From positions 498,266 through 562,265 of the forward strand of contig JAJDDD010000009.1 of the NCBI GenBank assembly GCA_029260495.1: 64,000 nucleotides of DNA, written 5' to 3'. Origin of the DNA: Phycisphaerales bacterium. Lineage in GTDB: Bacteria > Planctomycetota > Phycisphaerae > Phycisphaerales > UBA1924. The position numbers and the translations under genes are program-made. The notes under the pieces are model-generated. The model worked only from the letters and a program-made list of their open reading frames with translations, had not been told where the DNA came from and searched no databases. Within the stretch, counting starts at the first letter, position 1. Each line of letters begins with the position of its first letter. Positions 1 to 64,000 of this stretch are shown in pieces.

Positions 1-96
1 GCGCGGGCTCAGCCACCGACGCCGGCGCGGGGAAGAGCAGTACAGCCGGCGGTCGGCCGGAAGCAGGCGAGATCACAGCCTTCGAAGAGCACACTC

Positions 97-402
97 TCAA
101 GTGGTGATGCCCGCCGTCGTGATCGGCGCGAGCAGCGCGCCCGGGAGCGAGAGGATCGCGCCGCCCAGCGCCGATATGAGCGCCTGACGCACGATCACGC
201 TGACGATTATCCAGAGGCGCCTCATCCTGCGGCGACATTGTTTGGCGAGGGAGTCACGCTCAAGGACTGGCGCCGGGCGATTGTGATGAATGAAATCCTC
301 TCGTCTCCTGTTTCGGAGCGAGAAGGTCATTTCAACTGACATGAACCCGCAGCAGGCGACCGGCGTCTGCTCGATCGTGCGCGTTGGAGGGAGTGTTCGC
401 AC
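97..402 (-). CDS. possible small membrane protein, hypothetical
   Basis: A 101-codon reading frame with no family I recognise. The N-terminal half is basic and Arg-rich, and the C-terminal third has one strongly hydrophobic stretch rich in Ile, Val, Leu and Ala (about residues 63-97) that could span the membrane. An internal Met near residue 21 is an alternative start. It lies divergently upstream of the aminopeptidase gene and overlaps what would be that gene's promoter region. No clear ribosome binding site is seen, so it may be a chance frame in GC-rich DNA. Confidence 0.25.
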   Translation of the reverse strand: MRTLPPTRTIEQTPVACCGFMSVEMTFSLRNRRREDFIHHNRPAPVLERDSLAKQCRRRMRRLWIIVSVIVRQALISALGGAILSLPGALLAPITTAGITT

Positions 403-435
403 CCCCGTCTGGCTCCCGGTATACTCCCCGCCCGC

Positions 436-1578
436 ATGCCTTCAGTGACAGTAAAAACGCGCACAAAAAAGCGAAACAGCAAGCGAACGTCCGAATCGGA
501 CGCCTATCGCAATCGCCTGCGTCAACTTCGTGCGGCGCTGCGCCACGCGGAAGTCGATGCGCTGCTTCTTTCCAATCCCAACGATATTCGCTATCTCACC
601 GGCTTTCGAGGTGAGGATAGCTACGCGGTGGTCGCGCCTCGGTCACTTGTCATTATCAGCGACTTCCGGTTCGAGGAGGAACTAGCTGCGATCAAGGGTC
701 GGGCCCGCATTCTCATTCGCCAACGGCCGGCGCTTGAAGCGCTGCGCACGTTAATGGACGAGATCGATGTTCGCCGGCTCGGCGTGCAAGCGGAACACAT
801 GACCGTCGCGATGAAGCGGGCAATAACGAAAGCTGTCGGCGCCCGCCGGCTGGCGGAGACCACGGGAATTCTCGCCACGCTGCGCGCGGTCAAGGATGAG
901 CTTGAAATCAAACGCATCAAGCGGGCGATTCGCGTTCAGGAACAGGCGCTCGAGGCGACGCTCGAGGAGGTCGCGCCAGGGCAGACTGAATCTGAAATCT
1001 GCGCCCTGCTTGAATATGAGATGAAGTCACTCGGGGCTGAGAAGCCGGCGTTTGACTCGATCGTCGCAGCTAACGCCAACGGCTCGCTACCGCACGCTGT
1101 TCCCGGCGCGATGCACACGCGGGCCGGTGGTCCGCTGCTGATTGACTGGGGCGCCCGGGTCGATGGGTATTGCTCTGACATGACGCGGACCTTTGCGTTT
1201 GGAAAGTGGCCGCGAAAGGTCCGGGAGATTTACGGGATTGTGCTGGAGGCGCACGAGGCGGGGGTCGCGGCGGTCAAACCAGGCGCGATGTGCTCGGAGG
1301 TGGACGCAGCGGCGCGCGATATTATTTCGGACGCTGGCTACGGGCCGGAGTTCGGGCACAGCCTGGGGCACGGGATCGGGCTGGATGTTCACGAGGCGCC
1401 CCGGCTGGCGCGCACGTCGAGCGATCAACTGGAACCGGGTATGATCGTCACGATCGAGCCGGGGGTGTATCTTCCGGGTGTTGGCGGCGTGCGCATTGAA
1501 GATGATGTTCTCGTCACGAAGACTGGAGCTCGCAGCTTATGCTCGCTGCCCAAGGAGATTGACTGGGCGACCTTATGA
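436..1578 (+). CDS. Xaa-Pro aminopeptidase family protein (M24 metallopeptidase)
   Basis: Cytoplasmic dinuclear metallopeptidase that removes N-terminal residues preceding proline. The 380-residue protein has a creatinase-type N-terminal domain (about 25-150) followed by the pita-bread M24 domain. All five metal ligands of the family are visible: D237 (LLIDWGA), D248 (YCSDMTR), H312 ([10 protein letters not shown]), E341 (TIEPGVY) and E355 (RIEDDV). The first ~25 residues are Lys/Arg/Thr rich and may be an overlong start. The stop overlaps the accB start by 4 bases (ATGA), so the two are probably translationally coupled; a PepQ/PepP gene just before accB-accC is a common bacterial arrangement. 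Exact substrate preference cannot be told from sequence. Confidence 0.93.
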
Positions 1579-2018
1579 TTCAAATTGACAGACTCAAAGA
1601 ACTTGTTCAGCTCATGATCGAAAATGATCTTTCGGAGCTGGATGTCAGCGATTCGGAGCAGACGGTGAAGGTGAAACGCGGCGGCGCTGTCATCCATCCC
1701 GCGACGGCCCCGGCGCATGCGCCGATTTCCCCGAGTGTCTCCGAGTCGCCCGGCGAAACCATTGATGAAGATGACGGGCTGATTGTCATCGAATCCCCGA
1801 TGGTGGGAACGTTTTTTGCACAAGCGAATCCAGATAATCCACCCTTCGTTTCGGTGAACTCAGACGTCTCCAGCGAAACCGTTGTCTGTCTGATCGAGGC
1901 GATGAAGGTTTTCAATGAGGTGAAGGCGGGTGTGAATGGGAAGGTCGCTCGCATTCTGGTGAATAATGGCGATCCCGTTGAGTTTGGGCAGAAACTCTTC
2001 CTGATTAATCCGGCCTGA
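1575..2018 (+). CDS. accB: acetyl-CoA carboxylase biotin carboxyl carrier protein
   Basis: BCCP subunit that carries biotin between the carboxylase and carboxyltransferase active sites in the first step of fatty acid synthesis. The 147-residue protein has the usual N-terminal helix region ([18 protein letters not shown]), a Pro/Ala linker around residues 38-60, and a C-terminal biotinyl domain with the EAMKVFNEV motif; the biotinylated lysine is K111. The domain also has the protruding-thumb type sequence (ESPMVGTFF...). It overlaps the upstream aminopeptidase by 4 bases and is followed 34 bases later by accC, a standard accBC operon. Confidence 0.97.
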
Positions 2019-2052
2019 TTAAGAAATCGCCTCACGCGGACGCGCCTATCCA

Positions 2053-3396
2053 ATGTTCAACAGAGTGCTCATAGCCAACCGAGGAGAAATCGCGCTGCGG
2101 GTGATCCGCGCGTGTAAAGAACTGGATATTGAATGCGTCTGTGTCTATTCACAGGCGGACGCGGGCGCGCCCTATCTCAGCATGGCGGATCAAGCGGTGT
2201 GCATTGGCCCCGCCGCCGCGGCTGAGAGCTATCTTGATATTCCGCGACTCATCGCGGCTGCTGAAATTACAAGCGCTGATGCGATCCATCCCGGATATGG
2301 CTTTCTCGCTGAGAACGCGCACTTTGCGGAAGTGTGCCGGGATTGTCGAATCGAGTTCATCGGCCCTTCGCCTGAAGCGATGGCCCTTCTCGGCGACAAG
2401 GTTTCCGCCAAGAATCTCGCAAAGAGCTCGCGTGTTCCCGTCTTTCCGGGTTCGGAAGGCGAGATTGACGACATCGACGAAGCGGCGCAGATCGCGGACA
2501 AGATAGGCTACCCGGTCATCGTCAAGGCGGCGGCAGGCGGCGGCGGGCGCGGTATGCGCGTGTGCAGAAATGAAAACGACCTGCGCAAGAATGTTTCAGC
2601 GGCGAGTCAGGAAGCAGAAGCTGCATTTGGCAATGGCGCCGTTTATATCGAGAAGTTTCTCGAATCTGCGCGTCATATCGAGGTTCAGGTCATCGGCGAC
2701 AAGCACGGGGATGCAGTTCATCTGTATGAGCGTGACTGCTCGGTGCAGCGGCGTCATCAAAAGTTAATTGAGGAGGCTCCGGCGCCGCACGTTGAGCCCA
2801 AGCGACGCGATGAAGTCTGCAAGGCGGCTGCCAAACTCATCAAGAAAGCTGAATACGCCGGCGCCGCTACGGTTGAGTTTTTGCTCGATGACAAGCAGAA
2901 CTTTTACATGCTGGAAGTGAACACGCGCGTGCAGGTTGAGCACCCGGTGACGGAGATGATCACCGGCGTTGATATTGTCAAGACGCAAATTCTTGTAGCT
3001 GCGGGAGAGCCTCTTCCTTTCCGCCAGCGCGAGATCAAACCGCGTGGACATGCGATAGAATGTCGGATCAATGCTGAGGATCCTGATCACAACTTCGCTC
3101 CCTGTCCCGGGCCGATTCATCGCTTCGACGTGCCCGGCGGTCCCGGCGTGCGGTTTGATTCTCATTGCGTTGCGGGGTATCGCGTGCCATCTAACTACGA
3201 TTCAATGATCGCCAAGCTTATTGTCCATGCTGATACGCGCCGAGACGCGATTCGGAGGATGGGCCGCGCTTTGCGCGAGCTAGAGATTGGCCCCATCAAG
3301 ACGACAACGCCCCTGCACCGGCGACTGATGGACAACCACGCTTTCATCGAAGGCGGCGTGGATATTCACTGGCTTGAGCGCATGTTGAAGGCATGA
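2053..3396 (+). CDS. accC: acetyl-CoA carboxylase, biotin carboxylase subunit
   Basis: ATP-grasp enzyme that carboxylates the biotin on AccB with bicarbonate. At 447 residues it matches the usual AccC length. Visible features are the N-terminal RVLIANRGEIALRVIRA signature, the glycine-rich ATP loop (KAAAGGGGRGMR), the YIEKF and RDCSVQRRHQK segments, and FYMLEVNTRVQVEHPVTE with the catalytic Glu/Asn/Arg cluster. It follows accB closely and ends 19 bases before the convergent glycosyltransferase gene; no clear hairpin terminator is seen in that gap. Confidence 0.98.
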   Translation: MFNRVLIANRGEIALRVIRACKELDIECVCVYSQADAGAPYLSMADQAVCIGPAAAAESYLDIPRLIAAAEITSADAIHPGYGFLAENAHFAEVCRDCRIEFIGPSPEAMALLGDKVSAKNLAKSSRVPVFPGSEGEIDDIDEAAQIADKIGYPVIVKAAAGGGGRGMRVCRNENDLRKNVSAASQEAEAAFGNGAVYIEKFLESARHIEVQVIGDKHGDAVHLYERDCSVQRRHQKLIEEAPAPHVEPKRRDEVCKAAAKLIKKAEYAGAATVEFLLDDKQNFYMLEVNTRVQVEHPVTEMITGVDIVKTQILVAAGEPLPFRQREIKPRGHAIECRINAEDPDHNFAPCPGPIHRFDVPGGPGVRFDSHCVAGYRVPSNYDSMIAKLIVHADTRRDAIRRMGRALRELEIGPIKTTTPLHRRLMDNHAFIEGGVDIHWLERMLKA

Positions 3397-3415
3397 TGAT
3401 TTTCTTAGGTGATCG

Positions 3416-4591
3416 TTACGCACGTCCACGCCTTACCGCGCGGTCGTAGATCTGTGAGATATCTTCGACGTAGTTGTTCCAGTTCCAGTTCTCGCGGATG
3501 TCCTGCGCAGCGTTTTGTCCCATGTGCGCGAGCTTTTCCCGGTCAGCAAGCATGTGCTCGAGCGCCTCGGTAAAGCCATCCACATCACCAACCGGAACGA
3601 GCATGCCGGAACGCCCGTGTGTGATGACTTCCGGCGTCGAGCGCAGGTCAGAAGCGATCACCGGCACGCCTGCCTCCATGCTCTCGACAATCACAAACTG
3701 CGGATCAACACTCATGTACCGGATCGGCATCAACACGCAGACTGACTCAAGAATGAGCTTTGGGAGTGTGATGCCGTCCTCGTATGGAAAGCGATAGATA
3801 TTGATATTTTCATGCCTGCGGGCGAGTTCATCAAGCCCCTCGACCTCCTTCCAGTGCGGACGGATTGCAAGATCGAAGGTCAAATCAGGGTATTTTGCAG
3901 CCAGTTGTTCGTACACAGTTTTGACGACATCACATCCGTTATTCCATGAAGGATCGCGCCAAAAAAGAACACGGCGCCGTGGTGATTCGATTGCCTCGTC
4001 TTGCACTTCTGCACGGATATTTCGCACGGCGCCATGCTTGACGATTTCGCATGGCAATCCGCTTTTCTGACACAAATCGGCGACGAAGCGAGTCGCCGTT
4101 GTCACTGCTCTATTTCTGCGCCATAGCGATCGCATGACTACTTTGGGCATTGGGATTGCGAGATTTGCGCCCATGAGGGTCGCAACCGTCGAGGTGCGCA
4201 ATCCCATGAGAGACAAGGCGCCGCCCAACATAACCGATCGTGTTTGTCCCCAGGAATGAAGCACATCCAAATCTACCTTGTGGGCAATCGACTTGATCTG
4301 CAACATCTGCCGTTGGAACCGAAGAGGGGAGACGCCTGCTTTCTGTTCGCCGGTCCGCGTATGAAATCCTCCGCGCTGGCGCGCGTCAGGAACCAAATGC
4401 AACTCAACCTCTTTTGGCAAACAATGCGGAAGCGATCGATCGTCTCCAAATTCATTGGTGATGAGATGAACTTCATGACCGGCGTCCGCAAGAAGTTTTA
4501 ATGCATACAGCGGCGCTTGAATGTGACCCGAGACATTGCTCTCGAATCCTTTCATGCCGGCCACCAGCGAGACATACGCACCGATTTTCAT
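3416..4591 (-). CDS. GT-B fold glycosyltransferase (family 4-like)
   Basis: Transfers a sugar from an activated donor to an acceptor, probably in exopolysaccharide or glycolipid synthesis. The 391-residue protein starts MKIGAYVSLVAGMKGFESNVSGHI, with an N-terminal acceptor domain including HEVHLITNEFGD and VDLDVLHSWG. The C-terminal domain holds the family E-x7-E region (IVESMEAGVPVIASD...STPEVI) and a G.SGMLVPVGD loop. It is one of two minus-strand genes with a sulfotransferase upstream, so the product may be a sulfated glycan. The specific sugar cannot be assigned. Confidence 0.85.
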   Translation of the reverse strand: MKIGAYVSLVAGMKGFESNVSGHIQAPLYALKLLADAGHEVHLITNEFGDDRSLPHCLPKEVELHLVPDARQRGGFHTRTGEQKAGVSPLRFQRQMLQIKSIAHKVDLDVLHSWGQTRSVMLGGALSLMGLRTSTVATLMGANLAIPMPKVVMRSLWRRNRAVTTATRFVADLCQKSGLPCEIVKHGAVRNIRAEVQDEAIESPRRRVLFWRDPSWNNGCDVVKTVYEQLAAKYPDLTFDLAIRPHWKEVEGLDELARRHENINIYRFPYEDGITLPKLILESVCVLMPIRYMSVDPQFVIVESMEAGVPVIASDLRSTPEVITHGRSGMLVPVGDVDGFTEALEHMLADREKLAHMGQNAAQDIRENWNWNNYVEDISQIYDRAVRRGRA

Positions 4592-4619
4592 CCTTGAACA
4601 ACCAATCCTTTCATCACGG

Positions 4620-5447
4620 TCAACTCAGGCGGCTCCAGTTTGATAAATTTCTTCCTGCCAGCGCTTCCAATCGTTCATTGAATGGTTGAAAATGCTTCAC
4701 CAGTTGTCGGCGCGTCTCAGGGTTCATCGGCTTATAGGCGCGTCGCTTTGAGCGTTTGCGATTGGCTCGCACCATGTCGCCAACCGCCCCCTGGCTGAGC
4801 ATTTTGCGGACCGGCCTGAGCCCGATTCGATCCATCGTTCGGCGCAGGCGAGGAAACATGGCTGAGTTGCGAATCTTTCCAAACTGTGAGGATTCAAAAT
4901 CCGGATCGACGTTCAGGAACTCAAGGATGGCGCGCAGATACGCACGATCGTCCTGGGCGAGGTCTTCGTAGAAGGTCAGTAACAGCTTTTCACGTTGGTA
5001 ATGCTGGAGGATCGCTTCGATCTGGGTGATGTATTCGCCGCGCTCCAGAAGATCCAGATCCGAATCGATTGCTTCCTCGAACGTTCTCCAGCCCATTTCA
5101 GTTTGCCGGGTTGTGAAGTTGCTGTATGCGCGATCCACGGGATTTCGCATCGCCATTATGAGTTGAATGTGCGGGAGCGCCTCCGCCATGTGCGGAACAA
5201 CATCGGGCAGGCAGTACCCGGTTGCGACCTCGCCCACCGCTCGGTGCTCTGACGAGACCCCGGCAAACGCCCCCAGCCACCACTCCAGCCCCTTATCGAG
5301 GTTTCGATCAAAAAAATAGGTCTGCTTTTGCGGAGGGAGAAAAATCTGCGGATGCTCTCGGAGGGCAGCGTCCACCCAGGTTGTTCCACACCGTTGACAC
5401 CCGACGATGAGAAACGTGATGTCGTTCGGGGTAGGCGAGTCGGGCAT
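4620..5447 (-). CDS. sulfotransferase family protein
   Basis: PAPS-dependent sulfotransferase. The 5'-phosphosulfate loop is near the N-terminus (FLIVGCQRCGTTWVDAAL) and the 3'-phosphate-binding segment reads RNPVDRAYSNF. The ATG chosen here (MPDSPTPNDIT...) places the loop at the usual distance from the N-terminus; a TTG 27 bases upstream is a weaker alternative. It lies 28 bases upstream of the glycosyltransferase in the same direction, so they are probably co-transcribed. APS kinase and a bisphosphate nucleotidase elsewhere in the window would supply PAPS and remove PAP. The acceptor, most likely a glycan, is inferred from context. Confidence 0.88.
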   Translation of the reverse strand: MPDSPTPNDITFLIVGCQRCGTTWVDAALREHPQIFLPPQKQTYFFDRNLDKGLEWWLGAFAGVSSEHRAVGEVATGYCLPDVVPHMAEALPHIQLIMAMRNPVDRAYSNFTTRQTEMGWRTFEEAIDSDLDLLERGEYITQIEAILQHYQREKLLLTFYEDLAQDDRAYLRAILEFLNVDPDFESSQFGKIRNSAMFPRLRRTMDRIGLRPVRKMLSQGAVGDMVRANRKRSKRRAYKPMNPETRRQLVKHFQPFNERLEALAGRNLSNWSRLS

Positions 5448-5555
5448 GGTGGTGCGGCCCTCTGGGGCCGTCAAAAAGCGTTGGGAACCTCACACAGTTC
5501 CCCTGGGGCGAATCCGGGAGTATAACGCCCTCCCGACGATGCGCTGACTGTCGGA

Positions 5556-7178
5556 ATGCGGCGTTCTCATTGTTCGCTTCATCATCGTCCGGGAATGGAT
5601 CAAAGGATCGGTCGCTCCGAACCGATGATCGGCCAGGAGGGCACTGAACAAGCGACTGGATTCCCTCGTACGCAATCGGTCGGACGTTGGGTGTCGGTGT
5701 TCAATCGCCCAACTTTTCCTTGGAAGGAACGATACTCAATGGTCGGTCTCGCCATCTTTGCACTGCTTATGCTTGCCGTTGGTGTCGGTGTTCTGATGGC
5801 CGTTCAGGGTCTTACTGGCACAGTTGATATCATCAGCACGAGAAATTTTTTTCTACTCGGCTTCATTAACTTTCAACTCACCAGCGCTGCGATCACGCTG
5901 ATCGTCCCCGTGCGAGAAAGCTATGTGCTTCGAAATATTCCAACCACAGCTGCGATCTACGTTATTTATGTAATCATATTTCTCTACTTTTTCACATTTG
6001 CCTATCGCAAAGGGTGGCTCGTTAGCAAGCTTGCGTCCAGGACACCGGTGGCAGAAGCTGCTCCGGGGGTAGTGAGTATGTTGACGCTTGCTGTTGCATT
6101 TCTTGCAGTTGGAATTGTGTTTCGATATGTGCTGGGTTATGTGCCGATTCTTGGGGTGCTGACGGCGATCGTGGGTGAGGGATTGCTCGCTGCTGCAGCT
6201 GGCCTGGCGATGTGGGCCTACGCGCCGCGACTGTTCAATGTCTGGGTTGGGGGCATTGCCGGCGGGATTATTCTCGTTGCTCTCGCGGCTTCCCTCTACC
6301 AGACATTCGGCCGGCGCGGCGTTCTCGGCGTGATGGCCTGCGTTGTCTGGGGCGCTTACCACGGGCACTGGAAGTACCTGGATCGAAAGCGCGTCATGAT
6401 GTTGCTCATGTGTGCAGGCGTCGTTGGGTTTCTGATGATGTCTGCAATTACCGGGACACGCAGTGGAGGTTCGCGTGATGCCACGGCGGCGGACCTTATC
6501 CGATTGCTTAATGGGAGTGCGGTCAAGCAGGGCGTTGTGCTCGTCGCGACGGGGCAGGAGGCGGCGAATAACTCCATGTGGCTCATGGAAAACTATCCCG
6601 AGCCTTTCGAGTACCGTCCGCTGGAAACTCTGGTTTATTTCCTTGTGCATCCTGTGCCACGCCAGTTCTGGGCAGGAAAGCCGGATGGGTTGGGCCGCAT
6701 CGCAGTCCGGCAAGCAAAGGCTGGGAAAAAGAAAGGCAAAAACTACTCAATCGGTCCGGGGCTTCTCGGGCACATTCATCGAGACAATCCCTGGCTTTCG
6801 CTTATCCCCTACGCGATTCTATACGGTTTGATGTTCCGATTCATGGATCAGATCGTCCGACTTCATCCGGCGAATCCCTTTGTTGTATTGCCTGTCGGTG
6901 TGGCGCTTGGGCAGATCATCGGCATCCCGCGCGGCGAAGTCGGACTGTTTACGTTCCAGACGGTGGCCAATGTCATTAGCACTGGTGTGGGCATGTTCCT
7001 GGTTGCGAAAACACTACAAACGCTTGGATGGCGCATGCGCAGTTTCGAAGAGGAAGCCGCTGACGAAGAGGTTGATGATAATTGGGATGAGGACATCGAA
7101 CCCGATGAATCTCACGATATTCAGGACACATCAGATTGGGACGAGCACGAAGATAGTGACTCATACGACGACTACTGA
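5556..7178 (+). CDS. polytopic membrane protein, O-antigen polymerase (Wzy)-like
   Basis: A 540-residue integral membrane protein with roughly ten hydrophobic helices, a large central loop rich in charged and aromatic residues (about 295-390, including YFLVHPVPRQFWAGKPDG) and a very acidic C-terminal tail. A loop with HPVPR.FW.GKP is typical of oligosaccharide repeat-unit polymerases, so a Wzy-like role in polymerising surface glycans fits, and the neighbouring glycosyltransferase and sulfotransferase support it. The start is uncertain: an ATG at 5739, preceded by GGAAGGA, gives a protein beginning right at the first helix. It ends convergently and overlaps the EEP gene by 7 bases. Confidence 0.65.
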   Translation: MRRSHCSLHHRPGMDQRIGRSEPMIGQEGTEQATGFPRTQSVGRWVSVFNRPTFPWKERYSMVGLAIFALLMLAVGVGVLMAVQGLTGTVDIISTRNFFLLGFINFQLTSAAITLIVPVRESYVLRNIPTTAAIYVIYVIIFLYFFTFAYRKGWLVSKLASRTPVAEAAPGVVSMLTLAVAFLAVGIVFRYVLGYVPILGVLTAIVGEGLLAAAAGLAMWAYAPRLFNVWVGGIAGGIILVALAASLYQTFGRRGVLGVMACVVWGAYHGHWKYLDRKRVMMLLMCAGVVGFLMMSAITGTRSGGSRDATAADLIRLLNGSAVKQGVVLVATGQEAANNSMWLMENYPEPFEYRPLETLVYFLVHPVPRQFWAGKPDGLGRIAVRQAKAGKKKGKNYSIGPGLLGHIHRDNPWLSLIPYAILYGLMFRFMDQIVRLHPANPFVVLPVGVALGQIIGIPRGEVGLFTFQTVANVISTGVGMFLVAKTLQTLGWRMRSFEEEAADEEVDDNWDEDIEPDESHDIQDTSDWDEHEDSDSYDDY

Positions 7179-8347
7179 TCGATCACGTCAATGGCGGCTT
7201 CAGGCTCCGCGATGCTCGATCGCATTTCAACTGAAAATTTTATGACCACGGGACGATGATCAGAGCGAAATGTGGGACCAACTGTGACGGAGTGAATCTG
7301 CACGTCCGGGCTGATCAGTGCGCCGTCAATCGGCAGCGAGACGGCGGGCGGCGCCCAGGCAGGCCATGTCCCACGAAAATAGGAACGAGCAGCCGTGCGT
7401 AGATTGCTTGTGCGCATGAGCGTTAGGCATACACGGCCCGTCGGTGTTGTATTGAAGTCTCCCGCAACAATGATTGGCAAAGAGTGGTGTTCACGCGATC
7501 GCCGCAAAATGTCTCCATCTCGCTGCACTTCAGCGATCGCCTCACGCCAAAGCTCCGCTGACCGTGGCGAGGGCGGGTGCATCGCGGTGAAAAGGAACCG
7601 GGCGCCGTCGGGAGCATCCACTCGCACCGAACGACGGGCCACGAAGCTCAGCCGCGTTTCCGGCGAGTATTCCGCCAACGGCAGGGGTGTCATCGGAAAC
7701 TTACTCAAGAGCAGCAAGGCCCATTTGAGACCTCGGCGCGGGCCCAGCTGATGCGGGTAGCGCTCATGAATCCACTCGACGCCTGAAGCCATGCCCATCG
7801 GCGGTTCAATGATGCAAATCAAATCAGGGTCCTGATTCAGGAGCCATTCTTCAAATGATCCGGCGCCAATGTCTCGCCGCACCTGCGCATTGAACACAAC
7901 CAGCGTGTAAGACCTTGACGAGCGCACCAGAGCATTACCTTGCCAAGGCATGGTAGCGCCCAAACTCAACAAGATTATGGTGATTCCAGCAACCAGGCCC
8001 TCCAAGCCAAGCCGGCGCAGTTTTCGAATAAGAAAAAATGGAGCAGCGCTCAGAATCACGATCAGCCCGGCTTGTGGCGCAAACTGCGCGAGCAGATCCA
8101 CATAGTACGGCCGGCTTTTCCACATGAGCGCGACGAAAGGAGCCAGCCAGGCGAGCCGGACAGCCCAACGCAGGGTGATGAATGTCAAGCTGAGCCAACG
8201 AGGGCGCACATTTGCGCTAGCATCGTCAGAGGCACTGGATATGGTCGCAGGCCGTTTCACAATCGTACAATCGGCCCGAATGCTTGGTGCGTCAACCCCA
8301 GTTGCCGAGCAGCATGCTGAGGTCCGCCGAGCCGACGAGGTCATCAT
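7172..8347 (-). CDS. membrane-anchored endonuclease/exonuclease/phosphatase family protein
   Basis: Two or three hydrophobic helices (about residues 55-130) are followed by an EEP-fold catalytic domain. Family landmarks are the first strand LVVFNAQVRR, the metal-binding Glu in ICIIEPP, the GDFNTTPTG motif and the C-terminal SDHRPVVIKF. The hydrolase domain is therefore predicted outside the membrane. This membrane EEP architecture is common in bacteria, where substrates are usually unknown; a phosphodiesterase acting on nucleic acid or lipid headgroups are the options. The reported start overlaps the upstream FG-GAP gene by 56 bases, so a later start is possible. Confidence 0.8.
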   Translation of the reverse strand: MMTSSARRTSACCSATGVDAPSIRADCTIVKRPATISSASDDASANVRPRWLSLTFITLRWAVRLAWLAPFVALMWKSRPYYVDLLAQFAPQAGLIVILSAAPFFLIRKLRRLGLEGLVAGITIILLSLGATMPWQGNALVRSSRSYTLVVFNAQVRRDIGAGSFEEWLLNQDPDLICIIEPPMGMASGVEWIHERYPHQLGPRRGLKWALLLLSKFPMTPLPLAEYSPETRLSFVARRSVRVDAPDGARFLFTAMHPPSPRSAELWREAIAEVQRDGDILRRSREHHSLPIIVAGDFNTTPTGRVCLTLMRTSNLRTAARSYFRGTWPAWAPPAVSLPIDGALISPDVQIHSVTVGPTFRSDHRPVVIKFSVEMRSSIAEPEAAIDVIDQ

Positions 8348-9602
8348 TATTCAAGTCAGCCACCGATCCTGGATTCACCCCCCAACTGCCGAGCATGAAG
8401 CTCAGGTCTGACGCGCTGACCCGCCCGTCTCCATTGAGATCGCCCACCGGGCAGGCGCCGGGAACGGTTAGGTTGAGCAGCGATGATGTATTGGCGGAAT
8501 CACGATTCGCTGTGACGATGTCATTGAGGCCGTCAAGGTTGATGTCAGTCGTCACGAGGAACGATGGGCCGAGCGCGTCAACATCCACATGACTCGCCGG
8601 GGCATATCGGCCTGATCCATCATTCACTAATATTGAAATTGAGTCGCCGCCTATGTTTGCGGTGACAAGATCAGGTTGGGCATCGTAGTTCAGATCCAAC
8701 GCCACAATGCCGTGCGGGCCGAATCCAACATTCGCGTCAGGTAGATTTCTGACGAATGTCCCATCCCCGTTATTGAGAAGAGTCGTCACTGTGCTGTGGA
8801 TTCCATTGACAGTCATGATGTCTAGGTCAGTGTCGTCATCAATATCCACGGCAACTTCGTGTCGTGGTGAAAAGCCTGTGACGTAGGAGACTTCGTTTGC
8901 AAATGTTCCATCACCGTTGTTCAGCAGAATACTCACCCGGCTGGAGACTCTGTTTGAAACTGCGAGATCTATGAAAGTGTCTCCGTTCAGATCAACGGCG
9001 GTGAGTGAGCCGGGTTGCTCGCGCACAGGGTAGTTCACCGGCGGGGAAAACCCGCCCATGCCATCGCCGAACAATACGGAGACATCGTCGCCGTCGTAGT
9101 TTGCAGTGGCAAGGTCAATATGAGTGTCTGTATTTAAAAACGCAGCGACAACTGTTCGCGGACGCTGCCCTACTTGATGATCCACTCCGGGCGCGAACGT
9201 TCCATTTCCGTTATTCAGATGAACCGAAATGGTCGTTGCTCCGATGGCCCAATGCGGAACGATGACATCACCGAATGTGTCGCCGTTTACATCTGCGATC
9301 GCAGGTGTGCGCGGCTGGGTTCCTGTTGGATACGTTACCGCTGGTAAATAATCATCGATTCCGTCGTGGATCAGCACCGAAAAGGTGTTTTCATCACGAT
9401 TGGTCACGACAAGGTCATTCATCGTGTCGCCATTCAAATGCCCTGCCTGCACCGCAGCCGGAACAACACCAACCACGTCATGCGTTGGCGTCCCCAGTTC
9501 GACCGGTGGACTAGCGATGACAGTGGCGCACAACAGGTACGCGGCGCCGCCCGCGATATGTGAAGTAATTGAATACGAAGAGCGGTTCATGGGCTCAGCC
9601 AA
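8292..9602 (-). CDS. secreted FG-GAP/VCBS repeat protein with dockerin-like C-terminus
   Basis: 436 residues. The N-terminus has an export signal-like stretch (HIAGGAAYLLCATVIASPP). It is followed by about seven repeats of the form D.NGD...D(L/I).V.N....SVLLN.GDG.F, the calcium-binding beta-propeller FG-GAP/VCBS repeat. The last 60 residues carry two EF-hand-like loops (GDLNGDGRVSASDL and ADLNNDDLVGSADL), each followed by LG.WG. This tail occurs on six proteins in the window and probably mediates surface attachment or assembly. It is the third or later gene of a minus-strand array and its start overlaps the next gene upstream by 16 bases. Confidence 0.85.
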   Translation of the reverse strand: MAEPMNRSSYSITSHIAGGAAYLLCATVIASPPVELGTPTHDVVGVVPAAVQAGHLNGDTMNDLVVTNRDENTFSVLIHDGIDDYLPAVTYPTGTQPRTPAIADVNGDTFGDVIVPHWAIGATTISVHLNNGNGTFAPGVDHQVGQRPRTVVAAFLNTDTHIDLATANYDGDDVSVLFGDGMGGFSPPVNYPVREQPGSLTAVDLNGDTFIDLAVSNRVSSRVSILLNNGDGTFANEVSYVTGFSPRHEVAVDIDDDTDLDIMTVNGIHSTVTTLLNNGDGTFVRNLPDANVGFGPHGIVALDLNYDAQPDLVTANIGGDSISILVNDGSGRYAPASHVDVDALGPSFLVTTDINLDGLNDIVTANRDSANTSSLLNLTVPGACPVGDLNGDGRVSASDLSFMLGSWGVNPGSVADLNNDDLVGSADLSMLLGNWG

Positions 9603-10903
9603 GCGCCGAGCACCTCGGCAAGATCGGACCCACTCACGATGCCGTCTTCATCAATATCTCCAATCGGATCGTTCGAGGCCCACGCCCCAAGCAGCATCGC
9701 GAGATCCGCAGAGTGAACAAACCCATCGTTATTAAGATCTGCCCGTTCGCACTGAAACTCAGAAGTTCGATTAACAAGCAGGGAGACATCATTTGTCCCC
9801 GCATTCGCTGTCACGATATCGGGCAGCATGTCACCATCAAAATCTCCAACTGCGAGAAAGGACGGGCCTACACCCACATTCTTCTCGCGCACAATTGGAA
9901 ATGCTCCGGCGCCGTCATTCGAAAGCACAATCACCCGATCGCCATCGATGTCGGCAACTGCGATGTCATTGTCTCCATCTAGGTCTAGATCGGCTGCAAT
10001 AACCGCGTGCAAACTTCCGCCCAGCGATATTACGGTCTGGCTCATAAACTGGCCGCTGCCATTGTTCATAAGCAACGAGATTGTTCCGTCCGTCCCATTG
10101 GCGACGACGATGTCAAGCGCTCCGTCGCCATCTATATCCGCGATCGCTTCATGGCGGGGCACATTGCCCACCGGATAGTTCACCGGCGTCGCCCAGGTAT
10201 GGTCAGCGTTTTGCAACACCACGGAGACCCAGTCAAACGCACGGCTTGTGGCGACGATGTCAAGATCACCGTCATTGTCAAGGTCGCCCACAGACACCGA
10301 GCCGGGTTCGTTTCCAACCGATTGTGGGCCGACGCCTTCCACAAAAACACCAGACCCTTGATTAAGATGCACTGACACAAAGATCGTGCCGCTGTCAGCA
10401 GTCAAGAGATCAATATCCCCGTCATTGTCAATGTCTGCCGCCGCCACGGTGCGAGGCCGTCGGTCGGTCGAAATCAATGAGGATGAGGTAATGCGTCCTC
10501 CTTCCTCGTTCCATAGCAACGTGACGGAATCTTCATCGAGCGCCCAGTTTGGTGTAGCGATGTCAGCGTCGTTGTCACCATCCAGATCCGCCACCGCGAA
10601 TATTCGCGGCGATTGCCCGACGGGATAATCAATCCGACCGACAAACACTCCATTTCCAATGTTTCGGTACACGCTGACAGTGTTGTCTGTTCTGTTGGAT
10701 GTTATGAGCTCAGGATTGCCATCCCCAGTGAGATCAGCAAGGCCCACCGCCGTCGGCGAGCGACCGGCCGGAACATGCGTCGCATTTCCGAAACGCAAAC
10801 ATGGTTCAGCCGTCGCTGTTCCTGCGATCCAAAGCAATGAGGCAATGGCGCACAGCCTCATCTCGAACGAATTGCGCATTGCATGATACATCAGAGCGTC
10901 CAC
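9587..10903 (-). CDS. secreted FG-GAP/VCBS repeat protein with dockerin-like C-terminus
   Basis: 438 residues, a close architectural paralogue of the downstream gene. A signal peptide is seen in MRLCAIASLLWIAGTATAEP, so the real start may be one of the Met codons at residues 8-15. About seven FG-GAP repeats follow, with D.DGDGALDIVVAN and DLDNDGDLDIVATS type calcium loops. The tail is ADLNNDGFVHSADLAMLLGAW plus GDIDEDGIVSGSDLAEVLGAW. The gene overlaps the upstream 1146-codon gene by 13 bases and the downstream gene by 16, indicating a co-transcribed, translationally coupled array. Function is likely extracellular binding rather than catalysis; no catalytic motif is seen. Confidence 0.85.
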   Translation of the reverse strand: MDALMYHAMRNSFEMRLCAIASLLWIAGTATAEPCLRFGNATHVPAGRSPTAVGLADLTGDGNPELITSNRTDNTVSVYRNIGNGVFVGRIDYPVGQSPRIFAVADLDGDNDADIATPNWALDEDSVTLLWNEEGGRITSSSLISTDRRPRTVAAADIDNDGDIDLLTADSGTIFVSVHLNQGSGVFVEGVGPQSVGNEPGSVSVGDLDNDGDLDIVATSRAFDWVSVVLQNADHTWATPVNYPVGNVPRHEAIADIDGDGALDIVVANGTDGTISLLMNNGSGQFMSQTVISLGGSLHAVIAADLDLDGDNDIAVADIDGDRVIVLSNDGAGAFPIVREKNVGVGPSFLAVGDFDGDMLPDIVTANAGTNDVSLLVNRTSEFQCERADLNNDGFVHSADLAMLLGAWASNDPIGDIDEDGIVSGSDLAEVLGAWLSP

Positions 10904-13900
10904 GCTCCCAGAACAACAGCCATGTCGGCGGAGCCGACGAAGCCATCGCCATCAATGTCAGCAATCGGGTTCGCAGTGCCCCATGCGCCAAGCAAAATCG
11001 CGAGGTCCGCTGAAGTCACCAAGCCGTCGCCATTAAGGTCGCCAACAATACTCGAGTTACCGTTTGTCTCAAATGGTCCGATTGTCTGTGCCATCGTATC
11101 GGGGCGCCCAAGCTCGTTGAAATCAAATTCCAATATCGCAAGTTCATTAAGACTCGTCGCAGCTGCAACAAGCGGCGACATAGCATCCGGAGCCATATCT
11201 ACAACGGGTGCGGACGCCAGCACAACCGCCCCCGCGTCGTTAACTGGCGCAGCAACCTGCCAATAGCCATTCGCCTGGACGTTTACAGCGGCATCGGGAA
11301 GGTTCAACTGAACTGTCCCGAGTCCGGAGAGCCTTGCGAGAATCGTATTCAGCATCACGCCCGCAGGCGAGCTCCCCGCGCCATCCGCATCAATACGAAA
11401 CTCTGTACCCATATCGATGTTGGACACATAAATACCACTATTCCAAACGCGAGGTTTGTTCGTCGTCACACTCGTGTCGTAAAGCCCAAACACAGGGCTC
11501 ACAATCTGCGAAAGATCCAGTTCAATTGTGCTATTGAGCAACCATCCGTCGACACTATCCAACTGAAGAGCGCTGCTTGCAGGTGTGGCTGGGGCAAGCA
11601 TGTATCGACAGTTTGCCGAAGCAACGCCCGCTTGGAAGAGGTGGCTATTCGAGTCTGCCCCTCCCTGGCCACCCTCGTGCACGGCGCCAACAACAAACGC
11701 CCTCACTTTTTCGATGGAATCCACCGCTGGCGCATTGCGAATCAAAGGCAGCCCCGCGCATCCATTGGCGTGATTTGTAATGGTCAGATTCCGAATTACC
11801 GTCTCCGCCACCGTTGCACCTGGTCCTGTTTCAACAAGTGCAGGCAGGCCGCGGCGCCCGGTGAAATCTAACGTAGGCAGCGTTCCACGCAGCGCTGTGC
11901 AGTCAGCAAATAATGCACCGTTCTCTCCGGCCCCAGCATTGCTGTAAAACACAGCTTCGCCACTTGCTAAATCCAACGTCGGTAAACCGGCGACGCATCG
12001 GATAAATGTTGGCGCCCCGCCGGCGTTCGGCGCAGCGCCTGCGTCGTGAGCGATGACTCGAGAGCCGCCGTAGTAGGCTTCGCAGTCCCGGAACATGACA
12101 CGATCCATGCCGGTCGCCTGCGAAAGCAGGGGTGAGAAGCCGGTAGATCCGAGGTTGGGAGTCAGCCCGAAGCCATCCACGCGAACACGCTCAACCATTG
12201 AGCCATCACCTGAAAGGACGATGCCGGCGCCTGTCGTATAAGCGAGTTCGTAGACCTTCCCATTAGAGCGAGGGTCATCACCGGCGCGAGGATGGAGGTA
12301 CAGCGTTCCAGTCATATCATTCCACCACCACGAGCCGGGAGTTGCTTCGACCTGCACAAGCGAATCCTGCTTTGATAGAGGTGAAGCTAAATCGACATCT
12401 CCATCTTCACGCACCCAACTCACACCTGTTGCTTCTGGTCGTGAGAACGCCGCGCCGGAAGCAATCTGCCAGGCAGGATCATCAGCATTGATGACCGTTG
12501 TAAAACCTGTGATTCTTGGAGGCGGTGATGCGAGCAGCCCCCAGTCTGAAACGCGCGTTCCCGGCGCTGTTGAAGCGAGCCCTTGCGAAACTCGCCAAAC
12601 ATCCCCGCGTTTCAGAAGGACCTGTCTGCGATCGGACGTCGGATTGGGCGAATCAAGCCACGCCTGTGCGGCAGCGATCGTCGCCCAGGGCGTCTGGAAC
12701 GTCAGCCCGTCATTTGCATCATTTCCTTCAGAAATGCTGAGCCATCGCGTTGCATCTCTTGCAAAGTCTGACGCGTTCTTGCGGGCCTGCAACTCATCGT
12801 CATACCAATCAAACCAAGCCTGCCTCGTAATCGGCGGCGGCGGCGGTGAGGATTGCACCGGCCCCGGCTCCGTGAGTTCAAGAATCTGATCTGCGGGCAC
12901 ATTATTAAACACTTCGACAAGCCCCGCCGGCCATCGAACGGTGAGTGAATCAATCATGTCAGCAGTGTTCAAGCCAAAGTGCAATCGCTGCATGTGATGC
13001 GCGAGGTAACTCGAACCGGAACGCACTTCGCGCAACTGTGTCACGCCTCCCGCAGTGATCGTGACGCGGGCGCCAATCGCATTGCGGTTTGACACGGTGC
13101 CGTTCAAGTCCACCTCAAGCCAATGATTCCCGTTGTTCAGGTCATTGCGAATTAGGAAGTTGCTGGTTCTGTTTGCGATGTAGACATCAAGATCGCCATC
13201 TTCGTCGTAATCACCCCACGCCGCCGCATTGCCAGCGTCAAAAGGAAGACTTGTGAGCGGCGGGGCGCTCACAATCGCATAATTTCCAACGCCGTCGTTG
13301 ATATAAACTCCGTGATTGGCATTGGTATTGATGGTCAGCAGATCGAGATCGCCGTCGTTATCCATGTCAACGAAGGCGCAGTCGCGCGTGTTTGCGGTAT
13401 CGCCGAGTTCGGGCGTCGTCACATCAACAAATACGCCGCCGTCATTGCGAAGAAGTTGATTAGCGCTTCCACCTCCGACAGATACAGCAGTAATAAACAG
13501 ATCAAAGTCGCCATCGAGATCGTAATCGCCCCAGGTGACGCCTCGGCTGTTGTTCATCGCCTCAAGAGGGGGCACAGTCACATCTGTAAACATTCCACCG
13601 CCGTCGTTTCGGAAGAGGTAGTTCAGTGTGCCGTCATCACCGCTTCCGGGAAATCCATTACAGAGATAGCAATCTAAATCGCCATCATCGTCATAATCTG
13701 CCCACTCCATGCCTCGTCCAGTGCCAATTGCTTCGAACACCGGAATCATCGCGTCGACCAGCGAGCCGCTCACGTTGTGAAACAGACGATCTTTGTTGTC
13801 AAGTTGCGCGGAGGAAACGTGCAAATCAAGCCAGCCATCATTGTCATAATCAACCCAGGCACATCCGCGAGCCAGGCGCTGCTTCATCGACAGCGGATCA

Positions 13901-14331
13901 TTAATGTCCTGTGTTAGGTCGGTAAAAACAAGATATCCATCATTGCGAAGAAGCTTGCTCCCCTGGCTTTGCGCTATATACACATCATCGTCGCCATCGC
14001 GATCAAAATCACCCCACACAGATCGCCCACTAAACCCCGGTTGATGTAGGGGGGGCTTTGTCGCGTCAATAAAAACACCGTCTACCTGCAGGAATAGTTT
14101 GTTTGGGGTGTCCCAATTCGTCACATAGAGATCGAGATCTCCATCAAGATCCACATCCACCCACGCCGCGCCGCGGCCTTGGCCTAGCGAGTTGGACAGT
14201 GTCGAAGTTGTCACATCCGTCCAAGTCGTCTGTGATGGCGCTATTGCGCACAGCGCGCCTAATGTCACCGCACCGGCTGCGTTCAGCATCTTCCACTTGC
14301 TCTTCGTTCGCATGAATACTGTCCCTCTCAA
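10891..14331 (-). CDS. large secreted FG-GAP/ASPIC-UnbV protein with C-terminal beta-helix-like region and dockerin-like tail
   Basis: 1146 residues. After a signal peptide (NAAGAVTLGALCAIAPSQT) come FG-GAP-type repeats with WGDYD.DGD.D.Y motifs (about 30-400). Next is an ASPIC/UnbV-type module around NGTVSNRNAIGARV and the stretch containing HLHFGLNTAD-like sequence (about 405-480). A Pro-rich linker (QSSPPPPPITR) leads into a different region beginning WFDWYDDELQ and SISEGNDANDGLTFQTPWATIAAA. That wording is typical of right-handed parallel beta-helix proteins of the polysaccharide-lyase fold. The tail is GDLNGDGLVTSADLAILLGAWG plus ADIDGDGFVGSADMA, split here by a short linker. Joining an ASPIC propeller to a beta-helix suggests a glycan-binding or glycan-degrading surface protein; catalytic residues cannot be assigned. 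Confidence 0.8.
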   Translation of the reverse strand: MRGTVFMRTKSKWKMLNAAGAVTLGALCAIAPSQTTWTDVTTSTLSNSLGQGRGAAWVDVDLDGDLDLYVTNWDTPNKLFLQVDGVFIDATKPPLHQPGFSGRSVWGDFDRDGDDDVYIAQSQGSKLLRNDGYLVFTDLTQDINDPLSMKQRLARGCAWVDYDNDGWLDLHVSSAQLDNKDRLFHNVSGSLVDAMIPVFEAIGTGRGMEWADYDDDGDLDCYLCNGFPGSGDDGTLNYLFRNDGGGMFTDVTVPPLEAMNNSRGVTWGDYDLDGDFDLFITAVSVGGGSANQLLRNDGGVFVDVTTPELGDTANTRDCAFVDMDNDGDLDLLTINTNANHGVYINDGVGNYAIVSAPPLTSLPFDAGNAAAWGDYDEDGDLDVYIANRTSNFLIRNDLNNGNHWLEVDLNGTVSNRNAIGARVTITAGGVTQLREVRSGSSYLAHHMQRLHFGLNTADMIDSLTVRWPAGLVEVFNNVPADQILELTEPGPVQSSPPPPPITRQAWFDWYDDELQARKNASDFARDATRWLSISEGNDANDGLTFQTPWATIAAAQAWLDSPNPTSDRRQVLLKRGDVWRVSQGLASTAPGTRVSDWGLLASPPPRITGFTTVINADDPAWQIASGAAFSRPEATGVSWVREDGDVDLASPLSKQDSLVQVEATPGSWWWNDMTGTLYLHPRAGDDPRSNGKVYELAYTTGAGIVLSGDGSMVERVRVDGFGLTPNLGSTGFSPLLSQATGMDRVMFRDCEAYYGGSRVIAHDAGAAPNAGGAPTFIRCVAGLPTLDLASGEAVFYSNAGAGENGALFADCTALRGTLPTLDFTGRRGLPALVETGPGATVAETVIRNLTITNHANGCAGLPLIRNAPAVDSIEKVRAFVVGAVHEGGQGGADSNSHLFQAGVASANCRYMLAPATPASSALQLDSVDGWLLNSTIELDLSQIVSPVFGLYDTSVTTNKPRVWNSGIYVSNIDMGTEFRIDADGAGSSPAGVMLNTILARLSGLGTVQLNLPDAAVNVQANGYWQVAAPVNDAGAVVLASAPVVDMAPDAMSPLVAAATSLNELAILEFDFNELGRPDTMAQTIGPFETNGNSSIVGDLNGDGLVTSADLAILLGAWGTANPIADIDGDGFVGSADMAVVLGAWTL

Positions 14332-14343
14332 CCACTCTGCTCG

Positions 14344-16017
14344 CTATGGGCCTGATTCCACAACATCAACAATTTGGTCCACCGAAACGTTCATAAGCGT
14401 CTGTGCTTGTCCGCTCGGCCATTGGATCTCTATTTGATCCACAATAACGGCGTCGCCCAGACCAAAGTGCTGAGTCAGCATATGCTGCGAAAGATACCCT
14501 TCTCCCGATCGCACCTCTCGAAGCTGTGTCACCGCTCCAGTCGTCACCATAACCTTGGCGCCAATCGCGCTCCGATTCGAAAGGGTTCCCGTCAATCGAA
14601 CTTCAAGCCAGCGATTCGTTGACACAAGGTCATTTCGGAATAGATAGTTCTCCCCAACATTGCATGTAAATACGTCCATGTCCCCATCCCCGTCGTAGTC
14701 AGCCCACGACGCTGCTCGCGCATCCTGGACGTCTGCGGTCATGAGGCCTGCCTCCACCATCACGAAGCCTGCCGCCCCGTCATTGCGAAGGAGAAGATTC
14801 TCCGCAAGCGAGTTTGCAAGAAACAAATCGAGGTCAGAATCGTTGTCGTAATCAATCCATGCGCACTCGCGCGTCTGGCGAGGGTTGGACAACAGCGTTG
14901 TCGTGACATCGGTAAACCCATTCACTCCATCGTTGCGCAGAAGTTTATTTCCTCCACCAACCCCGCCCACGTTTACATTGGCGAGGTAAAGATCAAAGTC
15001 TCCATCGTTGTCGTAATCTCCCCACGCGACCCCTCGTCCATGTGACGCATCATCTGCTAGTGGCGATGCTGTGCCATCTGTAAACACACCGAAACCATCA
15101 TTGAGATAAAGATGGTTTCCGATGAACTGCGGGACCTGTTCGGTTGGTCCAGGCATGCCATTCGAAACATACAAATCAATATCTCCATCCATGTCTGCGT
15201 CCGTGAAGACAACACCGCGACCAATGCCATCGTCTGCAAGTAGCGGCGGCGTCACATCAGTGAAGATGTCAGCGCCGTCATTGCGAAACAAATGATTCGC
15301 ATTGTTTGATCCATGGAATGCAGATGCATACAAATCTAGATCGCCATCGTTGTCATAGTCACCCCAACTGGCGCAGCGAACAAGTTTGCCTGTCAGTTCC
15401 AGACTTGTTCCGTTCGATACGTTCACGAACCCGTCGACGGGACCATCGTTGCGCAGGAGCGCGCTGCCCAGACTTGCAGTAATGAAAAGATCCAAATCCC
15501 CGTCGTTGTCGTAATCACCCCAAATTGCACGCCCACTCAGGCGCGTCGCTCCAGGGTCTCCAACCACCGAGAGCGTAGGAGGATCCCAATCGCCCAAGAC
15601 AAGGGCCAAGTCAAATGCATTGACGATCCCGTCCTGGTTCAGATCCGCAGTGCCAACGCCACCCCAGCTTCCCAGGAGATGCGCTAAGTCGGCCGATCCG
15701 ACGAATCCATCTCCATCAAGATCCGCGAAATGCGGTCCGGTCGGCAAGCCAGTGGTTCGATTAATGAACTCAATGCCTTCTATATTCTCGAAAAGTCGAT
15801 TAAAACCATTCCAGTTCGTGAAGTAGAGATCAGGATCGCCGTCGTTGTCGTAATCTCCCCATGCGGCCCCTCGTGCATTGCCCCCGACGTCAGTCATGTC
15901 CACCGTTGCAACATTCGTGAATGACGCCGACGGTGGACCCGCCGATGCGACTGCTGCGCACACGGCGGCGCCTCCGACAACAACCATTCTCAATCCGATC
16001 AAGTTCACTTCTCTCAC
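14344..16017 (-). CDS. secreted FG-GAP/ASPIC-UnbV protein with an internal dockerin-like module
   Basis: 557 residues. A signal peptide (MVVVGGAAVCAAVASAG) is followed by one WGDYDNDGDPDLYF repeat. A two-EF-hand dockerin-like module then sits at about residues 95-150 (ADLDGDGFVGSADLAHLLGSWG and ADLNQDGIVNAFDLALVLGDWD). After it come five more FG-GAP repeats and a C-terminal ASPIC/UnbV module (SNRSAIGAKVMV, QIEIQWPSGQAQTLMNV). In the other proteins of the window this module is at the extreme C-terminus, so its internal position is unusual. It is the most upstream gene of the minus-strand array and lies divergently from the exported protein at 16387. Confidence 0.82.
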   Translation of the reverse strand: MREVNLIGLRMVVVGGAAVCAAVASAGPPSASFTNVATVDMTDVGGNARGAAWGDYDNDGDPDLYFTNWNGFNRLFENIEGIEFINRTTGLPTGPHFADLDGDGFVGSADLAHLLGSWGGVGTADLNQDGIVNAFDLALVLGDWDPPTLSVVGDPGATRLSGRAIWGDYDNDGDLDLFITASLGSALLRNDGPVDGFVNVSNGTSLELTGKLVRCASWGDYDNDGDLDLYASAFHGSNNANHLFRNDGADIFTDVTPPLLADDGIGRGVVFTDADMDGDIDLYVSNGMPGPTEQVPQFIGNHLYLNDGFGVFTDGTASPLADDASHGRGVAWGDYDNDGDFDLYLANVNVGGVGGGNKLLRNDGVNGFTDVTTTLLSNPRQTRECAWIDYDNDSDLDLFLANSLAENLLLRNDGAAGFVMVEAGLMTADVQDARAASWADYDGDGDMDVFTCNVGENYLFRNDLVSTNRWLEVRLTGTLSNRSAIGAKVMVTTGAVTQLREVRSGEGYLSQHMLTQHFGLGDAVIVDQIEIQWPSGQAQTLMNVSVDQIVDVVESGP

Positions 16018-16198
16018 CCCTGCATATGTGCAACTGATTTCTCAGAATACCCGGAACAACCACAGTCTAGTGCTGGCTACTCTTGGAAACGAGGAAAATC
16101 CGGCTCGCCTTCTCCCAACTCATCTGTTCTAGACGCCAGCCTCGCCTCGGCAAGGCCGTACCCCAGATGCCTGATGTCTAGCAGTGGAATTTAGGCAG

Positions 16199-16262
16199 TC
16201 GGCGCTGCCTGAGAGGGTTGCGCCGGTTCCTGGCAGGGGCTAGGCCCCATCGGCAGCGCCGA
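16199..16262. repeat. 11-bp inverted repeat with nested hairpin in a divergent intergenic region
   Basis: Arms TCGGCGCTGCC (16199-16209) and GGCAGCGCCGA (16252-16262) are perfect inverted repeats. Inside the spacer is a second perfect hairpin, GGGGC-TAG-GCCCC (16236-16248). They lie in the 369-base gap between the FG-GAP gene starting at 16017 (minus) and the exported protein starting at 16387 (plus). This could be an operator, an RNA leader structure for the plus-strand gene, or a remnant terminator. No T-tract follows either arm. The rest of the gap shows no gene I can support. Confidence 0.4.
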
Positions 16263-16386
16263 TTCTGCGGACTTCTCAATCTGTTCCTTGTCTCGTGCAC
16301 TCTGTTTCCCCTGCCGGCTGAGATCAGCGCCGACGTGGACGATCAACATAGAGCGCGGTCGTTCTGGAGGAAAAAAGGAGCCTTCC

Positions 16387-18357
16387 ATGCCTACTCCTCA
16401 AGTCCCGATGGTTGCGGGTGCCGTGGCGCTTGTCCTCGGTGCGCATCTCGGTTTCGCCGCTCCGCAGGGCCCCATCACGACAACGTTCATCAATGACCGT
16501 GTCGAAATGCGCTTCGCTGACGGCTCCGTCCTCGCTCGACCGGCGCAAGAGCCCCTCCACGCTGGCGGGCGCGGCCGACGCGATCTTATATTTGACCTCG
16601 ACGTACAGCCCGTGGCGGACGGGTTCGACGCCATACTCACCATCGCCAATCCGACAACTGAGTCACTTCCGGGAGGAAAGTTTCATATAGGCGAGTTCCT
16701 GCTCGGGCCGAGCATCTCGTGGCAGGATTTCAATACAGATGGCCACGCCGACACCATCACTCTTGACGAGCAGACCCATCCACGCGGCTGGGGCTATCCA
16801 ATGCAGCTCTACTCACCAGTCGCCGTTGCGCGCAACAACGATTTCGCTGTCGGAGTCAGCATCCAATACCCAGTGCTTGAGTATGAGCAAAGCGTTCGGA
16901 TCGAACTTGTCTCGCCCACAGAGGTCGGTGGTGACGGCAAGGCCGGCTGGGCGATTGATATCTGGCTTGCCAACAGGGGTGACTCGTATAACGACGACGT
17001 TCCCGCAGGCGCCTCACGAGAATATCGCATAACCGTGCGTGTGAGCGATGAGCCTGATGAGTGGATCCGCACGCTGGTTCCGTATCGAGAGTACTTCAGG
17101 AACATGTATGGAGGCGTTTCATACACCCGGGATCCGCGTCCCATCAAAGCCACCTCCATCGCGCTGCAAAGCAGGGCCAACTCATCAAGTCCGCTGGGCT
17201 TCACACGAAGCTCAATGCGTCCTGATGTTCACGGCTGGGAACCGTGGGCAGATGAGTTCAAACGGAATCGCCACGACTGGAATCGCCTGATGGTCTGGAC
17301 GCCAACCGGCGTCTACCGGCGCAACCATCAAAACAACTTTCCCTTCCTGTTCACCAGCCATTGGCTTGAAGGCGCCCAATACGGCCACAATATGGGAGAC
17401 GCCGTCGCGGAGCTCAGCCAGGTTCCAGGCGATGACTTCGCGCTCGGCCTCTGGTGGGGAAGAAGTTGTCAAGTCATGCGCGAGTGGGATATGCCTGCAT
17501 GGGAACCCCTCGATCCTGACAACTCCGAACACGTCCAACTCGCTTTTACAGAGTTGGATTTAGCTGCCCAGGCCGGTGCGACCATGATCGGTCTTGACGC
17601 CTTTGCCCATGCTTATACACCAACCTGGAAACTCCATGGATGGCTTAGGGCCATGCAAGAGCGCTATCCACAGATCACCTTCATCTCCGAGTCCCGCAAT
17701 CCCGATATTCTCCACCGCCTTGCACCGACCTATATCGACGCCTATGTCTTTGACCCTCGTATTCAGGATGTTGAGCAACTCCGCGTTGTGAAGAGTCCAC
17801 TCGTCCTCGCAGACTTTCTACTGCCAGGTCACGAAACTTGGGCAGGGCTTGCATTTAACCGCATCAAGCAGGCCTACGTCGGTGGTGATGTCCCCACGCA
17901 CGTCATTCGCGCAGAAGCACAGCGAGCCGCTCAGCTCGGCTATGTGCCGGTCATCTTTGCAAATGAAGCGCCCCGAGCCCAGGAGTTCGACGCCGTGGAG
18001 TCATGGCGCACAACAGTCCCCGCTGATCTCCAGTTGGCCCCCGGCCCGAGTGTGCAGATCGCTGGCGATGATAGTGAAAGTAGCAGTGGGGCAGCGGCCG
18101 CAACCGGAAACAACAGCGGCGCTGGTGGGTCATCAAACTCCGGACAAGACCCATCCGTCACCTCCAGCGGCATCGTCATTGTCAACTCTGGCGACGGCGC
18201 TGTCGGTGCTCCCTCGGACGGCGAGGTGCATCGCCCCTTCGAGGATGAAGCCGAAAAACCCAAACGTCGTCGACCTCTTGTCTTCCTACGCGGAAGAAAT
18301 TCGCGCGGAAATGACGACGACGATGATGACAACGAAGGTGATGACGACGGCGAGTAA
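16387..18357 (+). CDS. exported protein of unknown function with acidic C-terminal tail
   Basis: The ATG at 16387 is chosen because it follows a strong ribosome binding site (GGAGG and AAGGAG at about 16368-16382) and begins a signal peptide (VPMVAGAVALVLGAHLGFAAP). The 656-residue product has an N-terminal beta-rich region (to about 250). A region rich in W, D and H then looks like an alpha/beta-barrel hydrolase (FALGLWWGRSC, TMIGLDAFAHAY, FISESRNPDILH). A Ser/Gly linker and a tail of Asp/Glu preceded by KRRR close the protein. The ordered Asp/Glu residues at strand ends resemble glycoside hydrolases, but I cannot name a family. It stands alone between divergent and convergent neighbours. 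Confidence 0.7.
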   Translation: MPTPQVPMVAGAVALVLGAHLGFAAPQGPITTTFINDRVEMRFADGSVLARPAQEPLHAGGRGRRDLIFDLDVQPVADGFDAILTIANPTTESLPGGKFHIGEFLLGPSISWQDFNTDGHADTITLDEQTHPRGWGYPMQLYSPVAVARNNDFAVGVSIQYPVLEYEQSVRIELVSPTEVGGDGKAGWAIDIWLANRGDSYNDDVPAGASREYRITVRVSDEPDEWIRTLVPYREYFRNMYGGVSYTRDPRPIKATSIALQSRANSSSPLGFTRSSMRPDVHGWEPWADEFKRNRHDWNRLMVWTPTGVYRRNHQNNFPFLFTSHWLEGAQYGHNMGDAVAELSQVPGDDFALGLWWGRSCQVMREWDMPAWEPLDPDNSEHVQLAFTELDLAAQAGATMIGLDAFAHAYTPTWKLHGWLRAMQERYPQITFISESRNPDILHRLAPTYIDAYVFDPRIQDVEQLRVVKSPLVLADFLLPGHETWAGLAFNRIKQAYVGGDVPTHVIRAEAQRAAQLGYVPVIFANEAPRAQEFDAVESWRTTVPADLQLAPGPSVQIAGDDSESSSGAAAATGNNSGAGGSSNSGQDPSVTSSGIVIVNSGDGAVGAPSDGEVHRPFEDEAEKPKRRRPLVFLRGRNSRGNDDDDDDNEGDDDGE

Positions 18358-18370
18358 AGCAGCGATTCTT

Positions 18371-18404
18371 CGCCCTGCTCTTCCTCTGTTAAACAAGCAG
18401 GGCG
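18371..18404 (+). terminator. possible bidirectional terminator hairpin
   Basis: Perfect 9-bp stem CGCCCTGCT (18371-18379) and AGCAGGGCG (18396-18404) with a 16-base loop, just after the exported protein gene and before the convergent permease gene. No T-run follows on the + strand, so the call rests on position and stem strength alone. Confidence 0.35.
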
Positions 18405-18602
18405 CCATCCGCTAGAACGGCGCCCCGCTGGAGGAGAGAGAGATCGGATGTATTAGGTCTAGTACGACTATCGGACCGCCTGGTTCGCACACCTTGAATC
18501 TTTCGTCATCCCTTCGGTGTGATTTCACCATAAATCACGCCCCTGCCCCCTTGTTTTTGGGGTAAATCCCCCTCGCGGCAAAGCCTAAATGCACTCTCAG
18601 CC

Positions 18603-20426
18603 TCAGTACGTCAGCGCCACCACCGTCACACACACGATCCCGACGAGGATTGTCAGCGGCAATCCAAGCCGCACGAAATCCCCCGTCCGGTACCCGCCCG
18701 GCCCCATCACCATCAAATTAGTCTGATACCCCAACGGCATCGAAAACCCCGCGCTCGCTGCGATCGCGACGCACACCGCCAGCGGCATGAATGGCATGTC
18801 ATTGCGCTGCGCCACTTCCAGCGCAATCGGAAACACCAACACCGCCGCGGCATTGTTCGTAATCACGCTCGTAAAGATCGCCGTCAGAAAGAACACACCC
18901 GCCAGCACCGCCCAGTTTCCAAGCGGCTCAGCCCACCCGAGCGCAACGTCAGCAATCGTGCTCGCCAGCCCTGAGTTTGTCATCGCATGCCCAAACCCAA
19001 ACGCTGTCCCGATGACAACCAGCACTTGCCAGTCAACGCTCTCGCGCGCTTGCGGTCCATTACAACATCTGCACAAAATCATCAGCAGCGCCGCAGCCAT
19101 CGCGTACACCATCGCGCGCGATGGATCAATCGTAATCGCCACCACCATAGACCCAAGAATCGCCAGCGCCACACCCGCCAACCGATGGCGCGGCGCCGCC
19201 GATCCCGGCAACTGACTCACAAGAAAAAAGTCCCTCGAATCACGATATCTCTCAAAGAAATCCGGCGTCGCTTCCAGGAGCAACGTGTCGCCGGCTCGCA
19301 GTTGAATATCGCCAATCTTCTTTCGCAGCCGCTCGCCATTCCGATGCGCCGCGATCACCACCGCGTTGTACCGCGTCCGGAACGCCCCCTCACGAATCGT
19401 GCGCCCCAGCAACGGCGATCCATGCGAAACTACAACCTCAATCAGCTTCGCCTGATGGCGCGGCGCCAGATCTTTCCCCGCAGCGCCAGTCATCGGCGAC
19501 AGCCCGCGAATCTTCTGCAAATCCACCACGGAATCCAGCACGCCCACAAACATCAGCACATCATCAGCGCGCAGTGTCTGCTCCGGCGCCACCGCGAGAA
19601 TCGACTTATCCTGCCGATCAATCCGCGCAAGAAACAGCCCCGGCAGGGATCGCAAGCCCGCATCTTCCACCGTCCTTCCAATAATCGCCGCCCCGGATTC
19701 AACCCGCATCGCCACCATATATTCCCGTGCATCCGCTTTCGAAAGCTGTCCCTCGCTTACCCCGGGAAGCAGGCGCCTTCCCATCAACACCATAAAAGCC
19801 AGGCCGGCAACCGCCACCGGCACGCCGACCTTCGCCAGCGTGAACATTCCGAACTGCTCCGTCACAACTCCAGCAAACGCCGGGTTCGCTGCCGCTTCCA
19901 GATTGAGCTCTGCGACGACAAGGTTCGTGCTCGTGCCAATCAGTGTGCACATGCCCCCCAGAATCGCCGCAAAGCTCAGAGGCATGAAGAGCGCCGAGGC
20001 GCTCAGTTTGTTCCGTTTGGCCCAGCCCGATAGCACCGGAAGCAACATCGCCACGATCGGCGTGTTATTCACGAACGCACTCCCAATCGCCACCGGCGCC
20101 ATCAATCGAATTTGAGCCGCTGCCAGCGAGTTCGGCTTCCCCAACAGCCGCCGCGTCAAAATCGTCAGCGCGCCCGTCTCACGCAAACCCGTCGCCACGA
20201 TGTACAGAAAACCAACTGTCAGCACCGCCGGATTCGCAAAACCCGACACCGCCTCCGACGCAGTCACCACCCCCGTCAGCAGCAGCACCGAGAGCCCCGC
20301 CAGCATCACAAGGTCCGCCCCCATCCGTCCCGAGATCATCCCCGCCAGCATCACAACCAGAACACCGGCCGTCACCCATGACTCCATCGCGCTGCCCAAC
20401 GCGCTCGCCAACGTGAAGAAACTCAT
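18603..20426 (-). CDS. SLC13-family permease with TrkA-C domains (probable sulfate/anion uptake)
   Basis: 607 residues: N-terminal transmembrane half, central soluble insert with two RCK/TrkA-C-like domains (about 205-300 and 310-400, including GRTVEDAGLRSLPGLFLARIDR), then the second transmembrane half. SLC13/DASS landmarks include FVNNTPIVAMLLPV and SVITNNAAAVLVFPIA, the paired NNTP/NNA hairpin motifs that bind Na+ and anion. Family members carry sulfate or dicarboxylates. Sulfate is favoured here because the next genes upstream are a 3'(2'),5'-bisphosphate nucleotidase and APS kinase in the same orientation. Confidence 0.88.
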   Translation of the reverse strand: MSFFTLASALGSAMESWVTAGVLVVMLAGMISGRMGADLVMLAGLSVLLLTGVVTASEAVSGFANPAVLTVGFLYIVATGLRETGALTILTRRLLGKPNSLAAAQIRLMAPVAIGSAFVNNTPIVAMLLPVLSGWAKRNKLSASALFMPLSFAAILGGMCTLIGTSTNLVVAELNLEAAANPAFAGVVTEQFGMFTLAKVGVPVAVAGLAFMVLMGRRLLPGVSEGQLSKADAREYMVAMRVESGAAIIGRTVEDAGLRSLPGLFLARIDRQDKSILAVAPEQTLRADDVLMFVGVLDSVVDLQKIRGLSPMTGAAGKDLAPRHQAKLIEVVVSHGSPLLGRTIREGAFRTRYNAVVIAAHRNGERLRKKIGDIQLRAGDTLLLEATPDFFERYRDSRDFFLVSQLPGSAAPRHRLAGVALAILGSMVVAITIDPSRAMVYAMAAALLMILCRCCNGPQARESVDWQVLVVIGTAFGFGHAMTNSGLASTIADVALGWAEPLGNWAVLAGVFFLTAIFTSVITNNAAAVLVFPIALEVAQRNDMPFMPLAVCVAIAASAGFSMPLGYQTNLMVMGPGGYRTGDFVRLGLPLTILVGIVCVTVVALTY

Positions 20427-20578
20427 CAGCGATCGCTCCCACTCTTCAATGCAACGCTCCGGGGGCCGGGAAATCCGGGGGGGTCGAGGGATCCAGAATC
20501 AACGCCGATCTGCGCCGGCTGCCGCTTCCATCGGTCCGCGCGTCCTCAAATATTCAGCAACTGCGCCCACCCCGCCGC

Positions 20579-21595
20579 CTATCCCACCTCGGCAATCGCG
20601 CCCAGCAGTCTTCCATGCAGCGCCGGCGGCGCGCACACAATCCCTCGGTTCTTCTCGAGCCCGCGCCCGCATCCGAAATCCAGCAACTCCCCAGCGATAT
20701 CCGTAACTGCACACCCCGCCTCCGTCGCAATGAGCGCCCCCGCAGCGTGGTCCCAGATTCGCTCCACGTACCCCTTCTTCGTCGGCATCCTCAGGTAGGC
20801 GTCCGCTTGTCCCCGGGCCACCACCGCGTATTTCGCCTGGCTGTCCAGCCGCGCCGGCTCCCCCGCATGTCCCAGCTTTGCCAAAATCTGCCCTGTCTGC
20901 GACTGATTCGAATGCTTGGCCTCAACGGACTCACACACCCGCACGGGCTCACCTTCCGCTGGCGCCAGCCGGCGAATATGCACCGCTTGTGAATCCGGCC
21001 TGCCCAGCTTCTGCTCATACACGCCCGCCCCGGCGTAGGTGAAATACAGACATCCCACCGGGTCCGGATCATCAAAAGGCCGTGAAAAATCCGTCGATAA
21101 ATTCGGGCATCCCAGAATACCCACCACCGGCTCCCCTGCCTCAATCCACGCCAGGCTCACCGCATACTGCTGCCCGCGCAAAAATCCCTTCGTCCCGTCG
21201 ATCGGATCCAGTGTCCAGAATATCTTGTGCTCGGATTCGTCCGTTGTCGGCCCGCCGTGATCAATCGCATCAAGAACATCCTCTGTTGTGGCGTCGGTCC
21301 ACACATGCCGCACGGCGCTAACGACGCGCTGCAAGTGAAATTCATGCTCCGGCTCGCGCAGCCTCGCCGAATCTTCCTCAGCCACAACCACCGCGTGCCC
21401 GAGATCCGTCATCAGCCGATGAATAATCACCGCCTGGCTCGCCCAGTCCGCAATCGTCACCGGACTTCGATCATCTTTGGCCGTTGATTGAATGTTCTCC
21501 AGATCCTGCTGAACAAGCCGGCACACAACGCTCGCATCCGAAACCGCTCGTTTGGCGCAAGCAAGACGCTGGTCATAATCAACCTCGTGGGCCAT
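20579..21595 (-). CDS. 3'(2'),5'-bisphosphate nucleotidase (HAL2/CysQ-type)
   Basis: Metal-dependent phosphatase that converts PAP to AMP, relieving product inhibition of sulfotransferases and of PAPS use. The 338-residue protein has the inositol-monophosphatase fold signatures: VVAEEDS (metal-binding Glu), the core motif DPIDGTKGFLRG, and the C-terminal IWDHAAGALIATEAG. Its length and SPVTIADWASQ N-terminus match the eukaryote/plant HAL2-like subgroup better than the shorter E. coli CysQ. It lies 32 bases downstream of cysC and 152 bases upstream of the permease, forming a sulfate assimilation or sulfation cluster. Confidence 0.92.
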   Translation of the reverse strand: MAHEVDYDQRLACAKRAVSDASVVCRLVQQDLENIQSTAKDDRSPVTIADWASQAVIIHRLMTDLGHAVVVAEEDSARLREPEHEFHLQRVVSAVRHVWTDATTEDVLDAIDHGGPTTDESEHKIFWTLDPIDGTKGFLRGQQYAVSLAWIEAGEPVVGILGCPNLSTDFSRPFDDPDPVGCLYFTYAGAGVYEQKLGRPDSQAVHIRRLAPAEGEPVRVCESVEAKHSNQSQTGQILAKLGHAGEPARLDSQAKYAVVARGQADAYLRMPTKKGYVERIWDHAAGALIATEAGCAVTDIAGELLDFGCGRGLEKNRGIVCAPPALHGRLLGAIAEVG

Positions 21596-21627
21596 CGCCT
21601 GCTCCTGATCTGCACTGAAACCCGGAA

Positions 21628-22245
21628 TCAGCCCCGAAACACGCCGCGCTCACGCAGAAAGTTCACGCATTCCTGCACACACTCATCCACGCTCTTGTTC
21701 GCGGTTTCCAACACCAACTCAGGAGTGTTCGGCGCCTCATACGGGTCATCAATTCCCGTAAATCCCGTAATCTCACCCGCCCGCGCTTTCTTGTACAGCC
21801 CCTTCGGGTCACGCTGCTCGCAGACCTCGATCGGCGTGTCCACAAACACCTCAAAGAATCCCAGACCGTCATTCCCATGCAACTCTCTACACAGATCCCG
21901 ATCCGCTCGATACGGACTGATGAAGCTCGTCAATGTCACCGCGCCGCCGTCCGCGAAGAGCCTCGCCACCTCGCCGATCCGCCGGATGTTCTCTGCGCGA
22001 TCCTCAGCGCTGAAACCAAGGTTCTTGTTCAGCCCGTGCCGAACGTTGTCACCATCGAGCCGGTAGCAGTTCACGCCCATCTGCACCAGAACTTGCTCCA
22101 GCGCCGATGCGATCGTGCTCTTGCCCGAGGCGCTTAGCCCCGTGAACCACAGCGTCGCCCCGGTGCATTTCAGCGCATCCCAGCGCTCTGTGCGTTTCAG
22201 GTTGCCCTCGTGCCAGGTGATGTTGGTCGCTTTAACGTTCGTCAT
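21628..22245 (-). CDS. cysC: adenylylsulfate (APS) kinase
   Basis: Phosphorylates APS to PAPS, the sulfate donor for sulfotransferases. The chosen ATG ([14 protein letters not shown]...) follows a good GGAGAGAGG ribosome binding site; a longer frame to 22371 is not needed. The 205-residue protein has the P-loop GLSASGKST, the [11 protein letters not shown] motif, the lid region RADRDLCRE and the [11 protein letters not shown] motif of CysC. No ATP sulfurylase gene is in the window. Together with the permease and bisphosphate nucleotidase it supports an organism that sulfates glycans, consistent with the sulfotransferase at 4.6 kb. Confidence 0.96.
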
Positions 22246-22486
22246 GGGTTGCCTCTCTCCGTTTCCGACCTCTTCAGCCGGCCTCCAGTGGAAATCATTC
22301 GGGAGAGGAAGAGTAGGACAGCCTCGCACAACCGGCAAGGCCATACGGCTCTGTCTGAGCCAATCTGTCAACGAGTGATTGGCCAGCTATGTCCTAAGCC
22401 GGAAAGCCCAGTGCTGGACAAGCCTCAAGAGAGCGACGCCATCGAGCCAGGGCAAAGGTGATCCAGGCGGTGAATCGAAAATGGAA

Positions 22487-24835
22487 TCATCGCTGCTCCT
22501 CCGCTTCCAGTGTCTTCTGAGCCAGCCTCAGCACATTCTCATCTGTTCCCACAAGCTGGTACTCAACCGTCCGCCCGTCGTTCGACCAGAGAATCCAGAT
22601 GATGCCGTCAATTTCCTCATGCTCAGTCTGCACCCAACGGCTCAGCCGCGACATAGTCTCGGCATCTGTGGGAAGCCCGTTTCCGATTGTCGCTCGCGCC
22701 CCTGCCAGCAGATCGACATCCCGCTCGTGGTCGCCCAGTCCAAGGAAATCGATGCCCTGTTTGTTTAGATGATGCAGATTCTTGCGAATGCCCAGATTCG
22801 TCTCCACATCAGCGTCTTCCTGAAGGTCATTCAGGATAAGCAGCACGCCTTTGCTGTCCTCTGAACGCTCGACCGTCGCCGCTCGTGCAAGCGCACGAAA
22901 AACATCAGGCAGCGCAATATCCCCGTTTTCGCCTTTGAGTTCTTCCACGCGACTCTCTACCGCCTCTGTAATCTCGTCGCTGATTTCCTTGCCGCGCTGC
23001 GCGTAATAGGTCGCACGTTGTGCGCTCTCCTGCGCAAGTGCTTCAGCCGCTCCTCGCTCATCCACATGCACGCGCACGCTCTGCTTCTTCGACATCCAGT
23101 CGTATGAAGCGATCCCCATCGCGCCCAGCGCCACCACGCCCAGCAAAGCAAACAGACCCACCGCGACAAACACACCCGCGTTCGGCGAGTTGGAATAGCG
23201 CCGCTGGTTCATCCGAATGTGGGCACGTTCCCGCGCCGAATGAACACGTTGGCGCGCATGCTGTCGCTGTTCCTTCGCCGTCGGCCGGCCGATCATCGGC
23301 GTCGGGCGCCCTCCCCGCGCCCTCGGCTCTGGTGAGCTCGCACGATGGACGTTCCCACCCGCTGGCGTCTGACCCGAAACTCGATACCTCCCGGTCAGCC
23401 AATCCGTCACCACAAGCGTCGGTCGTGTCCGCCCCGCCGACGCCCCAGCAAAAACATCCTTCATGGGCGCGGCTGCAACCTCCTTCGCCCCAAAGTTCTT
23501 CGGAGAGTGCGGCATCGACTCCGGCTCATCCTCATATTCCGGCATCGGAATTGGATCGCCATTGAAACTCGGCAAATCCTTGGGAAGCAGCGCAAACGGA
23601 TCAGTCGCCCCCTGAATCGCTCGCACATCCGCCAGGAACTCCGCCATTGAGTTGTAGCGCCGATCGTAGTCCGTCATCGCCCGCCGAATCACCCACCGCA
23701 AGGACTCCGGGCATCGCTTCGTCACCTGTGACAGCCCGCCATGCGCCGGGAACGAGTTCTCAACCACCGAATACAGCACCGCGCCGAGCCCATAAATATC
23801 AAACTTCGCACCATCCACCTCATGCACCTTCACGCCCTTCAGCGCAAGCCGCACCAACTCCGGATCGCGAAAATACTCAGTCCCATGCGTTGTCAACGTC
23901 ATCGCCGACCGCAGCGGCGTCACCAACCCAAGATCCACCAGGTGCGCACGCCCATTGGAGATAATAATATTGTCCGGCTTCACATCCTTATGCCACAAAC
24001 CCCCCGAGTGATACCGGCTCAACGTATGCGCCAAATCTGCAATGTGCCCAATCCCCTCCAGCAACTGCGAAACGCCCAGCCCCGTCGGCCCGGCGATGCT
24101 GTGCAGCCGCAGCGTCACCTTGGTGAGATCCTCACCTGGAACAAAAGGCATCACATAGAAAAACCGCGTCGCTGAAAGATCATGCTCAAGCACAAGGCCC
24201 ATGTCCTTCGCCGCCTCCAGCGCCCGACTCTCGCGCACAATCTGCGGCAGGCTCGATCCATCCGACAAACTGAAAGACTTGATAATCACCTGATCAACAT
24301 TCGTCTTCCCCATGCGCGCAAAGGCAGCCAGCTTCATCTGATCGGGCTCTGCTACATACAACTTCGCGCCCGATCCCCCGCCCTTGATTGATCCAACTAT
24401 GTTGTACCCCTCAAACACGCCCGTTCGCTTCGACGGTTTGTCAGAGCCCGGCGCCTTGGCGAACGCATCAGGAACGCGCTGTTCAATCCCCTCCGTCAGC
24501 GCCGTCAAGCCAAGCAACCTCGCCGGATGCCCGATCACAATTCGATAAAAACGATGCGCAATCACCGCCATTTCGTCTTTAATCGCACCTCCAAAGTGCG
24601 ACGCCGAAGACCAGCGACCAATCACCACCGAAAAAAGCACGAGCGGCACAAAAACAATCGTCGTCACAATCCCGCCAACAATGCGCAGACTGTCCCCGAT
24701 CTCTCCCGCAACGAATCGGAAAATATGCGTCAGCGCCCAGCCCAGCCCCTTCAGCACCGGCACTAGAATGTAAATGATCGCGAGAATCGCAACCGCTGCG
24801 CCCAGCAGAACGCCAATCAACGTGACGAATGGCAT
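22487..24835 (-). CDS. membrane-bound Ser/Thr protein kinase-like protein
   Basis: 782 residues. Two N-terminal transmembrane helices (about 5-30 and 52-72) precede a kinase domain (about 145-420). The catalytic loop reads HKDVKPDN and the metal-binding motif is DLG instead of DFG. A glycine loop (IVGSIKGGGSGAKLYV) and a VIIKSF lysine are present. After a basic linker is a third transmembrane helix (about 555-580) and a ~200-residue C-terminal domain with GVLLILNDLQED and VQTEHEEIDGIIWILWSNDG. That last domain would be across the membrane if topology is consistent. Planctomycetes carry many such kinases. It lies 57 bases downstream of a sigma factor gene in the same direction, hinting at joint signalling. 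Confidence 0.82.
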   Translation of the reverse strand: MPFVTLIGVLLGAAVAILAIIYILVPVLKGLGWALTHIFRFVAGEIGDSLRIVGGIVTTIVFVPLVLFSVVIGRWSSASHFGGAIKDEMAVIAHRFYRIVIGHPARLLGLTALTEGIEQRVPDAFAKAPGSDKPSKRTGVFEGYNIVGSIKGGGSGAKLYVAEPDQMKLAAFARMGKTNVDQVIIKSFSLSDGSSLPQIVRESRALEAAKDMGLVLEHDLSATRFFYVMPFVPGEDLTKVTLRLHSIAGPTGLGVSQLLEGIGHIADLAHTLSRYHSGGLWHKDVKPDNIIISNGRAHLVDLGLVTPLRSAMTLTTHGTEYFRDPELVRLALKGVKVHEVDGAKFDIYGLGAVLYSVVENSFPAHGGLSQVTKRCPESLRWVIRRAMTDYDRRYNSMAEFLADVRAIQGATDPFALLPKDLPSFNGDPIPMPEYEDEPESMPHSPKNFGAKEVAAAPMKDVFAGASAGRTRPTLVVTDWLTGRYRVSGQTPAGGNVHRASSPEPRARGGRPTPMIGRPTAKEQRQHARQRVHSARERAHIRMNQRRYSNSPNAGVFVAVGLFALLGVVALGAMGIASYDWMSKKQSVRVHVDERGAAEALAQESAQRATYYAQRGKEISDEITEAVESRVEELKGENGDIALPDVFRALARAATVERSEDSKGVLLILNDLQEDADVETNLGIRKNLHHLNKQGIDFLGLGDHERDVDLLAGARATIGNGLPTDAETMSRLSRWVQTEHEEIDGIIWILWSNDGRTVEYQLVGTDENVLRLAQKTLEAEEQR

Positions 24836-24892
24836 GAAGTGTCCTTTCCGATCAACGCCCGCGCGACAGGCGACTCGCCGCGCCGCGCAGTC

Positions 24893-25645
24893 CTATCCAA
24901 TCGCGTTCGCCTCATCCTCCAGCCGCAACTGAAGCTGCTGGTGATAAATCTCCGCGATCGCCTCATCAAAGAGCGAGTCATCCGCCTTTGTCGGATTCGA
25001 CGCCAGCCCGTTTCGCTCCGCCTCCATCAACTCTTCCTTGGTGAAGCTGTACGTCGACACCACCTCAGATATGCGCCGACGAAGCAACTCACGGACCTTC
25101 GAGAGACGCCGGCTCACCGTCGGCTCGCTCATCCCCATACTCTCAGCCACAACCTTCCCCGACTGCCCATCCAGAATCCGCATCCGGTAAATCGAAAAAT
25201 CGACAAACTCCGCCTCCCGCTCCACCAGCTTCACCCCAGCCTCAACCTTCGCACGGAAGACCGCAGCTTCATATTTCTCATCAGCTTGTGGCCCGTCGTG
25301 CGGGTGCATCCAAGCCTCATCAATCTCCACGCGCTTGCGCCCGCCTCCGCGTTTCAGCGCCATCCGTCTGTCGATTTCATCACCCAGCGTGTGCTTGGCG
25401 ATCGCCAGCAGCCACGTCGAAAACCGCGCCCCCCGCTCCGGGTCGTAGTGATCAATCGAGTGTGACAGCGCCGCGAGTGTTTCCTGCGAAAGATCACGCG
25501 CCGTTTCGATCCCCACACGCCCCCGGCCCCATTTCAGCAGCTGAGCCCGCAGCACCGGCCCGAACGTCTCCCACAACTCAAACCACGCCGCCTCATCCTG
25601 GCAGCGCAGCCGCTTGATAAACCCCGTTGTGAGATTGTTCAGCAT
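24893..25645 (-). CDS. RNA polymerase sigma-70 family factor (ECF-like)
   Basis: Alternative sigma factor that directs RNA polymerase to a set of promoters. Start chosen at the ATG of MLNNLTTGFIKRL; the frame extends further upstream but the extra residues do not look like protein. Region 2 is recognisable (RDLSQETLAALSHSIDHYDPERGARFSTWLLAIAKHTLGDEIDRR) and region 4 has a helix-turn-helix (GKVVAESMGMSEPTVSRRLSKVRELLRRR). About 60 extra residues follow region 4 (YSFTKEELMEAERN...), which may be a regulatory extension. The gene is divergent from a coiled-coil protein gene and immediately upstream of a kinase gene. Confidence 0.9.
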   Translation of the reverse strand: MLNNLTTGFIKRLRCQDEAAWFELWETFGPVLRAQLLKWGRGRVGIETARDLSQETLAALSHSIDHYDPERGARFSTWLLAIAKHTLGDEIDRRMALKRGGGRKRVEIDEAWMHPHDGPQADEKYEAAVFRAKVEAGVKLVEREAEFVDFSIYRMRILDGQSGKVVAESMGMSEPTVSRRLSKVRELLRRRISEVVSTYSFTKEELMEAERNGLASNPTKADDSLFDEAIAEIYHQQLQLRLEDEANAIG

Positions 25646-25957
25646 GATCCCGAGGCCTCTCTTTTGCCTGTCAAAATCCAAAACACGTCGACAGCTATAT
25701 CCCCGGTTCGTCATCTTCTGCGGAACCCGCGCTCCGCAGTTTCGCCAGCCCGCCTGAAGGGGCCCCCAACACACCCCATAAGGATACGCACACCCTTCTC
25801 ACTGGGCCCAATGCCCCTCCAGAAGGCCCAGAAATCTCAGCATGAAATCCTCCATCCCCGTTTCCGCATGACTTGACAGGCGACAAGCCTCAAATCGGAC
25901 AACCAGGCGGGCAGTTCCGCGTGTCGCGAAACTCCCAGTCAGTGAAAGGAAACAACC
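25646..25957. other. divergent intergenic region between sigma factor and coiled-coil protein
   Basis: 312 bases with no gene I can support. It must hold the promoters of both divergent genes. A 7-bp inverted repeat (CTGGGCC at 25802-25808 and GGCCCAG at 25825-25831) and a TTGACA hexamer (25873-25878) are visible, but no convincing -10 box lies 16-18 bases after the latter. A ribosome binding site (GAAAGGAAA) precedes the plus-strand gene. Confidence 0.5.
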
Positions 25958-26911
25958 ATGGCCGGCATCGTCAAGACAATCATCCGCGTTGGTGTGGTCG
26001 GCGGCCTCGTCGTGGGTGCGGCGGTTTTGATCGCCGGACCACCTCGCGCCGCTGCTGTCGCAGATCAACTCAAGCACAAGTTCACCTCCGCCATCGACAA
26101 TGCGATCGATGACCCCATCGCGATGCGCTCCCAGCTTCGGAGTCTCGAAGCCGAATACCCCAAGCGCATCTCCGAAGTCCGCTCACACCTCACCGAGCTT
26201 GAACAGCAAATGCGCGAAATCGAACGCGAAAAAGCTGTAAGCGATCGTGTTGTCGCTCTCGCTCAGGCGGACCTCTACGAAATGTCAGATCTCCTCGCTC
26301 GCGCTGAAGACGCAAAGACCGAAGGCGCCACGATTGTTCGTGTGAGCTTCGATGAGACTACCTACAACCTCGATGCTGCCTACCGTCGCGCTTCGGAGAT
26401 TCGCCAGACCGTCGATATCTACACCGCGCGCACCAGCGATTATTCACAGGACATAGACAACCTCAACGGCGACGCCGAGCAACTCAACGGCCTGCTCAGC
26501 AAGCTCGAATCCGAGCACGCTCAGTTCCAGACCCAGCTCGCTCATCTTGAGCGCCAGATCGACGCCGTCGCCCGCAAGGAGCGTATGGTCGATGTGATGC
26601 GTGATCGCCAGAAGACCCTCGACGAGCTCAGCGACTACCGCGTCGCCAGCCTCGATCAGTTCAAGGGCAAGCTCGCCAAACGCACCGCCGAACTCGACGC
26701 CCAGCTCGCCTCGCTTTCTCACAAGAGCCAGCAGACCAGCTACGAAGATCGGGCCAACCTTGAAATCGATCGGACCACTTCGAACAACCTCCTCATGGAT
26801 CGGCTGATCGCCCCCGAGCAGCCTGTACCCACCGAGATCATCGAGATCCGCCCCGAAAGCGACGCATCGAGCGATCAGCAGGTCGCCAGTCGGACCCGCG
26901 TCATCCGCTAA
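25958..26911 (+). CDS. membrane-anchored coiled-coil protein, unknown function
   Basis: 317 residues. A single N-terminal hydrophobic segment (GVVGGLVVGAAVLIAGPP) acts as anchor or signal. It is followed by about 230 residues of alpha-helical heptad-rich sequence with alternating Glu/Arg/Leu/Gln (LRSLEAEYPKRISEVRSHLTELEQQM, LLSKLESEHAQFQTQLAHLERQI). The start follows GAAAGGAAACAACC. The shape suggests a periplasmic spacer or envelope-organising protein. The divergent sigma factor may control it. A strong terminator follows at 26974. I do not recognise a named family. Confidence 0.75.
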   Translation: MAGIVKTIIRVGVVGGLVVGAAVLIAGPPRAAAVADQLKHKFTSAIDNAIDDPIAMRSQLRSLEAEYPKRISEVRSHLTELEQQMREIEREKAVSDRVVALAQADLYEMSDLLARAEDAKTEGATIVRVSFDETTYNLDAAYRRASEIRQTVDIYTARTSDYSQDIDNLNGDAEQLNGLLSKLESEHAQFQTQLAHLERQIDAVARKERMVDVMRDRQKTLDELSDYRVASLDQFKGKLAKRTAELDAQLASLSHKSQQTSYEDRANLEIDRTTSNNLLMDRLIAPEQPVPTEIIEIRPESDASSDQQVASRTRVIR

Positions 26912-26973
26912 GTCATGAGCCGCGTTCCTGAGGGAGCGTGTCTCTGGAATCATCCTTTCTCGCTCATTGATTA

Positions 26974-27012
26974 GACGCTGGCAGCCTTCAGGTTTCCAGC
27001 GTCTTTTCTTTT
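26974..27012 (+). terminator. rho-independent terminator after coiled-coil protein gene
   Basis: Perfect 8-bp stem GACGCTGG (26974-26981) / CCAGCGTC (26996-27003) with a 14-base loop, followed directly by a T-rich run (TTTTCTTTTAT). This is a textbook intrinsic terminator. Its T-tract runs straight into the first possible ATG of recO at 27013. Confidence 0.9.
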
Positions 27013-27834
27013 ATGCAATCAATCAGACGCCACATCCGTCCGCTGATTCTTTACGCTAGCTCCGTGCCAACAGTCGCTGATGACGCGTTCGTGATCCGGG
27101 TGTGGGACTGGTCGGAAACAAGCCAGACCGTCTCAATGTTTGCGCGCACGCTCGGCATCTTCCGAGGCATCGCCAAAGGAGCCAAACGCGAGAAAGGTCG
27201 TTTCTCAGGCGGGCTCGAACTCCTCACACGCGGGCAGATCATCGCGATTCGCAAGCCCGAGCGCGACCTCGCCACCCTCACCGAATGGGACTTACAGGAA
27301 GTCTTCCCGCGCCTGCGCGAGAATCTCACCGCCCACTACGCTGGCATGTATCTGGCGGATCTCACCCACCACGCGCTCGTCCCGGACGATCCCCATGAGC
27401 CTCTCTTTGACGCACTGCTCACAAGCCTGCGCGACATCAGCGCCGGCCTCGATCCGCTTCACGCGACACTCCGTTACCAGTGGACAACCCTTGACGAGTG
27501 TGGATATCGACCCCGACTTGGCGCCGCCGCCCTCGCAACAGGCGCTCATCCCGCGAAGCCTTCCGCCGTCCTGGGTTTTGACGCTTCCACCGGCTCTCTC
27601 GTCCGCGACCCCGGCGCCACCTCCTCTTCGCGCTCGTCCGTCTGGCGCATCCGCAGCGCCACTGCGGACCTTCTTCACCTGCTTGACACCGACGATCAGC
27701 ATTCCATGACACAACGCCTGATCGAAGACCCTGCCTCTGTGCATCGCTGCTGCCGTCTGCTCGCGTCCTATCTGTCATCAGTTCTCGGGCGTGAGACGCC
27801 CTCCGCTGCCGTTCTCTTCGATCATGCCCGATAG
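27013..27834 (+). CDS. recO: DNA repair protein RecO
   Basis: RecO helps RecA load onto SSB-coated single-stranded DNA. The frame is 273 residues. The OB-fold N-terminal domain has DDAFVIRVWDWSETSQTVSMFARTLGIFRGIAKGAKRE, which matches the RecO family, and the helical C-terminal region has LYLADL-like and LRDISAG segments. The ATG at 27013 lies in the T-tract of the preceding terminator with no ribosome binding site. The GTG at 27063 would begin just before the conserved (D)DAFV strand and is the better start. The protein lacks an obvious C-terminal zinc cysteine set. Confidence 0.88.
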   Translation: MQSIRRHIRPLILYASSVPTVADDAFVIRVWDWSETSQTVSMFARTLGIFRGIAKGAKREKGRFSGGLELLTRGQIIAIRKPERDLATLTEWDLQEVFPRLRENLTAHYAGMYLADLTHHALVPDDPHEPLFDALLTSLRDISAGLDPLHATLRYQWTTLDECGYRPRLGAAALATGAHPAKPSAVLGFDASTGSLVRDPGATSSSRSSVWRIRSATADLLHLLDTDDQHSMTQRLIEDPASVHRCCRLLASYLSSVLGRETPSAAVLFDHAR

Positions 27835-27975
27835 TGCGGATGAATCTCCCGATTCCATCCCGCCGACGATGAATCGACAGCGCGATGCCGACGATAGATG
27901 AAGTGCAAGGGCGGAGCCGTGCGCAGGTCACCATTCGGGATACGTTCCAAGAAATGTCCGAGGGGAGTGTGTGCG

Positions 27976-29499
27976 TTGAACGAGGAACTTCTCGAAAAAG
28001 TTCTCGCGTGCAAGAATTTGCCGACCTTGCCCGCTGTCGCGATGCGCGTCATCGAACTCACATCCAAGCAGGATGTTTCGATGAACCAACTCGCCGAAAC
28101 CATTCAGAGTGATCAGGGGCTCGCAACGAAGATCCTGCGCACCATCAACTCATCCTTCTATGGGTTGAGCAAAAAGTGCTCCACGATCAGCCACGCTCAG
28201 ATCATGCTCGGGCTCAACGGCGTCAAAACGCTCGCGCTCGGCTTCAGCCTGGTCAATTCTCTGCAGGATGAAGTCGACGAAGGCTTTGATTATGTGAGCT
28301 ATTGGCGCCGCTCAATCTACACCGCCGTCGCCGCACGGCTCATCGGAGCCCACATCAACCATCAGCAGGTTGAGGAAACATTCCTCGCCGGCCTTTTGCA
28401 AGATCTCGGCATGATTGCCCTCTACAAGTCGATCGGCGATGAGTACGTCGCCGTCATGCGCGAAGTCGGCGATGCTCATCACGACCTCGGCAAGAAAGAA
28501 CTCCAAACTTTCGAACTTCACCACGCCGACATCGGCGCCATGCTCGCTGAGCGCTGGAAACTCCCCGACGCTCTTACCGCCCCCATCCGCTTCCACGAGC
28601 GCCCCACCGCCGCTCCCAAGGATCACCAGACTTCTGCAAAATGCGTCTGGCTAGGCAACCTCGCCGCTGACACCCTCACCCACAAAAACTCCAGCCTCTG
28701 GGTCACACGCTTCCGCGATCGCGCAAAAACATGGTTCTCCATCGATCACAATGAAGCCGACCTTCTCCTCGAAAACATCGCCATCAACGCCGCCGACATC
28801 GCCCGCCTGCTCCAGGTCACCACCGGCCCGCAGCCTCAGGTCGCTGACATCCTCGCCGCGGCCAACGACCAACTCGTAAAAATGGCCCTCAACAACGATC
28901 GCGAGAGCGAAACCGTCGCCAAACACAACGAAGACCTTCGCCGCGCCATCGTCACCGATTCCCTCACCGGCCTCGCCAGCCGCACACGCTTTGATGAAGC
29001 CATCGCAGAAACACTCGCCCGCAAGCCCTCCGGCGAAACCCCCACCAGCCTGCTCATGATCGATCTCGACGGTCTGCATCGAATCAACGACGACTTCAGC
29101 TGGAAGGCCGGCGACGCCGCGCTCAGAGCATTCGCAGAGCGACTCCGCCATCACTTCTCATCACTGCGCGGCGTTATCGCCCGATGCGGCGGCGAACGCT
29201 TCGGCCTCCTCCTCGATCGTGTCGATCGCAAAACCGCAGTTAGCCACGCCGAGGCCTTCTGCCGTGCTCTCGCGGAAGATCCTCTCGATCTTGAACCACT
29301 CCAGGATGACGAAAACGCGCCCGCCCAGCTCATCGTCACTGCAAGCATCGGCGTCGCTACGCTCGACTCCTCTACAGCCGCCGTCCTCACCCCCGCCGAC
29401 CGCCTCATTAATGCCGCCGACCAGGCCCTCCACGCCGCCCAGACCGCAGGTGGCAACTGCATACGCGTCTTCACCCCGCGCCGCGCCGAAGCCGCCTGA
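27976..29499 (+). CDS. HDOD domain and GGDEF-like domain signalling protein
   Basis: The start is taken as TTG at 27976 because AGGGGAG at 27961-27967 is well spaced and the HDOD domain begins right after (LPTLPAVAMRVIELTS). The N-terminal HDOD domain covers about residues 5-210 (SFYGLSKKCSTISHAQIMLGLNGVK in the frame, YLAG-like and FLAGLLQDLGMIALY). The C-terminal diguanylate cyclase-type domain spans about 330-505 (DSLTGLASRTRFDEAI, LLMIDLDGLHRINDDF). The signature reads GGERF in place of GGDEF, so cyclase activity is possible but not assured. HDOD-GGDEF proteins are regulators of motility or stress responses. Confidence 0.85.
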   Translation: MNEELLEKVLACKNLPTLPAVAMRVIELTSKQDVSMNQLAETIQSDQGLATKILRTINSSFYGLSKKCSTISHAQIMLGLNGVKTLALGFSLVNSLQDEVDEGFDYVSYWRRSIYTAVAARLIGAHINHQQVEETFLAGLLQDLGMIALYKSIGDEYVAVMREVGDAHHDLGKKELQTFELHHADIGAMLAERWKLPDALTAPIRFHERPTAAPKDHQTSAKCVWLGNLAADTLTHKNSSLWVTRFRDRAKTWFSIDHNEADLLLENIAINAADIARLLQVTTGPQPQVADILAAANDQLVKMALNNDRESETVAKHNEDLRRAIVTDSLTGLASRTRFDEAIAETLARKPSGETPTSLLMIDLDGLHRINDDFSWKAGDAALRAFAERLRHHFSSLRGVIARCGGERFGLLLDRVDRKTAVSHAEAFCRALAEDPLDLEPLQDDENAPAQLIVTASIGVATLDSSTAAVLTPADRLINAADQALHAAQTAGGNCIRVFTPRRAEAA

Positions 29500-29523
29500 T
29501 TCCCCATCCAGCGACCCCTTCCG

Positions 29524-30558
29524 GTGGCATCACCGGCCCCAGTCGGATACCCTCCACCCCTGCTGCAGGAGGTTCTTGCAGCCCAGTGGCGCTGCGCCAA
29601 TCCAGCGCTCATGCCCACTGCTGCCAGGCTGATTGCAACGGAGATGTGCGTGCCTGATCCGACGCCAACGCATCATTACCCCGCGACCGGGAACGATGGC
29701 AGCCGTTCTGACCACTCCTCCAGCAAGCGGGCCATCCAGGTCGGCGGCGTCGGCAACGTCACCATCCAGATCACATACATCGGGCAGGGCCCGCCTGTCG
29801 CCTATCTCCACGGCCTGCTCGGACTCAACAGCCACTGGATTCCAACTGCCAATGCGCTCAGCGAGCGCTTCCGCTCTGTCCTCGTCGAAATTCCCCTCCT
29901 CCAGCTCCAGGGCGCTCATCGCAGCATTGACGGCGTCACAACACTCACGATCGAAGCCATCGAGCAGGCCATCGGTGAGCCCGCCGTCCTTGTCGGAAGT
30001 TCGTTCGGAGGCCACGTCGCCCTCCGGGTCGCTGAAGAACGCCCTGATCTTGTCACCGCCCTCGTTCTCGTCGGCGCCTCGGGTCTCTTCGAGGAGCCCT
30101 TCGAGGAGGAACTCGAACAGCGTCTCACCACCACCGCGCCGATTCGCCCCAGCCGGGATTGGCTCACAAGACGCATCTCCGAGCTCTTTTACGACCGTTC
30201 CAAGGTCCCCGAAGGTGTCATCGATCGCGCGTACGAAGAACTCTCAAATAGACGCGGCGCCCGCGCCATGGTCAAACTCTCGCGCAGTTGCCGCCGGGAC
30301 TACATGGGCAGCAGGCTCAGCGAGATCAAGGCGCCAACGCTCGTCCTCTGGGGCAAGCAGGACATCGTCACCCCGCCGCGCGTCGCAGAAGCTTTTCACG
30401 ATCTCCTGCCCGACTCGCGCATCCACTGGATCGACGGGTGCGGACACGCTCCCATGATCGAGAGCCCCGAAGAGTTCACCGCCGCCCTGAATGCCTTCCT
30501 CATCGACTTGGAGTCAAGACCGGACCCCGCGATCGGCGCCCGGCAGGAGGTGGCGTAG
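29524..30558 (+). CDS. alpha/beta hydrolase fold protein
   Basis: 344 residues. The catalytic triad is visible: nucleophile in VLVGSSFGGHVAL, an acid in LWGKQDIVTPP, and His in DGCGHAPMIESPEEF; the oxyanion-hole loop is AYLHGLLGLNSHW. The first ~75 residues are low in structure and the start may be later. The stop TAG shares one base with the GTG start of the following GH3 gene, indicating tight translational coupling. The substrate may be an ester or amide related to the product of that GH3-like adenylating enzyme; this is inference. Confidence 0.85.
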   Translation: MASPAPVGYPPPLLQEVLAAQWRCANPALMPTAARLIATEMCVPDPTPTHHYPATGNDGSRSDHSSSKRAIQVGGVGNVTIQITYIGQGPPVAYLHGLLGLNSHWIPTANALSERFRSVLVEIPLLQLQGAHRSIDGVTTLTIEAIEQAIGEPAVLVGSSFGGHVALRVAEERPDLVTALVLVGASGLFEEPFEEELEQRLTTTAPIRPSRDWLTRRISELFYDRSKVPEGVIDRAYEELSNRRGARAMVKLSRSCRRDYMGSRLSEIKAPTLVLWGKQDIVTPPRVAEAFHDLLPDSRIHWIDGCGHAPMIESPEEFTAALNAFLIDLESRPDPAIGARQEVA

Positions 30559-32216
30559 TGTCTGCCCCCGCAGCGCTCGTCGGCGTCGGACTTCGCGCCT
30601 TGCTCGCACGCAGAATCAACAGCCTTTCCGATGCAAAGCGCTGGTCCCGCCTCGCTGTCGACGCCCAGCGCGATCAACTCCGCTGGCTCCTTGACCGCGC
30701 CGCGCACACCGAGTTCGGTCGCGACCACGACTTCCCCAGACTCGCACACGCCGAAAGCGCAGACCTCATCTCCGCCTTTCGCGCTGCTGTGCCCATTCAC
30801 AACTATGACGATTTGTTCCCTCAGCTTCGCCGCATGCGCGAAAACGCAGAACGTGATGTCCTCTGGCCTGGCGTCATTTACGACTGGGCTCAAACGTCAG
30901 GCACCACCTCGGGCGACAAATTCATCCCCGTCTCCGAAGACATGCTCAAGCACAACTACCGCGCCGCCCTTGATGTCTACGCCCATGCAACGCGCTTCGG
31001 CCTCTCACTCCCGCGCATCTTCGCTGGAAAAATCCTCTTTCTCGGCGGCTCCACTGATCTCACCACCAACGAGCATGGCATCCGCACCGGCGATCTCTCC
31101 GGTCTCGCCACGCGACTCATCCGCTGGCCCATCAGTTCAGTCGTGCTGCCCAGCAAAAAAACCGCTCTCCTCGGTCACTGGCCAACGAAGATCGAACGGA
31201 TGGCCGCTGAGTGTGTCAACGCTGACATTCGCTGGATCAGCGGCATGCCGTCATGGGGAATCGTTCTCTTTGAACGCGTTATGGAGCTTGCCCGCGAACA
31301 AGGGCGCCAAGTCAACTGCCTGCGCGATCTCTGGCCCAATCTTCAAATCTTCGTCCACGGCGGCGTCAACTTCACACCATTCGAGCGGCGAATCCGAGAA
31401 GTGTGGTCCGGCGATCCTGACGGCCCTGACATCCCGACCCGTCTTGAGGTTTATCCCGCCAGCGAAGGTTTCATCGCGATCCAGGACACACCCGGCGATC
31501 CCGGCCTGCGCCTTAACGTCGACCACCATGTCTTCTATGAGTTTGTCCCGATCGAAGAGATTCACGCGCCATCACCCACTGCCCACGCCTGCTGGGAAGT
31601 CGAAAAAGGCCAGCGTTACGTCGTTGTCATGACGACCTGCGCCGGGCTGTGGCGATACATCATCGGCGATGTCGTCGAGTTTGACTCCATCCCCCCAGCC
31701 GGCCCGCCGCGACTGCGCATCGTCGGGCGCCATCGCCTTTTCATCAATGCTTTCGGCGAAAACCTGATCGTCGAACACATCGAAAACGCTGTCGCCTCCG
31801 CCAGTGAACAACTCGAGATTACAGTAGGCGAGTTCACCGCAGCCCCCATCTATCCCGGCTCGCCTCTCAATAATGGTCGCTCCGGTTTGCAACTCGCAAT
31901 CGAATGGGAAGGCGATCAAAGTCGCATTCATGAGTTCGCTGACGCTCTCGACAAAGCCATCAAACATCAGAACGTCGACTACACAACCAAACGAACCGAT
32001 AATCTTGGCATGGCGCCACCGCTCATCACTCCGCTGCCCATCGGGGCATTCCACAAATGGATGGAAAGTCGCGGCAAGCTCGGCGGGCAGCACAAATGCC
32101 CAAGATGCGCGAATAATCGAGACATCATTGATGATGTTCTGAGAGAGAATGTCGCATTCGAACCGCCGCAGGTGAATATCCCGGGACAACCTACACTTTC
32201 TCTCAAGCCCGAATGA
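30558..32216 (+). CDS. GH3 auxin-responsive promoter family protein (acyl-adenylate amino acid ligase-like)
   Basis: GTG start preceded by CAGGAGG and overlapping the previous stop by one base. The 552-residue protein has the GH3 family's adenylation motifs: the phosphate-binding TSGTTSGDKFIPV loop, the YPASEGFIAIQD segment, GLWRYIIGDVVEF, and RIVGRHRLFINAFGENL. In plants GH3 enzymes join acyl acids to amino acids through an acyl-AMP intermediate; bacterial homologues are mostly uncharacterised. The frame can be extended upstream, but those residues fall inside the hydrolase gene. It is probably co-transcribed with the preceding hydrolase and following DinB-like gene. Confidence 0.9.
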   Translation: MSAPAALVGVGLRALLARRINSLSDAKRWSRLAVDAQRDQLRWLLDRAAHTEFGRDHDFPRLAHAESADLISAFRAAVPIHNYDDLFPQLRRMRENAERDVLWPGVIYDWAQTSGTTSGDKFIPVSEDMLKHNYRAALDVYAHATRFGLSLPRIFAGKILFLGGSTDLTTNEHGIRTGDLSGLATRLIRWPISSVVLPSKKTALLGHWPTKIERMAAECVNADIRWISGMPSWGIVLFERVMELAREQGRQVNCLRDLWPNLQIFVHGGVNFTPFERRIREVWSGDPDGPDIPTRLEVYPASEGFIAIQDTPGDPGLRLNVDHHVFYEFVPIEEIHAPSPTAHACWEVEKGQRYVVVMTTCAGLWRYIIGDVVEFDSIPPAGPPRLRIVGRHRLFINAFGENLIVEHIENAVASASEQLEITVGEFTAAPIYPGSPLNNGRSGLQLAIEWEGDQSRIHEFADALDKAIKHQNVDYTTKRTDNLGMAPPLITPLPIGAFHKWMESRGKLGGQHKCPRCANNRDIIDDVLRENVAFEPPQVNIPGQPTLSLKPE

Positions 32217-32230
32217 TGAAAGGAATCTCT

Positions 32231-32779
32231 ATGAACGCGGCAGACGCCGGCAGGACAAGTGAATGTGCACACCCGATCGCCGCTTCGGCCCTGGCGATCC
32301 TTGTGCAGTGCGATGAACTCCTCAATCGGGTGGACGATCACGCATATGTTCAGCCTTGCAATCTCATGGGCGGCTCAACCATCGGCCAGCACCTGCGCCA
32401 CACGCTCGATCATTACACCGCCATCTCGGGAGCCAACGCCGCTGAGCCGATCGACTACGACCACCGCGTGCGCGGTGGCGATATCGAAACCAATCGCGCC
32501 GCCGCCCGCGCCTGCATCGAAACCATCGTCAAATTTATTCAATCGTTGGAGCTGGAGGAAATGGAAAACGATGTAAGCATTTGCATCATGGTTTCGTCTG
32601 ACGGCAAACTTGCAGACGCACGTTCCTCGCTCGCCCGCGAGCTGGCATTTGCAACGCATCACGCCGTCCACCACAACGCCATGATCGCCTCGATCGCACG
32701 AGCTGCGAATCTTAATCTTTCAGCGGAGTTTGGCAAAGCGCCCTCCACCATCAACTATGAGTCCGCCTGCAAGAACTGA
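32231..32779 (+). CDS. DinB-like four-helix protein
   Basis: 182 residues, start at the ATG after GAAAGGAATCTCT. The sequence has the DinB/YfiT style pattern: an early His in STIGQHLRHTLDHY and a pair of His residues near the C-terminus in ATHHAVHHNAMIASI, which together form a metal site in this superfamily. Members are thiol-dependent transferases or of unknown function. It follows the GH3 gene by 14 bases and precedes the NRDE gene, in one plus-strand run. Confidence 0.78.
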   Translation: MNAADAGRTSECAHPIAASALAILVQCDELLNRVDDHAYVQPCNLMGGSTIGQHLRHTLDHYTAISGANAAEPIDYDHRVRGGDIETNRAAARACIETIVKFIQSLELEEMENDVSICIMVSSDGKLADARSSLARELAFATHHAVHHNAMIASIARAANLNLSAEFGKAPSTINYESACKN

Positions 32780-32824
32780 CATTCGCTCAGTTGGATTATT
32801 CGCCTTAACATTTCGAGAATTTCC

Positions 32825-33613
32825 ATGTGCACGCTCACCATCATCCCGATTCACGATCATCAAGGTGAGCAGTTCAGCTACCGCGTCGTCATGAGCCGCG
32901 ATGAACTCCGCTCGCGCGCTCCCGCGCTCCCGCCACAGCGCTCTCATGTGCGCAACGTTGAGGTCATCCACCCCGTCGATGCAGAGTCCGGCGGCGCCTG
33001 GATCCTCGCCAACTCCCACGGCGTCGCGTTTTGCCTCCTCAATGTCAACATCACACCTCCCCCCGATCTCACCCGCATCCCCAACCTGCGATCCAGAGGA
33101 ACAATCCTCCCCGAGATCGCCGACGCCCGCTCCGCGATTGAGGCGACCGACAGACACACCGCGCGCCCGCTTGACGCCTTCGCCCCGCATCGGCTCGTCT
33201 GTGTTGATCGAGAGAATGTGGCGCAGGCGCGCTGGGATGGTGAGCAGGTCGACGCCAGCGATCGCCCCCTCGCGCCAATGTGCTTTGTCAGCTCAGGGTT
33301 AGGCGATCATTTCGTTGAGCCCCGGCTCGGGCTGTTCCATTCGATGCTCGCCAGCGAGCCTCTAACACCCGTGCAGCAGGACGCGTACCACCACCACAGA
33401 TGGGCTGATCGCCCCGAAGTCAGTGTGTTGATGACGCGCTCAGATGCGCGCACAGTTTCTATCACAACCGTCCACGCTTTGTTCGCAAGCGCCGCTGGCG
33501 CGCGCTCCGAGATGGTCTACGAAACCGACGATTTGCGCACAGAGATCGTCCTTGACAGCGCCGCCGACAATTCTGCCAAGACCGGGATTGAGGCGTTCGC
33601 TGAGCAATGCTGA
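32825..33613 (+). CDS. NRDE (TANGO2-like) family protein
   Basis: 262 residues beginning MCTLTIIP with an N-terminal cysteine-nucleophile type start, then the family signature region (MSRDELRSRAPALPP, the usual NRDE motif here reading SRDE), GGAWILANSHGVAFCLLNVN, and conserved RG..LPEIA. NRDE/TANGO2 proteins have an NTN-hydrolase-like fold; human TANGO2 affects heme and lipid handling, bacterial roles are unknown. The stop overlaps the next gene by 7 bases. Codon use at third positions is strongly C-rich here and changes to G/T-rich in the next gene. Confidence 0.85.
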   Translation: MCTLTIIPIHDHQGEQFSYRVVMSRDELRSRAPALPPQRSHVRNVEVIHPVDAESGGAWILANSHGVAFCLLNVNITPPPDLTRIPNLRSRGTILPEIADARSAIEATDRHTARPLDAFAPHRLVCVDRENVAQARWDGEQVDASDRPLAPMCFVSSGLGDHFVEPRLGLFHSMLASEPLTPVQQDAYHHHRWADRPEVSVLMTRSDARTVSITTVHALFASAAGARSEMVYETDDLRTEIVLDSAADNSAKTGIEAFAEQC

Positions 33614-36324
33614 CCAGCAGTAATCGCCTGAATGACGCGGTTCGCAGGAGGATGCCGCGGTGGCTGCGCTCCCGATGCGCACGGTGGGTGGCGATCTATG
33701 TATTTTTGCTGATCGCGTCGCACATATTCATGTTTTTTCTGGCCGGCGCATCGACGCGCAGTGTGCGCGATTCAGAACGATTTGAGCGCATCTTTGTAGA
33801 CGTTCCTGCGATGAACGACGATGGACCTGTCGGCGATCGCACATTTGAGATTTCGGCGTTGGTGTGGAAGGCGGCGGAGCCTCGGGAGGCGCCGCCGATC
33901 GTGCTTTTGCATGGCAGCCCGTCGGGCGGCGGGGGGAAGGATTTTGAGCGTCTTGCGCCGTTGCTGGCGGAGGCGGGGTATACGGTTTACGCGCTGGATA
34001 ATCCTGGGTTTGGAAAATCATCGCGGTTTGCGCCGAGCTATTCGGTGTTGTCGCTTGCTCGCACGACGCTTGCGTTTCTGGACGCGAGCGGCATCGATCG
34101 TGCGCATGTTGTTGGTTGGTCGCTTTCGGGCGGGACGATTTTGCACATGGCGGATCTGGCGCCTGAGCGGCTGGCTTCGGTGACGATGCTGGCGGCGATC
34201 GGGGATCAGCGGGCGGAGGGGTCAGGCGATTATTACTTTGAGCATGCGAAATACGGCGCGGGGTATGGGCTGATTGTGTGGTTGCCGGAGCTGATTCCAC
34301 ATTTTGGTTTGTTGGGTGGGCATTCGACGCGGAATGCGTTTATTCGGAATTTTTGGGATACGGATCAGCGAGCGCTGCGCGGGATTATGCAGCGGATGAA
34401 GACGCCGACGCTGATCCTGCATGGGCGGCGTGATTTTCTCGTTCCGAGTTGGGGGGCGGAACTGCATCATGAGTTGATTGAGTCTTCACGACTTGTGATG
34501 CTTGATCGGACCCATTTCATGCCGTTTTGGACGCCGGGCGAAACGGCGGAGCACTTGATTGGTTTTACTCGCCGGCATGACTCGCCGGGGGTTTCGGCGC
34601 TGATCGGGGAATCTGATTTCGCGCCGGTTGATCCATCGCGAAAGCGATCGCTGGGGCCGTTCGAGTTCGTTCGCGGGAGGCACTGGGCGTGGTTGATTGT
34701 GATCATTATTCTCGCGACGTTCGTGAGTGAAGATGCCACGGTGATCGCGGTGGGGATTTTGATCGCGGGGGGGGATGTGGACTGGGGCGTTGGTTTTCTT
34801 GGGTGTTTTTTGGGAATCGCGGCGGGGGATGGGGGGCTGTGGGCGATTGGCAGGTTTGCAGGCCGACCGGCGCTGCACTGGCCTTTCTTACGGAAGTGGC
34901 TTCCTGAGCGCGCTGTGGCGCATTGGGGGCGCGTGTTTGATCGGCACGCGATCAAGGCGGTGTTCCTGGCGCGGATGATTCCGGGGACACGACTGCCAAC
35001 GTATTTGGCGGCGGGGATTCTTTCCAAACAGGCGCATCGGTTCTTGTTGTGCGCGGGGCTTGCGGCGTTGATTTGGACGCCGATGCTTTTAATTCTGGCA
35101 GCGTTGGTTGGTCGGCCGTTGTTGGATTATTTCCACGGCGTGTTTGGCGGGCCGTTCGCGTTGGTCTTTGCTTTGGCGGCGTTGTGGCTTGGTGTGCGCA
35201 TTGTGCAGATGTGCGCGACGGCGGAGGGGCGGGTGCGGCTGCGCGTGGCGGTGATCAAGCCGTGGCATGTTGAGTTTTGGCCGTCGTGGTTTTTTTACCT
35301 ACCACTTGGCCCCTATGTGGCGTGGCTGTCAGTTCGTCATGGGGGTCTGATGATGTTTAGTTGCGTGAATCCGGGCGTGCCTCATGGCGGGGGCACGGTC
35401 GGCGAGAGCAAACTACAGATTCTGGAAGGTCTGGTGCGCGGCGGTTCGAGTGATGGGATTTTGTTTGCGACGCTGATTGAGCCCGGGCGTGGGTCGGTGG
35501 AGCGGGCTGAGATTTTGGATAAGTTGGTGCGAACGCATCCGGAGTTTGATGGATATCCGGTAATTTTGAAGCCGGATGAGTCTCAGCGGGGTCATGGACT
35601 GAAGCTTGTCATGAGCCAGCAGGAGGCGGAAAACTATTTTGAGGACATGACGCGCCCAGCGATGGCGCAGGTGTACCACGCGGGACCTGATGAGGTTGGG
35701 ATTTTGTGGGCGCGGTGGCCGGGGCGGACGCTTGATGAGCCGGGACATATTTTTTCGGTTACGCGCAAGGTGTTTCCAGAGGTTGTTGGCGATGGGGTCA
35801 GCACACTGGCGGAGTTGATCTGGCGGCATCGGCGGTATCGGATGCAAGCGGATGTGTTTTTACGGCGATTCGTTGATCGGATTGATGAGATTCCACAGGC
35901 GGGTGAGCGCATTCGGTTGGCTGTTGCGGGGAATCATTGTCAGGGAACGATGTTTCTTGATGGAGCGGATTTGATTACGCCGGAACTTGAGAAACGCATT
36001 GACACGATTGCGCGTTCGTTTATCAATGACGGGTTTGATTTTGGCAGATTTGATGTGCGGTACGCGAGTGAGGATGAACTTCGCCGTGGGGAGAATATCG
36101 CGATCCTTGAACTCAACGGAACGATGAGTGAGTCAACGAATCTGTATGACCCGAAGCGCTCTGTATTTTGGAGCTACGGCGTGCTGTTCAGGCAGTGGAA
36201 GCTGCTTTTTGAGCTTGGTGAACAGCGGCGACGAAGCGGGGTGAAGCCGATGCGGTTTCGTGAGCTTCTCGAGGCGGTGCGCGAGCATTATCAGGGGCGT
36301 GCGGGTTCGAAGGTTTCGGATTAG
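33607..36324 (+). CDS. fusion of alpha/beta hydrolase, DedA/VTT membrane domain and ATP-grasp-like domain
   Basis: 905 residues in three parts. Residues about 20-45 form a transmembrane anchor. Residues 75-335 are an alpha/beta hydrolase with HGSPSGGGGKDF, nucleophile in VVGWSLSGG, acid in LHGRRDFLVP and His in LDRTHFMPF. Residues about 355-540 are a DedA/SNARE-associated (VTT) membrane domain with FVSEDATVIAVGIL and ARMIPGTRLPTYLAAGIL, normally involved in lipid scrambling. Residues about 580-880 resemble an ATP-grasp ligase (VILKPDESQRGHGLK, FGRFDVRYASE, AILELNGTMSESTNLYDP). The ordering suggests handling of a membrane lipid or lipid-linked substrate. The frame is continuous with no sign of a join artefact. 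Confidence 0.82.
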   Translation: MLTSSNRLNDAVRRRMPRWLRSRCARWVAIYVFLLIASHIFMFFLAGASTRSVRDSERFERIFVDVPAMNDDGPVGDRTFEISALVWKAAEPREAPPIVLLHGSPSGGGGKDFERLAPLLAEAGYTVYALDNPGFGKSSRFAPSYSVLSLARTTLAFLDASGIDRAHVVGWSLSGGTILHMADLAPERLASVTMLAAIGDQRAEGSGDYYFEHAKYGAGYGLIVWLPELIPHFGLLGGHSTRNAFIRNFWDTDQRALRGIMQRMKTPTLILHGRRDFLVPSWGAELHHELIESSRLVMLDRTHFMPFWTPGETAEHLIGFTRRHDSPGVSALIGESDFAPVDPSRKRSLGPFEFVRGRHWAWLIVIIILATFVSEDATVIAVGILIAGGDVDWGVGFLGCFLGIAAGDGGLWAIGRFAGRPALHWPFLRKWLPERAVAHWGRVFDRHAIKAVFLARMIPGTRLPTYLAAGILSKQAHRFLLCAGLAALIWTPMLLILAALVGRPLLDYFHGVFGGPFALVFALAALWLGVRIVQMCATAEGRVRLRVAVIKPWHVEFWPSWFFYLPLGPYVAWLSVRHGGLMMFSCVNPGVPHGGGTVGESKLQILEGLVRGGSSDGILFATLIEPGRGSVERAEILDKLVRTHPEFDGYPVILKPDESQRGHGLKLVMSQQEAENYFEDMTRPAMAQVYHAGPDEVGILWARWPGRTLDEPGHIFSVTRKVFPEVVGDGVSTLAELIWRHRRYRMQADVFLRRFVDRIDEIPQAGERIRLAVAGNHCQGTMFLDGADLITPELEKRIDTIARSFINDGFDFGRFDVRYASEDELRRGENIAILELNGTMSESTNLYDPKRSVFWSYGVLFRQWKLLFELGEQRRRSGVKPMRFRELLEAVREHYQGRAGSKVSD

Positions 36325-36331
36325 GTCGCTG

Positions 36332-37585
36332 CTATTCTTTTTCGTCGGTGAGGGATCGCATGACCTGGCCGAGCTGGATGAGCGGTCGGCTGAGCTCTTG
36401 GCGGGCGCGTTCGACGAGGGTGGCGAGGGCGGGGGGGAGTTCGTTGGAGTCGGCGTTGTCGAGAAGGGCGGCACGCCAGGGTTCGAGTTGGGCAGCAGCT
36501 TTTTCGATGCGATTGAGCAGGGTTTTTTGATGCTGGATGTCTTTGGCGGCTGATTGGCGGGTTGCGTCGAGTTGGGAAGCGAGGATGGCGGAGTCTTCGT
36601 GAGCGAGACGGAGGTTGGCGAGGGCGTCGGTCGTGGGCTTCTGGACTTGTGATTCGAGTTGATCGATGCGTGTTTGCAGATCCTGAGCGGCGCTACGGGC
36701 GAGGGTGGCGGCGTCTTTGGCTGCGCGGTGGGTGACCTGGGCGCGTTCGTCGAGTTGATCGATTGATTCGATGGCGCTGAGGACGGAGTCGCTTAGAGTC
36801 TTGCGGGCTTCCTCTGCCTGGGCGCGGATGTCCTGGCACTGCTGGAGAGCGGTGTGGGCGTGCTGTGCAGCGGCGGCGGTTTGGGCGGTGAGGGTTTCGG
36901 CGCGCTTGATCGCCTCGGTGGCGGGGGTGAGGGCGCGTGTGAGTTTATCTTCGATCTCAGTGATTTGCTGGCTTCGTTGTTTGATTGTGATGTCGAGTTC
37001 GGAGAGGCGATTGTCAACGTCCTGAGCGCGGGCGTTGAGGAGCTCCTCGATGCGCAGCTCCATTTGGCGGAGGCGTTTTTCGCCGGCTTCGGTGGCTCGG
37101 GCGACGGTTGTGCGTACATCGTCGAGGTGGGCGTCGGCACGCTGGGTCTCCATGAGGATGTCGTTGAGGGTAGTTGTGAGGCGCGACTTGATGTCGGACG
37201 TGTGCTGGTCGAGCTTGGCGATGGCGGCGGCGACAAGTTCATCGACGCGGATTTCGATTTGGTCGGCGGCTTGGAGTTTGTGATCGAGGGCGGAGACGAG
37301 GCGCTCGTTGCGGGCGGCTTGGTCGTCGACGGCGATGATGAGTTTTTTCGCGGTTTCGAGTTCGGCGCGCATGCTTTGGGCAGCAGGCGCCGCGGCACGG
37401 GCATCGCTGGCGGCGCGGGCGGCGGTCTGGCCGGCGTGGGTCGCGTCTTCAATGAGGTGGCTGAGGCGGCTGGCGAGTTCGATGAAGGCGGTTTGGTCGA
37501 TGACACGCGGGGAGAGGAGGATGGGCTGGGCTTTGGATTCAAGCTCGATGGCGGGTGTTGGGGCGGGTTGGGTGTTGGAGGGCAT
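36332..37585 (-). CDS. coiled-coil protein, unknown function
   Basis: 417 residues from the ATG at 37585 (MPSNTQPAPTPAIEL...). Apart from a short Pro-rich start it is one long Ala/Glu/Gln/Arg/Leu-rich helix with heptad character (RVDELVAAAIAKLDQHTSDI, DDVRTTVARATEAGEKRLRQ). There is no signal peptide or transmembrane segment in the chosen form; an upstream extension to 37768 is possible but overlaps the divergent rluB gene. It is likely a structural or methyl-accepting-like helical protein without recognisable signalling domains. It is encoded opposite to the surrounding G-rich strand. Confidence 0.65.
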   Translation of the reverse strand: MPSNTQPAPTPAIELESKAQPILLSPRVIDQTAFIELASRLSHLIEDATHAGQTAARAASDARAAAPAAQSMRAELETAKKLIIAVDDQAARNERLVSALDHKLQAADQIEIRVDELVAAAIAKLDQHTSDIKSRLTTTLNDILMETQRADAHLDDVRTTVARATEAGEKRLRQMELRIEELLNARAQDVDNRLSELDITIKQRSQQITEIEDKLTRALTPATEAIKRAETLTAQTAAAAQHAHTALQQCQDIRAQAEEARKTLSDSVLSAIESIDQLDERAQVTHRAAKDAATLARSAAQDLQTRIDQLESQVQKPTTDALANLRLAHEDSAILASQLDATRQSAAKDIQHQKTLLNRIEKAAAQLEPWRAALLDNADSNELPPALATLVERARQELSRPLIQLGQVMRSLTDEKE

Positions 37586-37695
37586 GGCGGTGTCTCGGAG
37601 TTCTCGGACGTGGATGAGAGAACAATCGGCGAGTGTTGGGGCGGCGCTGGAGAAAGCGGCGTACTCGGAGTGAGATGGACGTAGGATGGTGGCTG

Positions 37696-38550
37696 ATGAA
37701 TGAAGGAACGGGCCAGCCTGATTTGAGGGATGCATCGCGCGGGGAGCGTTTGCAGAAGGTCTTGGCACAGGCGGGGGTGGGGTCGCGGCGGCGGTGTGAG
37801 GAGCTGATTGAGGCGGGGGTGGTGCGGGTGAATGGGGGAGTGGTGACGCAGCTGCCGGTTTGGGTGAACCCGGCGGTTGATGAGATCTTTGTTGAGAATC
37901 AGCGCATTACGAAGGCGGAGCGGCATGTGTATGTGCTGGTGTATAAGCCGCGGAGATATATGACGACGCTTGATGATCCTGAGGGGCGCAAGACGGTGGC
38001 GGAGCTGGTGAAGCATCCATCTGGGGCGCGACTGTATCCGGTGGGGCGGCTGGATTACGAAACGCTGGGGTTGCTGTTGATGACGAATGATGGCGAGCTT
38101 GCGAACAGGCTGACGCATCCAAAGCATGGGATTCGCAAGACGTATCGGGCGGTGATTAAGGGAAGGCTGGCGCCTGAGGATGTGGGGAAGCTTGGAAAGG
38201 GAGTTTTTCTGACGGATCAGCGAGATGGGGAAGCGGATGGGGCGCGGCGCGCGGGGGCGGTGGCGGTGCGGATTGTGAAACGCGATCGGGAGCGGACGAT
38301 TATTGATATCACGCTGGCGGAGGGTCGGAATCGGCAGATTCGTCGAATGCTGGCGGGGATTGGGCATCCGGTGCGGAAGCTGACGCGGTTTACGATGGGG
38401 CCCCTGAAGTTGAAGGGGTTGGCGGTGGGTGAGTGGCGGGAGCTGACGCGGGATGAGCTTGGGGCTTTGCGGCGGGCGGCACGCGGTGAAGCGGTTGGCG
38501 GAGTGAGGAAGCGGGCTGGATCTCGATCGGGCAGCTCCAAACGTCGATAA
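37696..38550 (+). CDS. rluB: 23S rRNA pseudouridine synthase, RluB/RsuA family
   Basis: Cytoplasmic enzyme isomerising uridine in rRNA. Start taken at the ATG of MNEGTGQPDL, with a short spacer after an AGGATGG stretch. The S4 RNA-binding domain is at the N-terminus (RLQKVLAQAGVGSRRRCEELIEAGVVRVNG). The catalytic domain holds the conserved YPVGRLDYETLGLLLMTNDG motif with the active Asp, and RQIRRMLAGIGHPV near the C-terminus. Basic C-terminal tail. It is the first of a plus-strand run ending at rluD. Confidence 0.92.
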   Translation: MNEGTGQPDLRDASRGERLQKVLAQAGVGSRRRCEELIEAGVVRVNGGVVTQLPVWVNPAVDEIFVENQRITKAERHVYVLVYKPRRYMTTLDDPEGRKTVAELVKHPSGARLYPVGRLDYETLGLLLMTNDGELANRLTHPKHGIRKTYRAVIKGRLAPEDVGKLGKGVFLTDQRDGEADGARRAGAVAVRIVKRDRERTIIDITLAEGRNRQIRRMLAGIGHPVRKLTRFTMGPLKLKGLAVGEWRELTRDELGALRRAARGEAVGGVRKRAGSRSGSSKRR

Positions 38551-38574
38551 GCTCCAGATCTTGAGGCGATTCCC

Positions 38575-39903
38575 GTGAGCGCGCAGCGAACTATGAGCGA
38601 AATTACACGATCGCGAAGGTGGCTTCTCAATGTTCTGGGTTTTTTCCGGATTGCTTTTCATGCGTTTCGGAAGGATCAGGCGCAGCTGCTGGCGGCGGCG
38701 CTGGCGTATCGAACGATTTTTAGTTTAATCCCGCTGCTGGTGCTGGTCGTGATTGTGATTGGCGTGGTGGGCGGGGATGAGGTTATTGATCAGCCGAAGA
38801 GTTGGCTGCTTGATTATTTTGGCGTGTCGATGATTCAGACGCCTGGAGGCATTGATGTCATTGCGCTGGGAGGGGGGCAATCTGAGGCGGCGAACTCGGT
38901 GGCGGATTTTGTTGAAGGCTTGATTGATCGTGTGCAGGGGTTGAACTTTGCTGCGATTGGAGCGGTTGGCGTTTTGGTTTTGATTTATGCGGCGTTGTCG
39001 CTGCTGACGGAGATTGAGCGGGCGTTCAATACTGTGTATGGCGCGCCGCGGGGGCGGCGGGTCATTGCGCGATTGACGAACTACTGGACGGTGCTGACGC
39101 TGGGGCCGATCGGGTTGGTGGCGGGGTTTTACATTACGAAGCAGTTTGGGGCGGCGCTTGGCGACGGGGAGGGGACACTGGGGTTTGTGGTGTCGGGTGT
39201 GGGGCGGGTTTTGACGTTCATCATCAGTTGGCTGGTGTTGTTGCTGGTGTATTCGGTGATGCCGAACACGCGCGTACACAAGCGGGCCGCATTATTGGGC
39301 GCTTTTGTGGCGGCGCTTCTGTGGGAGATTGGAAAGTGGGGGTTTGGAAAGTACCTGGCGATTTCGACTTCGTATGTGACGTTTTATGGATCGCTGGGGT
39401 TGATCCCGATTTTTCTATTGTGGGTGTACGTGACGTGGATGGTCGTGCTGCTTGGGCTTGAGCTGGCGTATGCGCTGCAGATGACGTACACGCTTGGGCC
39501 GCGGGCCGCTTTGCGGAAGGAGCGGGTGGAGGGCGCGTTTCTGGATTCGACGTCGGCGGTGGTGTTGGTGCGAGTTGTAGCGGATCGGTTTGAGCAAGGG
39601 AAAACGACGACGGCGGTACAGGGGGCGGATGAACTGGGCATGGCTGAGGCGGCGGTTGAGGTGTTGCTGCGAAAACTGGCTGACGCTGACTTGTTGCGCC
39701 GGGTTGATGATGAGGACGAGCGGGGAGCGTTCACGCTGGCGCGTCCTGCATCGGAGCTTCAGGTGGCGGATGTGTTGAGCGTGGGGCAGATGCTGGCGCG
39801 GGTGTCTTCGCCAACAGGGGCGTGGCGATCGGCGGAGACGGTGTTGGAGGCTCAGCTTGGGGCGGTTTCGGGCCAGACGATTGCATCACTTCGGAAAGGT
39901 TGA
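38575..39903 (+). CDS. YihY/BrkB family inner-membrane protein with winged-helix C-terminus
   Basis: 442 residues, GTG start 24 bases after rluB. About six transmembrane helices with family wording: KDQAQLLAAALAYRTIFSLIPLLVL, ALSLLTEIERAFNTVYGAPRGR, and KYLAISTSYVTFYGSLGLIPIFLLWVYVTWMVVLLGLELAY. The C-terminal ~110 residues look like a winged-helix domain (TAVQGADELGMAEAAVEVLLRKLADADLLRR), as seen in a subset of this family. Exact transport or structural function is unknown. Previously mislabelled as ribonuclease BN in many genomes. Confidence 0.88.
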   Translation: MSAQRTMSEITRSRRWLLNVLGFFRIAFHAFRKDQAQLLAAALAYRTIFSLIPLLVLVVIVIGVVGGDEVIDQPKSWLLDYFGVSMIQTPGGIDVIALGGGQSEAANSVADFVEGLIDRVQGLNFAAIGAVGVLVLIYAALSLLTEIERAFNTVYGAPRGRRVIARLTNYWTVLTLGPIGLVAGFYITKQFGAALGDGEGTLGFVVSGVGRVLTFIISWLVLLLVYSVMPNTRVHKRAALLGAFVAALLWEIGKWGFGKYLAISTSYVTFYGSLGLIPIFLLWVYVTWMVVLLGLELAYALQMTYTLGPRAALRKERVEGAFLDSTSAVVLVRVVADRFEQGKTTTAVQGADELGMAEAAVEVLLRKLADADLLRRVDDEDERGAFTLARPASELQVADVLSVGQMLARVSSPTGAWRSAETVLEAQLGAVSGQTIASLRKG

Positions 39904-39952
39904 ATCGGGGGAAGGGGCGATCTTCCGGGCGCGGATTCCCTACACTTGGTTT

Positions 39953-40795
39953 ATGGCTGAAACAGGACTCCAGATTGTGGCGGTGAGTGTCGGGAACACG
40001 CGGACGAGCTTTGGCGCGTTTGCTGGAAAGGAACGGCTGTCGCTGCGGTCGCTTCCGAACTCGGCGATGGATGCGATTGTTGAGGGTGTGCTGGAGTGTG
40101 CGGGGGTGCTGCGCGGTGAGCGGACGGCGGTGGTGATTGCGGATGTAAACGCGGCGCTGGCGGATACGCTGGTGCGTGCGATTGAGCCGCGGCTTGAGCA
40201 TGAGTTGTTTCGAGTGGGCGCCGGTTTGCCGATTCCGATTGAGCAGGCGACAGAGGCGGGTGCGGGCACGGGGCAGGATCGATTGCTGGCGGCGCTGGCG
40301 GCGTTTGAGATCGCGGGGCAGGCGTGCGTTGTGATTGACGCGGGGACAGCGGTGACGGTTGATTTTGTTGACGGTGTGGGTGCGTACCAGGGGGGCGCGA
40401 TTACAGCGGGGGCGCAGATGATGCTTGATGCGCTGGCACGGGGAACGGCGCAGCTGCCGGAGGTTGAGCTTGGGCGACCGGATCCGGAACGACATTTTGG
40501 CAAGAACACGCGCGAGGCGATGATCAATGGTGTGTGCTTTGGTGTGCGAGGGGCGGTTCGGCTTTTGATTGAGCGGTATGCGGAGGCGTACGGTGCCTAT
40601 CCGCAGATTATCGCGACGGGCGGGGATGCGCATTTTCTGTTCGATGACGATGAGTTGGTTGAGCGTATTGTGGATGATCTTGTGCTGCGTGGGATTGTGG
40701 CGGCGTTTCAAGGAACGATTGCGAGGGATGGGGATGAGCACATCGCGCCGGAGGTTTCGCTGCGGGCTTCTGCGATTCGGGATGAAACATCGTGA
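39953..40795 (+). CDS. coaX: type III pantothenate kinase
   Basis: First step of CoA biosynthesis, phosphorylating pantothenate with ATP. Start at ATG 39953, giving 280 residues, close to the family norm. The core signatures are present: GAGTGQDRLLA, VVIDAGTAVTVDFVDGVGAYQGGAITAG and ATGGDAHFL. The N-terminal phosphate motif usually reads DxGNT; here it is VSVGNTR, so the first Asp is replaced by Ser. The stop codon overlaps the start of the GTPase gene (GTGA). Despite the substitution the gene looks intact. Confidence 0.88.
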   Translation: MAETGLQIVAVSVGNTRTSFGAFAGKERLSLRSLPNSAMDAIVEGVLECAGVLRGERTAVVIADVNAALADTLVRAIEPRLEHELFRVGAGLPIPIEQATEAGAGTGQDRLLAALAAFEIAGQACVVIDAGTAVTVDFVDGVGAYQGGAITAGAQMMLDALARGTAQLPEVELGRPDPERHFGKNTREAMINGVCFGVRGAVRLLIERYAEAYGAYPQIIATGGDAHFLFDDDELVERIVDDLVLRGIVAAFQGTIARDGDEHIAPEVSLRASAIRDETS

Positions 40796-41823
40796 CGATG
40801 GCCGGCGTTTCGGCGTTGGGTGTGGTGTTTTCGGTGCGGACGGCGGCGACGCCGGGCGCGGTGGGGATTATCGAAGCAGCGGGTGATGCAAGATTGATTT
40901 TCGAGGGGCTTGGGTGCGGCAATGTGGCGGTTGGGAGCGCGGGGTTGCGAGAGATTTGCAGCGTTGACAGCGCGCTGGTGGCGCGGGTGGAAGTGGGTAG
41001 GGCGCTGATAATGCCTCACGGAGGGGTGCAGGGGATGGAGGCGATCTGCGCTGCGCTGATTGCGCGGGGGTGGCGGCTGGCGGTGGACGATGGGAGCGCG
41101 TTTGGATTGTTTTCCGAAGTTGAGGTCGAGCGGCTTGCGCTGGGAGCGATCGCGCGGGCGCCGAGTTCGCTGGCGATTGAACTCTTACTGAGACAGGCGG
41201 CGCGGTGGCGGGACTGGGATGGGGTTTCGCCGAGCGCGAAAGAGATTGTTGAGTATTCAGATGTGCTTGATCGGTTGCTGAGGGCGCCGTTGGTGGCTTT
41301 GGTCGGCAAGGTGAATGCCGGGAAGAGTTCACTCACGAATGCGGTTGCGAGCGGGGATGTTTCGATTGTGTCGGAGGAGGCGGGTACGACGCGGGATCAC
41401 ACGGGAGCGCTGGTTGATCTGGGGGGGCTTGTTGTGCGGTGGGTTGATACGCCAGGGTGGCGAGGGGCGGGGGCGGCGGAGCCGGAGGTTGAACGCGAAT
41501 CACGGGAGCTGGCTAAGGGGGTGATCGGGGGTGCGGATCTGGTGCTGGTGTGTTCTGAGGATGAAGATGGGTTTGAGGAGATGGAAGCGCGTATGGGGCA
41601 AGTGGCGCAGGGGGCGCGGAGATTGCGAATCGGGACGAAGGGAGATTTGCGAGGCGGAAGGGGCGGAGCGAATGTAGAGACGGCGGCGGCGCCCGCGGGG
41701 CCTGGGGGGGCGATGGGGCTGGACGAGTTGGTTGGGCGCGTGCGTGAGGAGCTTGTGCCGGTGCGGGCGCTGGAATGGTCTGGGCCGTGGGCATTTGCGG
41801 CTGAACTGCGGGCGCGATTGTAA
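40792..41823 (+). CDS. MnmE (TrmE)-like GTPase, shortened
   Basis: 343 residues with GTG start. The N-terminal folate-binding style region (FSVRTAATPGAVGIIEAAG) and the helical middle precede a G domain with P-loop GKVNAGKSSLTN, switch residues AGTTRDHTG, DTPGW and a degenerate TKGD in place of TKxD/NKxD. True MnmE is about 450 residues and ends with C(I/L)GK; that cysteine motif is absent and the helical domain is compressed. It is best seen as a divergent paralogue, so tRNA wobble modification is unproven. Confidence 0.8.
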   Translation: MTMAGVSALGVVFSVRTAATPGAVGIIEAAGDARLIFEGLGCGNVAVGSAGLREICSVDSALVARVEVGRALIMPHGGVQGMEAICAALIARGWRLAVDDGSAFGLFSEVEVERLALGAIARAPSSLAIELLLRQAARWRDWDGVSPSAKEIVEYSDVLDRLLRAPLVALVGKVNAGKSSLTNAVASGDVSIVSEEAGTTRDHTGALVDLGGLVVRWVDTPGWRGAGAAEPEVERESRELAKGVIGGADLVLVCSEDEDGFEEMEARMGQVAQGARRLRIGTKGDLRGGRGGANVETAAAPAGPGGAMGLDELVGRVREELVPVRALEWSGPWAFAAELRARL

Positions 41824-41953
41824 AGTAGAGGAAAATTGAGCCGGAGGGCAGCAGGAGAGGGCGCTCGTTGCGAGGGGGTGAGGAGGCTCCTACCCTCTAC
41901 GATTCAGATTCATTCAATCGCTTTGATAACCCCCCTTTGTGGAAGTTCTTTCG

Positions 41954-42805
41954 ATGGACGATCGACAACAGCAGATAACGGAAGGCGCCGGCTTACAGGA
42001 GTCGCGCCTGAATACGGAGTTCATCGACTGGCTGAAGCGATGGAGCAACACCATTTTGATGGTGGTGCTTGTGGTCACGCTTGCGTATGTGGGCTGGACG
42101 TATTGGGGGAAGATGAAGGAGCGGAGGCTGGATGAGGCGTTCGTGAACTATGAGGCGGCGGTTGATTCGGGGAGTCCGGACAGTTTGCTGAAAGTGGCGA
42201 GTGAGTTTCCGAATCAGGCGTCGGTGGCGCCACTGGCGCGACTGCGGGCGGCGGATATTTATCTCGAGGCGGCGCGAAGCGGCGTGGCGCCCGGCGGTGA
42301 CGCAGCGATTGAGGCGGATGTCTTGACTGATGAACAGCGGTCTACTTTTGCGCTGATGAGCCGGGAACAGTACAGCGAGGCATTGGAGGAGGTCGCTGGG
42401 GATTCCAAACGGACCCTGCTGCAGCTTCGTGCGCGCGATGGTGTAGCGTCGGCGGCGATTTCGATGGGTGATGTAGACGCTGGGCGGAAGGAGCTTGAGG
42501 AGCTACACAAGGCGGCGAACGAAGCGGGGTTTGTGCAGCTTGCGGCGTATACGGTTGAGCGGATTGATGGATTGGAAAAGAAGCTGAATCAGCCGCCAAT
42601 GTATGCGCGAGAGAATATCGCAGCAGCGGTTTTGCAGGTTGGCACGGATTTGGGTGTGTCGCCGGAGCAGGATGTTGACGAATCGCTTCCATTGGGTGAT
42701 GACTTTGAGAGACCTTCACCGCTGCCGACGGGGCGAGCGCCAATTGGTCCGCAGGCGCCGGATCCGGATTCCGAAGGCGATGATGATTCTGACGACGACG
42801 GATGA
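41954..42805 (+). CDS. membrane-anchored YfgM-like tetratricopeptide protein
   Basis: 283 residues from the ATG of MDDRQQQ, preceded by GGAAG. One transmembrane helix (about 32-52, TILMVVLVVTLAYVGWTYWG) is followed by a helical, TPR-like region (LDEAFVNYEAAVDSG, ASVAPLARLRAADIYLEAAR). An acidic Pro/Asp-rich tail ends the protein. This resembles YfgM/ancillary SecYEG translocon proteins. It overlaps the following rluD-type gene by 4 bases. Confidence 0.7.
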   Translation: MDDRQQQITEGAGLQESRLNTEFIDWLKRWSNTILMVVLVVTLAYVGWTYWGKMKERRLDEAFVNYEAAVDSGSPDSLLKVASEFPNQASVAPLARLRAADIYLEAARSGVAPGGDAAIEADVLTDEQRSTFALMSREQYSEALEEVAGDSKRTLLQLRARDGVASAAISMGDVDAGRKELEELHKAANEAGFVQLAAYTVERIDGLEKKLNQPPMYARENIAAAVLQVGTDLGVSPEQDVDESLPLGDDFERPSPLPTGRAPIGPQAPDPDSEGDDDSDDDG

Positions 42806-44013
42806 GTTTGCCTGCAGAGCCTGGTGATCGCGGGGCGGAGTCGAGCAAGCCTGAGTTAATCAAGAGTGGGGGGAATGTTGATGCGGAAGCGGTGCGCGCA
42901 GCGGCGGAGCTTGAATCTGAGCAGGGCGAGGACGATGGGTTGCGGCGTGTGACATTTCAGCTTTCGCGCGATCTGAACAAACGGCTGGATAAATATCTGA
43001 CGGATCGCATTCCCTTTATGAGCCGGACGCAGTTGCAGCGTCTGATTTCGGAGGGTGGTGTGTTGGTGAATGATCGGCGCCCGAAGGCTTCGACTGCGCT
43101 GAGGCTTGGCGATCGGGTTGAGGTTGTGGTTCCGCCGCCGCCGTCGAGTGAGATTCAGCCGGAAGAGATACCGATTGAAGTGCTGTTTGAGGATGAGCAT
43201 GTGCTTGTTCTGAACAAGACGCCGGACATTATTGTGCATCCGGCGCGGAGCCATTTGTCGGGTACATTGGTGAATGCGCTGGCGTGGCATTTTGCGCATG
43301 CATCGGATGCTGGGGGGGCGTTGTCTACAGTGGGCAAGGAGCACGCGCGGCCGGGGGTTGTGCATCGGCTGGATCGGAAGACTTCGGGTGTGATTGTCTT
43401 TGCGAAGACGGATGAGGCGCACTGGAAGATTGGAAGGCAGTTTGAGAAGCGGACAGTTGAAAAGCGATACCTAGCGGTTGTGCATGGATCGATGGAGCCG
43501 ATTGCGGGTGTAATTGACCTGCCGCTGGGGCCGCATACGAGCACGATGAAGGGATTGCGCGAGAAGTACATTGTTCGGCATGATGATTTGGGGAAGGCGT
43601 CGTTGACGTTCTATCGCGCGCGGGAGCAATATGAAGGGTTTACGCTGGTTGAGCTTGAGCTGCGCACCGGGCGGACGCATCAGATTCGGGTGCATTTGTC
43701 ACACAGCGGGTGGCCGATCGTTGGGGATGACATGTATGGGGGGCAGGCGGTATCGTTGGCGGATATTGGCGGGATGGGCGAGAGAGCCGTGGGGGATGTT
43801 GTCATTGATAGGCAGGCGCTGCACGCGGCGCTGCTGTCGTTTACGCATCCTATGAGTGGGGAACGGATGACGTTTTCTGCGGCGCTGCCTGAGGATATGG
43901 CGAGATTGGTGCATGTTCTTCGAGCCCGGCTGCCGGGGGCGGGACAAACGGGACTCGACAACAGCACGCTTGATCTGAGTAAGATTGTTCCCGAAGCGAA
44001 TGGTGAGACGTAA
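42802..44013 (+). CDS. rluD: ribosomal large-subunit pseudouridine synthase, RluD family
   Basis: 403 residues. After ~45 variable residues comes an S4 domain (LNKRLDKYLTDRIPFMSRTQLQRLISEGGVLVNDRR) and the catalytic domain with motif HRLDRKTSGVIVFAKT containing the active Asp, ELRTGRTHQIRVHL, and LHAALLSFTHP. A roughly 50-residue insertion-like stretch around PMYGGQAVSLADIGGMGER is slightly unusual. It overlaps the upstream TPR-like gene (ATGA) and is followed 34 bases later by a lipoprotein gene. Confidence 0.92.
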   Translation: MSLPAEPGDRGAESSKPELIKSGGNVDAEAVRAAAELESEQGEDDGLRRVTFQLSRDLNKRLDKYLTDRIPFMSRTQLQRLISEGGVLVNDRRPKASTALRLGDRVEVVVPPPPSSEIQPEEIPIEVLFEDEHVLVLNKTPDIIVHPARSHLSGTLVNALAWHFAHASDAGGALSTVGKEHARPGVVHRLDRKTSGVIVFAKTDEAHWKIGRQFEKRTVEKRYLAVVHGSMEPIAGVIDLPLGPHTSTMKGLREKYIVRHDDLGKASLTFYRAREQYEGFTLVELELRTGRTHQIRVHLSHSGWPIVGDDMYGGQAVSLADIGGMGERAVGDVVIDRQALHAALLSFTHPMSGERMTFSAALPEDMARLVHVLRARLPGAGQTGLDNSTLDLSKIVPEANGET

Positions 44014-44047
44014 TCCTGGCTGAGCCCTCCCTCTAACAAAGGAACGA

Positions 44048-45409
44048 ATGATGATGCGAGTCCAGATGTCACGGCGAATCTTGTGCGCGTTTTCTGTTGG
44101 GGCGATTGGGTTGGCGACGGGATGCACATCTTCGATGTCCACCGGAGCGGCGAACACGTCGGGGGGCGGGGCAGGTGTAGGCTTTATCGAGGGTGGGGAA
44201 CCGGACTTTGCGCCACGGTACGGCGGGCTTGTTGCAGGGAGCATGATCGTCACGATTGATGACACGGACTTTCCTGCGACGGCGCTGGCGAACGGCGACA
44301 CGTCCGGTGTGAGAACGCAGATTGCGGATACGTTGACGGCGATCACCCTGCCGCTTCGGGATACGGAGCATGGCGAGATTGTGGATTTTGGGCAGGTGGG
44401 GGCGCCAAGTTCTGTGCTTGGCGGAACGGGGTCGCTCGCGGTGAGTCCGAGCGGGCGTTTGGCGTTGGTGACGGAAGCGCGGGCGTCGGCGAATAGTTAT
44501 GACCGGGCAGTCGACATACCGGCGGCCGAGACGGTGACGCTGATTGACTTGTCGTGCGCGACGCCGGTGGTATTGGATTCGATTGCGGTCGGTGCAGGGC
44601 CGACGAGCGCGAGCTTTGGAAGCGAGGATTCTGCAATCGTGTTATGTCGTGAGTCCGGCGAGTTGTTTGTGCTGGATGTTTCCGGCGGAGGTGTGGGTGG
44701 CGCCAATGCGCTGCCTTTGAAGTGGATGTTGCCGTCACGGGCGACAGCTGCGGGCGTGCATCCTCGGCCGGGAAGTGATGTGATTGCGGTGCGGCTGGCT
44801 GAAACGGCGAAGGTCGTGTTTTTCGAGTTGGCGGATTCAGACGGGCCGACGCTGCGCGCATGGGGGGATGTGGTTGAGGTAGGTCAGTTTCCGACGGTGG
44901 GGGCGTGGTCGCCTGATGGGAGGCACTTTATAACTGCGGAGCAGCTGTGGGCGGATCTTGAAAATGCGCATGTCGGGGCGTCATCGGGTGCGATATCGGT
45001 GATTCGTGTCGCTGACGGCGTGGATTCTTCCGGGCGCGCGATGCACGAGGTGGCTTCGTCTGTCGTGACGCAGATCGCGGCGCAGGCGATGGCGGTGAGT
45101 CCTGATGGTCGGCGGATTGCGATTTGTGCGATGCGGCCTGGCGGCTTGCTTGATGGAGATGCGCGCGGTGGCACGATTGCTCTCTACGAGTTCATTCCGG
45201 AATCAGGTGAGCTTCGGCTGCTGGATACAGCGAGCGAAAGCGCGACGCCGATTGCTCTCACTTTTGATGCGACAGGGGAGATGCTGTTGGTTGCGGATTT
45301 TGCGTCAGACGAAGTGCAGTTTTGGAATGTAGGGCGCGATTCGCTGGAGTACACGGGGATCAACGTTGGAACGGGAGTTGGGCCGCACGCGGTCGTTGTG
45401 GTTCCGTGA
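44048..45409 (+). CDS. predicted lipoprotein with beta-propeller-like repeats
   Basis: 453 residues. The N-terminus has a basic start and lipobox (AIGLATGC), giving a lipidated Cys at about residue 26. The remainder has repeating strands such as GSLAVSPSGRLALVTEA, GPTSASFGSEDSAIVLCRESGELFVLD, MAVSPDGRRIAICAM and IALTFDATGEMLLVADF. These are typical of seven-bladed propellers of the YVTN/lactonase type. Binding or scaffold role at the envelope is likely; no catalytic residues can be assigned. Confidence 0.8.
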   Translation: MMMRVQMSRRILCAFSVGAIGLATGCTSSMSTGAANTSGGGAGVGFIEGGEPDFAPRYGGLVAGSMIVTIDDTDFPATALANGDTSGVRTQIADTLTAITLPLRDTEHGEIVDFGQVGAPSSVLGGTGSLAVSPSGRLALVTEARASANSYDRAVDIPAAETVTLIDLSCATPVVLDSIAVGAGPTSASFGSEDSAIVLCRESGELFVLDVSGGGVGGANALPLKWMLPSRATAAGVHPRPGSDVIAVRLAETAKVVFFELADSDGPTLRAWGDVVEVGQFPTVGAWSPDGRHFITAEQLWADLENAHVGASSGAISVIRVADGVDSSGRAMHEVASSVVTQIAAQAMAVSPDGRRIAICAMRPGGLLDGDARGGTIALYEFIPESGELRLLDTASESATPIALTFDATGEMLLVADFASDEVQFWNVGRDSLEYTGINVGTGVGPHAVVVVP

Positions 45410-45421
45410 TGGCGGGCGGCG

Positions 45422-46114
45422 TTAGTCCGTGTCACTGTCTTTAGAATGTTGTGTTTCGTTGGTGTCGCCTTCAACAACGACGACTTGCGGAACGTCCTCT
45501 GCGGCTGCCTGCTCCGTTTGTGTGTCGGCAGGTTTTTCGGCAGGTTTGGATTTTTTGGGGCGCTGGCCGGCGATGAAGCCTTCGACAGGGGGGAGGTCTT
45601 TAATTGAGGAGATGCCGAAGACTTCGAGAAAGCGTTTGCTTGTGCCGTAGAGCATGGGACGGCCGACTTCTTCGGCGCGGCCTGTGATTGTGATGAGGCG
45701 TCGTTCGAGGAGGGAGCGGAGAATTTCGCCGCAGGCGACACCGCGGATGGCTTCGAGCTCGGCGCGTGTGATGGGTTGGCGGTAGGCGACGATGGCGAGG
45801 GTTTCGATGGCGGCTTTGCTGAGTTTGGTGGACTCGCGAGCGGCGTGGAAACTTGAGGAGGCGTTGGCGGCGGAGGCGGTGAGCATGGCACGGAAGCCGC
45901 CTGCGACGCGCTCGATGCGGAAGGGGCGGCTTGTTGATTCGTAGGTTTGGTTGAGGTCTTCGATAGCGGCGTCGATGCGCTTGGGGGCGTCTTTGCCGGT
46001 GAGGCTGAGGGCCTCAATGATCTTGGCTGACTTTACGGGGCGATCCATGCTGAGAATGATCGCTTCGATGGCGGAGGCCAGCTCGTTGTCGGGCGTCGTG
46101 TGTGGATCTGGCAT
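45422..46114 (-). CDS. scpB: segregation and condensation protein B
   Basis: Subunit of the SMC-ScpA-ScpB chromosome condensation complex. Start at the ATG of MPDPHTTPDN with a strong GGAGGAAACGGAG site; the longer frame to 46420 is not needed. The 230-residue protein has two winged-helix domains: NELASAIEAIILSMDRPVKSAKII and LSKAAIETLAIVAYRQPITRAELEAIRG, then LLERRLITITGRAEEVGRPMLYGTS, all diagnostic of ScpB. The Glu/Lys-rich C-terminal tail is normal. No scpA is in the window. Confidence 0.93.
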   Translation of the reverse strand: MPDPHTTPDNELASAIEAIILSMDRPVKSAKIIEALSLTGKDAPKRIDAAIEDLNQTYESTSRPFRIERVAGGFRAMLTASAANASSSFHAARESTKLSKAAIETLAIVAYRQPITRAELEAIRGVACGEILRSLLERRLITITGRAEEVGRPMLYGTSKRFLEVFGISSIKDLPPVEGFIAGQRPKKSKPAEKPADTQTEQAAAEDVPQVVVVEGDTNETQHSKDSDTD

Positions 46115-46399
46115 GGGCTCCGTTTCCTCCTTCGGCAGCGTCTTTACAGAGTTCTTACGGGACGAGGGGTCCGCCCGTCCCGTGGGCTGCCACTCTACCG
46201 GACGAGCGGTTTCTCGGTCGCTTGTTGGTGCAGCGATCACGGGGGTTGGTGGGTTTGAGCCGGATGGGAGTGGGGGAGCAGTGCGTGATAGAGAGGAAGT
46301 TTGGTTCGGTGCGAAGGCGGCTGGCGGAGGGATCGATGCAGTGTTTGGGAGAGCCCGGCTTGGGGCAACTGAGCGTCGCGTAGCCCGGAGGAGAAAGAG

Positions 46400-46657
46400 A
46401 TGCCATCTCAGAGCGATCAAGATTATGCCAAGAGCCTGATCGAACTCTTGCGGGCGGACTGCGATCGGCTGCGTGCGAACGCTTCGTGGAATCCGGTGGT
46501 GGCGCTGCAGGCGGAGGAAATTCGCGTCGAAGCTGGCCGGCTGAACATTCCGTCAACTGTGGCGCGGACGATGCGCGAGCTTGCGGATGAGGCGATCGGG
46601 CTTGTGAAGAAAGCGCGGACGGAGGCAGGCGGCCAGACTCGACAAGCGAGCGCGTAG
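46400..46657 (+). CDS. small helical hypothetical protein
   Basis: 85 residues with a very good ribosome binding site (GGAGGAGAAAGAG) six bases before ATG. The sequence is predicted helical (LIELLRADCDRLRANASWNP, TVARTMRELADEAIGLVKKAR). No family is recognised. It lies in the divergent region upstream of scpB and before the membrane protein at 46811. The leading site makes it a credible gene. Confidence 0.6.
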   Translation: MPSQSDQDYAKSLIELLRADCDRLRANASWNPVVALQAEEIRVEAGRLNIPSTVARTMRELADEAIGLVKKARTEAGGQTRQASA

Positions 46658-46810
46658 GGTTCTCCGTCCCTCTTGGGGGTTGCCAGGCGCGAGACGCGGA
46701 AAAATTCTAACCCGGCGAAAACGTGCGTCCCTTGTTGTTCAGAGCAGGAAGCGCTTATTGTGATGCCTGGCAGGTTGTTTTTCTGAAATCGCAGAGGAGC
46801 GGGCAAGAGC

Positions 46811-47428
46811 ATGGCTGGACGCTTGGCTCAGAGTTGGCGCGTGCTGGCGTTTACGCTGGCGTACCTGATGCTGGCAATCGGTGGGGCGGTTGTGCAGGGA
46901 AACTTCGAGTTCATTTTGTATATCGCAGTGATGCTCGGCATGATTTGCGCTGTGTTGGTCGTGGATCGGCAGGTGCGTTTCAGCCAGGGTGTTCTGTGGG
47001 GGCTGAGTGTGTGGGGGCTGGCGCACATGGCTGGGGGATTGGTACATGTTCCTGCGAGCTGGCCTACGAATGAGGGGCAGCAGGTGCTCTACAGCTTGTG
47101 GTTGGCGCCGGGAGTTTTAAAATATGACAACATCGTGCACGGGTATGGGTTCGGCGTGATGATGTTGGTGTGTTGGGAGGGGTTGGCGGCGGCGTTGCGA
47201 AGGCGAGGGGTTGAGGCGGAACCGACAGGAGGATTGTTGCTCTTGTGTGGAGCTGCGGCTCTGGGGTTTGGGGCGCTGAACGAAGTGGTCGAGTTTGTGG
47301 CGACACTTCTTCTTCCATCGACAAACGTGGGTGGGTATCGGAATACAGGATGGGATCTGGTGGCGAATCTTGTGGGGGTGTTGATCGTGACGGGACTGAT
47401 CGTGTGGCGTCGTCGGGGGAAGGTTTGA
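46811..47428 (+). CDS. DUF2238/YjdF-like integral membrane protein
   Basis: 205 residues with about six transmembrane helices. Charged and aromatic landmarks sit in loops in the manner of the DUF2238 family: KYDNIVHGYGFG, GALNEVVEFVAT and GYRNTGWDLVANLVGVL. Start follows AGAGGAGCGGGCAAGAGC. Function of the family is unknown. It stands between the small helical protein and the MATE transporter. Confidence 0.75.
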   Translation: MAGRLAQSWRVLAFTLAYLMLAIGGAVVQGNFEFILYIAVMLGMICAVLVVDRQVRFSQGVLWGLSVWGLAHMAGGLVHVPASWPTNEGQQVLYSLWLAPGVLKYDNIVHGYGFGVMMLVCWEGLAAALRRRGVEAEPTGGLLLLCGAAALGFGALNEVVEFVATLLLPSTNVGGYRNTGWDLVANLVGVLIVTGLIVWRRRGKV

Positions 47429-47522
47429 GAGTCTGCGGTGTAAATCTTCATTGATTCATCCTTGGAGCGGTTCACGCAGAGGCGAGTTTGCCTAGACTCC
47501 CGCTTGCTTGTGCGGGGCGTGG

Positions 47523-49052
47523 ATGATGAATAGAGAAGATCAAATCAATAAACACACACTTGACCGGTCGCCACTGCGCGAGATGTTGACGCTCGCCGGG
47601 CCTGTTGTTGCGACGATGATGTCGTACACATTAGCGCAGTTTGTGGACGGGATGATGGTTTCGCGTTTGGGCGATGGGGCTTTGGCTGCGCAGGGGAATG
47701 GCGGCGTCATCGCGTTTATTCCGATCGCGGTGATGATGGGGTTGTTCGGTGTCATTAATACGTTTGTGAGCCAGAACTTTGGAGCGGGGCGTGAGCGGCA
47801 GGCGGCGGCGTATCCGTGGAATGGGCTGTGGCTGGGGTTCTTTGTGTGGCTCATCGTTTTGGTTCCGTTTGCGCTTGCGCTGCGTCCGATTACGGAGTTT
47901 TTGGCGACGCTGGTTGGGAAGGAAGAGAGCGCTGCGGGCTCTTTTGTGATTGAAAATCAGATTCGTTATGCGCAGATTTTGCTGTACGGGGCGATCTTTA
48001 CGCTCAACGCGCGGGCGCTGCATCAGTTTTTCTTCGGGATGCACAAGCCGTGGACGGTTTTGATTTCGACGGTGGCGGGGAACAGTGTGAATCTGGTGGC
48101 GAACTATGCGTTAATCTTTGGCAAGTTCGGCATGCCGGAGCTGGGTGTGCCGGGGGCGGCGATCGGGACGGTGATCGGGACGGCGGTTGAGTTTGCGATT
48201 CCACTGGCGGTGTTCATGGGGCCGAAGCTTCATGCGCAGTATGGAACGCGGGCTGCGTGGCGGCTTTCGATGCCGCGCGTGAAGGACATCACCCGCGTTG
48301 GAGCGCCGGCGGGAATGATGTATGGGAATGAGATGATCTGCTGGGCGCTGATGATGGCGTGGCTGATCGGTTCGATTTCGGTAGCGGATAATGACGCAGC
48401 GTGGATCGGGCTGCGGTACATGCACATTTCATTCATGCCTGCGGTGGGAATGTCGGTGGCGGTGACGGCGATTGTGGGGCGGTATATCGGGATGAACCGG
48501 TATGACCTGGCGATTTCACGGGCGTGGCTGGGGCTGCGCGTGACGATGGTGTATATGGGGATTTGCGCAGCGATCTTTGTATTTTTTCGTCGGCCGTTGG
48601 TTGGGGCTTTTATCAGCGATGATCATTCACTTGAAACAGCGGCGGAGATATTGCGGATTGGTTCGTTGATTATGATCTGCGCAGCGGTGTTTCAGCTTTT
48701 TGACGCGGTGGGGATCATTATGATCGGGGCGCTGCGCGGAGCGGGGGATACGCTTGTTCCCGGGATCGTGACGGCGGTGTTTTGCTGGGTATTCATCATT
48801 CTTGGCGGGTTGGCGATGAAGGAGGTTTATCCTGAATTGGGCGCGCTTGGACCCTGGATAGCGGCTGCGGGGTACATCATTGCGCTGGCGATTTTTACGA
48901 TCGCTCGGTTCATGTCGGGGAAGTGGAAGAAGATTTCATTGCTCGGCGAAGAGTTGCCGGATCTGCATGCGCGAGACGTGGTGGACGCGGGGCTGGTCGC
49001 GGAGATCGCAGCGGCGGGTGTAGCGAAGCCGGATGATTTTGTGGACGGTTGA
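47523..49052 (+). CDS. MATE family efflux transporter
   Basis: Sodium- or proton-coupled multidrug efflux pump with 12 helices (about 509 residues). Family wording includes LAGPVVATMMSYTLAQFVDGMMVSRLG, FGAGRERQA, NLVANYALIFGKFGMPELGVPGAAIGT, and RGAGDTLVPGIVTAVFCW. The frame can start at a TTG upstream, but ATG at 47523 or 47526 is more likely. It ends 71 bases before the convergent secreted protein gene. Confidence 0.92.
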   Translation: MMNREDQINKHTLDRSPLREMLTLAGPVVATMMSYTLAQFVDGMMVSRLGDGALAAQGNGGVIAFIPIAVMMGLFGVINTFVSQNFGAGRERQAAAYPWNGLWLGFFVWLIVLVPFALALRPITEFLATLVGKEESAAGSFVIENQIRYAQILLYGAIFTLNARALHQFFFGMHKPWTVLISTVAGNSVNLVANYALIFGKFGMPELGVPGAAIGTVIGTAVEFAIPLAVFMGPKLHAQYGTRAAWRLSMPRVKDITRVGAPAGMMYGNEMICWALMMAWLIGSISVADNDAAWIGLRYMHISFMPAVGMSVAVTAIVGRYIGMNRYDLAISRAWLGLRVTMVYMGICAAIFVFFRRPLVGAFISDDHSLETAAEILRIGSLIMICAAVFQLFDAVGIIMIGALRGAGDTLVPGIVTAVFCWVFIILGGLAMKEVYPELGALGPWIAAAGYIIALAIFTIARFMSGKWKKISLLGEELPDLHARDVVDAGLVAEIAAAGVAKPDDFVDG

Positions 49053-49123
49053 GCGGGGGTGAAGTTGCTGCGCGAGAGTCGTGTCGCGAGCAATCGGGTC
49101 TAAGTGAGTGAGAAACTGCGGTT

Positions 49124-50590
49124 TTACGGACACGCGCCCCACGCGCCGAGCATTTGTGCTTGGTCAGCTGCGCGGACATCGCCGTCTTCATCAAAGTCCG
49201 CTGGGCAGGGCAGCATGCCGGCGCAACCCGGCTCGCCCCAGGAGCCCATCAGTAGCGCAAGATCGGCAGCGCCGACATCTCCGTCGCCGTTGAGATCCCA
49301 CGGGCATGGTTTGGGGAGGATGTCGCCGATGATGCAGAAGTTGTCTGTGTAGTTGTTGGTGGGGAGCCAATTGGGGACTTGATAAGGCGAGGGATCGCCG
49401 CCGATGATGGTGAAAACACCGTCACAGGTGGTAGCGAAAGCGAGCGACGGGTCGCTGGCTGTATTCATATAGTCATTGACTGCGCGACCGTGTCCGGAAA
49501 AAACTCCTCCGCCAAGAACCGTCGCGGGCTGACCAGGATATATCTCCGTCCAGCCGAGTTCAAAGAACTGGAAGTCGCGCTGATCGTCGATCGTTGATCC
49601 GGCGGATCCATCGGTCTGACTGTCGCGCATGAAGACCTGAAGCGTGCCTGTTGAGGTGACGCGCATCGCGACAGTGAACCACTCTTGAAGCTGGAAATGC
49701 TTGGTAGCAAGACCGGGCGCTGGGTCGATCGGCGGCGCGAAGAACTGTCCAGTAGTGAAAGGGGGGAAATTCGGATCGGGCCCGAGCACCTGCGGACGGC
49801 GGATTTGGCCGTTGGGTTCTGAGAGCGGAGTACCAAAGAAGTAGCCCGTCATCAGAACACGAGAGATAACAATGCCTTCGAGATGAGATGTGGGTGACCA
49901 TGGCACAGTGGTTTCATAGTCATCAAAGTAGAAATCGCCGCAGGCGATCATCGCCTGAGATGTGCTGGGGATGAATACGTCAGCTGAGGTGAGTTCATAG
50001 CCAAGAAATGTGCCGGTGAGGACCGAGCCGAACCAGCCCTGGCCATTGAGGAGCACCTGGTTCCTCGTTGGATCGACATCCCCGCCGGGAGGAGCGGCGC
50101 CGTTGTAGGGATCGCGCGGCTCTTCGAGGATCTGTGGCACGTTGAGAGGGTTGTCCCAGTCGACTGCTACGAAGAAGAACGATGCAAAGCCAGGCAGGCC
50201 TGATGGTTGGGTCTGGTTGTCGATCTCAAACGCCGCGAAGTCGCCATCAGAAGGATCGGGATCGGTGATGTAAGACTCAAACCCATCGAAGTAGTTAATC
50301 TCAACTCCACTGATGTTGTCGCTCACGCCGCGCGCGACACTCGTGTTGAGTGACGGTAGATGCGATTGGCCAATAGCGACATCACTCCGCCGCAGCATCT
50401 TGTAGCCGAGATGCTCGGCGCCAAGCACGCACTGCGATGGATGGATCAGTCCGGCGTCGATCATCGCGCGGACTCTTGTGACCTCAGCGTCAAAGGCAGG
50501 CGCGCCCGGGCGCGGCAGGTTTGTGTTCTGTGCGCCTGCTGCGCTGGCCAGCGCGATCCCGGCGGTTCCGATCCGTGTGCTTAATTTCAT
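49124..50590 (-). CDS. secreted protein with dockerin-like C-terminus
   Basis: 488 residues. Signal peptide (STRIGTAGIALASAAGAQ) then a beta-rich body with many aromatic and Gly residues, for example GVEINYFDGFESYITDPDPSDGDFAAFEIDN and a C-terminal EF-hand pair: CPWDLNGDGDVGAADLALLMGSWG and CPADFDEDGDVRAADQAQMLGAWG. The body resembles a jelly-roll or lectin-like fold, but no family can be named. It belongs to the same set of dockerin-like proteins as the 8-16 kb array but is a separate locus. Confidence 0.78.
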   Translation of the reverse strand: MKLSTRIGTAGIALASAAGAQNTNLPRPGAPAFDAEVTRVRAMIDAGLIHPSQCVLGAEHLGYKMLRRSDVAIGQSHLPSLNTSVARGVSDNISGVEINYFDGFESYITDPDPSDGDFAAFEIDNQTQPSGLPGFASFFFVAVDWDNPLNVPQILEEPRDPYNGAAPPGGDVDPTRNQVLLNGQGWFGSVLTGTFLGYELTSADVFIPSTSQAMIACGDFYFDDYETTVPWSPTSHLEGIVISRVLMTGYFFGTPLSEPNGQIRRPQVLGPDPNFPPFTTGQFFAPPIDPAPGLATKHFQLQEWFTVAMRVTSTGTLQVFMRDSQTDGSAGSTIDDQRDFQFFELGWTEIYPGQPATVLGGGVFSGHGRAVNDYMNTASDPSLAFATTCDGVFTIIGGDPSPYQVPNWLPTNNYTDNFCIIGDILPKPCPWDLNGDGDVGAADLALLMGSWGEPGCAGMLPCPADFDEDGDVRAADQAQMLGAWGACP

Positions 50591-50790
50591 ATGGAAATTT
50601 CCTGTCGCTCTACGAGCTTTGTGTATTAAACCACAGAAGTAGATCGTTTCACTTCACTATCTTAGAAATAGCGTTGGTTTGCGCCAGCCGCGCAGCCAGA
50701 AGGGGCGGCAAGGCAATCTGATCTGTGATTGCTCGTTGACTTCGCCCGCCGAGCCTTCGGCTTCTTATTAGTCAGCGAGGGTCTGCGAGC

Positions 50791-52140
50791 TTACGGGCAT
50801 GGTCCCCAGGCGCCGAGCATGGTGGCGAGGTCGGGCCCGGAGATGATGGCGTTGCCTGTGAGATCGCCGCTCGCGGAACCTCCGTGAGGCCAGCTTGCGA
50901 GGAGGAAGGCGAGATCGAGTGCGTTGACAACGCCGTCGCGGGTGAGGTCGGCGAAGCATTCATCATTGAGATAGTTAATGTCCCAGCCGATGAGTGAGAG
51001 TGCGAAGAGGTCAGCCTGTGTAATGAAGCCGGCGGGGTTTTGGAAGGGGGAGTAGGTGGGGTCCATCACGCCGATGACGAAAGGTAGGCCGATGAGTTGA
51101 TCGTCCTTCCAGTGGCTTGTCTGGCGTCCGTCGCCATTGAAGGGGCCGGTTGAAAAGAGGGGTGTATCGGAAAAGCCCAGCATTTGATTGACCGTGTCGA
51201 GTGCGGATTCGACGCCGGGGCGGAACTCGCGCGGGTTGTTTGCGAACTCGTCGAGGCTGGCGGGGTTGTTGGGGTTTTCGTTTATGCCGAAGCGGTAGAG
51301 ATCGAGGACGAAGGGGAAAAAGAGCTTTGCGGGGTTTGGGTCGCGGTCGATGCCGGAGATGAAGCCGAGGGCGTGGCCGAGCTCATGGACCATGACGAAG
51401 ACGAGATCGATAGAGCCTGGGGAGAGGCCGTTGTCGGGGGTGGGATCAAAGTTGAAGTCAGTATTGAAGACGATGCTGGAGTCGATTTGCAGGCCGGTGT
51501 TTTTGTCTATAGGGACGTTGAGACCGAGCGCCTTGGCGTTTGCGGTGGAGACGACGATGAAGCCGAAGTCCTCGAAACCGAGGAGGCCGACGGGTGTGTC
51601 AAAGGTTGGCGGCTCTTCGGGCAATGACGAGACGACGCCGCCGTCGAGCGCGGAGGCGTCGTCAATAAGGAGATCGCGCGTGTCGCCATAGTCGAGGCCG
51701 CCGAGCGAACTGCCTGTCGCTGCGATGAACGGCTGGCCGGCGGTAAAGTCAACAGTCATGGTGAGGTTGATGGGATCATCAATGACGGCTTCCCAAATGT
51801 CGGCAGCAAGTTCGAGCCCCTGGACGAACGCAGCGTTGGCAGCGACGGCGGGGCTGAGACGATAGATGATGTTGAGGCCGTCCTGAGGCGGATCGTTGGG
51901 GTCATCGATGCCGCCTCGGGAATGAGCTGCGATCGAGTGTTGCGATTGATTGACGAGGTCGCGGATGGCGGTTGTTTGTGCTGGATCGGGCTGGGCGCAG
52001 ACGCTATCGGGTGTCCAGATGTGGACATGAATGGGAAGCAGCGTGAGCGCAGCCTGCTGATCGGCGAAGCTGGGATCGCTGACGGCGAGCAGGCAGAATG
52101 GGAAGAGAAGACGGGCAGCGGGGGCGCAGTGGTTCATCAT
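50791..52140 (-). CDS. secreted zinc metalloprotease-like protein with dockerin-like C-terminus
   Basis: Start taken at the ATG at 52140 (MMNHCAPAARLLFPFC...), giving a signal peptide and 449 residues. The zinc-binding helix is VMVHELGHALGFISGID, i.e. HExxHxxGF of metzincin-like peptidases. A fixed-metalloprotease domain (about 60-340) is followed by the tail AFADLTRDGVVNALDLAFLLASWP and GDLTGNAIISGPDLATMLGAWG. It resembles the NF038122-type metalloproteases of Planctomycetes, though I am recalling that name. It lies 48 bases downstream of tRNA-Val in the same direction. Confidence 0.82.
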   Translation of the reverse strand: MMNHCAPAARLLFPFCLLAVSDPSFADQQAALTLLPIHVHIWTPDSVCAQPDPAQTTAIRDLVNQSQHSIAAHSRGGIDDPNDPPQDGLNIIYRLSPAVAANAAFVQGLELAADIWEAVIDDPINLTMTVDFTAGQPFIAATGSSLGGLDYGDTRDLLIDDASALDGGVVSSLPEEPPTFDTPVGLLGFEDFGFIVVSTANAKALGLNVPIDKNTGLQIDSSIVFNTDFNFDPTPDNGLSPGSIDLVFVMVHELGHALGFISGIDRDPNPAKLFFPFVLDLYRFGINENPNNPASLDEFANNPREFRPGVESALDTVNQMLGFSDTPLFSTGPFNGDGRQTSHWKDDQLIGLPFVIGVMDPTYSPFQNPAGFITQADLFALSLIGWDINYLNDECFADLTRDGVVNALDLAFLLASWPHGGSASGDLTGNAIISGPDLATMLGAWGPCP

Positions 52141-52188
52141 CTCACTCCGATATTTGGATGCGCCTGGCGGCACAGGCGATCGCGGGAA

Positions 52189-52262
52189 TGGGCGCAACTG
52201 GACTCGAACCAGTGACCTCCGCCATGTGACGACGGCGCTCTAGCCAGCTGAGCTATGCGCCC
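52189..52262 (-). tRNA. tRNA-Val (CAC anticodon)
   Basis: 74 bases forming a full cloverleaf on the minus strand. The acceptor stem GGGCGCA pairs with TGCGCCC, the T-arm is ACTGG-TTCGAGT-CCAGT, and the anticodon stem CCGTC/GGCGG encloses the loop GTCACAT with anticodon CAC. No CCA is encoded at the 3' end. It borders the start of an island-like stretch. Confidence 0.93.
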
Positions 52263-52453
52263 GCGAGTCCCTGAGTTTAGCGAGGAAAGACGAAGTGTGC
52301 GCTCGCTGTTGGCCGGCGGTGTCCGGGGGCTGGAGGGCGGGCGAGGGGAATGCTATGCCTGCTCATTCGCGTGATGGGATTGGTCGGGGGGGCGGGGCTT
52401 GTACAATCCGTGCGTTCGTGAACGGCAGCGTAGACTTATGAGGAGATGAAGCG

Positions 52454-52624
52454 ATGAGTGGCAAGGACTTTCTAATCATCATTGTGTTCGCCGCCGGCGC
52501 TGCGGTGGTATCGGTGGTCATCATGAAGGCGTTCGGCTTTCATGGATCTGCGGTGACAGGGGGCGGAGTTGGAGGCGGCGTCGGCGGGGCGATCGCGGGG
52601 AGCATGGCGAGGAAGAAGAAGTGA
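52454..52624 (+). CDS. small single-helix membrane protein with glycine-rich end
   Basis: 56 residues, preceded by AGGAGATGAAGCG. MSGKDFLIIIVFAAGAAVV begins a hydrophobic helix; the second half is GGGVGGGVGGAIAGS and ends in RKKK. The Gly-x-x-x-Gly pattern is that of glycine-zipper peptides that oligomerise in membranes. It has a proper ribosome binding site and clean start and stop codons, so it looks like a real gene. It lies between tRNA-Val and the nuclease-fold gene. Confidence 0.6.
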   Translation: MSGKDFLIIIVFAAGAAVVSVVIMKAFGFHGSAVTGGGVGGGVGGAIAGSMARKKK

Positions 52625-52701
52625 GAGGCGGGCGTGTGAGAAAGAGGGTTTGTCCCGCTCTTCCTGTTTACCAGCAACGATTGCGCGCAGAATACGGACA
52701 C

Positions 52702-53532
52702 CTACATGGTGGGTGTGAGGCTGCTTGATTCGATGTCAGCATCACTCGGAGAAACGTCAGTGATTGTGCCGGTCGATTTTTTCTGCTTATGTTTTCGCAA
52801 TGTTTTTTTCGATGCCTTATTGACACGTCGTTCCGCTTGTTTTGCGGAGTCGCCTTCGATGACATCGCGCTTAAGGACATCAGGCAGTATCTCGGCGATT
52901 TCGTCGTTTGACGCTTTTGCCGTGGGAGCCATTCGCCGTATTTCTCGGCGCAAGACATTGAGCACAGGATCGGATTGTATGATTGCAGCGATCACAAAGC
53001 GATTTACGTTTTGAGTGTACTCGTGAAATTCATCAATAGCATCTTTGGCTAAGCCTTCTTTACAGAGAAGGAAGAGGCGTTCAATGTCATCAGCTTTTCG
53101 TGAATTGAGTTCAAGAATATCAAGTGAACATGTATGTTCACAATCAATCGGGCGTTCAAACTTAATGCGATGGATTTCCCAGCTGACGCCATTCGTGATT
53201 ACGATCCATGGAACGCCTTGATTGGCCCCATAGTTCATCACTTGTCGAAGATGATCTTTTTTCAACGTCAAGCCAATCGCCTTGACTTCAATTAGATACT
53301 TGATCATTCCTTCGTGCTTAACTGCTAGATCACAATAGGTGCCGCGAATTGCGTACTCGCTTGTGACTTCTGCATATTTGTCAAACCCGAACAAATCAGA
53401 CAGCATGTCGGTGACGATCGTGACAGTGTCCGACTCGTTGACATCTCGATCTTTGGCGTCACGAAGAATTTTCTGGAAAGCACTCAGTTGTTTCGATAGC
53501 CGGTCAGCGACCTTTTTGGGAACGTTTGCCAT
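52702..53532 (-). CDS. HSDR_N-type PD-(D/E)xK nuclease-fold protein
   Basis: 276 residues from the ATG of MANVPKKVADRL. Residues about 20-150 match the N-terminal domain of type I restriction HsdR-like proteins. The putative catalytic core is GTYCDLAVKHEG followed by YLIEVKAIG, the D...ExK signature. The second half is helical and ends in a Lys/Arg-rich segment (KKTLRKHKQKKS). No methylase or helicase partner is nearby. It is probably a stand-alone accessory nuclease or remnant. Base composition is lower in GC than neighbouring genes. Confidence 0.75.
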   Translation of the reverse strand: MANVPKKVADRLSKQLSAFQKILRDAKDRDVNESDTVTIVTDMLSDLFGFDKYAEVTSEYAIRGTYCDLAVKHEGMIKYLIEVKAIGLTLKKDHLRQVMNYGANQGVPWIVITNGVSWEIHRIKFERPIDCEHTCSLDILELNSRKADDIERLFLLCKEGLAKDAIDEFHEYTQNVNRFVIAAIIQSDPVLNVLRREIRRMAPTAKASNDEIAEILPDVLKRDVIEGDSAKQAERRVNKASKKTLRKHKQKKSTGTITDVSPSDADIESSSLTPTM

Positions 53533-53884
53533 TGCGAGTTGCCCTTCAATAATGCGGCGAGGCGAGTAAAAAATGCGCCATTGCCCAAATCTGCTCTCGA
53601 ATGCCCTGTATACATCCGAGGCATCAAAAAGCAAGTGTGAGACCCTTCGCTACGAGATACGTTTGTACACGTTGAGAAGGAACTCAGGGAGTCAGAACAA
53701 CTGTTTTTTATCCGAGGGATATGAGCCTGGAAGCTTGCAATCCGGGTTTTGCAGAGCTGTGAGGCTCTCAAGGGGCCAGTAAGGGTAGGTGACGGTTATG
53801 TTGAGCTCGAACAAGAATCTTTATGCCAAAAAATGATGAACATTACAGGTAGTAGATTTGTTATTGATGTCGGTGCGGTTCCGG
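53533..53884. other. intergenic region between nuclease-fold gene and P450 gene
   Basis: 352 bases, visibly AT-richer than the surroundings. The upstream extension of the nuclease frame (to 53634) is not supported by a better start. I see no convincing gene, RNA or hairpin in it; it probably carries the nuclease promoter and the P450 3' flank. Confidence 0.4.
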
Positions 53885-55432
53885 TCAAGCACGGAGCCCG
53901 GTGTCGGCGGAGGCCTGATTTCGCAGCCGCAGTTCGACGAGGACGCCATCTGCAGGCTTTGTTGAAACTCCTGCCCTTGCTGGATTGTCGGGGTTGACTG
54001 CTACAAATCGGAAGAGCTTTACGAACGCCCCAACAACGAGAGCAACTTCAAGTTGTCCGAGACTTTTGCCCGGGCAGAAGCGCGGGCCGTGGCCGAATCC
54101 GAAGTGAAGGAGCTCCTTTGACCCGTGGGCACAAGCAGCGAGACGCTCCCAACGTTCCGGGACAAAGTCGAGTGCAGGATGTCCAGTCACTGTGACGCCC
54201 CAATGGTCTTCATGGCGATTCGCGTGCCAAACATCCAGGAGAATGTGTGTTCCTTTCGGGATGCGCAGGCGACCACCTGAAGTTGTTTCAACCCAGGTGT
54301 CAGCCGTCGCCCGGCGTGGGTGGAAATACAGTGAAGGAGTTAGTCGAAGGGTTTCATTGAGCACATGGCCGAGGTATTTCGCATCGTGAAGAGTTTCAGG
54401 CGTGTATTCCTGAATGTCCTTGACTTCATGAAAGACCTTTTCCTGCGCCGCTGGGTTTCTCGCCAGATGCGATATCGCCCAACTCGCATATGAAGTCGTC
54501 GCTTCGAGTGCGCCCGCGAGGAACACCCGAATATTGCTGCGCAGAGCTTCGTCCGGCGCATCAGAGTTAAACTGTTTCCAAAGCCCTCTTCCGTCTTTTC
54601 TGGTCTCTAAAACAAGATCAGTGAGTTGCTCGAAGCTAGCGAGAGCATCCTTTACTTCACCAATGTTTCGCGTGAATCGCGGCAGGCGCCGAAGGGGTAC
54701 GCCAATCTTGTTCACAACTGTGTCACGCACAATGTAATCAACAACGCGCTCCAAAGCGGGAACATAGCGATTCCTAATTTCTTCGTACGTGACATTCGCG
54801 CCAAAGAAGTTGTTTACGAGCATTTCGAGCATGACCGCTTTGATCTCTGCTTCGAGTTTAACTGGCGCTGGCTTCTCAGCGTCCGCCAGGTGTTTCTTGA
54901 GAATTTCAAGACGCCGCACAATCGTTTGGCGAAACGTCACCTCGAACTCACGAAACTGCTCCGGTTGAAAAAGGGTCGTTCTTGCAAATGGAGGCGTGGC
55001 GAGCTTCTTCTGTCTTTTCCAGGCTGGCCCGTTTGTATAGAGAAGCGAGTCTTTGCCAGTGGCGCGAGCAATGCCGGCAGATGGAAGTGTGTCACGGTCG
55101 AACTGACCAACTCGGTCCCCGGTTGCAACGGAGATCGCCCGAATAATCTGCGGGTCGCGTGTGATGAGGACGGGCGCAAACCCCGGCACGTCGAGGAATC
55201 GGTTATGCCTTCCTGACCCTTGTACAGCGTCTGCGTTCCAAAAGAAGGTGTCGAGAATGCGTATGGGTTCACTAAAATTCCAAGGATGTGGGAATGGTGA
55301 TGTTGGCCGGCCGGATCCCATCGAAATGAGCGGCACGCGCGCCGTTTGAACTTCTCCACCGAAGGGGTTGATCTTCAGAATTTGTCGTGGGAGACGCTCG
55401 ATCCGGCGAAAGCCCGGCACAGATTCCTGCAT
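53885..55432 (-). CDS. cytochrome P450
   Basis: Heme monooxygenase. From the Met at 55432 it is 515 residues. The diagnostic elements are the I-helix region VFLAGALEATTSYASW, the K-helix NETLRLTPS (ExxR), and the heme loop FGFGHGPRFCPGKSLGQLE with the thiolate Cys. The N-terminus could extend to 55513. The I-helix lacks the usual AG(G/A)xxT acid-Thr pair in its standard form (LEATTS). No redox partner is adjacent. It lies in the island-like stretch before tRNA-Ser. Confidence 0.9.
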   Translation of the reverse strand: MQESVPGFRRIERLPRQILKINPFGGEVQTARVPLISMGSGRPTSPFPHPWNFSEPIRILDTFFWNADAVQGSGRHNRFLDVPGFAPVLITRDPQIIRAISVATGDRVGQFDRDTLPSAGIARATGKDSLLYTNGPAWKRQKKLATPPFARTTLFQPEQFREFEVTFRQTIVRRLEILKKHLADAEKPAPVKLEAEIKAVMLEMLVNNFFGANVTYEEIRNRYVPALERVVDYIVRDTVVNKIGVPLRRLPRFTRNIGEVKDALASFEQLTDLVLETRKDGRGLWKQFNSDAPDEALRSNIRVFLAGALEATTSYASWAISHLARNPAAQEKVFHEVKDIQEYTPETLHDAKYLGHVLNETLRLTPSLYFHPRRATADTWVETTSGGRLRIPKGTHILLDVWHANRHEDHWGVTVTGHPALDFVPERWERLAACAHGSKELLHFGFGHGPRFCPGKSLGQLEVALVVGAFVKLFRFVAVNPDNPARAGVSTKPADGVLVELRLRNQASADTGLRA

Positions 55433-55488
55433 GATAGTCCGAAATCTACCAGGCACACATATCGCCTTTCTTCTTACTACGTGCCAAT

Positions 55489-55506
55489 GCGGAGAGGGGG
55501 GGATTC
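55489..55506. repeat. 18-bp copy of the tRNA-Ser 3' end (attachment-site-like)
   Basis: The 18 bases starting GCGGAGAGG and ending GATTC are identical to 56071-56088, which cover the 3' end of tRNA-Ser including the T-arm entry. Duplicated tRNA 3' ends are what tyrosine recombinases leave as attL/attR. The interval between the copies is only about 580 bases. Confidence 0.6.
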
Positions 55507-55637
55507 TCCGCACGGGTACTTGGCAACTGCTGCAACGACAAAGATTTACACTCCAAGCCTTTGCTGGCCAATCTCTTGACGATTCTGAGGCGCTATACAG
55601 GCTTTGTCATTCGTTGTCAGGTTTGATCATTAAAAAT

Positions 55638-55660
55638 GGCGCTACTTGTGGGGCTACCTG
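55638..55660. repeat. direct repeat, copy 1
   Basis: GGCGCTACTT followed by GTGGGGCTACCTG. It matches 55978-56000 at nearly every position, with a small indel and one terminal change. Spacing is 340 bases. Confidence 0.55.
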
Positions 55661-55888
55661 AACAAACCTCCACCGAATCAGAGGCCTTCCAGGGGTTCAA
55701 AAAAACTATCCGAGGAAGATCAGGACATCCGGCGAGTCACATCAACAGCGTCCTCATCGGCGTCGTCAACATATCGGGAAGTTTACTATTCCAAATCCAC
55801 TGTTCCTTGGTTCAAATCCAACCCGATGCTGTAACCGCATCTCCTGATCTCGCACCAACTTGCACGTCGGCTGAGTATTGGAACAGGA

Positions 55889-55935
55889 CGGGTTGAGTAG
55901 GATTTGAACCCACTGCATCTCAACGTCTTGGGGCG
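55889..55935 (-). pseudogene. tRNA-like 3' half fragment
   Basis: On the minus strand the T-arm GTGGG-TTCAAAT-CCTAC is followed by TCAACCCG, as in a tRNA acceptor 3' side. No matching 5' acceptor half (GGGTTGA) is found upstream, so it is not a complete tRNA. It resembles an attachment-site fragment of a tRNA located elsewhere. Confidence 0.5.
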
Positions 55936-55977
55936 TCCACCGATGGAGGTGCGGAGAATCTGGAAGGGACAACTTTT

Positions 55978-56000
55978 GGCGCTACTTTGGGGACTACCAG
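55978..56000. repeat. direct repeat, copy 2
   Basis: GGCGCTACTT followed by TGGGGACTACCAG, the partner of 55638-55660. It lies 72 bases downstream of the 3' end of tRNA-Ser. Confidence 0.55.
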
Positions 56001-56070
56001 CCCTTTGGGAAAAGCACGCCGTGCACAAGTCAATTGCCAACAAAGACTTGCAAAACCGAGATTCTGAAAA

Positions 56071-56162
<92 letters not shown>

Positions 56163-56380
56163 AAAAAACTCAAATTAGCAGGACAATCCACCGACCCAAC
56201 GCCTCAACCAACAGCGCCGCAAGCGGTCAGATCATCTCGGACAGCCATGTTCCAGTGTACCGGCAATTCGGCCAGGTCGTCCACACTGACGCTTCGTCTC
56301 AAATCAGATTCCCTGACCCACATCAGACGGAAGAGCTCTCGCAATCAACCATCGAGCCCCACCCTCCCGAGCCCGGTCTT

Positions 56381-57319
56381 TCACTCCAATTGATCAAGCT
56401 CGTTCAGCACCGCCTGCCACGTCGCGCGATGGTGAATCAACATTGGAAACACCTGCCGAACCACACCGTCCTTATCAATCAGATACGTCGTCACACGCTC
56501 ATACGCTGTCGTCTGTTCGCGATTCAGATCCGCGACGATCTCCAACGCACCGCCCGTTTCCAATCCATCAAGAATCTTCGCGTGCGATTTCAAATCCTTA
56601 TCTTCCTGAGCGATTGCAATCACGACGGCGTTGCGCTTCTCAAACTCACCTGACATCTCTTGCAGCTGAACCAGCTGCGCCCGGCAAAATGGTCACCAGA
56701 ATGCGCGATACGTCGTCACAAGAATATTCTGCTCACCCAGATAATCATCGAGGGCAAGCGTGCTCCCGTCGGCCCGCGGCAACACAATCCCCTCCGCCCG
56801 ATCGCCTATATTCAGCGTGTTATCGATTCCCCAATCCGAAACGTTCGCTTGCTCAGTCGACGAACTGCTCACCCCGGCCCTCACCGGCAACTCAACCCGG
56901 CGCCGCAGGAAAAACGCATCCTCTTCATCCGTTTCGCTCACATACGCAACGACATTCAGCGAAATCGTTTCACCAGCCGTTGGCGCCGACTCCAGCGTAA
57001 ACCGAACACTATTGTTGCCCGGATCGATCACCCGCTCATAAGGCTCTTGCAAAAACTCATTCCGCGCTAGTTCTTTATATTCAGTCAAATACCGCCCGGA
57101 CAAATGCACCGACGCCGGCGCCTCGACCTGCAAGATCGGTTTCGGCACACCGGCGCCGATCGACCATCCGTCAGCCAACTCAAGCGATATCTGAACTTCA
57201 TACTCCTGCCCAACCGCCAACTCGCCGGTCGGCATGGAAGCGCTCAACTTCATCACATCTCCCGACGGCGCCGCGCCAATCACACTCGCAATCGCCAACA
57301 CTACAGATGAAAATAACAT
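56381..57319 (-). CDS. exported peroxiredoxin/thioredoxin-like selenoprotein (in-frame UGA = Sec209)
   Basis: Read through UGA at 56695-56693 the gene gives 312 residues; otherwise it appears as two adjacent frames. The ATG at 57319 begins a signal peptide (MLFSSVVLAIASVIGAAPSG). Residues about 25-160 look like a DsbD-alpha-like beta domain. The C-terminal thioredoxin-fold domain holds TYRAFW-U209-PFC212RAQL, a UxxC motif where AhpC/TSA and PRX-like2 proteins have CxxC or C..C. Downstream sequence (VIAIAQEDKDLK, YLIDKDGVVRQVFP) is peroxiredoxin-like. A SECIS-like hairpin follows the UGA by 14 nt. It lies downstream of the deiodinase-like gene in the Sec locus. Confidence 0.85.
56662..56678 (-). 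promoter_or_regulatory. bacterial SECIS element of the peroxiredoxin-like selenoprotein gene
   Basis: On the minus strand GCAGCTG (14 nt after the UGA) pairs perfectly with CAGCTGC, leaving the loop GUU; counting one fewer base pair the loop is GGUUC. Position, size and G-containing loop fit bSECIS rules that recruit SelB. Confidence 0.78.
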
Positions 57320-57423
57320 CTCGCGTCGATCCCTTTCTGCACAAAAATTCCGATCATCACTTCGGTGAACGCTCAGCAACTGAATTCCCGAACGCTCAGT
57401 GCTCAAAACTCCATCTTTGTTAC

Positions 57424-58665
57424 TTACTCATTCGATCCGCGCCGACCCCCGTTTCTCTTCCTCGCGCGTTCCCCTTCTTCAGTGTCCGTTGCATTCTGCA
57501 TCTCGTCCATACGCTTGCTCATCATTTTCGCCATCTCATCCGGAATCACAAATCCGCCATTCCGATCGCGCTCCAGCACAACTGTGTACTCCTGAGACAA
57601 CGGCTTGCACCATCCTTCTTCATCGTGGCAGGCAAAATAATGCGCCTTGATCGTCAGTGCGTCACCCGTCTTCGCTCCCGCAATATCAACCAGGAACTCA
57701 CGCGGATCAATATCCGCATCCACTTCAACCTCCGGGGCGCTCAAAACTTCAGGTGTCACCGTCACCCCGGCCGACGCCTCAATCTTCACCTCAATCGATT
57801 TTACCAAGTTGTTCCAATGCACTCCATACAGCGGATCAAGCATGAAGCGCAGATAGAGTTGCCCCTCTCCATGGGTGAGCAACTCCCGCCCGGCTTCCGC
57901 ACGCAGCTTCGCATAGAACGGCTCGTTGTCATTCGTGAACACCGGCTCAACCTTCACCGGCGACATCCGACCCGCCCTCTTCAATCTTGGCACAACACCG
58001 CTCGCCGCCGCCTTCAGGGGTGGCGCTGATGGCATGTCCAGATCGTCAACCATCGTCGGATGTTCAACCGCCCCAACCAGTTGCTCAAGATCCGCCCGCA
58101 GCGCCGTAGGGCTGCTCCAATCGCGCCGCCCCACGATCACATTGTTCTCATCAATAATCCACTCAGAGTTCGGCGCATTCCCCATCGCCGTCTTCAGAAC
58201 ATTGTCTTCCGTATCCACGAGCCAATGAAACCGGGTGCCCAGCGTCCGCTTTGCCTCCGCCACATGCATCAGCCGTTCGTCCATCGTGTACGGAGTCACA
58301 TACCCGTTCCACTCCGGATGCGCCAGCGCCTTATAGACATAATAAAAACCAACACCCTTATCAGAATAATCACGCTCAATGGTCTCCAACCTGGAGACAT
58401 TCCGTAGGAACGGCGGTCATGTCAGACAGCCGAACACAATCACCTTGTGTTTCCCCGGCAACGCTCGCAGTCGAATCCGCTCGCCCTGATCGTCAAAAAT
58501 TTCTACATCCGCAAGGGTTTCCCCAACTTTGGGCGCATCGTCCCCAAACATTTTCGGCATACCCTGCCGCCGCTGCGGTCCGTCCTGCGCTGACGCCGCC
58601 GCCGTCGCCAGCGCCAGTCCAAAAACCGTCCCGATCAGCGCCACCGCTCGTATGCGTCCATTCAT
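57424..58665 (-). CDS. exported deiodinase-like thioredoxin-fold selenoprotein (in-frame UGA = Sec83)
   Basis: Start at the ATG at 58665, which follows AAGGAG and opens a signal peptide (VALIGTVFGLALATAAASAQ). Reading through UGA at 58419-58417 gives 413 residues. The motif FGC80LTU83PPFLRN matches the (S/C)xxTUPPF active site of iodothyronine deiodinase-like proteins. The following FYYVYKALAHPEWNGYV corresponds to the deiodinase YI.EAHPSDGW region. C80 and U83 form a CxxU pair. The C-terminal half (about 230-360) resembles DsbD-alpha and contains YFACHDEEGWCKPL. Without readthrough, automatic callers split it at 58417. Substrate is unknown; bacterial members need not act on iodothyronines. 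Confidence 0.87.
58382..58398 (-). promoter_or_regulatory. bacterial SECIS element of the deiodinase-like selenoprotein gene
   Basis: On the minus strand GUCUCC-AGGUU-GGAGAC begins 18 nt after the UGA. Flanking AAU/AUU extends the stem by three more pairs across a bulged C. The loop AGGUU is like that of the E. coli fdhF element (AGGUCU). Confidence 0.85.
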
Positions 58666-58820
58666 TGTTCCAAACTCCTTACGGGTCTCGGCCTGACATT
58701 CCGGCCGTGTGTCGCTTCTACAGCCGCAAACGCTCCTCGACGCAAGAGTATTGCAGAGAATTGCAATCTCCGAAAGATCACCACAACAAACACCGATCAA
58801 ACTCACATCGGATGCGAAAA

Positions 58821-58916
58821 CGGGAGTGGATGGGAATCGAACCCACCCAGGGTCTGTCTCCAGACCCCACAACGGGTTTGAAGCCCGCGGCCGCCACCAG
58901 GCGTGCTGACACTCCC
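58821..58916 (-). tRNA. selC: tRNA-Sec (UCA anticodon)
   Basis: 96 bases. The minus strand starts GGGAGTG and ends CACTCCC-G; anticodon arm GCGGG-CUUCAAA-CCCGU has anticodon UCA; the long variable arm pairs GGGTCTG with CAGACCC around GAGA; T-arm GUGGG-UUCGAUU-CCCAC. The size, extended acceptor/T stack and UCA anticodon are diagnostic of tRNA-Sec. It begins only 15 bases after the selA stop, so is probably processed from the sel transcript. No CCA is encoded; a TTTT run follows. Confidence 0.96.
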
Positions 58917-58931
58917 AATCAACCCCACACG

Positions 58932-60404
58932 CTACCCGCCTCCTCGCCTCCCAGCAAAATGCGCGGCGGCGTGTCGCACAGCCTCCACCACCTCCGCCTC
59001 TTCATCTGCAAAAACACTCCGAAGGTCGAGCAGCACCATCCCCTCATTCGCCCGTGCAATCACACCAGGCTTCTGCCAGCGCAGCTGCTCCTGTGATTCA
59101 CTCTCAGACGCCCCCGCAAGGCGCAACGCCACCGCAAAACTCTCCACAACTCGAGCGGGCGTTGACCCGCCCCCAACATGTGCCTCCGACGCTCGCACCT
59201 CAGCCAGCTCCACACCCTGAATCTCACTCAACTTCGCGCACAGCGCTTCCGCCCGCGCCCTCAAATCCTCAACAGGCGCCAACATCAGCATCGCCGGAAT
59301 CTCCCGCATCGCCCGCTCATGATCCATGTGCACATCAAGCGTCGCTGCCAGCGCCCCCAACCGAAGTTTGTCTACACGCAGAGCCCGCATCAAAGGATGC
59401 TTCATCACCCGCGCAACCTGTTGTGACTTCCCAACAACAATCCCGCATTGCGGCCCGCCCAGGAGCTTATCCCCGCTGAAAAACGTCAAGTCCGCCCCCG
59501 CCCGCACCGAAGACTCCGCGTCCGGCTCCTCTCCGGGAACTGCTCTCCCCATCCGCCGCGTCAGCGCGCCCGACCCAATATCGTGCAGCACCGGAACATC
59601 ATGCTGCTCACCAATCTCCACCAACTCCTCTATCGAAGCTTCTGCAGTGAACCCCTCAATCCGGTAATTCGACGCATGCACCTTCAGGATCGCGCCCGTC
59701 TTTTCATTAATTGCGTCAGCAAAATCGCTCGCCCTCGTCCGGTTTGTCGTTCCAACCTCGCGCATCACCGCCCCCGCCGCTTCAATGACGCTCGGCAGCC
59801 GAAAACTCCCGCCAATCTCAACCAGCTCCCCGCGAGAAACAATCACCTCGCGCCCATCAGCCAGCGCCGCGACACACAGCATCAACGCCGCAGCGTTGTT
59901 GTTCACCACCGTCGCAGATTCCGCTCCTGTCAGCCGTCGCAGCGATTCCACCACCAACTGCTCCCGCCGCCCGCGCTTGCCGCTCACAAGGTCCAGCTCC
60001 ACCGGCGCATACCGACCCGCAATCTCGGTCACGGCCCGCACCGCTGCATCCGCCATCGGCGCCCGCCCGAGCCCCGTATGAAGCAAAATCCCCGTTGCAT
60101 TAATCACCCGCACCAGCTTCCGCAGCGCCGCCCGGTCCAGCGCCGCCTCCGCTGCATCCGCAAGCCCACCACGCGAAACATCACAAACCCCAGCTCCTCC
60201 AGCCCCATTTTGTACAATCCGCGCCCGCTCCGCTTCAACCGCCTTTCGTGCTGCGTCCACAATCACCCCCCGCCCAACACGTTTTTCCCAGCCTCGCTCA
60301 ACAAGCTCACCAGCCAGCGCGTCCACCGAAGGCAGCGCTCGCAGCATCTCGCTCCGCGCATCACCACCAGCGCAAACATCCTTGCCATTGTTCTCATGTT
60401 TCAT
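58932..60404 (-). CDS. selA: L-seryl-tRNA(Sec) selenium transferase
   Basis: PLP enzyme that turns Ser-tRNA-Sec into Sec-tRNA-Sec using selenophosphate. Start taken at the ATG of MKHENNGKD, after a GGGAG site, giving 490 residues, near the family length. Landmarks are VINATGILLHTGLGRAPMA, VNNNAAALMLCVAALADGREVIVSRGELVEIGGSFRLP, and FFSGDKLLGGPQCGIVVG with K313 as the PLP lysine. It overlaps the selB stop by 11 bases and is followed by tRNA-Sec. The N-terminal region is preceded by a spurious upstream extension to 60464. Confidence 0.96.
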   Translation of the reverse strand: MKHENNGKDVCAGGDARSEMLRALPSVDALAGELVERGWEKRVGRGVIVDAARKAVEAERARIVQNGAGGAGVCDVSRGGLADAAEAALDRAALRKLVRVINATGILLHTGLGRAPMADAAVRAVTEIAGRYAPVELDLVSGKRGRREQLVVESLRRLTGAESATVVNNNAAALMLCVAALADGREVIVSRGELVEIGGSFRLPSVIEAAGAVMREVGTTNRTRASDFADAINEKTGAILKVHASNYRIEGFTAEASIEELVEIGEQHDVPVLHDIGSGALTRRMGRAVPGEEPDAESSVRAGADLTFFSGDKLLGGPQCGIVVGKSQQVARVMKHPLMRALRVDKLRLGALAATLDVHMDHERAMREIPAMLMLAPVEDLRARAEALCAKLSEIQGVELAEVRASEAHVGGGSTPARVVESFAVALRLAGASESESQEQLRWQKPGVIARANEGMVLLDLRSVFADEEAEVVEAVRHAAAHFAGRRGGG

Positions 60405-62355
60405 CCGCAATCTCCCGCGACAACGCTGCTTGAGGCGCCCGCTCACCCAGCACACGTGCATCACCTCGACGCTTCGTCACTCGCTCCCGGTCAAGATACT
60501 CGCACAGCGGGATCACATACTTCCGGCTTGTATCCAGAACATCACGAATCTCACTCACCGTGAGCTCACCCCGCTCGCCAATCGCCTCCGCCACACGCCG
60601 CTTCATCTCAACAACCCGCACCCCCGCCAAGTGATGCCCCCCTCCTATATGCACCAAATCTCCAACCCCAACACACAGCTCCAAAAGCTCACGCACCACC
60701 CCCTCGCGCGCGCCCAACATCCGACACAACGATCCAGCGTCCGGTGGACGAAAGCCAGCCTCATCATGCGCACACAAAATCCGCTCCAACAAGTCTCTCT
60801 TCGCTCCATCAAGTTTCGGCGCCCGCTCCGCCAGCCCAACCCGCCGCCCATCACTCGCTAGCTCACCATCCACAACCAGACGTTCAATGACCGCGGACAT
60901 GAGCCCCGCATCCAAATACGAGAGCCTCCTCGCCACCGCGGACACCTCAAAAAACGGCGTCATCATCGAAGAATCATGCAGCTTCTCCAACTCCCGCTTC
61001 ACCCGCCTCCCGATTTCATCCGCAACATCCCGATGCAGCAATCGCCTTCGAACCCCTTCACCACCACCAACTTCCAAGAGCTCGCCCGCAGAGACCAATT
61101 CCTCGGTCACCCGATCAGCCTTCGCCAAATCAAGCTGCGCATCCCGCGCAAGGTCAAATAGCTCCCAAGGCGCTGTCCCATACAGTCTCGCCGTCGCGCT
61201 CGCTCGCTCGCTTGCGCATTCACTTTCAACCTCGCCCAATCGTAGCGCAAACTCTGCTTCGCCTCGCTTGATGCGCACTCTCGTTGACAACAGCACCCGA
61301 CCTCCGCCGATCGTCATCACCGGCGACTCACTGCGCACAACGAAAGGCTGTCCCCCCGCTGCAACCACCGCCTCCGCGCACACAAGCTGCGCAGCCCCGC
61401 TCTCCCCCGGCTCAATCACGGCTCCCTCAAGCAGCCGAACCCGCGCCATCACCTCGCCCGTCCCCAGGTGCAGCCGAACCCGATCCCGGTGTCGAATCCC
61501 GCGCTTCGCATCCTCCAGTGCGCACAGCCGAACCGTAAGCAATCGCGTTGCGCGCATGAATCCGGGAGTCGCAAGCTCAAACCCGCGCCGCACATCCTCT
61601 CGGCTCACCCCCGCCAGTTGAATCGCCGCCCGCTGCCCTCGCACAACCCGCTCGGCCATTTGCCCATGCGCCTGCAAGCCGCGCACGCGCACCGTCGTTC
61701 CTGCAGGCATCAGTTCAAGCTCATCACCAACATGAGCCTCCCCAGCCCACACGGAACCCGTCACAACTACGCCCACCCCTTCGCGCACAAACGCGCGATC
61801 AATCGCCAAACGAAACACACCGCCGGTCGCGCGCTCTGCAACATGCGCACAAACCCGGCTGATCCCATCGCGCAGCTCTTCAACACCCGCTCCCGTCGTC
61901 GCCGACGTGCGCACGATCGGCGCCCCCTCCAGAAACGTCCCCTGGAGTCGCTCGCGCATTTCAAGCTCAACCAGATCCAGCCAACCCTCATCAACAAGAT
62001 CACACTTGGTCAGCGCCACCACCCCATGCTCAAGCCCCAGAAGCTCAAGAATCGCCAGGTGCTCAACCGTCTGCGGCATGATCGAATCATCCGCAGCGAC
62101 CACAAAGATCACCACATCAACTCCCGAGGCCCCCGCCAGCATGTTGCGCACAAACCGCTCATGCCCAGGCACATCCACAACGCCCATGCACACGCCCGGC
62201 AGCTCAAGCTGCGCAAAGCCGATGTCAATCGTCATCCCGCGCTTCTTTTCCTCAGGCAAACGATCCGTATCAACCCCGGTCAGCGCGCGCACCAGCGCCG
62301 TCTTCCCGTGATCAATATGCCCCGCCGTTCCGAGAATCAGCCGTCGCTTCGCCAT
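60394..62355 (-). CDS. selB: selenocysteine-specific elongation factor SelB
   Basis: 653 residues. GTPase motifs GHIDHGKTALV, DVPGHERF and TKCDL are followed by EF-Tu-like domains 2-3 and a C-terminal run of four winged helices that bind the bSECIS hairpin. The last one ends with VLDTSRKYVIPLCEYLDRERVTKRRGD, the diagnostic SelB C-terminus. It delivers Sec-tRNA-Sec to UGA. The stop overlaps selA by 11 bases and the gene follows selD by 62 bases. Confidence 0.97.
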   Translation of the reverse strand: MAKRRLILGTAGHIDHGKTALVRALTGVDTDRLPEEKKRGMTIDIGFAQLELPGVCMGVVDVPGHERFVRNMLAGASGVDVVIFVVAADDSIMPQTVEHLAILELLGLEHGVVALTKCDLVDEGWLDLVELEMRERLQGTFLEGAPIVRTSATTGAGVEELRDGISRVCAHVAERATGGVFRLAIDRAFVREGVGVVVTGSVWAGEAHVGDELELMPAGTTVRVRGLQAHGQMAERVVRGQRAAIQLAGVSREDVRRGFELATPGFMRATRLLTVRLCALEDAKRGIRHRDRVRLHLGTGEVMARVRLLEGAVIEPGESGAAQLVCAEAVVAAGGQPFVVRSESPVMTIGGGRVLLSTRVRIKRGEAEFALRLGEVESECASERASATARLYGTAPWELFDLARDAQLDLAKADRVTEELVSAGELLEVGGGEGVRRRLLHRDVADEIGRRVKRELEKLHDSSMMTPFFEVSAVARRLSYLDAGLMSAVIERLVVDGELASDGRRVGLAERAPKLDGAKRDLLERILCAHDEAGFRPPDAGSLCRMLGAREGVVRELLELCVGVGDLVHIGGGHHLAGVRVVEMKRRVAEAIGERGELTVSEIRDVLDTSRKYVIPLCEYLDRERVTKRRGDARVLGERAPQAALSREIADET

Positions 62356-62417
62356 GCCATAAGAATAGGTGACGATTCATCGCGATTCCGAGTCATCGCC
62401 ACAATATTCATATTGAT

Positions 62418-63485
62418 CTACACACGAACGACCACACCCCGGTCACCGGGCTGCACCACATGCCCCACCTTGGACGCCCCCGCCACCCCCGCATTCTGTA
62501 GCGCAGCGATCAGATCCCCAGCCCGATCCGCAGCAATCGAAATCAAGAGCCCGCCTGATGTCTGCGGGTCAAACGCCAGCCGCCCGAGCGCCGAATCCGC
62601 ATCGCCAGTCACTTCGACTTTTCCTGCAAGATGTGCCCGGTTCTCTGCTACAGCTCCCGCGAGGTTCTCCTCATTCTGAGCGAGTTGCACCACATCGGGA
62701 AGCAGGGGGGCGCTCGCCATCTCAAGCTTAATCGTCACGCCACTCGCCTGCGCCATCTCGTGCGCATGCCCCGCGAGTCCAAAGCCCGTAATGTCCGTCA
62801 TCGCACTGGCCCCCACGTCAATCGCTGTGCGCGACGCAATATCGTTGAGCTCAACCATACTCGCGCAGGCGGCGTCATAGCTCCCCGCCGAACAGCGATC
62901 TCCTCGATGCGCCGTCGTGATCACCCCTGTCCCAATCCGTTTCGTCAGAACCAGCGTATCACCCGCCCGCGCCCCAGCGTTGGTTCGCAGCTTGTCCGGA
63001 TGCACAGTGCCCGTCACCGCGATTCCGAACTTCACCTCTTTGTCACGCACAGAGTGTCCACCGATTACGATTGCTCCGGCTTTTTCAACCCGCTCGGCGC
63101 CCCCGCGAAGAATCGCAATCAAAACCTCTGTTTCAAGCTCGCCTTCCGGAAAACCCACAAGGTTCAGCGCCGTCACCGGCGTGGCTCCCACTGCGTACAA
63201 ATCCGAAAGCGCGTTGGCCGCAGCGATCTGCCCGTAGACAAATGGATCATCAACAATCGGCGCGAAGAAATCGACCGACTGCGCAATCGCCAGATCGTCG
63301 CGCAGCTTGTAGACGCCGGCGTCACCAAAATGCTCCACGCCCGAAACCACATTCATATGGCTTTTCAGATTGAGCCCCTGCACAACCTGCGCAAGGGCGG
63401 ATGCAGACAGCTTGCCCGCTCAGCCGGCGCAGTTCGCATAGTTGAGAAGGCGCCGTTGTCTGCCGGACACTGCCCGTTCGTTCAT
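62418..63485 (-). CDS. selD: selenide, water dikinase, itself a selenoprotein (in-frame UGA = Sec22)
   Basis: Makes selenophosphate from selenide and ATP. Starting at the ATG at 63485 (MNERAVSGRQRRLL...) and reading UGA (63422-63420) as Sec gives 355 residues. The active-site loop reads NYANCAG-U22-AGKLSA, aligning with GAGCGCK of E. coli SelD so that U22 replaces Cys17; Cys19 is Gly here. The remainder is a typical SelD/AIR-synthase fold (IAQSVDFFAPIVDDPFVYGQIAAANALSDLYAVGATP, TDITGFGLAGHAHEMA, DPQTSGGLLISIA). Ordinary annotation would begin at 63383 and lose the catalytic residue. It is the first gene of the sel locus. Confidence 0.93.
63375..63397 (-). promoter_or_regulatory. bacterial SECIS element of selD
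   Basis: On the minus strand CCCUUGCGC pairs with GUGCAGGGG (9 pairs, two G-U) around the loop AGGUU, starting 22 nt after the UGA. Same loop sequence as the deiodinase-like gene. Confidence 0.83.
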
Positions 63486-63548
63486 GAATCGCCTCATTGA
63501 CCGCGATTGGCGCCATGAGCAGCACGCCCCGGCGTCAGGAGTCAGCAA

Positions 63549-63622
63549 TGCGCACGACTGGAATCGAACCAGTAACCTTCGGCTTCGGAGGCCGACGCTC
63601 TATCCAATTGAGCTACGCGCGC
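63549..63622 (-). tRNA. tRNA-Arg (CCG anticodon)
   Basis: 74 bases. Acceptor GCGCGCG with CGTGCGC (one G-U), anticodon stem TCGGC/GCCGA with loop CTCCGAA and anticodon CCG, T-arm ACTGG-TTCGATT-CCAGT. No encoded CCA. It lies 63 bases upstream of selD on the same strand. Confidence 0.94.
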
Positions 63623-63728
63623 TCTGGGCTTCATTCCGCGATTCTTCTCGCTCGCGGAACAGTCGCCACGCTCATGCTACGATCCCGATCCACCCGGGGC
63701 AATGCGCCGCCTGATACCCCCCCCACGC

Positions 63729-64000
63729 ATGAGCCAGCCAGCCCCATCCCGCATAGCGCCGACGCGAGCGCCTCTGCCTTTCGTGCTCGCCTTCGTCTTT
63801 CTCAACAGCCTCGGCACAGGCGCCATCATGCACGGCGTTTACTTCATCGCTGAGCAGCAATATCACTTCTCTTTCCTCACCAACTCCGCCCTCGGCGTCC
63901 TGATGGGCGTCGTCTACGTCACGAGCGCCTTCCACGTCGGAAACGCCGTCCGAGCTGCCCAGCGCCGTCATACGCTCTTCACACCGCTCTTCATCGCTCG
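63729..64000 (+). CDS. membrane transporter, MFS-like, N-terminal part only (runs off the window)
   Basis: The visible 90 codons start MSQPAPSRIAPTRAPLPFVLAFVFLNSLGTGAIMHGVYFIAE and contain two hydrophobic helices, the second being NSALGVLMGVVYVTSAFHVG. A basic loop follows (RAAQRRH). The pattern is that of the first two helices of a major facilitator protein, but only the start is present. Confidence 0.5.
   Translation, partial: MSQPAPSRIAPTRAPLPFVLAFVFLNSLGTGAIMHGVYFIAEQQYHFSFLTNSALGVLMGVVYVTSAFHVGNAVRAAQRRHTLFTPLFIA

Follow-up and report, generated by a model that had tools for sequence, protein, structure and literature searches.

A predicted deiodinase-like selenoprotein fused to a DsbD-alpha-like domain in the sel cluster of a Phycisphaerales bacterium

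The gene and its surroundings

The window analyzed in the present study is a 64,000-nucleotide stretch of contig JAJDDD010000009.1 (assembly GCA_029260495.1) from a Phycisphaerales bacterium, the relevant features of which are listed in Table 1. The gene of interest runs from an ATG at 58665 to a TAA at 57424 and consists of 82 codons, a TGA, 330 sense codons, and the stop. The sequence around the TGA at 58419-58417 reads GCLT-TGA-PPF, which agrees with an earlier note that had placed this codon within a TUPPF-type site. The frame after the TGA is also open, as claimed in that note, the 331 codons of which include the stop. On its own strand, the gene is immediately preceded by the genes for selD, selB, selA, and tRNA-Sec, and it starts 155 nt beyond the last of these.

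Table 1. Positions of the genes, domains, and sites discussed in the text (window coordinates).
Feature	Position	Strand	Basis
Two-domain selenoprotein gene (predicted), 413 residues	57424..58665	-	Signal peptide, deiodinase-like thioredoxin-fold domain (GCLT-Sec-PPF), and DsbD-alpha-like C-terminal domain
Probable signal peptide, residues 1-27, ending ASA-QDG	58585..58665	-	Translation read by eye
Deiodinase-like thioredoxin-fold domain, about residues 44-200	58066..58536	-	Pfam and NCBIfam matches at 44-179; model and fold search
TGT, Cys80 of C-x-x-U	58426..58428	-	Cys in 27/27 fused copies; non-Cys in 35/35 unfused relatives examined
TGA read as Sec83	58417..58419	-	TGA in 24/27 and TGT/TGC in 3/27 fused copies
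Predicted bacterial SECIS hairpin, GUCUCC-AGGUU-GGAGAC, 18 nt after TGA	58382..58398	-	Synonymous-shuffle test, 23 Sec genes
DsbD-alpha-like domain, residues 223-374	57544..57999	-	hhalign 97.3% against 27 DsbD_N domains
Cys346 and Cys353 (C-x6-C), candidate relay pair	57607..57630	-	Pair in 26/27 fused copies
Second thioredoxin-fold selenoprotein gene (predicted), TYRAFW-Sec-PFC, TGA 56695-56693	56381..57319	-	AhpC-TSA 63.7 bits; homologue in L083
selC, tRNA-Sec (UCA)	58821..58916	-	ARAGORN; Rfam RF01852 68.9 bits, cut-off 47
selA	58932..60464	-	TIGR00474 493.7 bits, cut-off 267.9
selB	60394..62355	-	TIGR00475 357.8 bits, cut-off 242.25; SelB winged helix
selD with in-frame TGA 63422-63420 (NCAG-Sec-AGK)	62418..63485	-	TIGR00476 321.5 bits, cut-off 125, part after TGA; read-through

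Regarding the second thioredoxin-fold gene, its family, to which we refer as WUPFC, was found in 15 of the 248 genomes of the class, and all 15 members carry exactly one TGA. The N-terminal region of this protein has no assigned family. Ordinary ORF calling starts selD after its TGA, by which the active site is lost. SelD, the two-domain protein, and the WUPFC protein constitute, as predicted from sequence, a three-selenoprotein sel cluster.

A comparable arrangement was found in a genome of the same family as the window (G1258), in which selD-selB-selA-selC is followed, in this order, by a TGA-bearing homologue of the two-domain gene, a ResA-like gene (FASW-TGA-AGC), and a WUPYC gene. The ResA-like gene, at 3042-4424 on the reverse strand of locus L083, reads FASW-Sec-AGC and has a C-x6-C stretch near its C-terminus, similar to that in the domain described below. 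Among the matches listed, the window genome and G1258 are the selA carriers of the window's family. Since the neighbors of the fused gene in five other loci (L031-L035) are ordinary and differ by locus, adjacency to sel genes is limited to the window and G1258.

Reading of the TGA codon

Copies with the same architecture, 27 including that of the window, were collected from one contig scan, three genome searches, the first class search, and one fetched locus. Two further loci (L073 and L074), the sequences of which stop short of the active site, are outside this number, and several loci are duplicates (L001, L036, L051, and L063 of the window, L034, and L033 genes; L086 and L087 of L038 and L003). 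The Sec codon is TGA in 24 of the 27 copies and a Cys codon in three. In a core alignment of eight proteins, the seven homologues showed 38-54% identity to the window protein on both sides of the TGA. In the tree, the proteins of the window and G1258 are sisters (86/89), and the Cys forms fall in two places. Plasmids and phages were also searched, and no match was found.

Standard ORF calling splits the gene into two ORFs, which is the outcome expected if it were truncated by a real stop or were a decaying pseudogene. Against this reading, the TGA occupies the same codon in 24 copies, no second stop interrupts any of the 23 Sec-form genes from the TGA to the gene end, sel genes adjoin, and the hairpin described below is conserved at synonymous sites. 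An open frame of approximately 330 codons has a chance of approximately 1e-4 at the stop density of the window. The only sign of decay came from a single paralogue (L080, genome G1078), in which a TAA precedes the Sec TGA by 13 codons; this paralogue is perhaps decaying, or the TAA may be a sequencing error. We thus regard truncation or decay of the window gene as extremely improbable.

The earlier note had also described a perfect hairpin after the TGA. The predicted hairpin occupies nucleotides 22-38 counted from the T of the TGA and has six perfect pairs. In a single gene, the fold is weak (z of -0.40 over 60 nt); 12 of 300 synonymous shuffles of the two-domain gene were as low, as were 3 of 300 for selD and 22 of 300 for the Prx-like gene, and the corresponding figures for the hairpins of L083 were 164, 118, and 57 of 300. 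Since the single-gene fold was no better than that of shuffles, a synonymous-shuffle test was performed across the family. The mean MFE of the 23 Sec genes was -8.40, against -3.51 (sd 0.46) for the shuffles, none of which was as low in 500, and a chance hairpin was rejected on this result. The claim of a perfect hairpin therefore stands, weak singly and strong across the 23 homologues.

In a structure that was chosen after seeing the 23 sequences, 114 of the 115 hairpin pairs form, whereas 85.8 were expected, and a G is present in the apical loop of all 23 Sec genes. Codon choice within the stretch is uniform (Val GTC in 22/22, Ser TCC in 9/9, and Pro CCC in 14/14, and then Ser AGT in 7/7, Gly GGT in 7/7, and Glu GAG in 23/23). 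Nearby codons vary: the invariant Asp, 16 codons after the TGA, is encoded by GAT in 12 genes and GAC in 11, and four codons are used for the invariant Gly at 21 codons after the TGA. The stem of many copies is interrupted midway by a C-A mismatch and may in this respect resemble the bulged fdhF SECIS of Escherichia coli. The same stretch in the three Cys genes gave -7.0 vs -4.34 for shuffles (5 of 500 as low) with other pairings, and the pairs of the named hairpin formed in 5 of 15 cases vs 6.3 expected; that these genes also fold better than their shuffles speaks against a simple reading. By the shuffle test, the predicted hairpin is kept at synonymous sites across the 23 Sec genes.

The distribution of selA was then compared with that of the two forms. 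Cys homologues in genomes lacking sel genes, for which the earlier note had proposed to look, were found: 18 of the 21 genomes with a Sec form carry selA, whereas it was absent from all three with a Cys form (Fisher p 0.0099). G1258, in which selA is present, was kept out of the 18/21 because it had been found through selA. The three Sec-form genomes without visible selA are G1188, G1078, and G1025. Since selA is common among carriers anyway, the association is weakened; it was found in five of the six genomes with a standalone C-terminal domain only and in both of those in which the fused gene is incomplete. In the window's order, 15 of 121 genomes have selA. Among genomes with unfused Sec forms, G355 has no visible selA and G332 and G420 have it. 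Considering the alignment of Sec and Cys forms, the hairpin, and the sel genes, which bear out the claim of a selenoprotein, it is almost certain, as predicted by comparison, that the TGA at 58419-58417 encodes selenocysteine.

Two side observations were made on the homologues. EF-hand-like DxDxDG repeats were seen by eye in the extra N- or C-terminal tails of many fused proteins (L034, L052-L055, L064-L069, and others). Beside the Cys-form gene of G634, an 841-residue protein (L086, 8772-11297, forward strand) combines EF-hands with a T4_deiodinase domain that scores strongly (102.9 bits).

The two domains and their cysteine pairs

The N-terminal domain was described as deiodinase-like in the earlier note. 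Pfam matches of the window protein to Redoxin, T4_deiodinase, and AhpC-TSA are all under their cut-offs. The T4_deiodinase (PF00837) score is 21.1 against a cut-off of 27, which the homologue in L083 passes with 29.0, and the score for NCBIfam NF038285 is 44.6, under the curated cut-off of 250. An AlphaFold model of the domain had a pLDDT of 85.1 and a pTM of 0.81. In a fold search with this model, the best match was DIO2 (Z 18.4, 158 residues aligned, rmsd 2.6), followed by DIO3 (17.7); the next row had a Z of 16.6, and ResA/TlpA types had 16.1. In Foldseek, the first rows were the C-terminal part of Mycobacterium tuberculosis DipZ (E 5.2e-11, TM 0.36), and DIO2 ranked 14th. The description is thus supported by the fold and the TUPPF motif, the window protein being below the Pfam cut-off.

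Animal DIO2 and DIO3 are the closest solved folds by Z score, and the TUPPF site and an AHP motif are common to them and the window protein. DIO3 has a Cys at -2 from Sec and DIO2 has none there, whereas the window protein has its Cys at -3; the window protein also differs in having a probable signal peptide and a second domain and in lacking the membrane anchor and the Glu pair before His. A true reductive dehalogenase, which would correspond in bacteria to the deiodinases and have aromatics carrying iodine or another halogen as substrates, would account for the deiodinase core as the best structural match and for the TUPPF site and AHP motif in common with mouse DIO3. However, the two Glu residues before the conserved His are replaced, IYIEEAHP in DIO3 corresponding to VYKALAHP in the window protein, and these residues matter for deiodinase catalysis. 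Thyroid-type deiodination by the window protein is unlikely, and we consider a dehalogenase of any such kind to be very improbable.

Among the proteins examined, the CxxU pair proposed in the earlier note proved to be confined to the fused ones: all 27 fused copies have Cys at -3 from the Sec or Cys, whereas none of the 35 unfused relatives does, the residue in these being Ser or, in three, Ala. These 35 relatives are fetched loci; the first class search gave 46 places, of which 30 were taken. Since the 27 copies are related, the acquisition of this Cys may be one event. At the Sec position itself, the unfused relatives have TGA in 24, Cys in four, Ser in three, and Glu in four. The four with Glu (L016, L021, L026, and L029; GSLTEP or GSATEP) are possibly redox-dead relatives.

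Regarding the C-terminal domain, a profile of 34 such domains was compared with 27 DsbD_N domains from the window's phylum (27 of 30 loci were used; L115, L118, and L119 were left out). hhalign gave a probability of 97.3% and an E-value of 5.8e-11 for one comparison, and the hhalign and HMMER E-values of the DsbD_N comparison refer to tiny target sets. Both Cys pairs are aligned, and the GVHWNN region is placed opposite the GWHIYW region of DsbD. Pfam DsbD_N (PF11412) had no match in the window's own domain at E 1 and matched three of eight members weakly, with a best E-value of 0.012. A PDB sequence search with the C-terminal profile yielded only a ribosomal protein (E 0.32), and no Foldseek match with the domain reached E 0.001. 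In the fold search, the rows were Ig-like sandwiches, the best of which was a BBSome subunit (Z 9.1), with nDsbD at 7.4, and DsbD-alpha did not stand out among them. By profile comparison, the domain is a divergent member of the DsbD-alpha type (PF11412-like), as predicted from these alignments.

The second Cys pair reported in the earlier note is present in the C-terminal domain, but its spacing is C-x6-C (C346/C353) and not C-x5-C. Of the 26 copies with the pair, the spacing is six in 19, four in six, and five in one. The remaining copy (L072, genome G1025) has no C-terminal Cys pair, and its sequence diverges after DPREFLLD in all three frames. A standalone form, consisting of a leader and a DsbD-alpha-like domain, was observed in six Acidobacteriota genomes (L057-L062); in the two loci examined, it adjoins a MatE gene, which is the gene before, and no thioredoxin-fold gene.

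The C-terminal domain may have a structural or substrate-binding role with a static disulfide, Sec83 and Cys80 being reduced externally by DsbD or a thioredoxin-like protein. Its fold matches many Ig-like domains equally well, the Cys spacing varies (x4, x5, and x6), and unfused deiodinase-like selenoproteins do without such a domain, all of which are in keeping with this role. In contrast, the Cys pairs align with the redox pair of DsbD_N, and the fusion coincides with the extra Cys at -3. We therefore regard a static disulfide as rather unlikely and a redox role for the domain as the better reading.

Proposed electron path and relation to known selenoproteins

Sequence and model comparison shows a UGA that is predicted to be decoded as Sec by the adjacent sel genes via the hairpin, a CxxU site in a deiodinase-like fold, and a DsbD-alpha-like domain. 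The gene very probably encodes an exported selenium-containing enzyme that is related to deiodinases in shape and fused to what appears to be its own electron-delivery domain. Since CxxU and the DsbD-alpha-like domain occur in one chain, and the extra Cys is found in fused proteins only, a relay is suggested; the electron transfer between domains proposed in the earlier note gains indirect support from the DsbD-alpha-like nature predicted for the C-terminal domain, with Cys pairs aligned with the DsbD redox pair. We consider it likely that the exported protein would be a self-contained relay, in which a feeder domain and a selenium catalyst share one chain. Counting against this reading are the fold search and the Pfam miss for the C-terminal domain of the window protein, the copy lacking the C-terminal pair (L072), the MatE neighbors of the standalone domains, and the three Sec-form genomes without visible selA.

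In E. coli, the DsbD-alpha domain is the part through which DsbD supplies electrons to clients of the thioredoxin fold on the outer side of the cytoplasmic membrane. The genome of the window encodes a full DsbD of 665 residues, made up of DsbD_N, DsbD_TM, and thioredoxin domains; a further DsbD_N gene, separate from it, adjoins a redoxin gene. We infer every step of an electron path from DsbD to C346/C353, to C80/Sec83, and to the substrate, as follows. Sec83 would attack an oxidized substrate outside the cytoplasm, which could be a peroxide or else an envelope protein bearing a disulfide or sulfenic acid, and a Cys80-Sec83 selenenyl sulfide would form. The C346/C353 dithiol of the same chain would reduce this bond, and DsbD would recharge C346/C353 with electrons from the cytoplasm. 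That the substrate is a peroxide or an oxidized envelope protein is a guess.

Bacterial deiodinase-like selenoproteins entered the literature with the Sargasso Sea survey (PMC1088965), also appear in another study (PMC2398784), and are listed in a 2026 review with the motif UxxC in its table (PMC13188914). These proteins (PF00837; NF038285) have in common with the window protein a thioredoxin fold, T-Sec-P-P-F, and Sec and Cys forms; the window protein adds the Cys at -3 and the fused DsbD-alpha-like domain. DsbD-alpha (PF11412), which has TlpA/ResA/CcmG-type partners, has a Cys pair and a W-N region that align with the window domain, whereas the alpha-like domain of the window is C-terminal to its presumed client in one chain and is unrecognized by Pfam. 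Other Sec fusions are similar in principle: in the GOS fusions (PMC2398784) and in TsoB (NF045694), a rhodanese/DsbD fusion-like selenoprotein in a table of the 2026 review (PMC13188914), a domain with Sec, of the thioredoxin fold or related to it, is joined to one that bears Cys; the catalytic domains of both differ from that in the present study.

A fusion of deiodinase-like and DsbD-alpha domains is not described in the relevant passages of PMC2398784 or PMC13188914, and no paper on a deiodinase-like/DsbD fusion was found in the open-licence literature, a scope that leaves subscription papers and preprints outside. The kind, a bacterial deiodinase-like selenoprotein, is already known, and the variant fused to a DsbD-alpha-like domain appears to be new to this literature. 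It is also a case in which standard annotation would cut one long protein in two at the Sec codon.

The role of bacterial deiodinase-like selenoproteins has been a question since 2005 (PMC1088965). The fusion names a likely electron donor and compartment for such a protein, and its function becomes testable because of this. Whether the present protein represents a new selenoprotein architecture, with a deiodinase-like CxxU domain that receives its electrons from a DsbD-alpha-like domain of the same chain, and with a gene that in the window's lineage shares the sel operon with those of one or two more Sec proteins of the thioredoxin fold, appears to us evenly balanced; if so, the Sec machinery in this lineage may serve mainly the redox of the cell envelope.
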